From Burkholderiales bacterium (GTDB lineage Bacteria > Pseudomonadota > Gammaproteobacteria > Burkholderiales > Burkholderiaceae_C), in assembly GCA_947377275.1 (NCBI GenBank), contig CANCFV010000002.1:1-64000 (forward strand): a DNA stretch of 64,000 bases, given 5' to 3'. The notes below the pieces were generated by a model. That model was not told the DNA's origin. It did no database searches and saw only the letters and a program-made list of their open reading frames with translations. Positions 1-64,000 of this stretch are shown one piece after another (within the stretch, counting starts at the first letter, position 1; every line of letters starts with the position of its first letter). The position numbers and the translations under genes were made by a program.

Positions 1-1897
1 ACAACATCCGCCTGCTGCTGAGCCTGTTGAGGCTTTTTGTTGCCCATTTGCTGGCCATGACGCTGGCTTGGCCGGGGCAATCTGACGGTGACCACGGTTG
101 CCAGGTCGAACTGGCCGCAGCTTGAGTCAATTGTTCAGGGCGGACTAACGAGCCCTGGTTTAAATGTTGGAGCAGATGTTCTGAAAATTCCCGCCTTAGG
201 GGCACGACGACACCCAAGCGCCCCGGTAGACAAAACAAAACTGGTGAGAGCACGCTTTCAAGCCTGAGCAATGGGAGGTGTGTACGATTACCATCAGCGG
301 CATGCACTTCAATGTGTTGTTCGACCCCTCTGAACGTTGGCGGATCTACCGGCAGGCGAACGTCGCATGCAACAGCCAACGCTTCACGTTGCTGCTTCCA
401 ATTCATGTGCGTAATCACGCCATTGATAGCTACCTTCTGAAGCTGCGTATCAACCCCACGGCATCCCGTGAAACCGAGCGCAATCGCTTCCTCTTTAACA
501 GCCACCTGATGAGCAGGGAAATTCAAACGAATTAGCAAAACAGAGCTATGTCCAATTTGCCCATTTAGATTGCCCAGCATCAAGCGAACCGCATCAACAG
601 CCACCGGAGACGCCTCAGCAACGGCCATCAAGGCATTAATAGACGTTTGCGCCACAGCGCGGGTCCAGGCAACATATCCTATAAGCTCTAAATCATGCCG
701 GACCACATAACGATGGCACGCACGGCGGCTACCATCTACAGCCGCCCACTCACCCAACTGCTGGGCAGGGGATACGTTCAAAGTGGTTAATAACGCTCTC
801 ACTTCCATTTCATCAGCTTGAGTTGCCTCTTCAAAGGATAGAACGACTTGTTCCGGATCGGAGGTGTGAGCGACGGCATCTAGCCGAGGTGCGTCAGCAA
901 GTGTGAACGCTGCTGGCGATAGAACTTCAACCCCAAAGGTTTCACGGAGTAATGAGGCTGCCGCAAGCACGGATGAATCACTGGTCACTAGTCCACGCAA
1001 ACCATGACCGATCACAGTGCCCAAGTGCCGCAGGTCAGACACATCGTTTGAGGTAAGAGTACCTAGCCTATATCGCTCTGGAAAAACGACCGATCCTAAT
1101 TTTGCAGAGAGGCCTTCCCAAGCTGCATCTTCCGGAACCTTATATGTTGGCAGAATGCCGGCGAAATCCTGCATTGGGTCGGTCTTGCCGGAAGGGCAGG
1201 TTCTTTGGAGTTCCGCGAGGATCTCTGAGCTAATAGCCAAACTACATACCTGCATGCGCTCAGCTCGAAATACATTGGCGACGTCCTCGCGACGCTGCCT
1301 ACGAGGACCCAAATCGAACAGCACGTTCATATCCAGCAGATAAGTCGGCTTCTCGTTCACCGCCGCAAAATTGAATCCAAAAGGATTCGCCCCATCAATT
1401 CCGCTTCCTTCAAAAAGCTGAGGGGTTAACAACTCATGGCTTCTAACAACGATCATGCGTCGGCGACTCGCGCCGCCCTGGACAACACGTTGTGCGTAGA
1501 AAGCTTGGCGTTCCCAGAAAGCATGAGCTTCAATCATGTCCTCGCCGACTCTCGCGTAGATCGCGATGAACTGAAGCTCGGTCAAATAAGCCTTCAATTC
1601 GCCAACCAACTTAATGCCAATTTTCAATCGCCGATGCGGTGCCGAGACGTAGACCTGAAGAACCTTGGCCTTTGGATGCCGGAGATCAAACAACAAATGC
1701 CCGGCATACTCGCGATGTCCGTCAATTTCGACAACTGCAACAAAGAGATTGCCCTTTAAAGCGTATTCGCCATAAACTGAAGATGGCAGAAAACCCAATG
1801 TCTCCCGAGCTGAATCGGCGGCTTGCCGAACCGCCTCTACAAACGGCGCCACATCCTCATAGCGCTTCAAAACATTCAGGGGTGTCGAATGGGTCAT
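1..1897 (-). CDS. GNAT-PIN-GNAT-like fusion protein, partial (open at left edge; C-terminus possibly disrupted)
   Basis: Hand-translated from minus ATG at 1897: MTHSTPLNVLKRYEDVAPFVEAVRQAADSARETLGF...LFVAVVEIDGHREYAGHLLFDLRHPKAKVLQVYVSAPHRRLKIGIKLVGELKAYL...EAHAFWERQAFY (GNAT-like) then PTYLLDMNVLFDLGPRRQRREDVANVFRAERMQVCSLAISSEILAEL...LTSNDVSDLRHLGTVIGHGLRGLVTSDSSVL (PIN-like with D/E/D/D acidic residues). No stop for ~632 codons. Absent from ORF track because it has no stop inside the window. Confidence 0.8.
   Translation of the reverse strand, partial: MTHSTPLNVLKRYEDVAPFVEAVRQAADSARETLGFLPSSVYGEYALKGNLFVAVVEIDGHREYAGHLLFDLRHPKAKVLQVYVSAPHRRLKIGIKLVGELKAYLTELQFIAIYARVGEDMIEAHAFWERQAFYAQRVVQGGASRRRMIVVRSHELLTPQLFEGSGIDGANPFGFNFAAVNEKPTYLLDMNVLFDLGPRRQRREDVANVFRAERMQVCSLAISSEILAELQRTCPSGKTDPMQDFAGILPTYKVPEDAAWEGLSAKLGSVVFPERYRLGTLTSNDVSDLRHLGTVIGHGLRGLVTSDSSVLAAASLLRETFGVEVLSPAAFTLADAPRLDAVAHTSDPEQVVLSFEEATQADEMEVRALLTTLNVSPAQQLGEWAAVDGSRRACHRYVVRHDLELIGYVAWTRAVAQTSINALMAVAEASPVAVDAVRLMLGNLNGQIGHSSVLLIRLNFPAHQVAVKEEAIALGFTGCRGVDTQLQKVAINGVITHMNWKQQREALAVACDVRLPVDPPTFRGVEQHIEVHAADGNRTHLPLLRLESVLSPVLFCLPGRLGVVVPLRREFSEHLLQHLNQGSLVRPEQLTQAAASSTWQPWSPSDCPGQASVMASKWATKSLNRLSSRRML
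3..125 (+). other. possible C-terminal tail of a plus-strand ORF running off the left edge
   Basis: Open frame NIRLLLSLLRLFVAHLLAMTLAWPGQSDGDHGCQVELAAA* with local GC higher than the adjacent 150-2000 region; identity unknown. Confidence 0.25.
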
Positions 1898-2061
1898 TGA
1901 ACGTACATCGCATCCAATTGTGAATGGAGCAAATGTACGCCATGACCTAGCAGACCTTGGCTTCGGATGCGTGAAGACGCGACTCCTCTGACCTAAAAGA
2001 GGTGACCGTACAAGGTGGCGCTGAAAATGATCCACGCTTGAAGATGTCATGCTGCGCCATT

Positions 2062-2081
2062 TACTGTATGTTTATACAGTA
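2062..2081. promoter_or_regulatory. LexA (SOS) box
   Basis: TACTGTATGTTTATACAGTA: CTGT-N8-ACAG with extended TA...TA arms, palindromic, 20 bp. Confidence 0.85.
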
Positions 2082-2109
2082 TACGTATTTTCTGAAGAAC
2101 AGGAAGTGA

Positions 2110-2202
2110 TCATCCCACTGCGCATGGAGAGTCATCAAAAGCGCCAACTGCCAGAAGAGCGAGAAGGCTCATGCTTGTGAGGGTAACTTTGCGGGTAACC
2201 AT
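2110..2202 (-). other. 30-aa ORF, possibly a truncated integrase N-terminus
   Basis: MVTRKVTLTSMSLLALLAVGAFDDSPCAVG*; vaguely like N-termini of tyrosine integrases; very short. Confidence 0.2.
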
Positions 2203-2297
2203 GAACCTGAAAAATGCCAAACCCAGCATCCATGCGCCTTCCCAGCCACAGTTCGTGTGACCCCGGCACACGTTCGCCGAACTTCGACGAACACCCG

Positions 2298-2331
2298 AAA
2301 GGCCCTGAGTGCGCAAGCGCTTGGGGCTTTT
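2298..2331. terminator. intrinsic terminator hairpin (likely bidirectional), just downstream of the LysR gene
   Basis: AAAGGCCCTGAGTGC-GCAA-GCGCTTGGGGCTTTT: ~15-bp stem (with wobbles), GCAA tetraloop, T-rich 3' side on plus strand. Confidence 0.7.
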
Positions 2332-2341
2332 TCTTTGGGCG

Positions 2342-3244
2342 TCACGCCTGACGCCAATGCGCCGCCTGGGCCAGCAGGTGCGTCTGAAAAACTTGCGCAA
2401 TCGGCGAGGGCTGCTTGCCCTTTTGCCGCACCACGTGCCAGTTCGATGCAATGGGGAAACCGTCAACCCGCAGCACCGAAACACCATACCCGGCCGCATC
2501 TCCCTGCAAGGCATGCGACGAGACCACCGAGATGCCCAGATCGCCCGCCACGGCCGCACGGATGGCCTCGTTGCTGCCCAACTCCAGGCGCAGATTGGGT
2601 TTGAAGCCAAGCTGTTTGAAGTGGGCATCCACCGCCATGCGGGTGCCAGAGCCACGCTCACGCAAGATGAAGCGCCAGGGGCTCAGGTCAGCCAAGGTCA
2701 CGTGTGCGCGCGCCGCCAAAGGGTGCGTGCTGGCCGCAATCATCACCAGGGGGTTGGGCATGAAGACCTGGTCGTCCAGGTCCATGTCGCTGGGGGGCTG
2801 CGACATGATGTAGAGGTCGTCGAGGTTGTCACGCAGGCGTTGCACCACGCCATCTCGGTTCAGCACCTCCAGCGAGATGTCGATCTCAGGGTAGCGGGCA
2901 CAAAAGGCGCCCAGCATGCGCGGCACAAAGTACTTGGCGGTGCTGACCACGGCCACCCGCAACTTGCCACGTGACAGGCCCTTGGTCGCGTCGATCTTTT
3001 GCTCGAAGGCCGCCCACTCGTCTGCGATGACGCGGGCCGTTCGGGCGAGGTCTCGGCCGGCATCGGTCAAGTGCACGCGCTTGGCAATGACCTCGTACAG
3101 CGGCACACCCACCGACTCAGACACCTCTTTCAACTGCATGGACGCGGTCGGTTGCGTGACATGGCATTCGCGCGCCGCCCGGGTGACGCTGCCGGTGTCG
3201 GCCAAGGCCATGAAGAGCCGCAGCTGTCGGAAAGTGATGTTCAT
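2342..3244 (-). CDS. LysR family transcriptional regulator (CbbR/CmpR-like)
   Basis: MNITFRQLRLFMALADTGSVTRAARECHVTQPTASMQLKEV... wHTH plus substrate-binding domain; divergent from sbtA-like gene. Confidence 0.93.
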   Translation of the reverse strand: MNITFRQLRLFMALADTGSVTRAARECHVTQPTASMQLKEVSESVGVPLYEVIAKRVHLTDAGRDLARTARVIADEWAAFEQKIDATKGLSRGKLRVAVVSTAKYFVPRMLGAFCARYPEIDISLEVLNRDGVVQRLRDNLDDLYIMSQPPSDMDLDDQVFMPNPLVMIAASTHPLAARAHVTLADLSPWRFILRERGSGTRMAVDAHFKQLGFKPNLRLELGSNEAIRAAVAGDLGISVVSSHALQGDAAGYGVSVLRVDGFPIASNWHVVRQKGKQPSPIAQVFQTHLLAQAAHWRQA

Positions 3245-3330
3245 CGATTTTTATCTATACATAGCCGCTCACAAATCGATTTTACGCAATCCATGCAACT
3301 CTCTAGCATCGGCGCCATAGGAGCGTTCTG

Positions 3331-4311
3331 ATGCAAAACTTGACCGACCCCGCCATTTTGTTTTTCGTCTTCGGTGTGATTGCGGGTGGCTTGAAATCGA
3401 ACCTGGAGATCCCACCAGCGATCGCCAAGTTCTTGTCCCTGTACCTGCTGATGGCGCTGGGGCTCAAAGGCGGCTTCGCGCTGGCGCATTCGGGCATGAA
3501 CGCCGGGGTGGTGTTGAGCTTGGGGGCCGCGGCCCTGATGGCTTTTCTTGTGCCGGCCATCGGCTATCAGTTGCTCAAGCACCGGGTGTCGCGCTTTGAT
3601 GCGGCGGCCATCGCGGCCTCGTACGGATCGGTCAGCGCGGTGACCTTTGTGACCACGGTGCAATACCTGGAGGCCAATGCCATGCCCCCTGGTGGACACA
3701 TGACGGTGGCCCTGGTGGTCATGGAGTCGCCTGCCATCATCATGGCGGTGCTGCTGGCCAACGCGCTGCGGCGCGGCGCATCGGTCACGGGCGCAGGCAC
3801 CGCGGAGCCGCCTCAGCGCGTGGGCCTGGGCCACATCCTGCATGAGTCGTTCACCGACGGCGCTCACTTGCTGCTGCTGGGCTCCATGGCCGTGGGCTAT
3901 GTGAGCGGCGACGCCGGGCAATCGGTGATGGCGCCTTTTTCCAGCGGTTTGTTCAAAGGCATGCTCGCCTTCTTCCTGCTGGACATGGGCTTGATGGTGG
4001 CCAAGAACTTCAGTGGCGTGCGGGGTCAGTCGTGGACCTTGCTGGTCTACGCCACGGTGGGGCCCTTGGTGCATGCATCGATGGCCTTGTTGCTCGCCTG
4101 GGTGCTGCAATTGCCGGCGGCCGATGGCGCGTTGCTGATGGTGTTGTCGGCCAGTGCGTCTTACATCGTGGTGCCAGCGGTGTTGCGCTACGCCATTCCA
4201 GAGGCCAACCCCTCGCTGTATTTCGGGCTATCTCTGGGGGTCACCTTTCCCTTGAACATCACGCTGGGCATCCCTTTGTACGTGTTCGTGGCCCGGCAGG
4301 TGCTCGGTTGA
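3331..4311 (+). CDS. sbtA: sodium-dependent bicarbonate transport family permease (SbtA-like)
   Basis: MQNLTDPAILFFVFGVIAGGLKSNLEIPPAIAKFLSLYLLMALGLKGGFALAHSG... characteristic SbtA N-terminus and hydrophobic profile. Confidence 0.88.
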   Translation: MQNLTDPAILFFVFGVIAGGLKSNLEIPPAIAKFLSLYLLMALGLKGGFALAHSGMNAGVVLSLGAAALMAFLVPAIGYQLLKHRVSRFDAAAIAASYGSVSAVTFVTTVQYLEANAMPPGGHMTVALVVMESPAIIMAVLLANALRRGASVTGAGTAEPPQRVGLGHILHESFTDGAHLLLLGSMAVGYVSGDAGQSVMAPFSSGLFKGMLAFFLLDMGLMVAKNFSGVRGQSWTLLVYATVGPLVHASMALLLAWVLQLPAADGALLMVLSASASYIVVPAVLRYAIPEANPSLYFGLSLGVTFPLNITLGIPLYVFVARQVLG

Positions 4312-4485
4312 GATTGGGGGGATCAGGCACCCCCCTGTTTGCCCGGAGCACCCCCTCATCAAGCGGTGATCAAGCTGGCAAAGCCATGCACAATCAGTCC
4401 ATTGATGCGGGGTCGTTGTGCTGAGGCCCTCCAAGCGCCAATCGCGTCACCAGCGTCTGGCGTCACCTTGTGTGAGGTCCACCGG

Positions 4486-4845
4486 ATGATCGAACCTGGA
4501 ACGCCCCAGACCACGCCGCCCTGGCTGATGACGGCACTGCGCTTCAACACCATCTTGTGCCTGTGCGCTGTCAGCGCCTTGGTGCTCGATGAAGTCTCGC
4601 CCGTGGCGCTGAGTGTTTTCACACTGATGCTGCACGCCAGCCTGTTCGCCACCATCTTGGGTGACGCCTTCTTCCATGAACGCATGTGCGCGCTGGCGGT
4701 GCATAGCCACGGCTGGGGCGCACAGATCGCCAAACGCTTGTGGCCCAACCAAGGGCGCACCACCTTGTGGCGTCAACCTTACTTCTGGGGCTTGGCTGCT
4801 GGCGCTGCCTTTTCTTGCTTTTACAGCCACCTGCCGCCGGGCTGA
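4486..4845 (+). CDS. small putative membrane protein of unknown function
   Basis: ORF inside 4339..4845; MIEPGTPQTTPPWLMTALRFNTILCLCAVSALVLDEVSPVALSVFTLMLHASLFATILGDAF...; plausible TM helices. Confidence 0.5.
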   Translation: MIEPGTPQTTPPWLMTALRFNTILCLCAVSALVLDEVSPVALSVFTLMLHASLFATILGDAFFHERMCALAVHSHGWGAQIAKRLWPNQGRTTLWRQPYFWGLAAGAAFSCFYSHLPPG

Positions 4846-4898
4846 GCAGGCGGTATCCTCGCGGGTTTCGCGCACGCGCCGCACCCTGGCGCCCGATC

Positions 4899-6833
4899 AT
4901 GCATGCACTCCGAGGGGACATCCAGGTCCTGCGCGCCGTGGCCGTCCTGGCCGTGCTGGCCTTCCACTTTGACCTTCCTGGGCTGAGCCGCGGCTACCTG
5001 GGCGTCGACATCTTTTTTGTGATCTCGGGCTACCTGATGTCGGGCGTGATCGTGCGGGCGCTCGATGCCGGACGGTTCAGCGCCACAGACTTTTACTTCC
5101 GGCGGGCCAAGCGGCTTTTGCCCGCGGTCATGGTCACCTTGACGGCCAGCACCTTGATCGCCCCCTGGGTGTTGACCCACAGCGCACTGACCGACTACGC
5201 CCACCAGTTGCTGGGCACCTTGACCTTCACGGCCAACATGGTGCTGTGGTCGCAAAGCGGCTATTTCGACGGTGCGGCCGAACTCAAGCCTTTGTTACAC
5301 ACCTGGTCGCTGGCCTTGGAAGAGCAGTACTACCTGGTGCTGCCCGCGGCGCTGTGCTGGGCAGGCGCACGGTGGCGCTCGGCGATGCTGTGGGCGCTGA
5401 GCGCCGCCAGCTTGGGCGCCTGCCTGGTCTGGCAAAAACACGATCCGTCAGGCACTTTTTACCTCTTGCCCACCCGCGCCTGGGAGATGCTGGTGGGCTC
5501 GCTGTGCGCCTTGCCGGGCACCGACAGGTGGCGCGATGCGGTCAAGCGCCACATCCCTTGGGACATGGGAGCCGTGCTCATGGCGGCCATCGCTGCCGTG
5601 ATGTGGCGCGGTTTGGACTCGGTTCACCCGCGGGGCGATGCGCTGCTGGTGTGCCTGTGCACCGCGGGCTTGATCGTGTGGCCCTCGCGGTGCTTGGGCG
5701 GCGCGTCAAACCTGCACCGCGCGATGCATTGGGTGGGAGACCGCTCGTACTCGCTTTACCTGGTCCACTGGCCCTTGATCGCCCTGGCCAAGAACGTGTG
5801 GCTGCAGGGCCTGCCTGCGCAGGTGGCCTGGGCACTGGCCGGCGGCACGGTGGTGCTGGCCCACATCAACCACGCGCTGGTGGAAGAACGGTTTCGGCGT
5901 GCCACGGCGGCAGGGCCATGGGCCTGGCAAATGCGCTGGTTGCTGCTGCCCTTGGCGGTGGCTTGTGCCGGCTTGTGGCTGCACTTGCGCGCGCCACACC
6001 GCGCCGACCCGCATGACGCGATGAAGCCCAACCTGGGCTTGGGTGCCGCTTGCGAATACGAGGGCCAATTCACCCCCCAGCCGAGCTGCCAAACCCGGGC
6101 GCACCCGCGCACCGTGGTGTGGGGTGACAGCTATGCCATGCACCTGCTGCCGGCCCTGCAAAGCAGCCAGACCGACGACGGTGGCCTGATGCAAATCACA
6201 CGCAGTGCGTGCACACCCAGCCTGCGCCACGCGCGCCTGGGTCCGCAAGATCCACCTGCGCGCGCCGCGCAATGCCTGAGCCTGAGCCAAGAGGTGCTGG
6301 CGTATCTGGCGAGGGCCCCATGGGTGACGCAGGTGGTGATCGCCTCGCGCTGGCAATACCTGCTGGACGAGGCTGTGGTGGATGCGCAAGGCCGCCGCGT
6401 GCACCCCAGCGCAAGCGACATTGCAGACGACACGGCTGCGTTGGTGGCGCGCCTTCGCCGCATGCACAAGAAGGTGGTCATCGTGTCACCCCCGGCCCTG
6501 TTGGGCCCGCAAACCAACCTGGGTTTGTGCACTGAGCGGCGCCAACAGGGCCTGTGGACCGTGATGCCCGACCTGGCCATGGACTGCTCGTTCAGCGAAG
6601 GCACATTCAAACAAAAACAGGCTGCGGTGCTGGGCTTGCTCAGCGACATCGAACGCCGCGCTCAAGTCGGTGTGATTGACCTGAGCCGCTTCAATTGCCA
6701 CCGGGGCCGGTGCCAAACGATCTGGGAAGACCAAGCCCTGTACCGCGATGCGGGCCACTTGACGGTGGGCGGCGCGCAGCGTCTGGGCACGGGCCTGTCG
6801 CTGATGCACCAGGTGGACCAGCTGGCCCGTTAG
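4899..6833 (+). CDS. acyltransferase 3 (AT3) family protein with C-terminal SGNH domain
   Basis: MHALRGDIQVLRAVAVLAVLAFHFDLPGLSRGYLGVDIFFVISGYLMSG...; HTWSLALEEQYY; SGNH GDSYAMHLLPAL and DAGHLT. Start trimmed from ORF-track 4740. Confidence 0.92.
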   Translation: MHALRGDIQVLRAVAVLAVLAFHFDLPGLSRGYLGVDIFFVISGYLMSGVIVRALDAGRFSATDFYFRRAKRLLPAVMVTLTASTLIAPWVLTHSALTDYAHQLLGTLTFTANMVLWSQSGYFDGAAELKPLLHTWSLALEEQYYLVLPAALCWAGARWRSAMLWALSAASLGACLVWQKHDPSGTFYLLPTRAWEMLVGSLCALPGTDRWRDAVKRHIPWDMGAVLMAAIAAVMWRGLDSVHPRGDALLVCLCTAGLIVWPSRCLGGASNLHRAMHWVGDRSYSLYLVHWPLIALAKNVWLQGLPAQVAWALAGGTVVLAHINHALVEERFRRATAAGPWAWQMRWLLLPLAVACAGLWLHLRAPHRADPHDAMKPNLGLGAACEYEGQFTPQPSCQTRAHPRTVVWGDSYAMHLLPALQSSQTDDGGLMQITRSACTPSLRHARLGPQDPPARAAQCLSLSQEVLAYLARAPWVTQVVIASRWQYLLDEAVVDAQGRRVHPSASDIADDTAALVARLRRMHKKVVIVSPPALLGPQTNLGLCTERRQQGLWTVMPDLAMDCSFSEGTFKQKQAAVLGLLSDIERRAQVGVIDLSRFNCHRGRCQTIWEDQALYRDAGHLTVGGAQRLGTGLSLMHQVDQLAR

Positions 6834-8782
6834 CGCACCAGCAAAGGCACCAACACATCGCGGGCAAAAGCGCGCGACGCCATCGGCGTCAGGTGGCCGT
6901 AATCCCAACTGGTCAAGCCGGTGCTCATGTCATCGCCCAGGTACACCTGGCAGCCCTGTTCGTTGCAGAAGTAGTCGATGAGGCTGACGTACTGCATCGA
7001 AGCGGAATGGGGGAAGGCTGCCTTGACGCTGCGGTCTGTGTCCACCTTGGTGGTGTTCAAGCCAACCCAGGTGTGCCTCGGGCGCTCGTCCCACAATTTG
7101 TAGGCCGCGATCTCAGGCAAATCGGCACGCCAGTGCGGCGCAGGGCCGGCGAACACCACGCGGCGCACGCCCAGGCGCAACAGCTCGGTGCCCAAGGCCT
7201 GCATGTGCTGTGCGTCGTGGTGGCTGTTTTGCCCGATCAACACGATGTCGGGCTTGGTTTGAGCGATCTGGCGCAGCGCAAACCAATTCGAGTGCTTGCA
7301 GTAGTCCTCGGGATCAGGGTTGAGCGACACCTCGGCCGCGCACCCCGAACTGGCCACTTGCAGGATTTGCCAATCGGACGGCAAGTGGTCTTTCAAACCC
7401 ACGTGCAGGTGCTGCGCATGGCTGTCACCCCACACGAAAACGGCGTGCGGCTTTTGGGGGTCACGGGTGTAGCAGCTGTCGGCAATGCTGGGCAGGGGCA
7501 CACGGCTCTCAGCACCGGCGCGGAACTTGGCGATGTCGTAGAAATTGCAGTCGTTGCGGAACTTCTCGCTGATGCCTTCGCGGACCTTGTATCGCCACTC
7601 GGGCAGGCTGTCTTCGTAATACCGAATGAACTCGCCTTTGGCACCGGTCAATCGGTCTTCAAACCCATTGGTGCGATAGCCCTGGTAACCCAGGGCCATG
7701 AAGGCCATGCCACCCAGCACCGCCATGGCCGCGACCCATTTGACGCTGACAGAACGCGCGTGCCGCACCGGCTGCTCCACCCAACGCCAACTGGCGTAGG
7801 CCAAACCAAAGGTCAGCGCCAAGGCCACAACAATGTCTGGCGTATCGAGCTCACCCAACACGCGGTGACGCGCAAACACCAACAGGGGCTGGTGCCACAG
7901 GTAAGCGCTGTAACTGATCAGGCCAATGCCCACCAAGGGCTTGCATCCCAAAGCCCGGCCGACCAGCCCCTGCTTGGTCACACAGAGCAACAACAGGGCC
8001 GTGCCCACGATGGGCACCAAGGTGTAGACACTGGGGAATGGCGTCTCGGGCGTGAACCCGAACACCGCGTAGGCCAACAGGCCCAGCCCCAACACGCCCG
8101 CGGCGTCTTGCGCCCACACCGACCAGGGCACAGTGGGCTTGGCCGCTTGGATCGCCATGTGCACCGCCACCATCGAGCCGGCCAGCAGCTCCCAAGCGCG
8201 CGTGGGCAGCAGGAAGAAGGCGAAGTCATGTGAGGTGTGGACCGTCTTTTGCGCCAAGGCCAAGCTGCCCACAGCCAGCACGGCCAGCACGCACTGCAGC
8301 ACCACCCAACCCCAGCGCCGCAAGCTGAGCAAGAGCAAAGGGATGAAGAGGTAGTACTGCTCTTCGACCGCGAGGCTCCAGGTGTGGAGCAAGGGCTTGA
8401 GGTCAACGGCTTTTTCGAAGTAACCGCTCTGGTGCCAGAACAACACGTTGGACACGAACAGCGGCACCGCGGCCAAGCTCTCGGAAAAGTCCTTCATGTC
8501 GTCGGGCAGCAGCACGAACCAGGCCCCCACCACCGCGCAGGCCATCACCACGTACAAGGCGGGCAGGATGCGACGGGCGCGGCGTTCGTAAAAGCGCAGG
8601 ATGGAAAACGTGCCTTGCGCCTGCTCGGCCAACAGGATCGACGTGATCAGGTAACCGCTGATCACGAAGAAAACGTCGACACCCACGAAGCCGCCATCGA
8701 AGCCGGGCACGCCTGCGTGGAACAAGATCACGGGCAACACGGCCAGCGCGCGCAGGCCGTCAATTTCTCGCCTGTATTGCAT
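6830..8782 (-). CDS. acyltransferase 3 (AT3) family protein with C-terminal SGNH domain
   Basis: MQYRREIDGLRALAVLPVILFHAGVPGFDGGFVGVDVFFVISGYLI...; HTWSLAVEEQYY; GDSHAQHLHVGL and DYGHLTP. In-frame ATGs also at 8818 and 8857. Confidence 0.92.
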   Translation of the reverse strand: MQYRREIDGLRALAVLPVILFHAGVPGFDGGFVGVDVFFVISGYLITSILLAEQAQGTFSILRFYERRARRILPALYVVMACAVVGAWFVLLPDDMKDFSESLAAVPLFVSNVLFWHQSGYFEKAVDLKPLLHTWSLAVEEQYYLFIPLLLLSLRRWGWVVLQCVLAVLAVGSLALAQKTVHTSHDFAFFLLPTRAWELLAGSMVAVHMAIQAAKPTVPWSVWAQDAAGVLGLGLLAYAVFGFTPETPFPSVYTLVPIVGTALLLLCVTKQGLVGRALGCKPLVGIGLISYSAYLWHQPLLVFARHRVLGELDTPDIVVALALTFGLAYASWRWVEQPVRHARSVSVKWVAAMAVLGGMAFMALGYQGYRTNGFEDRLTGAKGEFIRYYEDSLPEWRYKVREGISEKFRNDCNFYDIAKFRAGAESRVPLPSIADSCYTRDPQKPHAVFVWGDSHAQHLHVGLKDHLPSDWQILQVASSGCAAEVSLNPDPEDYCKHSNWFALRQIAQTKPDIVLIGQNSHHDAQHMQALGTELLRLGVRRVVFAGPAPHWRADLPEIAAYKLWDERPRHTWVGLNTTKVDTDRSVKAAFPHSASMQYVSLIDYFCNEQGCQVYLGDDMSTGLTSWDYGHLTPMASRAFARDVLVPLLVR

Positions 8783-8937
8783 GGGGGGGGCTTGCGGTGC
8801 AAAAAGATGACGCTGCATCTTATCGATCAGCGACGCGCCTTGGGGGGCGCACCCCATGTGCCTGGGGGCACGCGAGCCGGGGAGAATGACGCAAATGGCC
8901 GAGTCTGCCGAGCCTCAAGCCAACTTCAGTTTGCGGG

Positions 8938-10176
8938 TTAGCCCCCGTGCGCGATCCGATCGGCGATGAACGAGGCGTCGCGGGCCACACCCGAAAAGCG
9001 CCCAGACCCCCAGGTGTGCAGCCAGGGCAGCCCCAGGAAGAACAGGCCCGGCTGCTGGGTGACGCCGCGGGCGTGGACCGGGTGGCCCTTGCCATTGAAG
9101 ACCGGCGCATCCACCCATTTGAAATCGGGCTCGAAGCCGATGCACCAGACGATGCTGGTGATGCCGGCGGCGCTCAGGTCGAGCGCCGTGGCTTCGGCCT
9201 CAGGCTGCCAGACGGGCGCATAGACAGCCGGCGGTAGGGCACTGAGGCCCTGGGCGGCAATGTGCTTGTCAATGGCCGCATTGATGCCGTTGTAGGTCTG
9301 GTCGGCGCGGTCCAGCGACTCGGTCAAGGTGGGTTTGAACTGCAGGGTGTGGCCGCTCAAGCCGTCCAGCAGGCCATGGAGCGCCATGCCTTCCAGGGCG
9401 AACTGGCGCAGGTCGATGTCTCGCCCACCGTCGCGGCCGGTCACATAGTGGTTGGTGTTGTCTCGCACGCCTTCACGCAGGGGGTGCTGGTCGACGGGCA
9501 TGTCGTAGTAGCCCATGTCGGCCAGCCAATCCACCACATCGCGACCGCGGTAGAAGCGGGCACAGCGCGGCGCATCACCCACGGCCAGGTGCACCTTCTT
9601 GCCAGCCAGGTGCAGGTCTTCGGCGATCTGCGAGCCCGACTGCCCGGAGCCCACCACCAGCACAGCCCCCTCGGGCAAGGCCTGCGGACTGCGGTACTGC
9701 TCGGAGTGGATCTGGGTGATGCTGTCGGGCAGGCGCTCGGCCAAGCGCGGGATGATAGGTTGGTGATATCCACCCGAAGCGATCACCACCTGATCGGCCG
9801 TGAAGTCGCCCGCACTGGTCGCCACCGCAAACCCACCCTCAGGGCGAGGCCTCACTTGGCGCACGCTCGTCTGCGTGAGCATGGGGGGCTGCACCTTGGC
9901 GAGGAAGGCGTCCAGGTAGGCCACGATCTGGTCCTTCTTCATGAAGCCATGAGGGTCGTCACCCGCGTAGTCGTGGCCCGGCAATTTGCATTGCCAGTTG
10001 GGCGTGACCAGGCTGAAGGCATCCCAGCGCTGGGTGCGCCAGCTGTGCATGGGCGTGTGCTTCTCGATCACCAGGTGATCGATGTCTTTGTGCTGCAGGT
10101 AATGGCTGAGAGACAAACCCGCTTGCCCGCCCCCCACGATGATGACGGGCAGGTGCTGGGGCGTGGTGGTGTTCAT
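8938..10176 (-). CDS. MSMEG_0569-family flavin-dependent oxidoreductase (Nit1C cluster)
   Basis: GxGxxG FAD motif VIIVGGGQAGLSLSHYLQ, second dinucleotide motif VLVVGSGQSGSQIAED; position in Nit1C cluster. Confidence 0.88.
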   Translation of the reverse strand: MNTTTPQHLPVIIVGGGQAGLSLSHYLQHKDIDHLVIEKHTPMHSWRTQRWDAFSLVTPNWQCKLPGHDYAGDDPHGFMKKDQIVAYLDAFLAKVQPPMLTQTSVRQVRPRPEGGFAVATSAGDFTADQVVIASGGYHQPIIPRLAERLPDSITQIHSEQYRSPQALPEGAVLVVGSGQSGSQIAEDLHLAGKKVHLAVGDAPRCARFYRGRDVVDWLADMGYYDMPVDQHPLREGVRDNTNHYVTGRDGGRDIDLRQFALEGMALHGLLDGLSGHTLQFKPTLTESLDRADQTYNGINAAIDKHIAAQGLSALPPAVYAPVWQPEAEATALDLSAAGITSIVWCIGFEPDFKWVDAPVFNGKGHPVHARGVTQQPGLFFLGLPWLHTWGSGRFSGVARDASFIADRIAHGG

Positions 10177-10238
10177 GGGGCGTTCTTTTGGATGAGGTTG
10201 ACGGTGACGTTGCCTGGTGGAGCAGGGTTGCTGCTGTG

Positions 10239-10529
10239 TCAGCCAAGGTCGAAGGACTCGACCTTGACGCGGGCATCGGCTTGCCGGGCATAGGCGGTGG
10301 CGGTTTGGTGGATCTCAGCCCACTGATCCATGGCGCGCGAACAGGCAAAGCCGTACTTGGCACGCACGCGCTCAGAGGCGATCTCCAGGGCCTCGCGCAC
10401 GCGGGCCAGGAAGTCGTCGAGCGCGTAGTCCTGGCCCGGCGTGAGGAAGTCCTGAACGATCAGGGAGGGCGAGTAGCACTGGCTGACCTGGCCATCGGGC
10501 CAGCGCACAGAGAAATGCATTTCAGGCAT
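10239..10529 (-). CDS. MSMEG_0570-family nitrogen starvation response protein (Nit1C cluster)
   Basis: MPEMHFSVRWPDGQVSQCYSPSLIVQDFLTPGQDYALDDFLARVREALEIASERVRAKYGFACSRAMDQW...; synteny. Confidence 0.85.
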   Translation of the reverse strand: MPEMHFSVRWPDGQVSQCYSPSLIVQDFLTPGQDYALDDFLARVREALEIASERVRAKYGFACSRAMDQWAEIHQTATAYARQADARVKVESFDLG

Positions 10530-11817
10530 GGTGGAGAGACTCCGCGGATAAGGTGGAAAGACCGGCGTCAGGGTTGAGATGCAAGGAACCCAAACCGCGA
10601 TAGAGCGCCTCGTGGCGACGCGCGCTTTGGTCCCAGCTCATGCGGGCACACACGGCACCGGCACCCTGCACGATGGGGGCGGTGTGAAGCGGATCGAGGC
10701 TGTGCCACAAGGCCTGCGCGATGCTGTCGACACGGGTAGGATCGACCCAGAGCACCTCGTGTTCGCCCAGGTGCTCGGTGAACGGGGCCATGCGGGAGGC
10801 GATGGCCGGGGTGCCGCAGGCCAGCGCTTCAAGCACACACAAGCCGAAGCCCTCGCACAAAGAAGGCATGGCCAAGACCGTGGCGCGGCGGTAGAGGGCG
10901 GGCATGGCCTCATCGGGCAAAGGCCCCGTGACCCGCACCCGGCCCTCACCCGCTTGGCCTGGCGCCAGGCCGTTCTCGGTCAGCACGGCACGGAACGACG
11001 CTGCGATGGCCTCGTGGTCCAGCAGGCTCGCGCCACCGGCGATCACCAATTGCGCTTGCATGGCCTGCTGGGCCTGGTCTGGCCTGTGGCCTTGAGCATC
11101 TGTGGCTGCGCTGGCTTCTCGCCGCACCTGGGCAAAAGCCTGCAAGAGACGAACGGTGTTTTTGCGCGCTTCCACGCCACCCACGGCCAACCAAACAACG
11201 CCCTCAGGCTGCACGCCAAGGCTGGCGAGCAGGTCTGCATCACGTCGTGCCTGGGTCTCGTCGACCTGCGCCTGAAAGCGCTGCACATTGACGCCGTTGG
11301 GCACCCACTGCGCCAACCGAGACCAGGTCTGTGCCAACTCGCACTGCCAGAGTGTGCTCACGCAGCACAACTGGCTCGCGGCCATCACACCGCGGGTCTG
11401 CCAGCGTCTCAGCTGGGGTTCATCAAAGTGGTCCAGGTGGTGCACCGTTCGCACAAAGCCTGGGATGCGGCCTTCTTCCCGCAGCGTGGCCAGCGCGTTG
11501 GCCGTGATGCTGTCTTGCGAGTGCAGCACGTCGAAGGTGCCCAGATCAGGCAGGGCGCGCAGGTGATCGGTCATGAACTGGATGCGTGCACCGACCATGT
11601 CGACCAGCCCCGCAGGCAGGGCTTGCGGCAGCGAGGCCACAGACAGCTTGGCGCGCGTGGGGCGGAACAAGGTCTGGCCTGCCTTGGCGCTGGCCATGAG
11701 GGTGACGTCGTGCCCGCGCTCGGTGAGGGCGTCGGCAAGCTCCAGGGCGTGGACCACACCACCGCGTGGGTTGAGCGAGTGCATCAACAAGCCGATGCGA
11801 AGCGGGCGCGGGCTCAT
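10522..11817 (-). CDS. MSMEG_0565-family glycosyltransferase (Nit1C cluster)
   Basis: MSPRPLRIGLLMHSLNPRGGVVHALELADALTERGHDVTLMA... GT4 fold with PSLCEGFGLCVLEALACGTP; start overlaps upstream stop (ATGA). Confidence 0.9.
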   Translation of the reverse strand: MSPRPLRIGLLMHSLNPRGGVVHALELADALTERGHDVTLMASAKAGQTLFRPTRAKLSVASLPQALPAGLVDMVGARIQFMTDHLRALPDLGTFDVLHSQDSITANALATLREEGRIPGFVRTVHHLDHFDEPQLRRWQTRGVMAASQLCCVSTLWQCELAQTWSRLAQWVPNGVNVQRFQAQVDETQARRDADLLASLGVQPEGVVWLAVGGVEARKNTVRLLQAFAQVRREASAATDAQGHRPDQAQQAMQAQLVIAGGASLLDHEAIAASFRAVLTENGLAPGQAGEGRVRVTGPLPDEAMPALYRRATVLAMPSLCEGFGLCVLEALACGTPAIASRMAPFTEHLGEHEVLWVDPTRVDSIAQALWHSLDPLHTAPIVQGAGAVCARMSWDQSARRHEALYRGLGSLHLNPDAGLSTLSAESLHHA

Positions 11818-12854
11818 GCGGCAGCCTCTGTGGCAGTGCGGGGGCAGATGAAGGGCTCGCGCTGAAAGTCCCACAGCAAAGCGGGCTCGGCATCGCCTTG
11901 TGTCAGCCACACTTCGCGGCTGTCGTTGACTTGCCCGATCACGGCGCAAGCTAGGCCTTGGGCCTCACAGCGCTGCATCAAAGGAGCGAGGTTCGGCGTG
12001 TCAACCGAGAGCAAAAAGCCAAAGCTGGGGAAGGCCTGCAACCAACGCAGCCAGGCGGCAGGTGCATCCAGCGGGCCATGCCCCGGGGGGTGCGGGATGG
12101 CATTGAGGTTGATGCGACAACCCACACGAGAGCACTCCAGCAGCATCAAGGCCGTGCCCAAGATGCCCGCCATGCTGATGTCTTTGGCAGCGGCGCTCCA
12201 GCCCGCTTCGGCGATCTCGGGCAACAAGGCCAGGTCGCTTCGAAGGCGCGCGGGTGGCGCCTCGGTGGAGGCGTTCCAGAAGGGCTGGTTCTGCTTCCAG
12301 CGTCCCCTCAAGTCCACCAACATGACCAGGCTCTGCCCGGCGCGCGCCTGGAAGCTCGACAGCAAGGCCTTGGCACGCCCCAGCACCGCCACGGCCAGTT
12401 GCCCGCGTGCCGCGCGGTTGTTGCTGTGGCCGCCCACAATGGGCACGCCATACGCGGCCGAGGCCGCCGCCATGCCCTTGAGCACGGGGTCGGCGCCGGC
12501 CTGACCTTGCGACCACAAGGCATCGACCACCGCGATGGGCCGCCCGCCCATGGCGGCGATGTCTGAGAGGTTGACCATGACGCCGCTGTAGCCCGCGAAC
12601 CAAGGCATCTGCTCCACAAAATCTTCGACCATGCCCTCAATGGCCAAGAGCAGGTGGCCATCGGCATCGGGGATGGCCGCGCAGTCATCGCCCAGCAGCA
12701 CGCCCTGATCGGCCGCGAGCGTGGTGTCGGCCAGGCCGCCTGGCAGCGCTTGCGCCAAGGCCGTGACCACATCGCTGATGTCGCGCTTGTGGGCAAATCC
12801 GCGGCCGGCACGCAGCGTGCTCACCAGGTCGGTCAAGGGCAAGGGGCTGCTCAT
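11814..12854 (-). CDS. sll0787-family AIR synthase-like protein (Nit1C cluster)
   Basis: MSSPLPLTDLVSTLRAGRGFAHKRDISDVVTALAQALPG...GDDCAAIPDADGHLLLAIEGM...VNLSDIAAMGGRPIAVVDAL: AIRS/PurM-like motifs; ATGA overlap upstream. Confidence 0.9.
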   Translation of the reverse strand: MSSPLPLTDLVSTLRAGRGFAHKRDISDVVTALAQALPGGLADTTLAADQGVLLGDDCAAIPDADGHLLLAIEGMVEDFVEQMPWFAGYSGVMVNLSDIAAMGGRPIAVVDALWSQGQAGADPVLKGMAAASAAYGVPIVGGHSNNRAARGQLAVAVLGRAKALLSSFQARAGQSLVMLVDLRGRWKQNQPFWNASTEAPPARLRSDLALLPEIAEAGWSAAAKDISMAGILGTALMLLECSRVGCRINLNAIPHPPGHGPLDAPAAWLRWLQAFPSFGFLLSVDTPNLAPLMQRCEAQGLACAVIGQVNDSREVWLTQGDAEPALLWDFQREPFICPRTATEAAA

Positions 12855-13480
12855 CGGGTGCTGCCTTTGCCGGCCAAGGTCACATAGCCCCACTCGGGCG
12901 CCATGCAGGGCGGGTAGTGGGCCAAGCTGGCCTGCATCAAGCCGTGCGGGCGGCCATGCAGCAGCTTCTCGCCGTGCAGGGCCCAGTTCAGCTGCGTGAA
13001 CAGGGGCACGTTCTGCGCTTGCACATGGGCCCAGAACGCGGTGGCGCCTTGTGCGTGCGCCATGCCCACGGCCAGTCGGATCAAGGTCGCGCCCAGCCGC
13101 CCCACATGCCGGAAGGAGGGGTGCACGGCCAGGCGAGAGCCCCACCACACGCCAGGCTGGTCCGGGTCTTCGTGGATGCGCACCGTGCCCACCACCTGGT
13201 CGCACTCGCCCGCCACACAGGTGCAGGCCACGAGCAATTGGGCGTGTGCGTCGATGGCATCGCGGTCGTCGCCCACGAACACGCCTTGCTCCATGCAGAA
13301 CACCATGCGGCGCAAGGCATGGGCCTCGCGTCGCTCCCAGGCCTCGCTGGCTTGCTTGACGCGGAACTCGGTGGGCGTGAAAGCGGTGGGCAGCTCATTG
13401 CCCCAATCGCCATGCCACGTCGGCAAGGCATGGGTGCTTGGCATCACCGTTGAAATCACCGTTGAAGCGAGGTCAGACAT
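12851..13480 (-). CDS. MSMEG_0567/Sll0786-family N-acetyltransferase (Nit1C cluster)
   Basis: GNAT-like VGTVRIHEDPDQPGVWWGSRLAVHPSFRHVGRLGATLIRLAVGMAHAQGA; synteny. Confidence 0.9.
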   Translation of the reverse strand: MSDLASTVISTVMPSTHALPTWHGDWGNELPTAFTPTEFRVKQASEAWERREAHALRRMVFCMEQGVFVGDDRDAIDAHAQLLVACTCVAGECDQVVGTVRIHEDPDQPGVWWGSRLAVHPSFRHVGRLGATLIRLAVGMAHAQGATAFWAHVQAQNVPLFTQLNWALHGEKLLHGRPHGLMQASLAHYPPCMAPEWGYVTLAGKGSTR

Positions 13481-13501
13481 GGCGGGTGCTCCTGCAAGGT
13501 C

Positions 13502-14641
13502 TCAGGCCAAGGGGGTGGTCTCGTACACCGACAAGGACGAGCAGGCGCCGCACTTGCCGCAGCCGGCCTTGATGTCGCCCGAACGCAGGCCAGCGGCGCT
13601 GACCATGGCGCCCAAGGGCTCCAGCACGCTGCGCATGAATTGGGGGTCGGGCGCGGGGTGGCCTTCGAGCGGGGTGCCGCTGATGGGCACAAAGGGCACG
13701 ACGAAGGGGTAGACGCCCATGTCCAGCAGGCGCTGGCTCATGCCCAAGATGGCCTGTTGGCTGTCACCCAAACCGGCCAGGATGTAGGTGCTGACCTGGC
13801 CGCGTCCAAACACCTTGACGGCCGCCTCGAAAGCACTGAAATAGCGCGACAAGGGCATGCTGGCCTTGCCCGGCATGATGCGTTCGCGCACCTCGGGCGT
13901 GACGGCCTCCAGGTGCATGCCCAGGGTGTCGACGCCCGCGTCCAGCATGCGCTGGAACCACGCGTCGTCATCGGGCGGCTCGCACTGCGCTTGGATGGGC
14001 AGGTTGACGGCCACCTTGATGGCACGGGCGCTCTCGGTCAAGATGGCAGCGCCACGGTCGGGTGTGGCCGGCGTGCCGGTGGTGAGCACCATGTGCTTGA
14101 CGCCATCGAGGGCCACCGCGGCCTTGGCCACCTCGGCCAACTGCGCCGGCGTCTTGTGCGCGATGGTGCGCCCTGCAGCCAGCGATTGCCCGATCGAGCA
14201 GAACTGGCAGGTCTTCTTGCGGCTCTCGTAGCGGATGCAGGTTTGCAGCACCGTGGTGGCCAGCACATCGCGGCCATGCAGGGTGGCGATGTGCGAGTAA
14301 GGCACACCCTCGGCCGTTTGCAGCGCATAGAACTTGGGCGTGGCCGGGAAGCTCAATTGGGCAATGGGGATGCTGGCGTGTCGCAGCGTGCTCATGCCAT
14401 CGGGGCCCGGAGCATCGGCCAGGAAGGGCGAATCGAAGGCTGGGGCCGTGTGCACGGGCACCATCACCGTGTGCCCTTCAATGGTCACGGCCTTGTGGTC
14501 AGAAGGGCCGGCCCCGCCACGGCGGCTGGCCAGGCCGGCGCCAGGGTCGAGCAGGCGCATGCCCCTGGACTGCAGCTCGGTCACCAGCGCGCGGGCTTGT
14601 GGGCTCAAGGTCGCGGCCATCACATCGGAACTCGGGGACAT
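13502..14641 (-). CDS. MSMEG_0568-family radical SAM protein (Nit1C cluster)
   Basis: TCIRYESRKKTCQFCSIGQS cluster motif; C-terminal AGCGKCGACSS; synteny. Confidence 0.9.
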   Translation of the reverse strand: MSPSSDVMAATLSPQARALVTELQSRGMRLLDPGAGLASRRGGAGPSDHKAVTIEGHTVMVPVHTAPAFDSPFLADAPGPDGMSTLRHASIPIAQLSFPATPKFYALQTAEGVPYSHIATLHGRDVLATTVLQTCIRYESRKKTCQFCSIGQSLAAGRTIAHKTPAQLAEVAKAAVALDGVKHMVLTTGTPATPDRGAAILTESARAIKVAVNLPIQAQCEPPDDDAWFQRMLDAGVDTLGMHLEAVTPEVRERIMPGKASMPLSRYFSAFEAAVKVFGRGQVSTYILAGLGDSQQAILGMSQRLLDMGVYPFVVPFVPISGTPLEGHPAPDPQFMRSVLEPLGAMVSAAGLRSGDIKAGCGKCGACSSLSVYETTPLA

Positions 14642-14650
14642 GCTTGCTCC

Positions 14651-15745
14651 TCAGGCCACACGGGCCAGCGGGTTGCGGGAGAGATCGGGCGTGCTGGCCG
14701 TGGCGGCTTCGGCAGCAGCACGGCTGGCAAGGTTCAGGCCAGGCGTGCTCACCGCCCCGATGCCATCGGCACCGGCGGCTTGCATCGCGGCCGAGAGGCC
14801 ATGCACGGGCGAGGTCGGGCGGTCGTCGAGGTTGAGGCTGAGCAACTCGGGGCGGGCGTAGTGCCCCACCGAGTCCATCATGCGTTTGCGCTTGGTGATC
14901 AGGCTCATGTCGAGGTCGGCGATCACCAGGCCCTCGCCCTCTTTCAGGATGGGCGCCAAGGGCACACCTTCCGGCGAGATGATGGCCGTGCAGCAACCGC
15001 CACGCAGGCCGCGTTGCAAGCCCTTGTCAGGCGTGATCGACTCGATCTGCTCGTCCGTCAACCAGCCCGTGCTGTTGATGACAAAGCAGCCCGCCTCCAG
15101 CGCGTGGTGGCGGATGGTCACCTCCATCTGGTCGGCAAAAATGGGGCCCACCAAAGAGCCCGGGAACTGGGCGCAGTGGATCTCTTCATGCTGCGCCATC
15201 AGGGCGTAGCGGGCCAAGGGGTTGTAGTGCTCCCAGCAAGCCAGGGCACCCACGCGGCCCACGGCGGTGTCGACCACCTTGAGCCCCGCGCCATCGCCCT
15301 GCCCCCACACCATGCGCTCATGGAAGGTGGGCGTGAGCTTGCGGCGCTTGAGGCGCAAGGCCCCGGTCTCGTCAAAAATGAGCTGGGTGTTGTAGACGCT
15401 GCCGTGGTCGCGCTCGTTCACACCGAGCACCACCACCATGCCGTGCTGACGGGCCCGTTGGCCCACCGCATCGGTCACCGGGCCAGGCACCACCACCGCA
15501 TGCTCGTAGAGCGCCATGTGCTCCGCGCCAGACAACATGGGCGGGCGGATGAAGCTGAAGTAAGGGTAGTAGGGCACGAAGGTCTCTGGGAAGACGATCA
15601 GCTCGACGCCTTTGGCCGCAGCCTCGTCGATCGTGGCAAGCACTTTGTCCAACGTGCCCCCAGGCTCGTGGGCCGCCTTGTTCAGCACCGGTGCGATCTG
15701 CACCGCAGCCGCCTTGACGATGCGCTTGGTGGTGTCCTGGCTCAT
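14651..15745 (-). CDS. Nit6803-family nitrilase (Nit1)
   Basis: Glu-Lys-Cys triad context: [51 protein letters not shown]. Confidence 0.94.
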
Positions 15746-15763
15746 GGTGGTGTCCGCCTTGCT

Positions 15764-16246
15764 TTACAGCGTCCAGGTGTCGATCACGACGGCGTTGGCC
15801 TTCTTGTGCAGCAGCACGATGTCCAGCACGTCGAGCGGGTTGATCGGGCGGATGCCTTCGATCAGCGAGCCTTCACCGTGGCCATACAGGGCTTGCAAGG
15901 CAAAGCGGCAGGCGTAGACCTTGCCGCCCTCTTCCATGAACTTGGTGATCTGCTTGTTGAAGTTCTGGTGGCCAGGGAAAGCCTCGTCGCCCAGCTTGGG
16001 AAAGCCGCGCTTGACACCCAGGGTCACACCTGGGCCGTACAGCAGCACCGAGGTCTCGTAACCCTTGCGCTGCAGGCGTGTGGCTTGCAGCAGGTTGACG
16101 AAACCGATCGAGCCTTCAAAGGCCACGGTGTGGAAGGTCACCAGGGCCTTTTCGCCGGGCGAGGCCTTCACGTCTTCAAAGACCTTTTCTTCGTAGTCGA
16201 CCAGGAATTCGCCGATTTCATTGGGGGCTTTGGTCACAGCAGGCAT
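15764..16246 (-). CDS. MSMEG_0572/Sll0783-family nitrogen starvation response protein (Nit1C cluster)
   Basis: [74 protein letters not shown]; first gene of the cluster. Confidence 0.88.
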
Positions 16247-16347
16247 GGGTCATCTCCAAAAAGTGAGGTTGTCAAACGGGTGGAACGGAAAGGGGCGCGC
16301 GCTGGTTCAACGGGTGCATCAGGTGTGCCACCGCGGGCCAAGCTGAT

Positions 16348-16446
16348 GCGATCAATCAGCGATCAATGCAAACGCGCCCCTGGAGGTGGATCAGCCCCAT
16401 TCCTTGATCGCGAGAAATGCGATCAATCCACAGCGAACAGCGATCA
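16348..16446. promoter_or_regulatory. iterated GCGATCA(AT) operator-like array between Nit1C and mocR-like gene
   Basis: Direct copies at 16348, 16359, 16419, 16440; inverted copy 16404-16411 forming TTGATCGC-N7-GCGATCAA (16404-16426). Confidence 0.7.
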
Positions 16447-16588
16447 GACCCATCACGCACAGGTGGCGAGCATCCGCACCACCGTGGCGCCAAACAAGCT
16501 GCGACACCCAGGTGCCGGGGCCAACGCGCCCTCATTGAGTGCATTTGCACAACCAATCAAATGGAACAAAAGATGCAATCAATGCCGC

Positions 16589-17986
16589 ATGCCTCACACC
16601 TTTGCACGCCTTTGGGCTCAGCGTTTGCGCGACAGCGGCAAGCCGGCCTACCTGCTCATCCCTGAACTGTTGGCCGAAGACCTGGCCAGTGGGCGCCTGG
16701 AGCCCGGCGACCGCCTGCCGCCCTTGCGCGAACTGGCCGTGGCGCTGGGCCTGAACTACACCACCGTGGCCCGAGGGCTGTCGGAGGCGCAAAAGCGCGG
16801 ACAGATCGACGCCCGGCCCGGCCGCGGCAGCTTTGTGCGTTCAGCGACGCCGGCCTTGCCCTTGCGGGGTGGCACCTCGGCAGAGATGACGATGAACCTG
16901 CCCCCAGAGTCCGACGACCCCGCCCTGCTGCAGCGCATGGCCGATGGCTGCGCGCAACTGCACAGCGACCCGCAGCGCCTGCTGGCCCACCTGCGCTACC
17001 AAGATTTCGGCGGCAGCCCCGCAGACCGCGACGCCGGCGCCCGCTGGCTCAGCGGCATCATGGGCGCGACCCAGGCCGAACGTGTGCTCGTGGGCCCTGG
17101 CATTCACGGCGTGCTGTGTGGGTTGTTGAGCCTGCTGGCCAGGCCAGGTGACACGGTGTGTGTGGAGTCGGTCAGCTACCCCGGCATCAAGGCCTTGGCC
17201 ACCCAATTGGGCATCAAGCTCTACGCCCTGCCGGTGGACCAGGAAGGGCCTTGTCCTCAGCACTTTGAAGAGGCCTGCAAGCACGTGCACCCCAAGGCGC
17301 TGTACTGCAACCCCACCATGCTCAACCCCACGTCGGTGACCATGAGCCAGGCGCGCCGAGAAGCCCTGGCCGACATCGCACTGCGCTACGCCATCCCCAT
17401 CATCGAAGACGATGCTTATGGCGCCTTGCCCACCAAAGCGCCCACCACGCTGGCCGAACTGGCGCCCGAGCTGACCTACCACGTGACCGGCTTTGCCAAG
17501 TGCCTGGGCGCGGGCCTGCGCGTGGCCTATGTGCACGCGCCCACGCTGCAAGCCACCCAGCGCTTGGCCGGCGCGATGCGGGCCCTGACCGTGATGGCGG
17601 CACCGCCCATGGTCTCTCTGGCCACGCATTGGATCAACGATGGCACGGCCCGGGCGGTGGTGCAGGCCATCCGAAAAGAAACCAATGTGCGCCACAGCAT
17701 GCTGCTGCAGCACCTGAGCGAGTGGGAGGTCTGGAGCCAGCCCGAGTGCTTTCACGCCTGGCTGCGCTTGCCCGACACGCTCAGCCCCAACGAAGCGGCC
17801 TCGTTCTGGCGTTCACGCGGGGTGGCCGCGGTGGCCAGCACGGCCTTTGCCACCAACACCGCGCCCCCGCGGGCCGTGCGACTGTGCCTGGGCGGCCCGA
17901 CCACACAGGCGCAGTGCGAGCAAAGCCTGCGCGTGGTGGCCGACGTGCTGCGCCACCCCGAGCAAGTCCACGCCTCGGTGATGTGA
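16589..17986 (+). CDS. MocR/PdxR-type GntR-aminotransferase fusion regulator
   Basis: MPHTFARLWAQRLRDSGKPAYLLIPELLAEDLASGRLEPGDRLPPLRELAVALGLNYTTVARGLSEAQKRG (wHTH) followed by a fold-type I PLP domain. True start far inside the ORF-track 1448-aa ORF. Confidence 0.92.
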   Translation: MPHTFARLWAQRLRDSGKPAYLLIPELLAEDLASGRLEPGDRLPPLRELAVALGLNYTTVARGLSEAQKRGQIDARPGRGSFVRSATPALPLRGGTSAEMTMNLPPESDDPALLQRMADGCAQLHSDPQRLLAHLRYQDFGGSPADRDAGARWLSGIMGATQAERVLVGPGIHGVLCGLLSLLARPGDTVCVESVSYPGIKALATQLGIKLYALPVDQEGPCPQHFEEACKHVHPKALYCNPTMLNPTSVTMSQARREALADIALRYAIPIIEDDAYGALPTKAPTTLAELAPELTYHVTGFAKCLGAGLRVAYVHAPTLQATQRLAGAMRALTVMAAPPMVSLATHWINDGTARAVVQAIRKETNVRHSMLLQHLSEWEVWSQPECFHAWLRLPDTLSPNEAASFWRSRGVAAVASTAFATNTAPPRAVRLCLGGPTTQAQCEQSLRVVADVLRHPEQVHASVM

Positions 17987-17988
17987 AC

Positions 17989-19407
17989 TCAGCGAGACAC
18001 CACGAAGGTGCTGGCCTCGCTGACCAGGCTGCTGGCCTTGCTCGATCGGCTGGCCACCTCGAAGCGGATCGGCAGCGTGCGGCCGGCCAGGGCTTGCACT
18101 TGCGACGCAGGCAGCGTCACTTCAACCTGCACCATGCGGTGCTCCACCGGGCTCAGCAGCACGGGCGCGGCATGGATGACGGCGCCACCCAAACCGCTCA
18201 GCCCGATGCGGATTGCTTGCGGCTCGTCGGTCTGGTTCATCACCTGAACCCGGTAGACGTTCTCGACCGCGCCGTCGTCCACCACACGGGCCAACACGCC
18301 ACGGTCACGGATCACATCGACCCGCACATCGGGGCGCTGCCAAAGGGTCCAGACCAAAGCGGTCAGCAAGGCCATCATCAGTGCGCCGTACACGCCCACG
18401 CGGTGTCGGGCCCAGCTCGACAGCTCGCCCATCTTGGACGCCGGCGCGGCCAGTTGACGCTGCGTGGCCAAGCGCACCAGCCCGCGCGGCTGCCCGATCT
18501 TGTCCATCACCTGATCGCAGGCGTCAATGCACAGGCCACAGGCGATGCAGGCCGGCTGCAAGCCCTCGCGGATGTCGATGCCGGTGGGGCAGACCTGCAC
18601 GCACATCGTGCAATCGATGCAGGCACCGGCCCCTGAAGCTTGCGCGGCTTGACGCGCCGTTCCGCGGGGCTCGCCGCGCAGGGCGTCATACGCCACGATG
18701 CGGGTGTCAACGTCCATCAAAGCGCCCTGAAAGCGCCCATAAGGGCACATGTGCAGGCACACCTTCTCGCGCAGCAGGCCTGCGTTGAGGTAGCAAAAGC
18801 CACCGTAAAACAGGGCCCAAAAGCCATCCCAAAAGCCCAGCGTCGCGGCCAACACACCCTGGGCAAGCTCACGCATGGGTGAGAACCAGCCCACGAAGGT
18901 CAAGCCCGTCCACAAGGCGATGAGCAGCCAGCTGAGCTGCTTGCCACCCCGGCGCCACAGCTTGTCAACGCCCCACGAAGCCTGGTCCAGCCGGATGCGT
19001 TGGTAGCGGTCGCCTTCAAATCGGCGCTCCACCCACATGAAGAGCGCGGTGTAGACGGTCTGCGGGCAACTGAAGCCGCACCACACGCGCCCCCACAAGG
19101 CCGTGACCATGAACAGGCCCATGGCGCAAAACACCAGCAAGCCAGCCAAGAAGATCAGGTCTTGCGGCAAGAGGACCACGCTGCCCAGGTAGAAACGCTG
19201 CGCCTCCAGGTCAAAGCGCACCATCTGGCGGCCATGCCAGTTCAGCCAGGGCACCACCATGAAAAACAACTGCGTGGCCACCAGGCTGACCATGCGCCAT
19301 GAGGTGAAGCGCCCTCGCGTGGCGCGGGCCTGCACCTTGTTCGCCGCCTCTACTCCGGGCAGCGACAAGATGGGCAGGATGGGGATGGTGCGTCGGGAAT
19401 CGCTCAC
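17989..19407 (-). CDS. ccoG: cytochrome c oxidase accessory protein CcoG (FixG-like polyferredoxin)
   Basis: WCGFSCPQTVYTALFMWVER, REKVCLHMCPYGRFQ, CIDCTMCVQVCPTGIDIREGLQPACIACGLCIDACDQVMDK. Confidence 0.94.
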   Translation of the reverse strand: MSDSRRTIPILPILSLPGVEAANKVQARATRGRFTSWRMVSLVATQLFFMVVPWLNWHGRQMVRFDLEAQRFYLGSVVLLPQDLIFLAGLLVFCAMGLFMVTALWGRVWCGFSCPQTVYTALFMWVERRFEGDRYQRIRLDQASWGVDKLWRRGGKQLSWLLIALWTGLTFVGWFSPMRELAQGVLAATLGFWDGFWALFYGGFCYLNAGLLREKVCLHMCPYGRFQGALMDVDTRIVAYDALRGEPRGTARQAAQASGAGACIDCTMCVQVCPTGIDIREGLQPACIACGLCIDACDQVMDKIGQPRGLVRLATQRQLAAPASKMGELSSWARHRVGVYGALMMALLTALVWTLWQRPDVRVDVIRDRGVLARVVDDGAVENVYRVQVMNQTDEPQAIRIGLSGLGGAVIHAAPVLLSPVEHRMVQVEVTLPASQVQALAGRTLPIRFEVASRSSKASSLVSEASTFVVSR

Positions 19408-19429
19408 GTTCGGGCTCCGTTGGTCATGC

Positions 19430-20158
19430 TCACGTCAAGGCGCCGGCCCACAGGGCCGCACGCAGGGTCTGGTCCAACACCAGCAGGCTGGCACTCAAGG
19501 TGTCGCCCTGGTCGGCCAGCAATTCGTCTTCGCGGAAGTACACGCGCTCCAGGTGCAAACTGCCGCAGGCGGCTTGCCGCATCCAGGGGCGGCTGTTGTG
19601 CGGCACCTGGCGCAGGCCGTCTTCTTCGCTTCGCAGCAGGGTCCAGCCCATGCGGGGTGGCCGGCTGTCGGGTGATGCAAACCACACTGGGCACAGCACC
19701 ACATGACCTGCCCACTGCAGGTTGAGCACCTGTTCCAGGCGGCCACTCAAGTGCCACCCACGCTCCAAGGGCTGTGCCTGCACCGGCATGGGCGGCAGGC
19801 CCACACCCAGGCTCGGTGCCCAAGAGACCGCACCCGCGCGCTCACCCGTCATCAGGTCAGGCAGCACATGCTCGCGCACGGCCACGTTGGCCGACTTCAG
19901 CAAGGCCTCGATCACCAGCGCTTGGGACCAAGCCACCCACCCCGCGGCAGGGTGCCGGCTCGCCAAGCGCCGCAGCGCATCGGCCACCTCGGTCGGGTCC
20001 GCCCCTTCGCCACCCTGGGCGCGGGGCACGAGCAAACGGGGCCAGCCAGAAGCCACGACCTCCGCCAACAAGGCCTCAGGGTCGGACGCGGCTGGGGGCA
20101 GTGCAAGCGGTGCTGGGTTCATGACCGCATCTTCCTGCTGATCCATCTGATTCGCCAT
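19430..20158 (-). CDS. acyl-CoA dehydrogenase-like protein, short (C-terminal domain absent)
   Basis: Resembles N-terminal + middle ACAD domains (GGEGADPTEVADALRRLASRHPAAGWVAWSQ...); ends LDQTLRAALWAGALT. Confidence 0.55.
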   Translation of the reverse strand: MANQMDQQEDAVMNPAPLALPPAASDPEALLAEVVASGWPRLLVPRAQGGEGADPTEVADALRRLASRHPAAGWVAWSQALVIEALLKSANVAVREHVLPDLMTGERAGAVSWAPSLGVGLPPMPVQAQPLERGWHLSGRLEQVLNLQWAGHVVLCPVWFASPDSRPPRMGWTLLRSEEDGLRQVPHNSRPWMRQAACGSLHLERVYFREDELLADQGDTLSASLLVLDQTLRAALWAGALT

Positions 20159-20216
20159 CTGCAGAAATCATTGAAAATGACCAGATCAGATTGCGCCACA
20201 CCTTGCCGAACACGTC

Positions 20217-21647
20217 ATGGCCACCCTCTACGAACAACTCGCCGAAGCCCTGGCCTTGCGCATCCATGAGGGCAGCCTTCAACCCGGCGAGCGCCTTCCT
20301 TCGGTGCGACAAACCTGCGGGCAGGCCCAGGTCAGCGCCTCCACCGTCTTCCAGGCCTATGACCTGCTGGAATCGCGCGGCCTGATCGAGGCCCGCCCGA
20401 GGTCGGGCTTTTTCGTGCGCAAACAGCCCCGAAAGGCCGCCCCACCAGCCCTGGCCCTGCCCGCACGTGCCGACAGCACCGAGGTGGCCATCAGCGAACT
20501 GGTCTTCGAGGTGCTGCACAGCACCCGTGACCGCGACGTGGTGCCCCTGGGCTCGGCCTTCCCCTCGCCCGACCTCTTCCCGCTGGACCGCTTGGCCCGC
20601 GACGGCGCACGCGCCATGCGGCGGCTGGCACCCCAAGCGCTGACATCCGAGCTGGCGTCGGGCAACGCCCGCCTGAGAGAGGCCCTGCGCGCCCGTTGTG
20701 TGCGCCAAGGCATGCAGGTCGGCAGCGACGACCCCATCATCACCAACGGGGCCATGGAGGCGCTGAACCTCAGCCTGCAAGCCGTCACGCAACCGGGTGA
20801 TGTGGTGGCCCTGGAAGCCCCCACGTTTTATGCCGCGCTGCAAGCGTTGGAGCGGCTGCACCTGAAAGCGGTTGAGATCCCGACGCACCCGCAATGGGGC
20901 GTCGAACCCGATGGGCTGGCCGAGGTCATCCAGCGCCACCGCGTGGCCGCCTGCTGGCTCATGCCGCAGTTCCAGAACCCGCTGGGCGCCCTCATGCCGC
21001 ACGCACGCAAACAGGCCGTGATGCACACCTTGACGCAGGCCGGCATCCCCGTGGTGGAAGACGATGTGTATGGCGAACTGCACCATGGCAGCACCCGTCC
21101 GCTGCCGCTCAAGGCCTTCGACCGCGAGGGGCTGGTGCTGTACTGCAGCTCGTTCTCAAAGTGCTTGGCGCCCGGCTACCGCGTGGGCTGGGCCATGGCC
21201 GGTCGCTTCAGCCACCAGGTGCACAAGCTCAAGATGATGAGTTCGCTGGCCACATCGGTGCCATCGCAGTTGGCCATTGCCGAATACCTCGAAGAGGGCG
21301 GCTACGACCGGCACCTGCGGCAACTGCGCCATGCCCTGGCAGACAGCCTGGCCCTGTTGCGCGAGCAGGTGCTGCGCCACTTCCCCAAAGGCACACGCGT
21401 GTCACGCCCGGATGGCGGCTACTTCTTGTGGGTGCACATGCCCGATCAGGTCGACACCCTGGTGCTGCACCGGCAAGCACTGGCCCAAGGCATCAGCATC
21501 GCACCAGGCGTGCTGTTTTCAGCAGACCAGCGCTTCCGAAGCGCGATGCGCCTCAACGGCGGACACCCCAGCGACGCACGGCTCACCCAAGCGGTTCGCT
21601 GGCTGGGTGCGCAGGCCCAAATGCAGATGCAGACGGGGGCAGCTTGA
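20217..21647 (+). CDS. MocR/PdxR-type PLP-dependent GntR family regulator
   Basis: MATLYEQLAEALALRIHEGSLQPGERLPSVRQTCGQAQVSASTVFQAYDLLESRGLIEARPRSGFFVR plus aminotransferase domain (YCSSFSKCLAPGYRVGW). Confidence 0.93.
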   Translation: MATLYEQLAEALALRIHEGSLQPGERLPSVRQTCGQAQVSASTVFQAYDLLESRGLIEARPRSGFFVRKQPRKAAPPALALPARADSTEVAISELVFEVLHSTRDRDVVPLGSAFPSPDLFPLDRLARDGARAMRRLAPQALTSELASGNARLREALRARCVRQGMQVGSDDPIITNGAMEALNLSLQAVTQPGDVVALEAPTFYAALQALERLHLKAVEIPTHPQWGVEPDGLAEVIQRHRVAACWLMPQFQNPLGALMPHARKQAVMHTLTQAGIPVVEDDVYGELHHGSTRPLPLKAFDREGLVLYCSSFSKCLAPGYRVGWAMAGRFSHQVHKLKMMSSLATSVPSQLAIAEYLEEGGYDRHLRQLRHALADSLALLREQVLRHFPKGTRVSRPDGGYFLWVHMPDQVDTLVLHRQALAQGISIAPGVLFSADQRFRSAMRLNGGHPSDARLTQAVRWLGAQAQMQMQTGAA

Positions 21648-21693
21648 ACGGCGCCGGACGCCCGCCTTGAAGGTGGCGCCCAGCGCCACACCG

Positions 21694-22674
21694 TCAGGAC
21701 GAACGCTGAATGGAATCGACACCCAATTCCAACAAAGCCTGCTTGTACGGGGAGGCAGGCAACACGGCCAGTGCGGCCGCAGCCAGGTCGGCTTGTTCTT
21801 GTGCGGCCTGGCGCGTGGCCTCCAGGGCGCCCGTGGCTTTGACGATCTCCACGATCTGCGCCATGCGCTCGACTTCGCCGTGGATGATGGCGTTGCGGAT
21901 CAGCTCGCGCTGCTCGGGCGTGCCGCGCTCCATGGCCACCAGCAAAGGCAGTGTCGGCTTACCCTCGCGCAGGTCGTCACCGATGTTCTTGCCCAACTCG
22001 GCGGTGCTGCCCTCGTAATCCAACAGGTCGTCGATCAGCTGGAAAGCGGTGCCCAGCGCGCGGCCATAGGCGGCGCAGGCGGCTTCCACCTCGGCAGGCG
22101 CGTCGGTGACGAGGGCCCCCAGGCGGGCGCTGGCCTCAAAGAGCTTGGCTGTTTTGTACTCGATGACACGCAGGTAGTCGTCCACCGAGATGTCGGGGTC
22201 GTGCATGTTCATGAGCTGCAAGACCTCGCCCTCGGCGATCACGTTGGTGGCTTCGGCCAGCACGTCCATCACGCGCAAACGGTTGGTCGAAACCATCATC
22301 TGGAAGGCGCGCGAGTACAAAAAGTCACCCACCAACACGCTGGCGGCATTGCCGAACATGGCGTTGGCGGTTTGACGTCCGCGGCGCAGGTTCGACTCGT
22401 CGACCACGTCGTCGTGCAACAAAGTGGCGGTGTGGATGAACTCCACCACGGCGGCCAGTTCGTGGCGTTGGCTGCTGTCGTTGCCCAGCGCACGCGCGAT
22501 CAGCAGCAGCAACATGGGGCGCACACGCTTGCCACCTGCGCTGACGATGTAGTGCGAAATCTGGTTGACCAAGGCCACCTTCGAGGCCAGGCGGGCGTGG
22601 ATGACCTGATCGACCTCGGCCATGTCAGAGGCAGAGAGGGTCCGGTAGCTGGCTGGGGAGGTGGAGGAGGTCAC
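21694..22674 (-). CDS. ispB: polyprenyl (octaprenyl) diphosphate synthase
   Basis: GGKRVRPMLLLL, LLHDDVVDESNLRRG, QLIDDLLDY aspartate-rich motifs. Confidence 0.94.
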   Translation of the reverse strand: MTSSTSPASYRTLSASDMAEVDQVIHARLASKVALVNQISHYIVSAGGKRVRPMLLLLIARALGNDSSQRHELAAVVEFIHTATLLHDDVVDESNLRRGRQTANAMFGNAASVLVGDFLYSRAFQMMVSTNRLRVMDVLAEATNVIAEGEVLQLMNMHDPDISVDDYLRVIEYKTAKLFEASARLGALVTDAPAEVEAACAAYGRALGTAFQLIDDLLDYEGSTAELGKNIGDDLREGKPTLPLLVAMERGTPEQRELIRNAIIHGEVERMAQIVEIVKATGALEATRQAAQEQADLAAAALAVLPASPYKQALLELGVDSIQRSS

Positions 22675-22795
22675 GCGAGGTCAGCAGGCTGGGGTGCCTG
22701 TGTGGCTGTCAAGGTTCAGATTATAGAAAGAGGCCAAGGCACGCCCTCTTCCAAAGCGCTGACAATAGCGCATCAAGCCGCTCACGGTCGCCACC

Positions 22796-24136
22796 ATGTC
22801 TTTTGATCCCCCGCACGACAGCCCCGAGGCCACAGCACAACGCCACACCCACGCCCTGGGCGCGCCTTTGCGCTTGGGCATCGTCGGCGCAGGCCCGGCC
22901 GGCTTGAGCCTGGCCCTGCAAGCCGCACGGGCCCTGCCCGACGCGCACATAACCGTGTTCGACGCCCGCCCGGCCGAAAAAGACGTCTCGCAAGACGGAC
23001 GCACCCTGGCCCTGTCGCTGGGCACCGTACAAGAGCTGCAACGCATGGGCGTGTGGGACGCCATCGAGGCCAGTGGCCGCAGCGCCGCCATCCGCGAAGT
23101 CCATGTCTCGCAGCAACAACCCACGGTGTTGTGGCCGGGCACGAACCAGCCCGAGGTGCGCATCACCGCCGCCGAGCAAGGCGTGGCCCAACTGGGCGCG
23201 GTGGTGAGCTACGGCACCCTGGTCGCCCCGCTGCAAAGCGCCTGGCAGCAGGCCACGCAAACCCAGGGCGAGCGCCTGAGCATGCGTTTTGGCACGCCCG
23301 TCAAAGGCCTCAAACGCCTGGATGACAGCACGCGCGGCATCGAGGTCGACGCCGACATCGCCGAGCGCTTCGACCTCGTCGTGGTGGCCGAAGGCGGTGT
23401 GTTTGCCGACCAGGCCAAGCTGCAATGGCCCCATGGCGTGAGCCGCGACTACGAACAAACCGCTTGGGTGGGCCAGGTGCTGCTCGACGACAAGGGCTCG
23501 GCCGGCGTGGCCTACGAGCGCTTCACCCCCTCAGGCCCCGCGGCCCTGTTGCCCTTGCCGAACGGCAGTGTCAGCCCAGGCGGCACCGTGGGCCGGCGCG
23601 CCGCGCTGGTGTGGTGCGTGCAGCAGGCCGACGACCCCGTGCTGGCTTTGAACGATGCCCAGCGCCTGACCTTGCTCAACACCGTGTTCCACCCCGAGGT
23701 GGGCGGCATCGGTGAGGTCTCCAGCCTCAAGGCCTTCCCGCTGGGGCTCAACGCCCACCGCAAACTGGTCAGCGACGGCGCGGTGGTGCGCATTGGCAAT
23801 GCCGCGCAGACGCTGCACCCAGTGGCGGGCCAGGGCTTCAACCTGGGCATGCGCGACGTGCATGAACTGCTGGTGGCCTTGCGCGAACACCGGCTGTTGA
23901 ACGACGACGATGCCGATGCGCGTGAAGTGAAATTGCAGCGCGCCTTGCGCCAGTTCGAGCGCCGCCGTCAGGGCGACCGCTGGACCTTGCTGGCCACGAC
24001 CGATTTTTTGGCCCGCAGCTTCACGCTGACGGCACCGGTGCTGGCCACGGTGCGTGGCCTGGGGCTGGGCGCGGTTCAGGCCCTGGGCCCCATCAAGCGG
24101 CTGGTGGCGCGCTCGATGATGTTTGGCGTGCGCTGA
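22796..24136 (+). CDS. UbiH/UbiF/COQ6 family FAD-dependent hydroxylase
   Basis: LGIVGAGPAGLSLALQAARALP; GNAAQTLHPVAGQGFNLGMRDVHEL. Confidence 0.92.
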   Translation: MSFDPPHDSPEATAQRHTHALGAPLRLGIVGAGPAGLSLALQAARALPDAHITVFDARPAEKDVSQDGRTLALSLGTVQELQRMGVWDAIEASGRSAAIREVHVSQQQPTVLWPGTNQPEVRITAAEQGVAQLGAVVSYGTLVAPLQSAWQQATQTQGERLSMRFGTPVKGLKRLDDSTRGIEVDADIAERFDLVVVAEGGVFADQAKLQWPHGVSRDYEQTAWVGQVLLDDKGSAGVAYERFTPSGPAALLPLPNGSVSPGGTVGRRAALVWCVQQADDPVLALNDAQRLTLLNTVFHPEVGGIGEVSSLKAFPLGLNAHRKLVSDGAVVRIGNAAQTLHPVAGQGFNLGMRDVHELLVALREHRLLNDDDADAREVKLQRALRQFERRRQGDRWTLLATTDFLARSFTLTAPVLATVRGLGLGAVQALGPIKRLVARSMMFGVR

Positions 24137-24160
24137 AGCGCACGACTTGGACCCGGTGAA

Positions 24161-24295
24161 TCAGCGCTGAGCCCAGGGGGTGGCCGAGGCCATCACTGGC
24201 TCGGCTTCTGAAGCTTGCGCCTGCACTTGCACCGAATACAGGGCCCAAGCGGCCATGGCAGCGAACAAGGTGTTTTGCAGCAGTTTTTTGCGCAT
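24161..24295 (-). CDS. small putative secreted/membrane peptide (44 aa)
   Basis: MRKKLLQNTLFAAMAAWALYSVQVQAQASEAEPVMASATPWAQR: basic n-region, hydrophobic stretch, possible AQA cleavage. Confidence 0.45.
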   Translation of the reverse strand: MRKKLLQNTLFAAMAAWALYSVQVQAQASEAEPVMASATPWAQR

Positions 24296-24389
24296 GGTGG
24301 ACTCCTGTTCCGTGAGGTGACGTTGAACCCATCGTAGGCCCCAGGCCGTGTCCCTCAAACCCAGAGAAAACACCATGGCACCGGCCATT

Positions 24390-24707
24390 TCAGGGCTGGG
24401 GTGGCACCTCGATGCTGGCATCGCACCCACTGCCGGCCGAGATCATGCGGCGCACCCAGCGCTGCCACAAGCGGCGCCACAGCGGCACCTTACCCGCTGA
24501 GGCCATCGCCTCGCCCATCAAACCGCAGTGGTAGCGCTTGGCCGCGTCCGACCAGACCAAAACCTTGCACGCGCCCTTCCAGCGCCGGCTGACCAACACG
24601 CCCACCGGACAGGGCTCGGCCAGACAGCACACACCACAGCCATTGCAGGGCTGGCCCTCAGGCGGCTTGGGCGGCGCCTCGGTGTGGATGTGGATGACGC
24701 GGTTCAC
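24390..24707 (-). CDS. YkgJ-like cysteine cluster protein (GTG start)
   Basis: VNRVIHIHTEAPPKPPEGQPCNGCGVCCLAEPCPVGVLV...: CxxCxxCC-type motif. Confidence 0.75.
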   Translation of the reverse strand: MNRVIHIHTEAPPKPPEGQPCNGCGVCCLAEPCPVGVLVSRRWKGACKVLVWSDAAKRYHCGLMGEAMASAGKVPLWRRLWQRWVRRMISAGSGCDASIEVPPQP

Positions 24708-24833
24708 GCAGGCAGCATAGGCCAAGGGCGCACCGAGCACGTCGGCAAGTGAGCGCCAAATGAGCACCAAATCAGCGCCAGCTTCTGGCCATTTGCTGAC
24801 GCCGCCCGCACGGCGCGGCGCAGGTTTGCGACA

Positions 24834-26159
24834 ATGCAGCCCATGAACACCGCCGCAACTTCGTCCGCCACACTGTCCGCCGCTGGCCAGTCGGTTCAAC
24901 AGTACATGAGCGCCGTGGGCCAAGCCGCCCGCGTGGCCGCCACCACCATGGCCGCGTCCAGCACCGCTTTGCGCAACAACGCCTTGTTGGCGCTGGCCGA
25001 GCAAATCCGCGCCCACGCCGGTGAGCTCAAGGCCCGCAACGAAGCCGATGTGCTGGCCGCTGAAAAGAACGGCCTGTCAGCGCCCATGGTCGACCGCCTG
25101 CGCTTGACCGACAAGGTCATCGCCACCATGGCCGAAAGCTGCGAACAAGTCGCGGCCCTGCCCGACCCGGTCGGCGAGATCACGAACATGCGCCGCCGCC
25201 CCACCGGCATCAGCGTGGGCCAGATGCGCGTGCCCATCGGCGTGTTCGGCATGATCTACGAAAGCCGTCCCAACGTGACGATCGAGGCGGCATCGCTGGC
25301 GATCAAGAGCGGCAACGCCTGCGTGCTGCGCGGTGGCTCTGAAGCCATCCATTCGAACCTGGCGCTGTGGAAGCTGGTGCAAGCCGCGTTGACGCAAGTG
25401 GGCTTGCCCGCCAATGCCGTGCAGCTGGTGCAGACCACCGACCGTGCCGCCGTGGGCGAGCTCATCACCATGCCGCAGTACGTCGACGTGATCATCCCGC
25501 GCGGCGGCAAGGGCCTGATCGAGCGCATCAGCGCCGAGGCGCGCGTGCCCGTCATCAAGCACCTCGACGGCAACTGCCACACCTATGTCGACGCAGAAGT
25601 CGACCTGGCCCTGGCTGTGACCGTGACCGACAACGCCAAGACGCAAAAGTACAGCCCCTGCAACGCCACCGAATCGCTGCTGGTGCACAGCGCGCAAGCC
25701 GCCGCCTTCCTGCCTTTGATTGGCAAGGTGTTTGCTGACAAGGGCGTGGAGATGCGCGCCGACGCCCGCGCCAAGGCCATCTTGTCAGACGTGCCGGGCG
25801 CCCAGGTGCTTGAGGCCACCGAGCAAGACTGGTTCGAGGAATACCTGGCCCCCGTCATCGCCATCAAGGTGGTTGACTCACTGGACGAGGCCATTGCGCA
25901 CATCAACCAATATGGCTCGCACCACACCGATGCGATCCTCACCACCAACCACCCCAACGGCATGCGCTTCATCCGCGAGGTGGACTCGAGCAGCGTCATG
26001 ATCAACGCCTCGACGCGCTTTGCCGACGGCTTTGAATACGGCCTGGGCGCCGAAATCGGCATCAGCACCGACAAGTTCCATGCGCGCGGCCCGGTCGGCT
26101 TGGAAGGGCTGACGTCGCTGAAGTACGTGGTGCTGGGTCAGGGTGAGATCCGGGGCTGA
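24834..26159 (+). CDS. proA: glutamate-5-semialdehyde dehydrogenase
   Basis: [70 protein letters not shown]-type region. Confidence 0.97.
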
Positions 26160-26944
26160 TGCCCGCGCTTGACCTCACCCCGGTCAACATCACGCTGATG
26201 TTGTTGGCCTCCACAGGCGCCGGCCTGATCGACGCCATCGTGGGCGGTGGCGGCCTGATCATGGTGCCCTCGCTGTTCGGCCTGTTCCCGCAAGCGGTGC
26301 CCGCCACGCTCTTGGGCACCAACAAGGCCGCGTCCATCTGGGGCACGGGCTGGTCAGCGTGGCAATACGCCAAACGTGTGCAGCTGCCCTCGCGCCGCCT
26401 GATCGGCGCTTTGCTGGCCACCGTGCTGGGCGCTGTGGGTGGCGCCTGGCTGGCCACGCGCGTGCCTGCGCAAGGCTTTCGCAGCGCATTGCCCTTGGTG
26501 CTGGCCGCCGTGTGGGCCTACACCCTGTGGCGCAAAGACATGGGCCACACCCATGCACCCCACTTGTCTGCACAAGCCGAAACCCTGATGGCCACGGCCA
26601 TTGGCGGCATCATCGGTTTTTACGACGGCGTGTTTGGCCCCGGCACGGGCAGCTTTTTCGTGTTCGCTTTGGTGCGCCTGCTGGGCTGGGATTTCTTGCA
26701 CGCCAGTGCTGCGGCCAAGCGCCTGAACTTCGCCACCAACGCAGCGGCCCTGGCCTGGTTCATCCCGCACGGGCATGTGGTGTGGGCGCTGGCCCTGCCC
26801 ATGGCGGTGGCCAATGTGGCGGGCAGCACCGTCGGCACGCGCCTGGCGCTGCGCCATGGCACCGGCTTTGTTCGTCTGGTGTTTTTGGGCGTGGTCGGCG
26901 CGCTGATCGTCAAAACCGGCTGGGATGCCTGGGCACCCCACTGA
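26159..26944 (+). CDS. TauE/SafE (TSUP) family membrane permease
   Basis: AGLIDAIVGGGGLIMVPSL; GIIGFYDGVFGPGTGSFF; start overlaps proA stop. Confidence 0.92.
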   Translation: MPALDLTPVNITLMLLASTGAGLIDAIVGGGGLIMVPSLFGLFPQAVPATLLGTNKAASIWGTGWSAWQYAKRVQLPSRRLIGALLATVLGAVGGAWLATRVPAQGFRSALPLVLAAVWAYTLWRKDMGHTHAPHLSAQAETLMATAIGGIIGFYDGVFGPGTGSFFVFALVRLLGWDFLHASAAAKRLNFATNAAALAWFIPHGHVVWALALPMAVANVAGSTVGTRLALRHGTGFVRLVFLGVVGALIVKTGWDAWAPH

Positions 26945-28204
26945 TCACGGCTTGGCAGGCCCTGCGTAAGGCATCCAAGCGATGCTGTGAGCGTTCAGGC
27001 TCTGGATGAACAGCTTGCCGTCCAGCTCGGTGGCTGCGGTCGTCTCGGGATAAGCGCCGGTGGGGTCTTGCAGGTCGTCCAGCACCTTGCCAGACTCGTC
27101 AAACGCGATCACGTGGCCATAGGCTTTGGGCACGGGCCACAGCGCATGCGGCAAACGCAGCGTCAATTCGCGCATGAAGGGGTAAGGCGCCACGGCATCG
27201 ATCACGAAGCTGCGCGGCTTGGTCAAGCCCACCCACAAACGGCCCGACGCGCTGCGCGTGAGGTTGTCAGGAAAGCCAGGCAGGTTGTCGATCAGCACCA
27301 CGGCAGCGCCCTGTTGCAATGCCTGATTCAGCGTGGGCACCGCGGTGGCGCCTTGTGGCGAGCGCACCAGCGAAAGCTTGGCCAAGTCAATTTTGAGGAC
27401 GCGGTAAGTGCCGGTTTCAGACACGAACATCGCTTTGCCGTCGCCCGAGAACGCGATGCCATTGGGGAAGCACAGGCCCTGCAAAGCCACGCGGGCCACG
27501 AGGGTCTCGGGGTCTTGCGCGATCAGGCGCCCGGTGCAGCTGTGCTCCAGGGTGTCGAGCACACTGGCGTCAAAGGTGCTGCCCACTTCCTTGGCGCCGA
27601 AGCGCCGCGAGGCATCGGTGAGCCAAATCACTCCACTCGGCCCCACTTTCACCGCATTGGCGTAACGCACGCGGTCGTCAGGCACAGGCTGAGGCACGGT
27701 TTGCAAAATGGCATCGACCTTGGCTTGACTGCCTTGCTCGGTCACGGTCACACGCAACAGGCCCTTCATGGCGTCGGCCACCAGCAGGCGGCCTTGCGCA
27801 TCGATGTCCAGGCCCAGTGGGCGCCCACCCGTGTTGACGACCACCTCGCGCTGCGCGCCGTCCGGGCTCAGTTTGAGCACGTCACCGTTGTCCAGCCCCG
27901 TGTAAAGCGCGCCGCCACGCGCCAAAATGAACTCGGGGCCCGTTTGCGTGCCATCCAGGGCAATTTGCTGCAGCCCAGCCAAGCGGCTGTTGACGGCATG
28001 CTGGCCGGTGTGGCCCGCGTCTTTCGCCGACTGCCAAGCCACCGGCGAAATGGCGACCGGCCAGAACGCCAGGTAGGCCACCAGTGCGGTCACCGGTGTG
28101 GCCCACGACATCCAAGCCGACATGCGGCCTCGCTGCAAACGCAGCGACCGCGGCGCGCGCTGGCGGCCAGCAGGGGCCACAGAGACCAATGAGAAGGGGC
28201 TGTG
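26945..28204 (-). CDS. SMP-30/gluconolactonase/strictosidine synthase-like beta-propeller protein, N-terminal membrane anchor
   Basis: RPLGLDIDAQGRLLVADAMKGLLRVT, CFPNGIAFSGDGKAMFVSETGTYRVLKID; start approximated to the MHSPFSLV methionine. Confidence 0.85.
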   Translation of the reverse strand, partial: HSPFSLVSVAPAGRQRAPRSLRLQRGRMSAWMSWATPVTALVAYLAFWPVAISPVAWQSAKDAGHTGQHAVNSRLAGLQQIALDGTQTGPEFILARGGALYTGLDNGDVLKLSPDGAQREVVVNTGGRPLGLDIDAQGRLLVADAMKGLLRVTVTEQGSQAKVDAILQTVPQPVPDDRVRYANAVKVGPSGVIWLTDASRRFGAKEVGSTFDASVLDTLEHSCTGRLIAQDPETLVARVALQGLCFPNGIAFSGDGKAMFVSETGTYRVLKIDLAKLSLVRSPQGATAVPTLNQALQQGAAVVLIDNLPGFPDNLTRSASGRLWVGLTKPRSFVIDAVAPYPFMRELTLRLPHALWPVPKAYGHVIAFDESGKVLDDLQDPTGAYPETTAATELDGKLFIQSLNAHSIAWMPYAGPAKP

Positions 28205-28264
28205 CATGGCGGTGTCGCTTTCCGATGTGAACGCACGAGTGTCGGTCAGATCACGCCCCACGCA

Positions 28265-29041
28265 TCACTTCTCGACGAACGCGCGCTCGATCACGTAATC
28301 GCCGGGCACGCCTTGCGAGTCAGAGACCTTGAAGCCTGCATCGTCCAGGATCTGGCACAGGTCTTTGAGCATCGAGGGGCTGCCGCACATCATGGCGCGG
28401 TCGTTCTCGGGGCTCATCTGGGGCAAGCCCACACCCTTGGCCAAATCGCCGTTGACGATCTGGTCGGTCAAGCGGCCCTGGTTGCGGAACGCCTCACGCG
28501 TCACCAAGGGGTAGTAGATCAGCTTGTCGCGCACCAGCTCGCCGAGCAACTCGTGGTTGGGCAGCTCTTGGCTGATGAAGTCGTGGTACGCCAACTCGCT
28601 CACCAAGCGCACACCGTGCACCAGCACCACCTTGTCGAACTTCTCGTAGGTGTAGGGGTCTTGGATGATGCTCATGAAGGGCGCCAAGCCCGTGCCCGTG
28701 CCGAAGAGGTACAGGTTCTTGGCAGGCTTGAGGTCGTCGACCACCAAGGTGCCCACGGCCTTGCGGCCCACCAAAATCTTGTCGCCCACTTGCACCTTTT
28801 GCAGGCGTGAGGTCAGAGGGCCGTCTTGCACCTTGATGGACAAGAACTCGAGGTGCTCTTCGTAGTTGGCGCTGGCCACCGAGTAGGCGCGCATCAAAGG
28901 CTTGCCGTCGACCTGCAGACCGATCATCACAAAGTGACCGCTGGAGAAACGCAGCGAAGGATCGCGCGTGGTCCTGAAGCTGAACAGGGTGTCGTTCCAG
29001 TGGTGAACGGAGGTGACGGTCTCTTCGTTGAACGCGGCCAT
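28265..29041 (-). CDS. fpr: ferredoxin--NADP reductase
   Basis: MAAFNEETVTSVHHWNDTLFSFRTTRDPSLRFSSGHFVMIGL; MRAYSVASANYEEHLEFLSIKV; FGTGTGLAPFMSII. Confidence 0.94.
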   Translation of the reverse strand: MAAFNEETVTSVHHWNDTLFSFRTTRDPSLRFSSGHFVMIGLQVDGKPLMRAYSVASANYEEHLEFLSIKVQDGPLTSRLQKVQVGDKILVGRKAVGTLVVDDLKPAKNLYLFGTGTGLAPFMSIIQDPYTYEKFDKVVLVHGVRLVSELAYHDFISQELPNHELLGELVRDKLIYYPLVTREAFRNQGRLTDQIVNGDLAKGVGLPQMSPENDRAMMCGSPSMLKDLCQILDDAGFKVSDSQGVPGDYVIERAFVEK

Positions 29042-29205
29042 GTTGTGGTGTCCTGAGGGGCGCTACAGCCCGGGGTGATGCCTGACGAAAACCCTAGATT
29101 GTCGCGCAGAACCGGCTCCACAGCCAAACCGCCCCCACGTATCCGGGGCCTGCGGGTGGGCATAAGTTATGCTCGAAAACGAATAAGCCACCGCGCAACG
29201 CACCC

Positions 29206-29925
29206 ATGAGCGACACACCCGCACCCGTCCTTGACCCACGCACAGCCCTCGTGGTGTTTTCGGGTGGACAAGACTCCACCGCTTGCCTGGCTTGGGCCCT
29301 GGCCCGTTACAGCCACGTCGAAACCATCGGTTTTGACTACGGCCAGCGCCACCGCGTCGAGTTGCACTGCCGCCCGCGCGTCCGCTCCGAAATCTCGCGC
29401 ACCTTCCCGCAATGGGGCGCCCGATTGGGCAGCGACCACCTGCTCGACCTGCGCCTGCTGGGCCAGATCTCCGACACGGCTTTGACCGAGTCCCGCGCCA
29501 TCGAGATGCAGGCCAACGGCCTGCCCAACACCTTTGTGCCCGGGCGCAACCTGCTGTTCTTGAACTTCGCAGCCGCCCTGGCTTACCGCCGAGGGGCCAC
29601 CGTGCTGGTGGGGGGCATGTGCGAAACCGATTTTTCGGGCTACCCCGACTGCCGCGACAACACGCTCAAAGCCTTGCAAGTGGCCATCAGCCTGGGCCTG
29701 AACAGCCCCATGACCATCGAGACGCCGCTGATGTGGCTGACCAAGGCACAAACCTGGGCCCTGAGCGACGAACTGGGCGGCGCCGCCCTCAACGACATCA
29801 TCGTTGAGCACACACACACCTGTTACCTGGGCGAACGCACGCAGCGACACGCCTGGGGCTACGGCTGCGGACATTGCCCCGCCTGCGAGTTGCGCGCTCA
29901 GGGTTACACCGCCCACTTTGGGTAA
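29206..29925 (+). CDS. queC: 7-cyano-7-deazaguanine synthase
   Basis: [51 protein letters not shown]. Confidence 0.96.
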
Positions 29926-30007
29926 CGCCAGCTGACACGGGCCCGCGGCCTTTGCCTGTAAAGTTCATAGCCAATAAAACACCAACGCACTGCACACAGG
30001 GACCCGC

Positions 30008-30601
30008 GTGAGCCAATCCAACCTCCTTTTGCTGGCCCTGGGCGCGGTGCTGCTGTTCTGGGCCGTGGGCGCCTACAACCGCTTGGTGCGATTGCGCAAC
30101 GAGATCACCAACGCCTTTGCGCAAATCGACGTTCAGCTCAAACGCCGGCACGACCTCATCCCCAACCTGGTGGACGTGGCCCGCAAGTACCTGGAACACG
30201 AGCGCGACACCCTCGAGCGCGTCACGGCCGCGCGCGCGCAAGTCATCGCGGCCACCAACCTGGTCAAGTCCCAGCCCAACCAATCGAGCCCGCTCAAAAG
30301 CCTGAGCATGGCCGAAGGCGTGCTGACCGACGCCATGGGCCGCTTCAATGCCGTGGTCGAGGCCTACCCCGAACTCAAGGCTGACCAGAGCCTGCGCGAG
30401 CTCAGCGAAGAGCTGACCCACACCGAAAACAAGGTCGCTTTCTCGCGCCAACTGTTCAACGACGCCACGCTCGACTACAACAACGCCGCGCACCAATTCC
30501 CCGCCAGCATCGTGGCGGGCGTGTGTGGCTTCAAAACGGCCACCATGCTGCAATCTACGGCCAATGAAGCCGAGCGGGCCGCCATCCGCGTCAAGCTCTG
30601 A
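30008..30601 (+). CDS. lemA: LemA family protein
   Basis: VGAYNRLVRLRNEITNAFAQIDVQLKRRHDLIPNLVDVARKYLEHERDTLERVTAARAQ. Confidence 0.95.
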   Translation: MSQSNLLLLALGAVLLFWAVGAYNRLVRLRNEITNAFAQIDVQLKRRHDLIPNLVDVARKYLEHERDTLERVTAARAQVIAATNLVKSQPNQSSPLKSLSMAEGVLTDAMGRFNAVVEAYPELKADQSLRELSEELTHTENKVAFSRQLFNDATLDYNNAAHQFPASIVAGVCGFKTATMLQSTANEAERAAIRVKL

Positions 30602-30619
30602 CCCCCTGCGTTGTTGGCC

Positions 30620-32521
30620 ATGCAGTTCAGACAACACCAACTCCGGGCCCACGCGCGCACCCTGCGCTTGCTGCTGTGGTTCGGCTTCTTGCTGGCCGGG
30701 CTGACGCTGGCGATCAACGTGCTGGTGGCACTGGCCTACAAGCTGTTGATGCCCTTGAGCCAAGGCTTCCCCGCCTTGTTTTTTGAGACCAACTCCGGGC
30801 TCATCGTGCTGTTTGTGCTGGGCGGCTGCCTGGTCGAAACCCAGCGCTTGCGCGATGGTGGCGGTGCGCGCGTGGCCCATTGGCTGGGCGGCCGCGAAGT
30901 GAGCGCCCCTGACGACGCGCTGGAGCGCCGGCTGCTCAACGTGGTCGATGAAATGGCCATCGCCAGTGGGCAACCCATCCCCCGCGTGTTCGTGCTGCCC
31001 CGTGAAGACGCCATCAACGCCTTTGTGGCCGGTTGGTCGCACGGCGACATGGCCTTGAGCGTGACACGCGGCGCCTTGGAGCGCCTGACCCGCGCCGAAC
31101 TGCAAGGCTTGGTCGCCCACGAATTTGGCCACATCAAAGAAGACGACCTGCCCTTGTCCATGCGCGTGCTGGCCCTGGTGTGGGGGCTCTCGCTCATCCA
31201 TGGCTACGGCCAGAGCCTGATGGCCGCCAACGACGAAGGGCACGTTAACCCGCTGGCCTGGTTGGTGGGCTTGGTCGTGTCGGCCGCTGGCTGGATGGGC
31301 TGGATGGCAGGGCGCATGCTGCAAGCGGCCGTGTCGCGCGAACGCGAGTTTTTGGCCGACGCCAGCGCCGTGCAGTTCACCCGCAGCAAAGACGGCCTGA
31401 GCCAGGTGCTGCGCAAAGTCTGGCACGACCAGCAGGTGCTGGCCGGCCGCATGCGGCACCCTGCAGCCGGCATGGTGGCCTCGTTGCTGCTGCACCAGCC
31501 CGGTGGCTCGCAGTGCATGTCGACACACCCTCGCTTGTCAGAGCGCATCAGGCGCATCTGTGGCGCACTGCAGCCGCCCCTGCCCGCCCCCCTGTTGCGC
31601 ATGGACGTGGTCGAACCAAGGCGACGCACACCGCCGCAATCCGAAGCCGCCGTCTTTGCCGCCAACGCAACGTCAGCCGCCTCCAGCGACCCCATCGCGC
31701 AGGCCATGCAGGCGCGCCAAACCCAATTGAGCGACGAACGCGACGCCTTGGGCCGCTTGCAACGCCTGAGCGGCCCCACCGAGCTGCGCTTGAGCGTGTT
31801 GGCCCTGATGATGAACAACGGCAACGAGCGCGAAGCCAAGCTCTGGCGCCGTGCCGCAGAAGGCATTCACCACGCTGAACAGATCCTGTCTGACGTGGCC
31901 AAGCTGTCGCCCAACCGCCGCGTGATCGAATTTGAGCGACTGACCCAGCAAATCGCTGCAGGCAGCATCGAAGAGCGACGCGCGCTGGTCGAGGCCGGGC
32001 GAGACCTGCTGCGCTCGGATGGCCGTGTCAGCCCCCGCGATCGCTTGTGGTGGCTCACGCTGCGTCACCGCATGGGCGTGGCCCTGCAAAAGCAAAACTA
32101 CATGCGCCCCATGACGGGTCAAGGTAAAGAGCTGCAGCAGCTCGAACCCGACGAGCGTGCCCATGTGGCCACCTTGTCCGCCTACCTGGCCCGCATCGTA
32201 CCCATGGACGAGTCTGAGGCCGGCGCAACCACGGCCGCACAAGCGTGGTTCTCGGGCGTGATGCGCCGCTGCGGGCATTGGGACACGGCAGGCGCCCCGC
32301 CATCACCGGACGCCGACGCCCTGATGCACGCCCTGGCTGGCGTGCAAGAACTTTCGTGGATGCTGCGCCCGGTGTTGCTCAAGGCCTGGGTGGAAGAGGC
32401 GGTGAACCACAGTCGCCAGGGGTTGCTCTCCAACGACACGGCCGATGCCCTGCGGCTGGCGGCCAGCCTGATCGACTCGCCCCTGCCTCCGATGCTCGCG
32501 TCGCACTACGCCACGCGTTGA
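30620..32521 (+). CDS. M48 family metallopeptidase (HtpX-like), LemA-associated
   Basis: LQGLVAHEFGHIKEDDLPLSMRV (HEFGH), EREFLADASAVQFTRSKDGLSQVLRK. Confidence 0.93.
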   Translation: MQFRQHQLRAHARTLRLLLWFGFLLAGLTLAINVLVALAYKLLMPLSQGFPALFFETNSGLIVLFVLGGCLVETQRLRDGGGARVAHWLGGREVSAPDDALERRLLNVVDEMAIASGQPIPRVFVLPREDAINAFVAGWSHGDMALSVTRGALERLTRAELQGLVAHEFGHIKEDDLPLSMRVLALVWGLSLIHGYGQSLMAANDEGHVNPLAWLVGLVVSAAGWMGWMAGRMLQAAVSREREFLADASAVQFTRSKDGLSQVLRKVWHDQQVLAGRMRHPAAGMVASLLLHQPGGSQCMSTHPRLSERIRRICGALQPPLPAPLLRMDVVEPRRRTPPQSEAAVFAANATSAASSDPIAQAMQARQTQLSDERDALGRLQRLSGPTELRLSVLALMMNNGNEREAKLWRRAAEGIHHAEQILSDVAKLSPNRRVIEFERLTQQIAAGSIEERRALVEAGRDLLRSDGRVSPRDRLWWLTLRHRMGVALQKQNYMRPMTGQGKELQQLEPDERAHVATLSAYLARIVPMDESEAGATTAAQAWFSGVMRRCGHWDTAGAPPSPDADALMHALAGVQELSWMLRPVLLKAWVEEAVNHSRQGLLSNDTADALRLAASLIDSPLPPMLASHYATR

Positions 32522-32557
32522 AGCATGGCGTGGCAATGGGCGCGCAGCCCCATGAAA

Positions 32558-32577
32558 ACGGGCCCCGCGGGGCCCGT
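32558..32577. terminator. bidirectional hairpin between convergent genes
   Basis: ACGGGCCCCGCGGGGCCCGT perfect palindrome between the stops at 32521 and 32582. Confidence 0.65.
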
Positions 32578-32581
32578 CTGC

Positions 32582-33259
32582 TCAACCTTCGGCTTTCTCA
32601 CCCACACGCGGCAAACGCGTCAGCCCCAGCAGGCCATTGCGCAGCTCTTCCGGCGCAGCCTGGCCGATGTACATGCGCAAGTAGATCTGGTAGGCCAACT
32701 CGTCTTTGATCGCCATCGGGCCCGTGCCATCGCCGACCAAAGCCTTGCCGTTGTGGCTGGCGACCCAGCCTGTGCCCGGCAGCCAGTCCAGGTTCACCAC
32801 ATCGCCCTTGGTGACCCGTTTGACGTTGGCGTAAGCCGCGCCGATCAAGCCGATGGGGCCGATCAGCCGCTTGAACTCGTCATCCGTGGCCGACTGCTTG
32901 AAGTCAGCCAGGAAGATGCGGGAGATGGTTGACGAGGTGAAATCACGCAGGATGTTCAGCTGGATGCGCCGGATGCCGTTGAGCTTGTAGATGGCATCGG
33001 CCGTGGTGCGCTTTTCAGGCAGGTACAAAGCCGTGACGTCGGCTTTGAAATAGCCACGGCGACGCACCCCAGCGCCATTGAGCACCAATTTCTGGCCATA
33101 GGCCGTCACGGTGTCAGGCAACTCCACACCTTCCAACTCCACGTTGGCGGCATGCGCTGGTGCAGCCCAGGGCAACAAGGTCGTTGCCGCGGCACCAGCC
33201 AAAATTTGACGCCGCAAGGCATTGGGTTCGTGCAGCAGATCAGGGCTCGGCATGGTCAA
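32582..33259 (-). CDS. chalcone isomerase-like family protein (secreted, Tat/Sec-like leader)
   Basis: ANVELEGVELPDTVTAYGQKLVLNGAGVRRRGYFKADVTALYLPEKRTTADAIYK. Confidence 0.85.
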   Translation of the reverse strand: MTMPSPDLLHEPNALRRQILAGAAATTLLPWAAPAHAANVELEGVELPDTVTAYGQKLVLNGAGVRRRGYFKADVTALYLPEKRTTADAIYKLNGIRRIQLNILRDFTSSTISRIFLADFKQSATDDEFKRLIGPIGLIGAAYANVKRVTKGDVVNLDWLPGTGWVASHNGKALVGDGTGPMAIKDELAYQIYLRMYIGQAAPEELRNGLLGLTRLPRVGEKAEG

Positions 33260-33279
33260 CTCCTCTCACCCAATGGCGC

Positions 33280-34359
33280 TCACAGGGGCTTGGACAAGGT
33301 CAGCCAAAAAGCATGACCTTCGGTGCGGTTGCGCGCATCGAACTCTTTGAGCACCTTGCCCTCAAGCAAGAACTCGCCGCCGTTGCGCAGCCAGGCCACC
33401 GCAGGGCCTATGGCGTTCACGCTGGTCTTGTTGCCATCGATCATTTCCTTGGCCAGCAGGGCACGCTGCGTCGCGGTGAAGCCGCTCAGGTCCTGGGTGT
33501 CATGGTTCAACTGGCGCACGAAATAGCCCTGCAAGCCCATGCGCACGTCTTCGCTCACGAAGGTCATGAACTGGTAGTCCAGGTTGAACATGTTGCCGGA
33601 GTAGTAGCCGGTGTCCTTGTTGCGGGTGTTGAACGACAACACAGCGCGCGCGCCAATGTCCCAGCCGTCGCCGATGAAGGCGTACTGCACCGATGGGCGG
33701 AAGGTCAGGAAGTTGCCGTAGCCGCTGTTGACGCGCTGCAAGGGGTCGTATTCACCTGTGGGCAACACGATGGTGGGCGTGAACGTGACAGCTTGGTGAT
33801 CGCCGATTTCCCAGTGCAGCAAAGGCGACAACTCCAGATCGCCCAAGCCCAATTCGCTGCCCGTCTGGCGAGCGGCATTGGCGTCAACACCAGCTTGGAT
33901 GGCCTGTTGCGTGCCGGCACTGGTACCCGCAGGGAACTGAGGCGTGGCCTTGAAATACGCACTGCGCTTGACCAGCGGCAGCATCACGGTGAAGCCCACA
34001 TTCGCATCCAGGAAACGCTCGGTGCCCAGGTAGGTCAGACGAGGCAACACCGCGTAATTGGCGGCATTGACATCGACGTTGGCCCGATAGGGCAGCACGG
34101 AGCCGTTGGGCAACACGATGGCCGAGGTCGCTTGCTTGCCATCAGCACCCTTGATTTTGTTGGCGTGGTAGGCCACCAGAGGTGCCTGCACGTACCAGCC
34201 AGGCACCAGGGGCGCGGTCATGTCGCTGCCGCCAATGCCAGGCGAGTAACGCTGGCCGCCGTTTTCGGCCGCCAAGGCCGGCACGGTGGCGGCCATGGCC
34301 AAAACCATGACGCTCAAACGCGCCAAAGACTGGGTGCGGGAAGGCTGGGGGCGAACCAT
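33280..34359 (-). CDS. outer-membrane transporter, phenol-degradation-type (SphA/COG4313-like)
   Basis: Signal peptide plus beta-rich sequence; GGSDMTAPLVPGWYVQAPLVAYHANKIKGADG...PTIVLPTGEYDP. Confidence 0.75.
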   Translation of the reverse strand: MVRPQPSRTQSLARLSVMVLAMAATVPALAAENGGQRYSPGIGGSDMTAPLVPGWYVQAPLVAYHANKIKGADGKQATSAIVLPNGSVLPYRANVDVNAANYAVLPRLTYLGTERFLDANVGFTVMLPLVKRSAYFKATPQFPAGTSAGTQQAIQAGVDANAARQTGSELGLGDLELSPLLHWEIGDHQAVTFTPTIVLPTGEYDPLQRVNSGYGNFLTFRPSVQYAFIGDGWDIGARAVLSFNTRNKDTGYYSGNMFNLDYQFMTFVSEDVRMGLQGYFVRQLNHDTQDLSGFTATQRALLAKEMIDGNKTSVNAIGPAVAWLRNGGEFLLEGKVLKEFDARNRTEGHAFWLTLSKPL

Positions 34360-34561
34360 GGAGACTCCTTGAAACTGAAAATGGGGTGAGCACGGGCGCA
34401 TCCATGCCGTGCGGACGCTGCCCTCACTTCGCGGCATTCACTGTGCCTCGTTCAACGTGCAATTGGGGCGCCAATGTGGCCGACATGCCACGGGGTTTGT
34501 CATGCCAAGCCTTTGAACGCCAAGCCCCCCGCCTGATTCAAGGGGGCACGAAACCGAGGGT

Positions 34562-34831
34562 TTACTCGCCCTCGCCAAATTTGTCGTTGATCAGCGCCAG
34601 CAGCGCACGGCTGGCCTCTTCTTCCCGGGCACCTTCGCATTCCAACTCGACGCTGGCGCCCAGTCCGGCCGCCAACATCATCACGCCCATGATGCTTTTG
34701 GCATTGACGCGGCGGTCGTTGCGGCTCATGAACACATCACAGGGAAAGCTGCTGGCCAATTTGGTGAGTTTGGCCGAGGCGCGGGCGTGCAAGCCCAGCT
34801 TATTGCTGATGGTGACGGTGATCTTGATCAT
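34562..34831 (-). CDS. ptsH: HPr phosphocarrier protein
   Basis: ISNKLGLHARASAKLTKLA (His15) and NAKSIMGVMMLAAG (Ser46). Confidence 0.95.
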   Translation of the reverse strand: MIKITVTISNKLGLHARASAKLTKLASSFPCDVFMSRNDRRVNAKSIMGVMMLAAGLGASVELECEGAREEEASRALLALINDKFGEGE

Positions 34832-35258
34832 GGGTGGGTTGGCTGGCCTGGTTGTGGGGCTTGCTCGTGGCGATTTGCATGACGCCCTGGGTGCCCCCCG
34901 CCACCGCACGGGTGATCAGGACGTCCAGCGGCTCGTTGGCATAGTTCAGCGCACGCCACAGCATGGGCACATTGGCCCCCGTGATCACCTTGACGCGCAC
35001 GCCATCGGCCAATCGCTGAACGGTGTTGCTGGGGGTCGCGCCAAACACATCGGTCAGGACCAAGGCCTCTCCGCGCGGGTCGGCGTCTTGTACCAAACGC
35101 AAGAGGATGCGCGCTTGGGCCTCGACCTCTTCTTGAGGGACGTTTGGCAACACGTCCAGCACCTGCAACGTTTCGCAAGCTTCAGGGAAGCAATGCTGCG
35201 CCGCCGCCTTCAGGGCGGAAGCCAAGGGTGCGTGCGCGATGATGAACAGGCCAGGCAT
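34800..35258 (-). CDS. mannose-type PTS EIIA component
   Basis: MPGLFIIAHAPLASALKAAAQHCFPE; LVLTDVFGATPSNTVQRLADG; VKVITGANVPMLWRAL. Confidence 0.92.
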   Translation of the reverse strand: MPGLFIIAHAPLASALKAAAQHCFPEACETLQVLDVLPNVPQEEVEAQARILLRLVQDADPRGEALVLTDVFGATPSNTVQRLADGVRVKVITGANVPMLWRALNYANEPLDVLITRAVAGGTQGVMQIATSKPHNQASQPTHDQDHRHHQQ

Positions 35259-35278
35259 ACGTTGGGATTATCGGCGGC

Positions 35279-35911
35279 TCAACCCGGGAATTGAAAACTG
35301 TGAAAGAAGGTGTTCGCCACATCTTCCCCGTTTTGGCCACTGACCTGCTCCTGGGGACGCCATACCGACCCTTGGAAAACGGTCAAACCGTGGGAAAAAT
35401 GCCACGCTTGCACATCCATGCGCAAGGGACGCCCCAAGCCATCGGCACGTTCGGCCTGGTGTCGCCAGCCCGTGGCATCGGCGTGCGGGGTCATGCCTCG
35501 GACTTGGATGCCACCCAAATCCTGGCTGCTGACAGCCGGCGCATTCGGCTCGGCACCCGAGGCTGCGGCCAAGTTGCTGCGCAGGGCCGCCTCCAAACCG
35601 CGCAAAGCGGAACCCACCTCGGTGGCGTCGTCCAGCGTCGCGTAGCTCAGCGCCCACGTGCCCTCCATGGCTTGGCAGGACAGGACGTGCAAGCGCACAT
35701 CGCGGCTCACGCCGGGCCACCGCAACGTGCGCTCGTGTGACTCTGGCTTGCATGGGAAGAGCGCCTGCAGCCCATCGGCCTGCGTGAGCTTGACTTCGCG
35801 CCAATTCAGCTCGGGCGCACAGGCAGACGCCAGCACCGCGAAAGTGACCACACCGACCCAAGAGCGTGACAACGCAAATGGCGCCTGACGTTGACGCATA
35901 GCTACACCCAA
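35279..35911 (-). CDS. hypothetical lipoprotein/secreted protein
   Basis: Hydrophobic leader VVTFAVLASACAPELNWREVKLTQADGLQALFPCKPESHERTL. Confidence 0.7.
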   Translation of the reverse strand: MGVAMRQRQAPFALSRSWVGVVTFAVLASACAPELNWREVKLTQADGLQALFPCKPESHERTLRWPGVSRDVRLHVLSCQAMEGTWALSYATLDDATEVGSALRGLEAALRSNLAAASGAEPNAPAVSSQDLGGIQVRGMTPHADATGWRHQAERADGLGRPLRMDVQAWHFSHGLTVFQGSVWRPQEQVSGQNGEDVANTFFHSFQFPG

Positions 35912-36023
35912 TGACGCAAAACACCCGGATGCTCACTCAAGCATCGGATGGACAAGCCCTGAGGGGGCCGCAAGACTGGAGACAGTACTCTAAAAACAGA
36001 CAGTCGGGCGGCCGACGGACTGA

Positions 36024-36518
36024 TCACCGCGCAGGCTGCGCGAGGAGTTGCGTCAACAAGGCGGACAAAGCCGCCATGTCGGGCTCGCCCTGATAGCGCT
36101 TGACCTCATGGCCACGGCGATCAAAGACGAGCGTTGTCGGCGTCGCTTCAACCCCGCCAAAGGCCCTCGCCAAGGCGCCATCGTGGTCCATGGCAACCCT
36201 GAATGGCATGGGTTTGACTTGGGCAAACTGCATGACATACGCTGGCGGGTCATACTGCATGGCAATCGCGAGCGTTTCCAAGCCCTGGTCTTGAAAGCGC
36301 CGATGCAGCGCGATCAATTGCGGCATTTCTTTCACGCAGATGCTGCAGGTGGTCGCCCAGAAGTGCACCAGAGTGACCTTGCCGCTCAAGGCCTGCGTGC
36401 GATGTTGGCTACCATCGAGTTGGGTGAATGCCATGTCCGGCATGCGGTTCGCGGCTGGGTCACACCCACTCAACAGCGCGAGCAAAAGGCCGCACAGCAT
36501 CGCCAAAGACAAGCGCAT
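36024..36518 (-). CDS. TlpA family thioredoxin-like protein (atypical active site WATTCSIC)
   Basis: LSGKVTLVHFWATTCSICVKEMPQLIALHRRF; lipobox-like LLSGC. Start taken at MRLSLAML within ORF-track 36575. Confidence 0.88.
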   Translation of the reverse strand: MRLSLAMLCGLLLALLSGCDPAANRMPDMAFTQLDGSQHRTQALSGKVTLVHFWATTCSICVKEMPQLIALHRRFQDQGLETLAIAMQYDPPAYVMQFAQVKPMPFRVAMDHDGALARAFGGVEATPTTLVFDRRGHEVKRYQGEPDMAALSALLTQLLAQPAR

Positions 36519-36556
36519 CAGGGTCACCACATCGATCCAAAGGAAGAGAAAACAAC

Positions 36557-37252
36557 ATGAACCGTCGCACTGCATTGTCGTCTGCCGGCGCCACCGGCCT
36601 GGGCTGGCTGTTGCTGAGCACCTCCGGCCCCTCCGCTTGGGCTGCTGTCGTGAATGCGTCCGATGCGTCGGCCGGACTGAAAGCGGCTCTGCAGCGAGGT
36701 GCCGAGGTCGCCGTGGCCCAACTGGGCGCTGCCGATGGCTTTCTGGGCAACGACAAGGTGCGCATCGGCCTGCCAGATGTGCTTGAAAAAGCCGCCCCCA
36801 TCTTGCGCACCATCGGCCAAAACAAACGCCTGGATGAGCTGGTCAACGCCATGAACCATGCCGCAGAGGAGGCCGTGGCCTTGGCCAAACCGCTGCTGCT
36901 GCAAGCCATCAAGGGCATGAGCGTGCAAGACGCACAAGGCATCCTCAAGGGCGGCGACACGGCCGTGACCGATTACTTTGTCGGCAAAACGCGCACGCCC
37001 TTGTCGCAACAATTTCAGCCGGTCGTCAACAAGGCGATCGACAAGGTCGCGCTGGTCGACAAGTACAACGAACTGGTGGGCAAAGCCGCCAAGTTGAGCC
37101 TGCTCAGGGGCGACGCGATCACGGTGCAGCAGCATGTGACGCAAAAGGCGCTGGATGGCCTTTACTTCGTGATCGGCGAAGAAGAGCGCCGGATTCGCCG
37201 CGACCCGGTGGGCACGGGCAGCGCGCTGCTCAAGAAGGTTTTTGGGATTTGA
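36557..37252 (+). CDS. DUF4197 family protein
   Basis: AAVVNASDASAGLKAALQRGAEVAVAQLGAADGFLGNDKVRIGLPDVLEKAAPILRTIGQ... Confidence 0.88.
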   Translation: MNRRTALSSAGATGLGWLLLSTSGPSAWAAVVNASDASAGLKAALQRGAEVAVAQLGAADGFLGNDKVRIGLPDVLEKAAPILRTIGQNKRLDELVNAMNHAAEEAVALAKPLLLQAIKGMSVQDAQGILKGGDTAVTDYFVGKTRTPLSQQFQPVVNKAIDKVALVDKYNELVGKAAKLSLLRGDAITVQQHVTQKALDGLYFVIGEEERRIRRDPVGTGSALLKKVFGI

Positions 37253-40200
37253 CCGGCTCGTCAGGGCTCGGGGCGGTTTTGCCACCCTGCACCTTCTCGA
37301 CCTGAGGGGCAGCCCAAGGCCCGGTGATGGTGAACTCCTGCGTGCTGGCGTCGGCCACTTGCTTGCGCAACAACACCTGCGCCAGGAAAGTGCCCAAGCC
37401 GATGACGGGGTTGATGGCGGCATAAGCCAATGAGGCGCCACCCGCGTTCACATCAGGCACCACGTACACGTGCAGGTTCTGGGTTTCACGGCTGATGTCG
37501 GCTTGCCCCTCCATCAGCACCACGGCCTGCACACCGCGCATGCGCAGGTTGCGCGTGGTGGCGACGCCCTGGCTGATCTTCACGTCGCCATCGATCGCGT
37601 CGAACGCAAAGCCCTCTTGGAACACGTCACGGAAGTCGAGCGACAAGCGCCTGGGCAAAGACTGCAGGCTCAACACACCCAGCAGCTTGGCCACGCCCGG
37701 GTCCACCTTCAAGAACTGCCCTTCGTTGATCAAGACCTTGATGTCGCCGGCCATGGTCAAGGGGTCAGGCTCCATGGGCGAGCCCAGCCAGCTGACCTGC
37801 CCGGTGAGCTGACCTTTGCCCCCTTTGACCGTCTGGGGCAGACCCAGACGTGACAGCAGTCCGCCGCTGTTTTGCAGGTCGAGCGTGAAGGCAAAGGCAG
37901 AGCGAGGCTTGCTGCGAGGCGCCCCTGTGGCGCGACGCGACGCGCTCTGCGCCCCGAGCGCCGCCCAATTGCCGCTGGCGCGCAACTGCGCCTCCGGCGT
38001 GGTGATACTGAACTTGGTCAGGCGCCACTCCGGCACCGCTGCTGCACCGGACACGCCCAAGGTGCGGTTGACGGCTTCGATTTCGACCCGGCCCAAGGGC
38101 AAACCTCGCCACTCGAACTGGTCCACCACGATGTCCAGCGCCGGGATGCTGCGGGCGGTCTCGGTGCTCAAGATCTGCTCTGCCGCTTGCTCCTGCAAGG
38201 TCTGCGCATCGGCGTTGGGCACAGACAACCTCGACAAACGCGCCACGACACGGCTGTTGGCAGAGGCTTGAGCAAGAGGCGCTGTCTCAGGCACCCACTC
38301 CAGAGACCCCGCGACCTGACGGGCATCGATCTGCGCTCGCCACACACCCGGTGCGGGGTGGGCCAAGGTGCCGCTGACGTCGTTGAGCGTGCGCTGCTGG
38401 TAACTCAATGCGCCCGTCTTGACCGTGATGCTGTCAGGCAGGTAACTCTCAGCTGGGTCTTTGCTCGAGTTGTTGCGGGGCACCGTATCGGGCGCATGAA
38501 AGCCCCGCGCCACCGCCAACCAGCCGTCCAATTCCAGGGCCGGCACCACCACTTGTGCGGCGACGCCTTTGGCCGGCATGGGCAGCACCCCGGTCGGGGC
38601 GGCGCCAGTGGCCGCGGCTTGGATCAGGCTGATCGCGCCCCGCGTGACGCGGGCTTGCTCACCACTGGTGTCACGTCGGAAATCCACACGCAGCCACGGC
38701 ACCGCCAAGGTGCTCATCTGCAAAGACTGCGGGTTGCCCAGGTCGACCACCAAGGCGTCTCGCTGTCCGGTCGCGTCGTCCAGGCGGTGTGTGACCTTGA
38801 GAGGCCACACCGCTTGGGCGGGCTTGCCCAAAGGCGCAGGCAGGGCCGAAGCCATGCCCTGCAGGCTGGAGTTGACCGAGACTTCGGCCTGCGGCGCGCC
38901 ATGCCCATCGCCCTTGCCCACGGTGACATTGACCGAGAACGGCGTCTCGCCCGTGAAAGCAGATGCCAGTTGGGCCAACACAGGGTACTCGTCGGCATGG
39001 CGCAAGCCCTCAGCCGACATGTTGCCTTGCGCCAGCACGCGCGTGATGCCATCACCGCCACGCTGTCCGGTGACCTGCACCTCGTGCCCCCACACCCGCG
39101 TTCGGGCCTGGATGTTCAATGCAGACTCGGTGAAGCCCACCGTGCCGCGCAATGCAGCGAACAGGGGCACGTTGGGGTTGAGCCGCACACTGGCCTGGTC
39201 TTTGTCAAGCAAGGTCACAAGGCCTTTGACACGGGTGTCGTTCGCGCGGTCCAGCGGGATGTCCAAGGAAAGCTGCAATGCGCCCGTGCCGGTGGACTGC
39301 ACCTGGTCGAACACATGCCCGGTCCACGCACCGACGGGCGACACCGCCAGGAAGCGCATCAGGTCGTTCAAAGGCCCTTCGCCCTGGCCTTTGATGGTCA
39401 GATGGGGGTCCTTGTCACCCAGGTCATCGATGCGCCCCTCGACGTTGCGAAGTGCAAACCGCCCACTTCCGACGTTGCCCAGTTGACCGCGCCCGCCCTG
39501 GATCAGCATGCGCTGCCCTTCGAACTGCAGCAAGCCATCGAGCGAGGTGAAAGCTGGCCACGCACCGGCGGCCGGATCCACGGGCGAGCCCATGAGGGCT
39601 GCGGGCACATAGTCCAAGGCCACCCCTCGCAAAGGCACTTTGACGCGGAAGCGTCCACCCACGTCGTTTTTGAACGGGAAGGCGTTCAGGTCGCCATCGA
39701 CCTCGAAATCGACCTTCTCACCGACCCCGCTGCGCAAGGCCTGGCGCACGTAGTCGCGCGGCGCCAACGGGATTTGGGAGGGCAAATAGCGCCACACGCG
39801 CGCCACCTGGGCTTGGTCCAACACGCCGCGCAGCTGCAAACGCCCCGGGAAACGCAACGCCCCCTCGCCCGTTTCCCAGCGTGCCTGCAAGTGGCCGCTG
39901 GCATCGTCGTTGCTGAATTGGGCCTGCGTGACGTCGACACGGATCGCTGCGGGTCCGGCCGGCAGCTTGGGGGCGTCAATGCGCCAATCAACGCGTGCTT
40001 GCAGGCGGCCGAGCGGCAACTCTGGCTCGTCAAACACCCCAGGCAAAGTGAGACTGCCTTGCTGCACCGAAACATCGGCCCGCCCGCCGGCCTCGGTCGC
40101 ACTCACCTTCACATCGGCTTGACGCAAGCCTGGCACCGCCGGCTGCTCGGCAGCTTGCCAGCTCAAACCCCGCGCACGTCCATCCAGGGAGTAGCTGACA

Positions 40201-41663
40201 GGCGCATCGATCGCGCCTCGCCACTGCCAGTTCAATGGTTCGATCACACCTTGCGGCGCCAGGCGGGACAGGGTGTCTCGCAACGAAGCATTCACCGGCA
40301 GACGGTCGACCAAGCGAGCCAACAAGGCCAGGTCCAGGCGGTCGGCTTGTGCGCGGCCCCCACGGGTCAGTCGAGTCAGGGTTTCACGCCACTGAGCGGC
40401 ATCCAGTTGCGGCCATGGCGCGTGCTCCCACGCCACCGACGCGCTGCTGCGGGGCCAGACCACGCCATCTTCCAACACAAAGGCCAAGCCATCGAGCGAC
40501 AAGGTAGAGAGCTCGGCGGCATGTGTCAGCTTGAAGCGCCCGTTCAATTGCTTGAACGCCAAGGGCTGCAAATTGGGCGCCAGACGCAAATGCACGCCTT
40601 GGACATTGGCGTCCAGCGACAAAGCACTGGGCGTGCCCCCTTGCAAGGTGAGCTGGGCCGCCAACGCGCCTCGCCCACCTTCGATGTCAATGGGCAAGCG
40701 CACGTGCTGCTTCAAGCGCTGCACGTCCACCTGCGGCAAGCGAACATCGACGGAGCCCGACCAGGTTTGCCACTGAGCCGGCCGCGTCGCCCCGGCCTTC
40801 ACACGTTGCCACCAAGACGCGGGCTGGCTGGACGAAGCCGATGGCGCGACGGGCTGCCAAAAAGGCTGCGTCAATTGGGCCTTGACCTCAAAACGCTGCC
40901 CGAAAGCAAGGGGAGGGGTGGCTTCCACACTCAGATCATGTCGTCGCAACCCCAAACCCGGCCGGTTGCGCAACAACAAATTCAACTGCTGCAACGCCAG
41001 CGGTTGCGCATCCATGAGTTCGTCCGTCCATCGCACCGTGCCTTGACTGATTTCAATGTGCGGCTGAGACAGCGCCCAATCGGCACCTTGCGTGTCTGGC
41101 GATGCGGATGCGGGGCTGGCCTGCGGCCACTTCAGGCCCGCCACATGGATCACACCCAGGCGGTCACGGCGCACATCGAGCTCGGGTTTGACGAGCACCA
41201 GGCGGTCCAGACGCAACTCGCGCGCCACCAAGGCCGAGGGCGAGAGCGTGCTCAAGGAAATCCGGGCGGAGACCTCGGGCAAGCGCAAACCTGGCCGCCC
41301 CTGTTCATCCAGCAACTGCACGTCCGTGAGCGTGAGGCTGGGCCAGATGCCGTCGGCCTGCCCCTTGATATGCCCGATGCGGACGTTCACCCCCAAGGCC
41401 CGCGAGGCCTGTTCGGCCAAGTCGACACGCCAGTTGTCAATCCGCGGCAGAATCTGAAGGAGCAACACCGCCCAAGCCACGGCGGCCAACACCACCACCG
41501 CGCCCAATACCATGGACAGGCCCATCAAACCACGCCAAGCAACGCGCCCCCAGGGCCTCCTGGTCCGGGACGCACGCTGCGGAGCCCCGCCCGGTGCACG
41601 GGCAGCAGGCTGGGGGTGGTTGTGCGTCTCAGCCACCGAAGGCTTGTCTGGGGTCGTGGGCAT
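37230..41663 (-). CDS. YhdP family AsmA-like protein (TIGR02099-type)
   Basis: Very long protein, N-terminal TM (MVLGAVVVLAAVAWAVLLLQILPRIDNWRVDLAEQASRALG); C-term QSLPRRLSLDFRDVFQEGFAFDAIDGDVKI. Confidence 0.92.
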   Translation of the reverse strand: MPTTPDKPSVAETHNHPQPAARAPGGAPQRASRTRRPWGRVAWRGLMGLSMVLGAVVVLAAVAWAVLLLQILPRIDNWRVDLAEQASRALGVNVRIGHIKGQADGIWPSLTLTDVQLLDEQGRPGLRLPEVSARISLSTLSPSALVARELRLDRLVLVKPELDVRRDRLGVIHVAGLKWPQASPASASPDTQGADWALSQPHIEISQGTVRWTDELMDAQPLALQQLNLLLRNRPGLGLRRHDLSVEATPPLAFGQRFEVKAQLTQPFWQPVAPSASSSQPASWWQRVKAGATRPAQWQTWSGSVDVRLPQVDVQRLKQHVRLPIDIEGGRGALAAQLTLQGGTPSALSLDANVQGVHLRLAPNLQPLAFKQLNGRFKLTHAAELSTLSLDGLAFVLEDGVVWPRSSASVAWEHAPWPQLDAAQWRETLTRLTRGGRAQADRLDLALLARLVDRLPVNASLRDTLSRLAPQGVIEPLNWQWRGAIDAPVSYSLDGRARGLSWQAAEQPAVPGLRQADVKVSATEAGGRADVSVQQGSLTLPGVFDEPELPLGRLQARVDWRIDAPKLPAGPAAIRVDVTQAQFSNDDASGHLQARWETGEGALRFPGRLQLRGVLDQAQVARVWRYLPSQIPLAPRDYVRQALRSGVGEKVDFEVDGDLNAFPFKNDVGGRFRVKVPLRGVALDYVPAALMGSPVDPAAGAWPAFTSLDGLLQFEGQRMLIQGGRGQLGNVGSGRFALRNVEGRIDDLGDKDPHLTIKGQGEGPLNDLMRFLAVSPVGAWTGHVFDQVQSTGTGALQLSLDIPLDRANDTRVKGLVTLLDKDQASVRLNPNVPLFAALRGTVGFTESALNIQARTRVWGHEVQVTGQRGGDGITRVLAQGNMSAEGLRHADEYPVLAQLASAFTGETPFSVNVTVGKGDGHGAPQAEVSVNSSLQGMASALPAPLGKPAQAVWPLKVTHRLDDATGQRDALVVDLGNPQSLQMSTLAVPWLRVDFRRDTSGEQARVTRGAISLIQAAATGAAPTGVLPMPAKGVAAQVVVPALELDGWLAVARGFHAPDTVPRNNSSKDPAESYLPDSITVKTGALSYQQRTLNDVSGTLAHPAPGVWRAQIDARQVAGSLEWVPETAPLAQASANSRVVARLSRLSVPNADAQTLQEQAAEQILSTETARSIPALDIVVDQFEWRGLPLGRVEIEAVNRTLGVSGAAAVPEWRLTKFSITTPEAQLRASGNWAALGAQSASRRATGAPRSKPRSAFAFTLDLQNSGGLLSRLGLPQTVKGGKGQLTGQVSWLGSPMEPDPLTMAGDIKVLINEGQFLKVDPGVAKLLGVLSLQSLPRRLSLDFRDVFQEGFAFDAIDGDVKISQGVATTRNLRMRGVQAVVLMEGQADISRETQNLHVYVVPDVNAGGASLAYAAINPVIGLGTFLAQVLLRKQVADASTQEFTITGPWAAPQVEKVQGGKTAPSPDEPVKSQKPS

Positions 41664-41791
41664 GAAAGAAAGCAATCCTGGCTCGACCCTGCGTGATCGC
41701 AGCGGCCCGGGCGCACGCTTCTTGCAGTACAGCAACGGGGGTCGACAACCGATAACCCTAGCACAGACCCACTTGCCGCACGCTCGCCGCC

Positions 41792-44698
41792 ATGTTTGAC
41801 TTTCCGATCGACGCCGTCCCGACGCAAGCCAAAGCGGCCCATGCCCGCTACGTGCAACGCATCCGCAGGCGCTACGCATCGGAGGTGGCCGCGTTTGAAC
41901 AAACCGCTCCGGGTGTGCCCACAAGCCCACACATCCGCGAGCAGATCACGCACCTCCTCGACCAAGGGCACGGCTTGCCATCTGCCTTGCGCATCACACG
42001 GCAATTGGTGCTAGAGCGGCTGGCTGTGCTGGACGTTGAACAAGGCGCGGCCATGCTCGACGTCACCGCGGCCATGACCGAGCTGGCGGAAGTCACGTTG
42101 GACCTGGCCCTGGCCAGCGCCGAGGCCGAACTGGACGCCGTGCACGGTGCGCCCTTGAACGAAGCAGGCCAGCGCATCGACCTGTGGGTGGTGGGCATGG
42201 GCAAGCTGGGCGGCCGTGAGCTCAACGTCTCGTCCGACATCGACCTGATCTACGTCTACGAAGAAGACGGTCAAACCACCGGGGTTGACGCCGGCAACGG
42301 CATCGTCAGGGGACGCACCTCGGCCCACGAGTATTTCAGCCTGGTCGCCAAAAAACTGTCGACCCTGATCGGCGACACCACGGAAGATGGCTTTGTGTTC
42401 CGCGTGGACCTGGCCCTGCGTCCCAACGGCAACTCGGGGCCCGCCGTGGTCAGCCTGAGCATGCTGGAGGAATATTTCTTGGTGCAAGGACGCGAATGGG
42501 AGCGTTTTGCCTGGCTCAAAAGCCGCATCGTGGCGCCCCGTCGCGCCATGCCGGGCGGCGAGCACCACGCCCGCGCCCTGCACCTGCGCAACCTGGTGAT
42601 GCCATTCGTGTTTCGCCGCTACCTGGACTACGGCGTGTTCGAAGGGCTGCGCCAGTTGCACCGCAAGATCCGCGACGAAGCCAACCGCCGCGCCGCCGGT
42701 CGCCCCGAGCGGGCCAACGACGTCAAGCTCTCCCGGGGAGGCATCCGCGAGATCGAATTCACCGTGCAACTGCTGCAAGTGGTGCGTGGCGGCCAATTCC
42801 CTGAAATCCGCACGCGATCCACCTTGCGCGCCCTGCCCCGTCTGGCTGCCCGTGGCCTGATCCCCCACAGCACGGCTGAGCACCTGGCTCAGGCCTACAC
42901 GCTGCTGCGCCGCATTGAGCACCGCATCCAGTACCTCGACGACCAGCAAACCCACCTCCTGCCGACCCAAGACACCGACTTGGCCTGGATCGCCGACAGC
43001 CTGGGCCTGCAGGGCCGCGAACAAGGCACCCCATCGCGCCCCGACTGCCACAGCGGCACCTGCCAGTTGCTCGAAGTCCTGTGCGCCGTGCGCGAACTGG
43101 TGGCCACCGAATTTGACGCCTTGCTGCACGACGGTCGCAGCCCCGCTGCCAACGCGGCGGGTTGCAAGTCGTGTGGCGGTCCGCCCCTGCCTGTGGACAG
43201 CGATGAGTTCATCGCCAAATTGCCTGCCCCCATTGCAGACCATGTCCGCGCCTTTGGGCAACAAGGCAAAGTTGCCATGCTCAGCGACACGGCCAAACTC
43301 AGGCTGGCCAAACTGATTGGCCGCGCCACACACCTCGCCCTCACGCCCAGCCCGCACCCAGATCAGCCCGAAACCACAACGTGCCTGGGGCCACAGGCCG
43401 TGATGCACTTCGTTGACTGGCTCAACCCATTGCTGCGCCGCGACAGCTACCTGTCGCTGCTGGCAGAGCGCCCAGAAGTGCTCAGTCGCCTGCTGCGCCT
43501 GCTCGGCCTGGCCAAGTGGCCGCTGCGCTACCTGCTGCGCCACCCGGGCGTGATCGACGAGCTGGCCGATCCACGGCTGCTCGAAGGCCGCTTTGACGCG
43601 GCCAGCTACCAACAAGACCTCACCGAACGCCACCGCGCCTGGTCGCGCGCGGGCCAAGCCGACGAAGAAGCGCTGCTAGACACCCTGCGTCGCGCCCACC
43701 ACGCCGAAATCTTCCGCACCCTGGTCCGAGACATCGAAGGCCTGATCACCGTCGAGCAAGTGGCAGACGACCTCTCTGCGCTGGCGGACGCCACGCTGCA
43801 CACCGCCATCCAATGGGCCTGGGGACACCTGCAACAGCGCCCCGGCAAACAAGGCGCTTGGGCCGTGGGCAGAGCACCACATTTCGCCGTCATCGCCTAC
43901 GGCAAACTGGGCGGCAAAGAGCTGGGCTATGGGTCTGACCTCGACGTCGTCTTCCTTTATGACGACACGCAGGACGACACCGACGCCAACGCCGGCCCCG
44001 ACAGCCCCAGCCCCATCGATGCCTACCTGCTGTTCGCCCGCAAGCTCATCACCTGGCTGACCCTGCGCACATCTGCGGGCGAACTGTTCGACATCGACAC
44101 CGCCTTGCGGCCCAACGGCAACTCGGGTCTGCTGGTCACCTCCTTCCACGCTTTCGACGACTACCAACGACAGCGCGGCAGCAACACCGCCTGGACCTGG
44201 GAGCACCAAGCCCTCACCCGCGCCCGCTGGTGCGCCGGTGAGCCCGCCTTGGCAGCGCGCTTTGACGCCACTCGCAACAGCGTGCTGGCCAGCGAGCGCG
44301 ATCCGGCCGCCTTGCGCGAAGAGGTGGTGACGATGCGCGAGCGTCTGCGGGAAGCGCACACATGCCCCAGTGACCAGTTCGACATCAAGCACAGCCGAGG
44401 CGGCATGATCGACGTGGAGTTCGCCGTGCAGTACCTGGTGTTGGCGCACAGCCGCCATCACCCCAAGTTGCTCGACAACAAGGGCAACATCGCCTTGCTG
44501 GAAAGAGCCGAGGCCTGCGGGCTGCTGCCCTCCGGGGTGGGCCTCCAAGCCGGCAGCGCCTACCGCGAACTCAGGCGCGTTCAGCACCGTGCCCGTTTAG
44601 ACGATGCCCCCACGCGGCTGCCTGTCGATGACATGGCGAACACAGCGCCGCACCGCGAAGCGGTCCTCACCCTGTGGGCCGCGGTGTTTCCAGCTTGA
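41792..44698 (+). CDS. glnE: bifunctional [glutamine synthetase] adenylyltransferase/deadenylyltransferase
   Basis: VVGMGKLGGRELNVSSDIDLIYVYEEDG and AYGKLGGKELGYGSDLDVVFLYDD: two nucleotidyltransferase domains. Confidence 0.97.
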   Translation: MFDFPIDAVPTQAKAAHARYVQRIRRRYASEVAAFEQTAPGVPTSPHIREQITHLLDQGHGLPSALRITRQLVLERLAVLDVEQGAAMLDVTAAMTELAEVTLDLALASAEAELDAVHGAPLNEAGQRIDLWVVGMGKLGGRELNVSSDIDLIYVYEEDGQTTGVDAGNGIVRGRTSAHEYFSLVAKKLSTLIGDTTEDGFVFRVDLALRPNGNSGPAVVSLSMLEEYFLVQGREWERFAWLKSRIVAPRRAMPGGEHHARALHLRNLVMPFVFRRYLDYGVFEGLRQLHRKIRDEANRRAAGRPERANDVKLSRGGIREIEFTVQLLQVVRGGQFPEIRTRSTLRALPRLAARGLIPHSTAEHLAQAYTLLRRIEHRIQYLDDQQTHLLPTQDTDLAWIADSLGLQGREQGTPSRPDCHSGTCQLLEVLCAVRELVATEFDALLHDGRSPAANAAGCKSCGGPPLPVDSDEFIAKLPAPIADHVRAFGQQGKVAMLSDTAKLRLAKLIGRATHLALTPSPHPDQPETTTCLGPQAVMHFVDWLNPLLRRDSYLSLLAERPEVLSRLLRLLGLAKWPLRYLLRHPGVIDELADPRLLEGRFDAASYQQDLTERHRAWSRAGQADEEALLDTLRRAHHAEIFRTLVRDIEGLITVEQVADDLSALADATLHTAIQWAWGHLQQRPGKQGAWAVGRAPHFAVIAYGKLGGKELGYGSDLDVVFLYDDTQDDTDANAGPDSPSPIDAYLLFARKLITWLTLRTSAGELFDIDTALRPNGNSGLLVTSFHAFDDYQRQRGSNTAWTWEHQALTRARWCAGEPALAARFDATRNSVLASERDPAALREEVVTMRERLREAHTCPSDQFDIKHSRGGMIDVEFAVQYLVLAHSRHHPKLLDNKGNIALLERAEACGLLPSGVGLQAGSAYRELRRVQHRARLDDAPTRLPVDDMANTAPHREAVLTLWAAVFPA

Positions 44699-45369
44699 GA
44701 CCCCTGCCAAAGCCAGCGCTGCGAGGCATCGTGCTCTGGTGGGCCGTGGGGCTGTGCCTCGCTGTACCGGCACTCTGCCTGGCCCCCGTGCCGCTGGCTC
44801 AGCCCAGCACCACGTGGCCGGCTTCGGCCCAACTATGGGTCATGCACCCCAGCGCCGGGTGGCATCAACCCGTCTGGACCTGGTGGACCACCGCCTGGTT
44901 ACACGGCAGCGACCTTCACTTGCAAAGAAACCTCTTGGGTGCCGGCATGGTGCTGCTCCTGGGCAGCACCCCAGACGCACGGGCGAGCCAGGCCCTGGCA
45001 TGGCTCCTGGCATGGCCGTTGACACACCTGCTCATGCTGTGCCAGAGCGGCCTCAGCAGCTACATCGGCCTGTCTGGCGCTTTGCACGCGGGGCTGGCGG
45101 TGTGGTGTATCCACCAAATCACCCAAACAGACACAGCTGGTTTCAAATGGGCCGGCTGGGCCGTTCTCACAGGAGTGATCTTCAAAGTGTTCATGGAAAA
45201 CCCCTGGCAGCATCAGCTGATCCAACCCATGGGCTCGGATATAACTGTGGCCCCCTGGGCGCATTTGAGTGGCCTGGTGTCTGGTGTGCTGATGGCTGGC
45301 CTCGTCACGGGATGCGCTGCGGGCCTTGCCGTCAAAAACTGTCACCGTGCACGACGTACACTCATTTGA
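44674..45369 (+). CDS. rhomboid family protease, rhombosortase-like
   Basis: GLSGALHAGLAVWCIHQ (Ser) and VAPWAHLSGLVSGV (His), multiple TM; start overlaps glnE end (GTG 44674 or TTG 44695). Confidence 0.75.
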   Translation: MGRGVSSLRPLPKPALRGIVLWWAVGLCLAVPALCLAPVPLAQPSTTWPASAQLWVMHPSAGWHQPVWTWWTTAWLHGSDLHLQRNLLGAGMVLLLGSTPDARASQALAWLLAWPLTHLLMLCQSGLSSYIGLSGALHAGLAVWCIHQITQTDTAGFKWAGWAVLTGVIFKVFMENPWQHQLIQPMGSDITVAPWAHLSGLVSGVLMAGLVTGCAAGLAVKNCHRARRTLI

Positions 45370-45477
45370 GCGCCCTGATGAAACCCCTGGGAACTTCAGG
45401 GACAACAAGTGATCTTGCTTAAGCCCCCGTCTCTGGGGAGACGCCTTTCTGTGACACTACAACCTACCTGCCCGACC

Positions 45478-46476
45478 ATGCAAACCCGTTCGCAAGTCCC
45501 TGCCCGCCAACGCACCATCCGTCTGGCAGCGTTGCTCCCCGTTGTCGCTGCTGTGGCCCTGATGGCCGGCTGTGGTGACAAAGGCAAATCAGAAGGCAAG
45601 GCCAGCCAAGCGGCCGCCCGCGTCAACGGTGACGAAATCACCGTGCACCAAATCAACCAAGTCCTCGAACGCCAGCAAGGTCTCAAGCCTGACCAGGCCG
45701 AAGCCGCCAGCCGTCAGGTGCTGGAAAGCCTGATCGACCAGCAACTGGCGGTCGCCAAGGCTGAAGAGCAAAAGCTCGACCGAGATCCCCAAGTGGTTCA
45801 ACTGCTGGACGCCACGCGCCGCAGCATCCTGGCCCGCACCTACATCGAGAAGGCCGCTGCCGCCGGCGCGGGCACCCCTGCGCCAGAAGAGTTGCGCAAG
45901 TACTACGATGCCAAGCCTGCACTGTTCTCACAACGCAAGGTCTACGCCCTGCAAGAGTTCACGGTGCCCGCACCCAAGGAAGTGGCCGGCCCCTTGATGG
46001 AAAAACTCAAGGCCACCAAGAACGCGCAAGAGTTCGTGGAAGTGATCAAAGCCAGCGGCGTGAAATTCTCGGCCAACCAGGTCACGCAGGCGGCTGAAGG
46101 CTTGCCCATGACCATCCTGGACCCCTTGAGCAAGGTGGGTGACGGCGAAGCCCTGTACATCACAGCCCCCGACGGCTTCAAAGCCCTAGTGATCGTGGCC
46201 AGCAAGAGCCAGCCTGTGACGTTTGACCAGGCCAAACCTGCCATTGAGCAGTTCCTGACCACCGAGCGCCGCCGTGATTTTGCGCAAAAAGAGATCAAGA
46301 GTTTGCGCGCCGCGGCGAAATTGGAATACATCGGCAAGTTTGCTGAAAAGGCTGCCTCTGGTGCGGCGGCTGCCAGCGCCCCCGCAAGCGCGGCAGCACC
46401 GATCGCGGCATCGGCCGCCGCTTCAGCCAGCTTGGACGCCGACGCACTGAACAAGGGCTTGTCGGGCTTGAAATAA
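45478..46476 (+). CDS. epsD: EpsD family peptidyl-prolyl cis-trans isomerase lipoprotein
   Basis: VALMAGCGDKGK lipobox; VNGDEITVHQINQVLERQQGLKPDQAEAASRQVLESLIDQQLAV; Ala/Ser-rich C-terminus. Confidence 0.88.
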   Translation: MQTRSQVPARQRTIRLAALLPVVAAVALMAGCGDKGKSEGKASQAAARVNGDEITVHQINQVLERQQGLKPDQAEAASRQVLESLIDQQLAVAKAEEQKLDRDPQVVQLLDATRRSILARTYIEKAAAAGAGTPAPEELRKYYDAKPALFSQRKVYALQEFTVPAPKEVAGPLMEKLKATKNAQEFVEVIKASGVKFSANQVTQAAEGLPMTILDPLSKVGDGEALYITAPDGFKALVIVASKSQPVTFDQAKPAIEQFLTTERRRDFAQKEIKSLRAAAKLEYIGKFAEKAASGAAAASAPASAAAPIAASAAASASLDADALNKGLSGLK

Positions 46477-46493
46477 GTCGCAGAGGACCTTGA

Positions 46494-46525
46494 CCGAGGG
46501 GGACGCAACCAAACGCCCCCCTCGG
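46494..46525 (+). terminator. GC-rich hairpin between epsD and epsF
   Basis: CCGAGGGGG...CCCCCCTCGG; lacks a strong U-tract. Confidence 0.4.
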
Positions 46526-46576
46526 CAAGTCATGGCAATTTAAAATGACACTACGGTTTATCAGAGAACAGACAGC

Positions 46577-48031
46577 ATGACCTTCAATCAATTTCTGCGC
46601 ATCATCAAGGCCAGATGGATACTCGTGCTGTTGATCGTGATCTTGGCCGTCAGTGCAACGCTCGTTGTCAGTCTGCTGCTGCCCAAGTCATACACAGCCA
46701 CGGCTACCGTGATGGCCGATGTGCGGCCTGACCCGATCGCGGCCATTGCCAGCGCTGGCAGTTACTCTGGCACCTACCTTGCCACCCAGGTGGACATCAT
46801 CAAGAGCGCCAACGTGGCCCAACGCGTGGTGCGCAACCTGCGCCTGACTGAAAACCAGACCATGCGCAAGCGTTGGGAAAGCGCGACTGACAGCAAGGGT
46901 GACCTGACCGCCTGGGTGGCAGAAACCATTGGGCGCGGCCTGGAAGTCAAACCGTCACGCGAATCCAACGTGATTGAGATCAATTACGACGGCGCCGACC
47001 CTGCCTTTTCGGCAACCCTGGCGAACGCATTTGCCAAGGCATACATCGAATCCACAGTGCAGATCAAGGTCGATCCCGCTCGCCAGTACGCAGAATTCTT
47101 CGAAGACCGCGCACGTCTGGCCCGCGAAAAACTCGAGCGCGCCCGCACCAAGCTGGCAGAGGCTCAGCGCGAGAAGGGCATCATCGTCACCGACGAACGC
47201 CTGGACGTTGAGAACGCTCGACTCAACGAGCTTTCAACCCAAGTGAGTGGTCTGCGCGCACTGAAGGCAGAAACCAGCAGCAGGAATGTGCAAGCTGGCA
47301 ACAGCCCTGATCAACTGCAAGACGTGTTGAACAACGCCGTTGTCGCCGGGCTGAAAACAGACTTGGCACGCGCAGAGGCCAGACTGCAAGAGTTGTCAGA
47401 GAAATATGGTGATGCACACCCGTTGGTGCTTGAGGGCCGAGCGAACATCGCCTCGCTGCGCGACAAAATCAGAGCGGAGACAATGCGCGTCACCGGCAGC
47501 GTGCGAATGAACAACACGGTCGCGACCTCCCGTGAGGCGGATGCCGTGGCCGCATTCGATGCACAGCGCGAGCGTGTCCTCAAACTCAAAGATGCACGGT
47601 CGCAACTGCAGGTGCTTGAACGTGAGGTAGAAAGTGCCCAGCGTGTCTATGACTCGATCCAAGAGCGCTTGAGTCAAACCAGCATGGAGAGCAGCACCAG
47701 CCAGTCCGGGATTTACCTGCTGAGCCAAGCCACTGAGCCGACACATTCCACATCTCCCAGAGTCGTGCTGAACACCTTGGTGTCGCTCGTTTTGGGCGCG
47801 CTCCTGGCGCTGATGATCGCGCTGAGCGTGGAACTCTATGACCGTCGCGTGCGCGGGCCCATCGACATCCTGCAAGCGCTCGACATGCCTGTGATTGGCA
47901 CCTTGCCTCAGCCCAAGCTCAAACAGGGCAAGCGCACCATCTTGGGTCTCGGCAAACGCCCTGCCCTGCCCACCACCACCGCTGCCGTCGCTGTTGCCAC
48001 GAGCAGCTCCGATGCCTTCGACGCTGCGTAA
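46577..48031 (+). CDS. epsF: EpsF-type chain length determinant protein (Wzz domain)
   Basis: MTFNQFLRIIKARWILVLLIVILAVSATLVVSLLLPKSYTATATVMADVRPDPIA; C-terminal TM and YDRRVRGPIDI. Confidence 0.92.
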   Translation: MTFNQFLRIIKARWILVLLIVILAVSATLVVSLLLPKSYTATATVMADVRPDPIAAIASAGSYSGTYLATQVDIIKSANVAQRVVRNLRLTENQTMRKRWESATDSKGDLTAWVAETIGRGLEVKPSRESNVIEINYDGADPAFSATLANAFAKAYIESTVQIKVDPARQYAEFFEDRARLAREKLERARTKLAEAQREKGIIVTDERLDVENARLNELSTQVSGLRALKAETSSRNVQAGNSPDQLQDVLNNAVVAGLKTDLARAEARLQELSEKYGDAHPLVLEGRANIASLRDKIRAETMRVTGSVRMNNTVATSREADAVAAFDAQRERVLKLKDARSQLQVLEREVESAQRVYDSIQERLSQTSMESSTSQSGIYLLSQATEPTHSTSPRVVLNTLVSLVLGALLALMIALSVELYDRRVRGPIDILQALDMPVIGTLPQPKLKQGKRTILGLGKRPALPTTTAAVAVATSSSDAFDAA

Positions 48032-48045
48032 AGGCAAGGGCTCAC

Positions 48046-48960
48046 ATGAACACGAATTTCAAAGCCTCCCGTTTCAGCTCGGTCGACGACAACACCGAAT
48101 TCAGAGAGACGCAGCCGGCACCTCCTGAGCGCTCCATTGGCGACATCATCAGTGAAGCCAACAACCTGTCCACGGACCAGATTGAGCAGATCCTGGTCTA
48201 CCAAAAGGACAACGGCGTGCGGTTCGGCGAGGCCGCTGTCGCCCTGGGTCTGGCCAACACCGACGACGTGATGTGGGCACTGGCCCAACAGTTTCACTAT
48301 CCCTACGCGTCCGAAGGCAAGAACAAACTGAACCCAGAGCTGGTGGTGGGTGCCAGCCCATTCACCGACCAGGCCGAAGCGTTCCGGTCGATCCGCAGCC
48401 ACCTGATCATGAAGGTCTACAGCAGCGAGGGCCCCCGCCCTGCGTTGGCCATCCTGAGCCCGGACAGCGGCGACGGCAAAACCTACTTCGCGGCCAATCT
48501 GGCGGTGGCGTTCTCACAACTGCCCGGCCGCACCCTGCTGATCGACGCAGACATGCGCAGCCCCCGCATCCACGAGTTGTTCGACATTCCCAGCCGCAGT
48601 GGCGGCCTGTCGTCGATCCTCTCTGGCCGAACGGCTTCCAAGGTCATCCAGTCGGTCAAAGAACTGCCCAACCTGTTCATCTTGCCAGTGGGGCCCACGC
48701 CGCCCAATCCACTTGAACTGCTGGAGCGCCCAGCGTTCGACATGTTGATGCGCGAACTCAAAACCAAGTTTGACCGCATCATCATCGACACCCCAGCTGC
48801 GTCGCATGGCACCGATGGCGCCGTGATCGCTGCACGCGCAGGTGCCGGCATCATCATTTCTCGTCAAGACAAGAGCCGCATTGCCAGCCTGAACCACTTG
48901 GTCAAGACCGTGCAGATGAGTTCGGCCAAGCTCGTGGGCGCCATCGTCAACGAGTTCTGA
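48046..48960 (+). CDS. epsG: EpsG-type chain length determinant tyrosine-kinase-like ATPase
   Basis: N-term IGDIISEANNLSTDQIEQILVYQ; Walker A SPDSGDGKT; LLIDADMRSPRIHELF. Confidence 0.92.
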   Translation: MNTNFKASRFSSVDDNTEFRETQPAPPERSIGDIISEANNLSTDQIEQILVYQKDNGVRFGEAAVALGLANTDDVMWALAQQFHYPYASEGKNKLNPELVVGASPFTDQAEAFRSIRSHLIMKVYSSEGPRPALAILSPDSGDGKTYFAANLAVAFSQLPGRTLLIDADMRSPRIHELFDIPSRSGGLSSILSGRTASKVIQSVKELPNLFILPVGPTPPNPLELLERPAFDMLMRELKTKFDRIIIDTPAASHGTDGAVIAARAGAGIIISRQDKSRIASLNHLVKTVQMSSAKLVGAIVNEF

Positions 48961-48975
48961 TGGGCGCCAGCGTCG

Positions 48976-50910
48976 CTAAGGTTTCAGCAACTGGGGCCTG
49001 AAGTCGACACCCAGTGTCGACCCTGGCTCAAGGTTGCGGCACTTGCCGGCCAGGTCACAGGCTTTCCCAAACACGGCGAGCGGCTTGACCTGTGCCGCCG
49101 GGGAATCTTGTGCATGCTGCGAGGGATTCCAAACAATCTGGCTCTTGACCCCTTTGGCGTCTGCCAGATTCAGTCGCCAAAGCCCGTTCGAGGCCCCGGT
49201 TTCTACGGACGTGACTCGTTTACCAACGAGCCAAGAGGCCACTTGGTTATAAGCCACCCCCGCATCCGTCAGCCCGATGGTTGCATTGGTTTGCCTGGAC
49301 ATCCTGGAGGGTGAACTCGGCCAATTGTGCTTGTCGTCCCAAGCGTACTGATACACACGGGCATAGCCCGACACCCAACTCACCAACATGAACCGGGCCA
49401 CGTAGGCAGGTCCAAGTTCCTCTTTGGTCGGCTGGGGTTGTCCAGCTGCGCGGGCGGTCGCACAGGCCGGATCCAGATCCTGACTGATGCCTTCGATGGC
49501 CGACTCGGTGCTCCAAAGTGGCTTGTCACCGACGCCGGCGTCCCGCATGAGGGCCTTGACGGCCAGGGTTTGAGTCATCAACAACTCAGGATAGCCCAGC
49601 AGGTATTGGTGATACCCGATCACGTCGGCCGAGCGACCTCCTCCGATGCGGAGGTAGTAATCGAGGTACTCGCGATGCAAATAGCTGACGCCAGGCGACA
49701 CCACCTTGGCCTGCGGATCGATCTTCTTCAGGACTTCTGCTGCCTCGTTTTGAAGCTGCAGCAACTGTTCAGGGCTGCCGCGATAGCCAGACCCCAGTCC
49801 GGAAACGCACATATTGGGATCAGGGCACCAATCGTGCGAGGCATTGAAGGCTGGCTCGTTCCATATTTCCCAGTACCGAATCGCACGGCCCTTGTATCGC
49901 TTGGCGATGTCCGCCACCCAAGCTTGCCAATCCACTGAACGGCGTGGCGACTCGTCACACCGAAAACAATTGTTCCCCAGGGGCGCACTGTCGTCGCCAT
50001 CGACATCCAAGGATGCCCATGCGGGTGCATAACCTCCCACCACCATCAGCAAGTCGCGCGCATTGCGCTCGGCCACGCCAACGCGCTCATCCAATGAGCG
50101 CCACTGGTAGCTGCGACGCCCATCGGAGGGTTTGCTTTTTTGAACAAAGGCCCACTGAGCGTTCTCGCTGTCCCAGATGCGAACCGATCCTGCCTCTGAC
50201 TCGTCCACGAAGGTCGGCATGTTGCGGCCATGCATGACGTGTGTACCGAAGTAGCTGCGAGGCACCTCGATCGTTGGGAAGGCCAGCGTTTGTGGCTCGG
50301 CCAACAAGGCTGCGTCGTCCAACCACACGGTTCCTGGTGTCGCGCTGCTTACCATGAAGAGCGCCTGCTTGGCATCGCCCTCACGCAAGCCGTGCGAAAA
50401 CGCCGTCACGACCAAACGCTCCCACCGGTCTGTGACGCGCAGGTAGCGCGCTCCGTATTCGACATAGGGGGGGCCGCTCTGGCGCAGAGACACCTTCACC
50501 ATCATGGGTGCCGCCGCTCTGACCCAAACAGAAGCCACCAAGCGATGGTCAAGCGGCAGAGTGACAGGCTGAGCCAATTGGAAGAGCCCTCGCGCCAGCG
50601 TCACCTTGACGCTCTTGCCTTGCCGACCGGTCATTGCCTCTTGCTCGTATGTGACCGCGGTGCCGGGATTCCAGCAAGAGTTATCGCCCCATCCCAGGGG
50701 CAAGCGACCTTGAACCCTCGCGCAGCCCGATGGCTGGGCGGTCGCCCCCTCAAACCCACCATCGACCAACAAGCCCGATGGCGAGGGCTGCGGGGCGGCC
50801 ATCAGTCCGCCCGCACACAGACCGAAGCCCACGCTCATCACCCAAGCTCGACACCGATGCCAATTCGTGAACATGAAACCGGGGCGATTGGTCACAGGCA
50901 AAGGCGACAT
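48976..50910 (-). CDS. GH39-like glycoside hydrolase with N-terminal beta-sandwich (CBM-like)
   Basis: GRAIRYWEIWNEPAFNASHDWCPDPN (acid/base NEP), DKPLWSTESAIEG (nucleophile-like WSTE), signal peptide. Confidence 0.82.
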   Translation of the reverse strand: MSPLPVTNRPGFMFTNWHRCRAWVMSVGFGLCAGGLMAAPQPSPSGLLVDGGFEGATAQPSGCARVQGRLPLGWGDNSCWNPGTAVTYEQEAMTGRQGKSVKVTLARGLFQLAQPVTLPLDHRLVASVWVRAAAPMMVKVSLRQSGPPYVEYGARYLRVTDRWERLVVTAFSHGLREGDAKQALFMVSSATPGTVWLDDAALLAEPQTLAFPTIEVPRSYFGTHVMHGRNMPTFVDESEAGSVRIWDSENAQWAFVQKSKPSDGRRSYQWRSLDERVGVAERNARDLLMVVGGYAPAWASLDVDGDDSAPLGNNCFRCDESPRRSVDWQAWVADIAKRYKGRAIRYWEIWNEPAFNASHDWCPDPNMCVSGLGSGYRGSPEQLLQLQNEAAEVLKKIDPQAKVVSPGVSYLHREYLDYYLRIGGGRSADVIGYHQYLLGYPELLMTQTLAVKALMRDAGVGDKPLWSTESAIEGISQDLDPACATARAAGQPQPTKEELGPAYVARFMLVSWVSGYARVYQYAWDDKHNWPSSPSRMSRQTNATIGLTDAGVAYNQVASWLVGKRVTSVETGASNGLWRLNLADAKGVKSQIVWNPSQHAQDSPAAQVKPLAVFGKACDLAGKCRNLEPGSTLGVDFRPQLLKP

Positions 50911-50916
50911 CGAGCG

Positions 50917-52077
50917 CTATCCTTTTAGAAATGACAGCAGATTCTGGCCGACGGCAGCGGCTTCGAAATGGGTCTGAAAGCGTGTCAAAGCGGCGCTTCT
51001 CATGGCGGCCAATCTCTCACCATCGTCAAGCGTGGCAAGAAGGATGTCACAGGCGCGCTGCAGGTCGTCCAGAGGCCAAAAACGCCCTTCTACCCCGTCT
51101 TCAAAAACTTCGACGATGCCGCCGACCGCTGGGGCCAGCACGGGCACACCGGCAGACAGGGACTCCAGCAAGACAATGCCCTGGCTCTCCATCAAAGCCG
51201 CATGCACGAACAAGCAGTGCCCGGGAATGAACGCGCGCGCACCTGGTGCAAAACCTTCGAAATGAACCTGCTCAGAGAGACCGTGATGCGCCGCGAATTG
51301 CGTCAACATCGCTCGGTCAGGCCCGTCTCCAACCATGGTCAACGTCAACACACGGCCTCGCTGCTTGGCCAAGGCCAGCACTTCCAGCAAAAAGCGCTGG
51401 TTCTTTCTGGACTCCAAAGTGCCAATCGCGACCAAGTCTCGGCCGGTCACGCGCTCCACGCGCTCGTCAGGGCCCAGGGGGCGGACGAAGTTCGGAATGA
51501 CTGCGCAGCGCATGCCACCCAGTGCTGGAATTGACTTGACGAGCTCATGCTTCATGAAGGCCGACACGCAAACCAAGCCATTTACACGCGTCAGCACTTC
51601 ACGCTCAAGGTGCCGAATGTTCCGATCCATCCACCCGCCCGGCGCAATCATGCCTTTGCCGATCCACTCGTCGGCCTGAGACACATTGAAGTGCACCACT
51701 TGAACCACGCGCTGCGTGGGTCGACGCACACAACGCAAGGCCATGGCCGCTGACATCGGACACTGGGCATACACAATGCAATCATCGTGCTTGGCCATCA
51801 CGTGGCGGAGGTAGCACCACAACAAAAAGGCGTGCCCGTACCGATACAGCCAAACGGCCGCCGGCTTACAGACTTTTTCCAGCACACGCCGCAGCGCAAT
51901 CAGCAACAGCAACAAAGGCGTTCCCAGCGCATGGAACGGCGTCGCGAATGCATGCGGGTGCCCCACTGCTGACAAGTAAGCGTCAAATTCCGTCATGTGC
52001 GTTTGCACGCCAGTGCTGCCCTTTGGGCGCAGAAGCGACGCAAAAATGATCCATGGTTGAGGCGCGCGCGCGGTCAC
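50917..52077 (-). CDS. glycosyltransferase family 4
   Basis: LVAIGTLESRKNQRFLLEVLALAKQRGRVL; LFVHAALMESQGIVLLESLSAGVPVLAPAVGG. Confidence 0.92.
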   Translation of the reverse strand: MTARAPQPWIIFASLLRPKGSTGVQTHMTEFDAYLSAVGHPHAFATPFHALGTPLLLLLIALRRVLEKVCKPAAVWLYRYGHAFLLWCYLRHVMAKHDDCIVYAQCPMSAAMALRCVRRPTQRVVQVVHFNVSQADEWIGKGMIAPGGWMDRNIRHLEREVLTRVNGLVCVSAFMKHELVKSIPALGGMRCAVIPNFVRPLGPDERVERVTGRDLVAIGTLESRKNQRFLLEVLALAKQRGRVLTLTMVGDGPDRAMLTQFAAHHGLSEQVHFEGFAPGARAFIPGHCLFVHAALMESQGIVLLESLSAGVPVLAPAVGGIVEVFEDGVEGRFWPLDDLQRACDILLATLDDGERLAAMRSAALTRFQTHFEAAAVGQNLLSFLKG

Positions 52078-53177
52078 GATCTCCCCTTCGCCGCTTGACG
52101 CACAGCCATCATCACGCCCTCAGCCGCGCGCTCAAAGGTGAACCGACGCACCAGACGCAACGACGACTGTGAAAAATCAGCCCACAAGGCCTCGTCTTTG
52201 AGTAGATTGGCGCAACGCGTCACCCACAAGTCTCGGTCCAAACGGCAAACGTAGCCGTTCACACCATCCACAATGAGTTCGCCAGCAGCGCCGGTGTGAG
52301 GCGAAGAAACGCATGGCAAGCCCGCCGCGCATGCCTCATTGGCGACAACCCCCCAGGGATCCAAAGAGGTTGGAAACAGAAACACGCGAGAAGCGGCGTA
52401 CTCCAGCGGCAATTCATCCTGAGACAAATACCCGGCGAAACTCACCTCGACGTGCTCAGACAAGGCTTGGGCATGCTGGCGTATTTCGTCTTGCAAGGGA
52501 CCTCGCCCTACGTAACGCAGGGTGACCTTGCGGCCTGATTTGATGGCAACGCCCTTGGCGACATCCAACGCGAACAAGGGGTTTTTATGCGGCAAAAAAC
52601 GACCGCAAAACAAGAGGTCATAAACCTTTTTTGTACCCGAGGCTTCCGCGAAATGTGCATTATCGATGCACAACGGGGCCAAGTGAATTCGATCAGCAGA
52701 GACACCGTACGACTCAAACAGCGCACGACCGCCCTCACACGCGGCAATGAAACTGCTGGTTTGAGAGAACACAAAGCGTCGAACGATTCGATGCAATGGG
52801 GTCAAACCACTCTCTGACTCCAAAGTCCCATCGGTCATGACCGCGTGCTTGACACGATGCAAACGTGCCCAGATGAAGGCATACAGAAAGGTTGGTATAT
52901 AGCCCGTCGTGATCACCACATCGGGCTTGATCTGCGATAGCAAAGTCATGACCGAGAGATCCGAATGACTGAAACGGGTGTCATACACCTTGTAGTCACC
53001 TGGCAGGAAATGCACGGCATACGCACACGACTTGCCGTCTTGGCTAGTATCAATGTGCGCCGGCGCGCAGTAGATGATGATCAACTCAATATCGGAAGAC
53101 CGTGCCACCACGTCCCAAGCCGGGAGTCGGTATGGCACAGGTACATTTGTAACCAACACGCAGCGGGTTTTTGCCAT
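52074..53177 (-). CDS. glycosyltransferase family 4
   Basis: DLLFCGRFLPHKNPLFALDVAKGVA; VFLFPTSLDPWGVVANEACAAGLPCVSS; start trimmed to MAKTRCVLVTNVPVPYRLP. Confidence 0.92.
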   Translation of the reverse strand: MAKTRCVLVTNVPVPYRLPAWDVVARSSDIELIIIYCAPAHIDTSQDGKSCAYAVHFLPGDYKVYDTRFSHSDLSVMTLLSQIKPDVVITTGYIPTFLYAFIWARLHRVKHAVMTDGTLESESGLTPLHRIVRRFVFSQTSSFIAACEGGRALFESYGVSADRIHLAPLCIDNAHFAEASGTKKVYDLLFCGRFLPHKNPLFALDVAKGVAIKSGRKVTLRYVGRGPLQDEIRQHAQALSEHVEVSFAGYLSQDELPLEYAASRVFLFPTSLDPWGVVANEACAAGLPCVSSPHTGAAGELIVDGVNGYVCRLDRDLWVTRCANLLKDEALWADFSQSSLRLVRRFTFERAAEGVMMAVRQAAKGRS

Positions 53178-53178
53178 G

Positions 53179-54423
53179 TCAGCGATACCCCATGGCCAAG
53201 TCCGGAACCTTGCGCGCCTCCGCAGGATGAGCATCCAATTCCGGGTCGTCTTTGATGATGTAAATCATCACCAAAATCAATGCAAGCGGCCAAGTTTTCA
53301 AAGCATACACCGACACGTTCACCGACAACGCCTGAACGTAATACATGAGAAAAGCGGTAAACGCCAACCCGGATGCCCAGCGCCGAGAGCCACCTGACTT
53401 GGTAATCCGGTAAAGGATGATCCAACCAATGAAACTCATGGTAAGCCCAAAAATGCCCTGTGTGGTTAACTGGAAAAGGTAGTCATTGTGCGCGCCATGG
53501 GCCGCACCATCACTCACATTTTCCATGTAAATCAGCATGTCGGCGTACAACCCCTTGCCAAACAACAATTCCAATGGACCGTAATTTGCCAAACCGTACT
53601 TCAAAAGCACTTGGAAAATGCGATCTCGCCCCTGAGTGAAACTCCCCATATTGGAGGTATCAAACCCAACAACTTTGCTTGGATCGTACAAATACGCTGC
53701 GACCCCACCGAGGCCGCATAGAAAGACGGCATACATGGCCAAAGTCAGAGGCTTAGCGCCATTCTTGATGGCCACAAAGCCCAAAACGATGAAAAGCGTC
53801 AGGTAATTCATTCGGGAATTCGACAGAAGCACCTGAATCAGAACCAGCAGGGTCAAACCCAGAAAAATTGGGGTCGGCCTGTAGCGACTCCATGCAGCAA
53901 AAACCAATAGCGACGTGGCCAGACTGTAGGAGAGGTCCGTTTTGAAAAGATAAAAACCCTTGAACGTCCTGACATTTCCCCAATACACCCACCCCTGCTC
54001 CAAGGGCAGCATGGCCGCGTTCGCCAAGATATTCAAAGCCGCCCCAGCCGCGAAAGCCAGCGGCAGACTCTCATCATCGGCTGCGACCAACAATCCGAAA
54101 AACATGAACGGACTGACGATCTTGAAAACCATTTGCGGCGTACCGTTATGGAGCATCATGATCATCGTCAAAAAAGAAAAATAAACGACGATGAAAATCC
54201 AAAGCATGGGCTGGAGGTTACTTACCCCGCCTGACGAACCTCGCTGCTGCATGAACCCTTTTCCGGTTCGCAAAAAGAAAACGCCAAATATCAAAAGGAA
54301 GAAATAAAGATATTTAACGGAATTGACTTCGTAAAATGCATCAACCCCTGACTTCAGGCACACAGCCAAAAAAATTGGAATGGCACAAAAAGTCGGCAAA
54401 GCCAGTCGATTGGCGGTCGTCAT
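53179..54423 (-). CDS. O-antigen ligase/polymerase-like membrane protein
   Basis: Multi-TM; LLSNSRMNYLTLFIVLGF and DGAAHGAHNDYLFQLTTQGIFGL (Wzy/WaaL-type). Confidence 0.87.
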   Translation of the reverse strand: MTTANRLALPTFCAIPIFLAVCLKSGVDAFYEVNSVKYLYFFLLIFGVFFLRTGKGFMQQRGSSGGVSNLQPMLWIFIVVYFSFLTMIMMLHNGTPQMVFKIVSPFMFFGLLVAADDESLPLAFAAGAALNILANAAMLPLEQGWVYWGNVRTFKGFYLFKTDLSYSLATSLLVFAAWSRYRPTPIFLGLTLLVLIQVLLSNSRMNYLTLFIVLGFVAIKNGAKPLTLAMYAVFLCGLGGVAAYLYDPSKVVGFDTSNMGSFTQGRDRIFQVLLKYGLANYGPLELLFGKGLYADMLIYMENVSDGAAHGAHNDYLFQLTTQGIFGLTMSFIGWIILYRITKSGGSRRWASGLAFTAFLMYYVQALSVNVSVYALKTWPLALILVMIYIIKDDPELDAHPAEARKVPDLAMGYR

Positions 54424-55734
54424 TCAAGCCCCCTTGGTGACATGATTCACCTTGCTTCTCAATATTCTGCGCATACAGTAAAACAGCACCACCGCATAGG
54501 TAGCCTCACCCAAAACAACGCCAAACATCAGCCCGTTCTTGGCAAATAGCAATCCCAAGGCGTACATGACAGGGATGCTCACCACCGAACTGACAACTGA
54601 GGCGTAAAAGGAATGCTTGAAATGCCCACCGCCCAGCAAGACACCGTTGCTGATGCCAGAAACGCCGCTTGCGCAAAAAAACAGCGCCCACCACAAAATG
54701 TCAATGCGCAGCCCACGGTATTTCTCGCCGAGGACGTAAGACTCAAGATGCGGGTAAGCAACCAACAGCACCATGACGTATAGGGAAGCGATGCCAAACA
54801 CCCCAGCGATGGACCAATTGGTCAGTCGGGTGATGTCGCGCACTTCGCCTTTTGCAATTGCCCGGCTGACTTTTGGCCTGAACACATTGGCCCAAGACAA
54901 AAACAACATACCCAACGGCGCCATGAACAATTTTGCGGCGACGACCTCGGCTGTGACTGCGGGGCCCACCACTTGTGCGCCAATGAGCAGATAACCATTC
55001 CCAAATGCCCAAGCAACAACACTTGCGGGCAAGGCCCACTTGGCCAATGGCCACACCTCAATCAGCAGTTGACGCCATGCGTCCCAGCCAAAATGCGCCG
55101 CCAATCCAGACGCCCGGACCCAAGGCAATGCCGTCAAAATCCCTGAGCCCGAAATGGCCAACAAGACCAAGTCCGCACGGACATTGCCCGTCATGATCAA
55201 AGTGCCCACGCTGGCAGCCAAAACCGTGACGTAGGCAATGTCCAGCTGCAGGCACAAGTCGGGTCTCAAGTTGATGTATTGAACGTTGCGCACAAATTCG
55301 CGCAACCACACCGACAGGATCATCGTACCGGTCGCCATGGGAAACGCCCATCCCACCGCATCCATCGCGATCGCGTCGGGAAATATCCAAATGGCCAGTC
55401 CGCCTAACAGCGCCAAAACCGAGCTCAGTGCAATTTGCAGCCCGAAGTAGACCGAGGTTGTTCGCTGTCGGTGCTCACCATCCCGCTGAGGCAAGATGGT
55501 GAGCGCCGTTGTGTTGATCAGCGCGCCTTGCAACGCCAGCGTCAAGGCAAAGTAGCCGATCAGTTGGCTGTAGACGTAGTACTCGTGCTTGGTGGCGAAC
55601 TTGATGAACACCAACCCAAGCAAGAAGTTACTGGCGCTGAGCAAGGCCTGATCCAACAGGGAGTGAGACACCCCTTTGAACACCGCTCCCTGCCTGGTCA
55701 AACCTGACATGCAAGGCCCCGCAGCAAACAGCAC
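54424..55734 (-). CDS. polysaccharide flippase (Wzx-like)
   Basis: Multi-TM; LDQALLSASNFLLGLVFIKFATKHEYYVYSQLIGYFALTLALQGALINTT. Confidence 0.87.
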   Translation of the reverse strand: MLFAAGPCMSGLTRQGAVFKGVSHSLLDQALLSASNFLLGLVFIKFATKHEYYVYSQLIGYFALTLALQGALINTTALTILPQRDGEHRQRTTSVYFGLQIALSSVLALLGGLAIWIFPDAIAMDAVGWAFPMATGTMILSVWLREFVRNVQYINLRPDLCLQLDIAYVTVLAASVGTLIMTGNVRADLVLLAISGSGILTALPWVRASGLAAHFGWDAWRQLLIEVWPLAKWALPASVVAWAFGNGYLLIGAQVVGPAVTAEVVAAKLFMAPLGMLFLSWANVFRPKVSRAIAKGEVRDITRLTNWSIAGVFGIASLYVMVLLVAYPHLESYVLGEKYRGLRIDILWWALFFCASGVSGISNGVLLGGGHFKHSFYASVVSSVVSIPVMYALGLLFAKNGLMFGVVLGEATYAVVLFYCMRRILRSKVNHVTKGA

Positions 55735-55743
55735 GTCACAGCG

Positions 55744-56874
55744 TCACTCATGGTAGTCGTAGGCCTGGAAACCGGCTTGCTTGACCAGGCTGTCGCGCTT
55801 GGCAGCGGTGTAGTCGCTGAGCACCATCTCCTTGACCAACTCGGCCAAGGTGGTGGTGGGCGTCCAGCCCAATTTGGTTTTGGCCTTGGAAGGGTCGCCC
55901 AATAAGGTCTCCACCTCGGTGGGACGGTAGTAACGAGGGTCGACCTTGACGACCACATCACCCACTTTGCACGACGCCAGCATTTGCCCGTTGACCGCTT
56001 CAACGGCAAGCACCTTGCCAACCTCGTGCTCGCCCTCGCCCTCAAACGCCAAGGTGATGCCCAACTCTTTGGCGGAGAACTCCACGAACTGGCGAACGCT
56101 GTACTGCACGCCGGTGGCGATGACGAAGTCCTCGGCCACCTCTTGCTGCAGCATCAGCCATTGCATCTCAACGTAGTCTTTGGCATGCCCCCAGTCGCGC
56201 AGGGCGCTCATGTTGCCGAGATACAGGCAGTCCTGCAGACCCAGCGCAATGCGGCTGATGGCCCGCGTGATCTTGCGGGTGACGAAGGTCTCGCCACGCA
56301 CCGGGCTTTCGTGGTTGAACAGCACGCCGTTGCAAGCATACATGCCATATGCCTCGCGGTAATTCACCGTGATCCAGTAGGCGTAGAGCTTGGCCACGGC
56401 ATAAGGGCTGCGCGGATAAAACGGCGTGGTTTCTTTCTGAGGGATCTCTTGCACCAAACCGTACAGCTCTGATGTGGAGGCTTGATAAAACCTGGTCTTT
56501 TTCTCCAAGCCCAAAATGCGGATGGCCTCCAGCAAGCGCAAGGCGCCGATGCCATCGGCATTGGCTGTGTACTCAGGCTCCTCGAAGCTCACGCCGACAT
56601 GGCTTTGCGCCGCCAAGTTGTAGAGCTCGTCGGGCTGCACCTTCTGGACAATGCGCACCAAGCTGGTCGAATCGGTCAAGTCGCCGTAATGGAGCACGAA
56701 GTTGCGGTTGTCAACGTGCGGATCTTGATAGAGGTGATCGATGCGGTCGGTGTTGAACAGGGAGGACCGACGTTTGATGCCATGCACCTCGTACCCCTTC
56801 TTCAACAAGAACTCAGCCAGATAAGAGCCATCCTGGCCAGTGACGCCCGTGATCAATGCAACTTTCTTAGCCAT
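55744..56874 (-). CDS. gmd: GDP-mannose 4,6-dehydratase
   Basis: [88 protein letters not shown]. Confidence 0.97.
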
Positions 56875-56905
56875 GACTTTCAAATCCGTTCCAATGTATG
56901 AACCA

Positions 56906-58093
56906 TCAGTGCGCTTGCTCAGCGGTAACCCCGCCGATGGCACGCTCGTAAATCGAGATCAACTCTCGGTAGTTTTGCTCGGGAGAGTAACGTGACTCGT
57001 ACTCTGCCCGAGCCGCAGAACCCATGCGCGCCATTTCTTGTGGATGCGCATCGGCCCACCGCAATTTCGCGACGAAATCGGCCGCGTCGCCGGGGTTGAA
57101 CAGCAACCCTGTTCGACCGTCGGCCACCAACTCGGCCATCGAACCCAAGCGGCTGGCAATGACCGGCACGCCGCTGGCGAAAGCCTCAACCAGCGTTCGG
57201 GGAAAACCTTCGTAACAGACGCTGGGCAACACAAGGTAAGACGCTCGCGTCAGACGCTGCATGATCTCGCTCAAAGGCAAAAAACCTGCATAGGCCTCAC
57301 CCGCAACCGCTTTTACCTGGGCCTCGAATGGCCCACTGCCGATGATCGTGAGCTCATGCGCCGGGTAAGCCGACAAGGCGGCCATCAGCACCTCAACTCC
57401 CTTTTCGACAGACAGCCTGCCGACCGAGAGCCCGCCCCGGCGCCCGCTGACATCAGGCACAGGAACCCAAGGCACGAAATTGGGTTTGACGTCGATGCGA
57501 TCGGCGGGAAAACCGCCTGCAATGAACTTGCCACGACAGAACTGGTTGAGCGCAATGTACCGCGACACTTTCCGATCGAAAGTCTTCAAACCGCGATGCA
57601 CGGCCAACATGCCAACCAAAGCACCCGTCTGCAACACAGAGTCGCGGTAACAACTGTGCTTGAGCGCCGGCAAGGGCAGCTTGCCGAGGCAGTCCTCACA
57701 CACAGCGCCGTCGCGCAAGAACGTGGCCTGAGGACACATCAGCCTGAAGTTGTGCAAGGTTTGCACAACCGGCACGCCTGCTTTGTCCGCGGCCCAATAA
57801 ATGGACGGCGAGATGAGCGGCCAGCTGTTGTGCACATGCAGGACATCGGGGCGGAAGCGCTCGACCGCATCGGCAAGCTCCTGCATGGTACGGCGCGACC
57901 ACACCGCCTGAGCCGCAACGCCGAGTTTGGAGGCGCCTGCCACGTCGTCGTTGTGCCGACTCAGCAATGACACCGCATGGCCACGCTCTGTAAGCAAATC
58001 CATTTCGGCGTCGACGACGCTGTCCTCACCACCGCGCAATTGATACGCGTTGTGAGCCACCAGCACCCTCAGTCCACCCGTCCCTGTTGACAT
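56906..58093 (-). CDS. glycosyltransferase family 4
   Basis: [59 protein letters not shown]. Confidence 0.93.
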
Positions 58094-58097
58094 GAAA

Positions 58098-58796
58098 TCA
58101 CGAACCAAAAATACGGGGTCGGACTTGCGGGCTCAGGCTGGCGTACCAATCACGCGCAAACGCCTCTTGCAGCGCATACTCCGATTGGGTATCGGTGCCC
58201 ACGGAAGACAAACGCACCAACATGCCATCGACGATTTGACCTTGCAATCCGTAACGCAGTTGCTGAATCTTGCGCTGCACACCCGGTAGCGCCGTGTGGG
58301 TCCCCAAGGTCACCCAGTACATGATGGGCTCGGTCCGAGGCCCGACCGCAGCCACAAGCCTCATGGCTGTGACGTCCCCGGCGGGGAAGGCGACCGCCTT
58401 GGGGCCGACCTTGTTGATCAAGAATCCCTGGGCAACGTAACAAAACTCAGGACGGTGCGCTGCGGTTGACTCGGAATTCTGGTCGCGCCCATACGCCAGC
58501 GCCAACATGACACGCTGGCCCTTGCTGTTGACATAGGTGCGCGCCAGCGATTGCGAGTAAATCGCGTCCATTTTGCTCTGGAGCTGAGGGTCCGCCACAA
58601 CCACGCGACCTGCTGGGTCCTCTTGCCAGTCGCCGATCCGCTGGGGAGCAACCTGATCCAAGTGCATGGGCGCCATGTCATCGGCCAGGTAATGCCGAGG
58701 TTCAAGAAGGTAGGCGGCGGCGGCCGCTGCCAACATCAAAGCGAACGCCACGAAGAGGGCCTTGTGGACCTTGCCAATCGAATCAGACGCGAGCAC
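58098..58796 (-). CDS. epsI: exosortase-associated protein EpsI (GTG start)
   Basis: DMAPMHLDQVAPQRIGDWQED...; HRPEFCYVAQGFLINK (Cys in the EpsI context). Confidence 0.9.
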   Translation of the reverse strand: MLASDSIGKVHKALFVAFALMLAAAAAAYLLEPRHYLADDMAPMHLDQVAPQRIGDWQEDPAGRVVVADPQLQSKMDAIYSQSLARTYVNSKGQRVMLALAYGRDQNSESTAAHRPEFCYVAQGFLINKVGPKAVAFPAGDVTAMRLVAAVGPRTEPIMYWVTLGTHTALPGVQRKIQQLRYGLQGQIVDGMLVRLSSVGTDTQSEYALQEAFARDWYASLSPQVRPRIFGS

Positions 58797-59694
58797 GGGC
58801 GCCTCCTTGGTCGTCAAAGCGTTTGGCAAGCAACTGGTCAAACCCAAAGGTCAAGACCAAGGCCACCGCGAACAAAACCATGCCAGAGAACGAGTGGGCA
58901 AACCCCTGCCCGACCTCATCGCCAAAATGAAACGTGAGCAACACCAAAGTGATCACCCGAATGACATTCGACACGAATGAAATAGGGACGATCATCAAAG
59001 CCAGCAGCAAATTGCGTGTTTTGGACTTGTAATCCATGATGTTCATGTAAAGCAAACCCAGGGACTCCAGCGTGAAAAGGGAGTTCAAACCTGAGCAAGC
59101 GTCGGCAACAAGCAGCTGGTAAGGGCCTACCGTCAAAGTCACGCCCGTGCGCCCAATGGGGTAATGCATCCAATACATGAGCTGCTCAGCCACCACCGAA
59201 ACAGCCATTTTCAAAGGCAAGGTGATGGCCTGAGCCAAAACACCAGGTATTGGCACGGCGAATATCAAAAAAACCACTGGAAACCAGACCAGTTTCAGCC
59301 CGCGGGTGCCCGCCAGCAACAAAATGCCCGCCGCCAAAACAGGAATCTGGGCCAGCGCTTCCAGCTCACCCACGGCTTGAGAGCGACCAAGCGCATACAT
59401 CAACAAGGCTGGCAGCAGCAACGCAAACGCGGGCCCGACGGCAGGCACCGCCACTCGGTCAAACAACTGGTGCCTCTTGGACCAAATCAGCCACACGCTG
59501 GCGCCGATGATCATGGGGCCATGCCCCTGGTCGTCAGAAGCCCACGATGTGTGTGCCAAACGGTAATAAGTTGGGGCAAAAAGTGCCAGGTAGCCAAGCA
59601 AAAACACCCCCAGCGACCACAGCGGGAGCAAAATTTGATCGGTGGCTTTTGCAGGTGCTGGTGCACCCGACGTTTGTAGAACTGGCTGCGCCAT
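58783..59694 (-). CDS. xrtB: exosortase B
   Basis: VADACSGLNSLFTLESLGLLYMNI (catalytic Cys), SFVSNVIRVITLVLLTFHFGDEVGQGFAHSFSGMVLF (Arg/His). Confidence 0.94.
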   Translation of the reverse strand: MAQPVLQTSGAPAPAKATDQILLPLWSLGVFLLGYLALFAPTYYRLAHTSWASDDQGHGPMIIGASVWLIWSKRHQLFDRVAVPAVGPAFALLLPALLMYALGRSQAVGELEALAQIPVLAAGILLLAGTRGLKLVWFPVVFLIFAVPIPGVLAQAITLPLKMAVSVVAEQLMYWMHYPIGRTGVTLTVGPYQLLVADACSGLNSLFTLESLGLLYMNIMDYKSKTRNLLLALMIVPISFVSNVIRVITLVLLTFHFGDEVGQGFAHSFSGMVLFAVALVLTFGFDQLLAKRFDDQGGARARV

Positions 59695-60019
59695 GTCGGT
59701 GTGGGAGCGTTGGAAGTGGCAAGAGGGCTGAACGCCCCCCATGTCCTAGATTGTGTCTCAAGGCTGTGAGAAGTTCCCCACACGAACGGCTGGTAACAAC
59801 CCGGCAGGGTTTACACCCAAACCCAAAAGGGAACCAAGTCACAGTACGGCGCTCTGAACTTCACCGGTGAGGTCAGCACAGGGAAAAACCTAGGCTGGTA
59901 TCAGTGGGTTTCCCCGAATCCAGCCGCAGCACCCCCAACCTACAATGTTAAACATCAGGGAAGAGGCACCGATAGAACAGGTGCTCCGCCACACAAAAAA
60001 CCCCAAACAGGGGACGTCT

Positions 60020-60892
60020 ATGAGACATCCAGATCCCAATTTCGGCTACCCATCTCTCTCGTTCGCTGAACACGAACGCGTGCTGACCCGTCTGAAGCTC
60101 AAGCCCAGCAAGAGCTTCCTTCGCAGGGGTGCCTATGTGCTGGACTCGCACATTGACGCCGTCAGCTGGGATGACGCCATTTCCCGCATCGCAGCATGGA
60201 GCGCACGACACCAGTCGCGTTATGTCACCTTGTGCAATGTGCACTCGGTGGTCACCGCGAGCCAATGCACCGAATTCAACGCGGTCCTGAGTCAGGCGGA
60301 CATGGCTCTGCCCGACGGCGCCCCAGTTGCGTGGGCTTTGCGCCGCGAAGGATTCGCCCAACAACAACGCATCAACGGACCGGACCTGACTTGGCGTTAC
60401 CTGGCAGTCGCTGAAAAGCTGGGGCAATCGGTGTTTTTCTACGGCAGCACCGAAGACACGTTGGCCAAGCTGCTGTCGCGCATCCGCACAGAATTCCCCA
60501 AATTGCGCGTGGCTGGCGCCATGTCGCCCCCCTACCGTGCGCTGACCGAGCAAGAAGACCAAGCACACGTGAACCTGATCAACCAGTCGGGCGCCAACGT
60601 TGTGTTCGTTGGCTTGGGCTGCCCCAAGCAAGAAACCTGGATGGCGGCACACCGTGGCCGCATCCAAGCTGTGATGCTCGGCGTCGGCGCGGCCTTCGAC
60701 TACCACGCCGGCACGATCGAACGCGCACCGGCTTGGATGCAGAAAGCTGGCTTGGAATGGCTGCACCGTCTGGCCAGCGAGCCACGCCGCTTGGCCAAGC
60801 GCTACGCCGTGACCAACACGGTGTTCATTTACAGAATGATGAAATCTGCGCTGCTGGGACAACCCAGCCGGCGCAAAGAAGAATCGGTCTGA
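60020..60892 (+). CDS. WecB/TagA/CpsF family glycosyltransferase
   Basis: YVTLCNVHSVVTASQ...ADMALPDGAPVAWALRREG...RINGPDLTWRYL; VVFVGLGCPKQETWMA. Confidence 0.94.
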   Translation: MRHPDPNFGYPSLSFAEHERVLTRLKLKPSKSFLRRGAYVLDSHIDAVSWDDAISRIAAWSARHQSRYVTLCNVHSVVTASQCTEFNAVLSQADMALPDGAPVAWALRREGFAQQQRINGPDLTWRYLAVAEKLGQSVFFYGSTEDTLAKLLSRIRTEFPKLRVAGAMSPPYRALTEQEDQAHVNLINQSGANVVFVGLGCPKQETWMAAHRGRIQAVMLGVGAAFDYHAGTIERAPAWMQKAGLEWLHRLASEPRRLAKRYAVTNTVFIYRMMKSALLGQPSRRKEESV

Positions 60893-60914
60893 CCCTCAGT
60901 TTGAGCCCCACTCG

Positions 60915-60939
60915 AAACGCCGCGTTCTTCGCGGCGTTT
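60915..60939 (+). terminator. intrinsic terminator
   Basis: AAACGCCGCG-TTCTT-CGCGGCGTTT + T: perfect 10-bp stem, 5-nt loop, 23 nt after the wecG-like stop. Confidence 0.85.
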
Positions 60940-61078
60940 TCACATTTGGGCGCCCCACGGACGGGTCAGTGCAATAGATTGACACAATCACCCCCTAAAC
61001 TGCACCAAAACAGGTAGGCAATGGCTTCAGGAGATCGCAGCTCTGGGCCCTGGCTTCCTGCGAACGATTTCGAGACGC

Positions 61079-62011
61079 ATGAAAACTGACGCGAAAATTT
61101 ACGTGGCGGGACACCGAGGCATGGTGGGCTCGGCCTTGGTTCGTCGACTGGCTCAGGGCGGTCACAAGCAAGTGATCACACGCACGCACCAAGAGCTCGA
61201 CTTGCTGGACCAGCGCGCCGTGCACGACTTCCTACAAACCGAGCGGCCTGATTACATCTACATCGCCGCGGCGAAAGTGGGTGGCATCCAGGCCAACAAC
61301 ATCTACCGCGCCGACTTCATCTACCAAAACCTGATGATCGAGGCCAACTTGGTGCATGGTGCCCACCTCGCCGGTGTGCAAAGCCTGATGTTCTTGGGCT
61401 CCAGTTGCATCTACCCGAAGATGGCTCCCCAGCCGATGACCGAGGACGCGCTGCTCACCGGCCTACTCGAACCCACGAACGAGCCCTATGCGATCGCCAA
61501 AATCGCAGGCATCAAGTTGTGCGAGGCCTACAACGCGCAACACGGACGTCAGTACATCAGCGTGATGCCCACCAACCTCTACGGCATCAACGACAACTAC
61601 GACCTGAACAACAGCCATGTGCTGCCTGCCCTGATCCGCAAAGCCCATGAAGCAAAGCTGCGCGGCGATGCCCAACTGGTGGTCTGGGGCACGGGCACGC
61701 CCATGCGTGAATTCCTCTACGCAGACGACCTGGCTGACGCCTGCGTGCACCTGATGCTGTCGGGCTACACCGGTCCATTGGTGAACATTGGCACGGGCAG
61801 CGACGTCACGATCCGCGAGCTGGCTGAGACCGTGGTGGACGTCGTGGGATTTGAAGGCGCCCTGACCTTCGACACCAGCAAACCCGATGGCACGCCTCGC
61901 AAATTGATGGATGTCTCCCGACTCAAATCGCTGGGATGGCAAGCCAAAACCAGCCTTCGCGAGGGCATTGCCCTGGCTTACCAAGACTTTCTGAGCAAAG
62001 AAATCAATTGA
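61079..62011 (+). CDS. fcl: GDP-L-fucose synthase
   Basis: [61 protein letters not shown]. Confidence 0.96.
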
Positions 62012-62061
62012 GTTCGGTGCACCGAGCTCACGGCCCATCCAAAAACTGACTTCCGCTGAGC

Positions 62062-63165
62062 ATGACCAAAGCAATGATTCTGGCCGCTGGCCAAGGCACC
62101 CGCATTCGCCCTCTGACCAAGGGCATGCCCAAACCCATGATCCCCATCCTGGGCAAGCCGGTGCTGGAGTATTTGATCGAGCACCTGGCTCGGCATGGCA
62201 TCAAAGAGATCATGATCAACGTGGCTTACCACCACTGGAAGATCGAGAATTACTTTGGTGACGGCAAACGCTGGGGCGTTGAAATTGGTTACTCGTTCGA
62301 AGGAGAGCGGGTGCACGGTGAGATCACGCCCAAGCCCTTGGGCTCGGCCGGCGGCATGCGCTACATCCAGGATTTCAGCGGCTTTTTCGACGAGACCACT
62401 TTGGTGATGTGCGGTGACGCCATCATCGACCTGGACATCACGGCCGCTTTGGCCGAACACCACGCCAAGGGCGCCGTGGCCAGCGTGGTCACCCTGGAGG
62501 TGCCCCGCGATCAAGTGAAGAACTACGGGATCGTGGTCGCCGACGACAACGGCAAGGTCTTGTCCTTCCAGGAAAAGCCCAAGCCCGAAGAGGCCCTCTC
62601 GACACTGGCCAGCACGGGCATCTACATCTTTGAACCTTCGGTTCTGGCGCATGTGCCTGCAGGCAAAGAGTACGACATCGGCAGCGAACTCTTCCCCACG
62701 CTGGTCAAGCAAGGGCTGCCCTTCTTTGCGCAGAGCCGGCCTTTCCACTGGATCGACATTGGCCGCGTGAGCGACTACTGGACAGTGCTGCAGCGCGTGC
62801 TCGCGGGCGAAATCGCCGACATGCACATGCCTGGCAAAGAAGTGCGCCCAGGCGTGTGGGTTGGGCTGAACACCCAGATTGACTGGGATCAGGTCAAGAT
62901 CCAGGGGCCGGTTTACATCGGCTCGGGCAGCCGCATCGAGGCAGGCGTGTCCATCGAAGGCCCGGCTTGGCTGGGCAATGGCTGCTTGCTGCGCCAAGGC
63001 AGCCAACTCACCCGCAGCGTGTTGTTTGACTACACGCGCCTGAACGCTGATGCGGCCCTGACAGACGTGATTGCATCGCCACAGTACGTGGTCGACCGCA
63101 ACGGCCACACCACCTACCAGGGCGAGGAAGGCACCAGCTTGCGCTGGGGCGACGCTCGCGCCTGA
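62062..63165 (+). CDS. mannose-1-phosphate guanylyltransferase-like NDP-sugar pyrophosphorylase with LbH domain
   Basis: MTKAMILAAGQGTRIRPLTKGMPKPMIPILGKPVLEYLIEHLARHGI; C-terminal hexapeptide-like repeats. Confidence 0.92.
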   Translation: MTKAMILAAGQGTRIRPLTKGMPKPMIPILGKPVLEYLIEHLARHGIKEIMINVAYHHWKIENYFGDGKRWGVEIGYSFEGERVHGEITPKPLGSAGGMRYIQDFSGFFDETTLVMCGDAIIDLDITAALAEHHAKGAVASVVTLEVPRDQVKNYGIVVADDNGKVLSFQEKPKPEEALSTLASTGIYIFEPSVLAHVPAGKEYDIGSELFPTLVKQGLPFFAQSRPFHWIDIGRVSDYWTVLQRVLAGEIADMHMPGKEVRPGVWVGLNTQIDWDQVKIQGPVYIGSGSRIEAGVSIEGPAWLGNGCLLRQGSQLTRSVLFDYTRLNADAALTDVIASPQYVVDRNGHTTYQGEEGTSLRWGDARA

Positions 63166-63174
63166 CCGACTGCG

Positions 63175-63912
63175 TCACAAGGCGATCTTGACGAAGATCG
63201 CCTCGGGGATGTGCTTGATGATCAGCATGATGTACCGCCAGAAACCTGGCGTGTACACGATGCTTCGGCCTTGATCGATGGCGCGCGTGATGTCGCGGGC
63301 CACTTGGTCAGGCTTGGCCCACAAGGCGCCCTTCTTGAGGTGGGCGGTCATGGGGGTGTCCACAAAGCCAGGCTTGATGGTCACAACGCTCACCCCCTTC
63401 TTGGCCAGGCGTTGGCGCAGGCCCGATGCAAAGGCCGACACCAGTGCCTTGGCGCTGCCATAAACATAATTGCTCTGCCGGCCACGGTCGCCGGCCACCG
63501 ACGAGATCACGGCGATTGCGCCGTGCCCTTGTTGTTCGAACTGCTCGCCAGCCAAGGTCATCAGGGCGATGACCGAGGTGCCGTTGGTGGCCACCTCGCG
63601 CAGGGCGTAGGCCACGTCTTGCTGCGCCTTGGGTTGGTCGGTCAAGGTGCCATGGGCGATGAGGACCGTATCGAGCCCCCCCATGGACTGGGTGGCTGCA
63701 TCGAACAGCGCGGCGTGTTGATCGAACGCTGTCGCATCAAACACCTGAGTGCCCACCTTGGCAGCGCCTCGCGTTTGCAGGTCTGCAGCCACAGACTGGA
63801 GCTGGGCGTCACTGCGGGCCGCCAAGAAAAGGTGGTCGCCACGCTGCGCCCATTGCCTTGCGCAAGCCTCGGCGATGGCCGACGTGGCCCCGACGATCAG
63901 GATTTTTCTCAT
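63175..63912 (-). CDS. SDR family oxidoreductase (DprE2-like)
   Basis: MRKILIVGATSAIAEACARQWAQRGD; AVISSVAGDRGRQSNYVYGSAKAL (Ser/Tyr/Lys). Confidence 0.9.
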   Translation of the reverse strand: MRKILIVGATSAIAEACARQWAQRGDHLFLAARSDAQLQSVAADLQTRGAAKVGTQVFDATAFDQHAALFDAATQSMGGLDTVLIAHGTLTDQPKAQQDVAYALREVATNGTSVIALMTLAGEQFEQQGHGAIAVISSVAGDRGRQSNYVYGSAKALVSAFASGLRQRLAKKGVSVVTIKPGFVDTPMTAHLKKGALWAKPDQVARDITRAIDQGRSIVYTPGFWRYIMLIIKHIPEAIFVKIAL

Positions 63913-64000
63913 GTGATCTCCATGACCCTGCGCCAAAAGCCGGAGCCAAAGCGAGGGTCGACATACGAAGCAAACTCAGACCAGCGCGGGTAGCCCGCCT
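63909..64000 (-). CDS. C-terminal fragment of an upstream gene, possibly DprE1-like FAD-binding oxidoreductase (partial)
   Basis: Minus frame AGYPRWSEFASYVDPRFGSGFWRRVMEIT* overlapping the SDR start (ATGA). Identity inferred mainly from pairing with the SDR. Confidence 0.45.
   Translation of the reverse strand, partial: AGYPRWSEFASYVDPRFGSGFWRRVMEIT

Follow-up and report, generated by a model that had tools for sequence, protein, structure and literature searches.

An interrupted GNAT-PIN fusion gene at the contig end

The window, i.e., the whole stretch of 64,000 nucleotides that was analyzed, carries at its left end the terminal part of an insertion sequence (IS), an interrupted fusion gene, a leader region and a palindromic box. 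The features discussed below are the following:

1-147: end of a multi-copy IS with inverted repeat TAGTCCGCCCTGAACAA, interrupting the gene (9 further copies)
148-1897, minus strand: interrupted GNAT-PIN-GNAT-(EVE) gene, of which the 5' part (about 583 codons) is present (domains, fold matches, orthology)
1892-1947, minus strand: stem-loop that buries the start codon at 1897, with its foot at the 37-aa ORF's stop codon (folding)
1898-2050, minus strand: upstream continuation of the fusion ORF in the same frame, with an ATG at 2050 (open frame)
1947-2060, minus strand: putative 37-aa ORF (ORF list; codon log-odds about 0)
2062-2081, minus strand: predicted LexA operator (SOS box), sense strand TACTGTATAAACATACAGTA (congener-motif score 28.7-29.7 bits)
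2071-2076, minus strand: putative -10 element TATAAA inside the box (from sequence; also found in many congeneric lexA boxes)

The fusion ORF starts at 1897 on the minus strand, as stated in the first-pass annotation, and its product comprises, in order, a GNAT domain, a PIN domain and a second GNAT-like region. Acetyltransf_1 was found above its cut-off in the fusion protein and PIN_3 below its own (E 0.042 for the window copy, 0.00032 for an ortholog), while the presence of both GNAT and PIN in one protein is supported by the fold model and the GNAT fold matches. Orthologs of about 720-740 aa occur in Pandoraea (approximately 54-57% identical to the window protein), in five other genera of the family (301 genomes), on a Caulobacter plasmid and in viral contigs. 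Their C-terminal domain has a PUA/ASCH/EVE-like fold (matches to Zymomonas ASCH, Rpa0253 and THYN1; model confidence moderate) and, where checked, an ASCH gene directly follows the ortholog. This pair is labeled PDC-M11A/B by PADLOC, with a match of 1.1e-24 for the Pandoraea PDC-M11B. The fusion gene belongs to the described (PIN)-GNAT-EVE/ASCH family (PADLOC PDC-M11). The (PIN)-GNAT-EVE and ASCH arrangement was reported by Bell et al. (2020; PMC7641849); its predicted role is in toxin-antitoxin systems or defence, and it is experimentally uncharacterised. On one of the viral contigs (L069 4977-7585), the GNAT-PIN-GNAT-EVE and ASCH genes are carried as cargo between the head genes of a tailed prophage.

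The first-pass annotation had missed that the window starts at a contig end inside a repeated IS and that the gene is truncated by it. Homology to the orthologs ends near residue 578 of the window protein, and nucleotides 1-147 have nine more genomic copies at 99-100% identity, nearly all located at contig ends (at least ten in all); the terminal inverted repeat is also present at a second kind of element end. With the IS junction taken as assembled, the gene is interrupted at 147/148, at about codon 583, and consequently the EVE-like domain has been removed, the window copy being cut before it. Neither the missing gene half nor the ASCH partner was found in 0.86 Mb of the genome's own contigs, and the window copy has presumably lost its function.

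The GC content is approximately 51-52% up to about position 2250 and 64% beyond it. None of the 41 congeners searched has the fusion gene, and among 399 sampled genomes of the order it occurs in this one only. The low-GC segment from 1 to about 2250 is most probably acquired DNA. Searches for DNA relatives of the intergenic stretch returned none in plasmids or phages and only weak chance matches elsewhere. Repeated GGGTAAC motifs at the segment edge (2178-2199; TGAGGGTAAC, TGCGGGTAAC) resemble those near an integrase gene on another contig of this genome, C107, and are possible integrase arm sites. At the respective locus (L185 1-940), a gene for a tyrosine integrase adjoins the 3' end of the tmRNA gene, which probably marks an island inserted at ssrA. 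In a congener (L029), the tmRNA gene is the neighbor of the LysR gene that flanks the low-GC segment in the window. As for an island inserted at the 3' end of ssrA in the window itself, no tmRNA 3' repeat was visible near 2250-2340.

The palindromic box and the leader region

The 20-mer TACTGTATGTTTATACAGTA at 2062-2081 fits CTGT-N8-ACAG with TA flanks, in agreement with the first-pass annotation. The bare core is no evidence by itself, since its count in the window is at chance level (1 seen vs. 0.92 expected from shuffles); genome-wide, it occurs 32 times vs. 21 for the reversed pattern. The extended form TACTGTN8ACAGTA (12 specified bases) was found at two places in the 3.81 Mb genome, with none for the reversed control. 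The other site lies in the imuA promoter, just upstream of imuA (L002), the adjacent protein, MSSLALSLPSHVARAVWRGL..., being one that we take to be ImuA. The imuA cassette (imuA-imuB-dnaE2) is described as persistently LexA-regulated wherever it is present (PMC3323433).

In 12 genomes of the same genus, 24 boxes were obtained from the DNA upstream of lexA, two before each lexA gene, and a 20-position matrix was built from the distinct congeneric lexA boxes and the recA box of this genome. The window box scored 29.7 bits and the genome's own imuA box 24.1 bits. In 4 Mb of first-order random sequence the best score was 21.0 bits, with no site at 26.7, i.e., within 3 bits of the box, and in 0.92 Mb of its own genome the window box ranks first, followed by imuA and recA. 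When recA was left out of the matrix, the scores were 28.7 bits for the window, 24.4 for a box on contig C24 (see below), 23.2 for imuA, 22.4 for the Escherichia coli consensus and 20.5 for recA. The palindrome at 2062-2081 conforms to the SOS box motif of the genus, and very probably this putative site is a genuine and strong LexA-type operator, as far as its sequence can tell. A search with the TIGR00498 profile gave no lexA match in the genome bin, which is 87% complete. Given that lexA is present in all 31 high-quality congeners, this is probably a gap in the bin; imuA and recA boxes do exist in this genome.

The matrix is asymmetric, the A-rich strand of the box being the sense strand at lexA, recA and imuA promoters. 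The window box has the same polarity, scoring 29.7 bits on the minus strand vs. 13.2 bits on the plus strand, so that its sense strand reads leftward. A generic consensus scan revealed no full sigma-70 promoter and no good -35 element, and the position of a promoter at the box is one that we infer. There is a good case that leftward damage-induced transcription into the GNAT-PIN gene, as predicted from the sense-strand polarity and the inner TATAAA, is the best reading. Rightward transcription had also been considered possible, as the box is palindromic, but is disfavored by the two scores; to the right there is only the 3' end of the opposing LysR gene, and a rightward promoter was ruled out by the polarity and by the lack of a gene to drive.

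Concerning the leader region, the 37-aa ORF is indeed present at 2060-1947 on the minus strand. No family or phage match, no homolog and no Shine-Dalgarno sequence were found for it. The codon log-odds of both this ORF and the 51-codon extension of the fusion ORF are about 0, vs. 0.26-0.51 for gene segments (in-sample). The earlier suggestion of a leader peptide is accordingly left with a compatible hairpin geometry, as neither a coding signal nor a homolog came to light. Two further features had escaped the first-pass annotation. First, the fusion frame does not close at 1897 but continues to an ATG at 2050, which lies 11 bases from the box; the chance of this extension being open is 10%. A start at 2050 was rejected, as the 51-residue extension is not found in orthologs and has no coding signal, and the extension is probably leader rather than protein. 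Second, a hairpin spans 1947-1892 (-26.7 kcal/mol, z -6.4, 0/200 shuffles). In this single genome, a hairpin whose foot touches the stop codon of the short ORF would permit translational coupling, but a different type of DNA palindrome is an equally good interpretation; nothing comparable is present at the start codons of nine orthologs. The start at 1897 is buried in this hairpin and has no clear Shine-Dalgarno sequence, and therefore translation of the fusion gene may be weak. The possibility of the leader being a remnant of another SOS gene was also searched for and discarded, with no match in PHROGs, phages or plasmids.

Conservation of the box and its interpretation

Conservation of the box upstream of orthologs, which had been put forward as a check of damage induction, did not hold. 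All ten orthologs with readable upstream DNA (L003, L020-L024, L055, L069-L071) are devoid of it, the best site reaching 5.1 bits vs. 29.7 in the window, and homologs systematically lacking the box speak against it as a conserved trait. Judging from these ten orthologs, the box is restricted to this lineage or, at the least, to copies that are more than 59% identical, of which none was found.

It appears probable that a predicted LexA operator lies over the -10 element of a leftward, lineage-specific promoter preceding an acquired gene that is truncated by an IS. LexA would cover the -10 element and block the promoter. Upon DNA damage, RecA-stimulated self-cleavage of LexA would free it, and the transcript would consist of a leader of about 165 nt followed by the GNAT-PIN gene. 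The promoter would be part of the low-GC acquired segment and peculiar to this lineage, while the driven gene would formerly have been a (PIN)-GNAT-EVE defence or toxin-antitoxin-like cargo, now cut by the IS at about codon 583. At best, present-day induction would give rise to a shortened GNAT-PIN-GNAT protein that lacks the EVE-like nucleic-acid-binding domain. Both LexA binding and damage induction at the box are predictions of this reading from sequence. SOS induction of the fusion gene, as originally proposed, is thus retained with regard to a predicted LexA-type operator with leftward control (polarity, TATAAA) and is not supported with regard to a functional protein, as the copy is IS-truncated.

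A possible though rather doubtful alternative is that box and leader are relics of a different SOS gene that belonged to the mobile segment, and that a rearrangement joined them to the GNAT-PIN gene, LexA control then being accidental. In its favor, most orthologs show a purine-rich ribosome site adjacent to the ATG and no box, the upstream DNA here is unrelated to that of any ortholog, and the 5' leader looks non-coding; however, no remnant of an SOS protein is recognizable in 1898-2060.

It is unlikely that the leader acts as a switch in which the hairpin is opened, and the start at 1897 uncovered, by a ribosome that translates the 37-aa ORF and halts at 1947-1949, synthesis of the fusion protein thus being limited to conditions in which the SOS transcript is translated. 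The ORF begins right beside the box (ATG at 2060), its stop codon meets the base of a hairpin with a z of -6.4, and a similarly short spacing between box and ATG is seen at imuA and on C24 of the same genome. However, these observations come from one genome, where leader and hairpin have no conserved relative and the 37-aa ORF shows neither a coding signal nor a Shine-Dalgarno sequence. The more elaborate proposal, an SOS-controlled (PIN)-GNAT-EVE defence gene coupled by the hairpin to the 37-aa leader at the box, i.e., a two-step, damage-triggered switch of toxin-like cargo, is in our opinion quite improbable.

Binding of the box by a phage- or island-encoded LexA/CI-like repressor instead of the chromosomal LexA would agree with the mobile appearance of the segment and with lexA not being in the bin. 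We regard it as very unlikely, since centre and flanks of the box both agree with those of the genus' chromosomal lexA, recA and imuA boxes. Least credible is a functionless chance palindrome, as a bare core is expected about once per window but the random sequence contained no site within 3 bits, and both position and polarity fit a promoter.

Relation to known systems

The window box shares the palindrome, spacing, flanks and sense-strand polarity of the lexA, recA and imuA boxes of the genus, in line with beta-/gamma-proteobacterial LexA/SOS operators (PMC3323433). It differs from them in being lineage-specific and in its target, which is not a repair gene. The orthologs of the window gene share with the (PIN)-GNAT-EVE/PDC-M11 family, as outlined in the relevant portions of the respective study (PMC7641849), GNAT, PIN, a second GNAT-like region, a PUA/ASCH/EVE-like C-terminus and an adjacent ASCH gene. 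The window gene itself departs from the arrangement given there by an extra N-terminal GNAT before PIN and by the loss of the EVE part, and LexA control is not mentioned in those portions.

Toxin-antitoxin and mobile genes that are controlled by LexA are already known, including a putative SOS box at the IncC higBA (PMC8265657). The locus shares with LexA-controlled toxin-antitoxin genes (symER, hokE, yafN/yafO, tisAB/istR) an SOS box in front of a mobile module of toxin-antitoxin-like type, while its protein family differs and a toxin or antitoxin role of the window gene is putative only. If the preferred reading of a LexA-controlled leftward promoter is true, a (PIN)-GNAT-EVE gene is added to those brought under LexA control by mobile DNA. 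DNA damage would then be a simple inducer for studying this uncharacterised family, whose predicted role is in phage-host conflict or as a toxin-antitoxin system. The effect of the finding is limited, given that the box is private to the lineage and the gene is interrupted.

Two more LexA-like sites were observed in this genome. A weaker one in the window (35986-36005, TACTCTAAAAACAGACAGTC, 21.0 bits) lies between two minus-strand genes and points away from the nearer gene start. A second strong box, TGCTGTATAAATAGACAGTA, is located on contig C24 (16357-16376; L015 1499-1518) with approximately 24.3-24.4 bits. It directly abuts the ATG of a 100-aa ORF that has no Pfam match and is possibly an unknown SOS gene.
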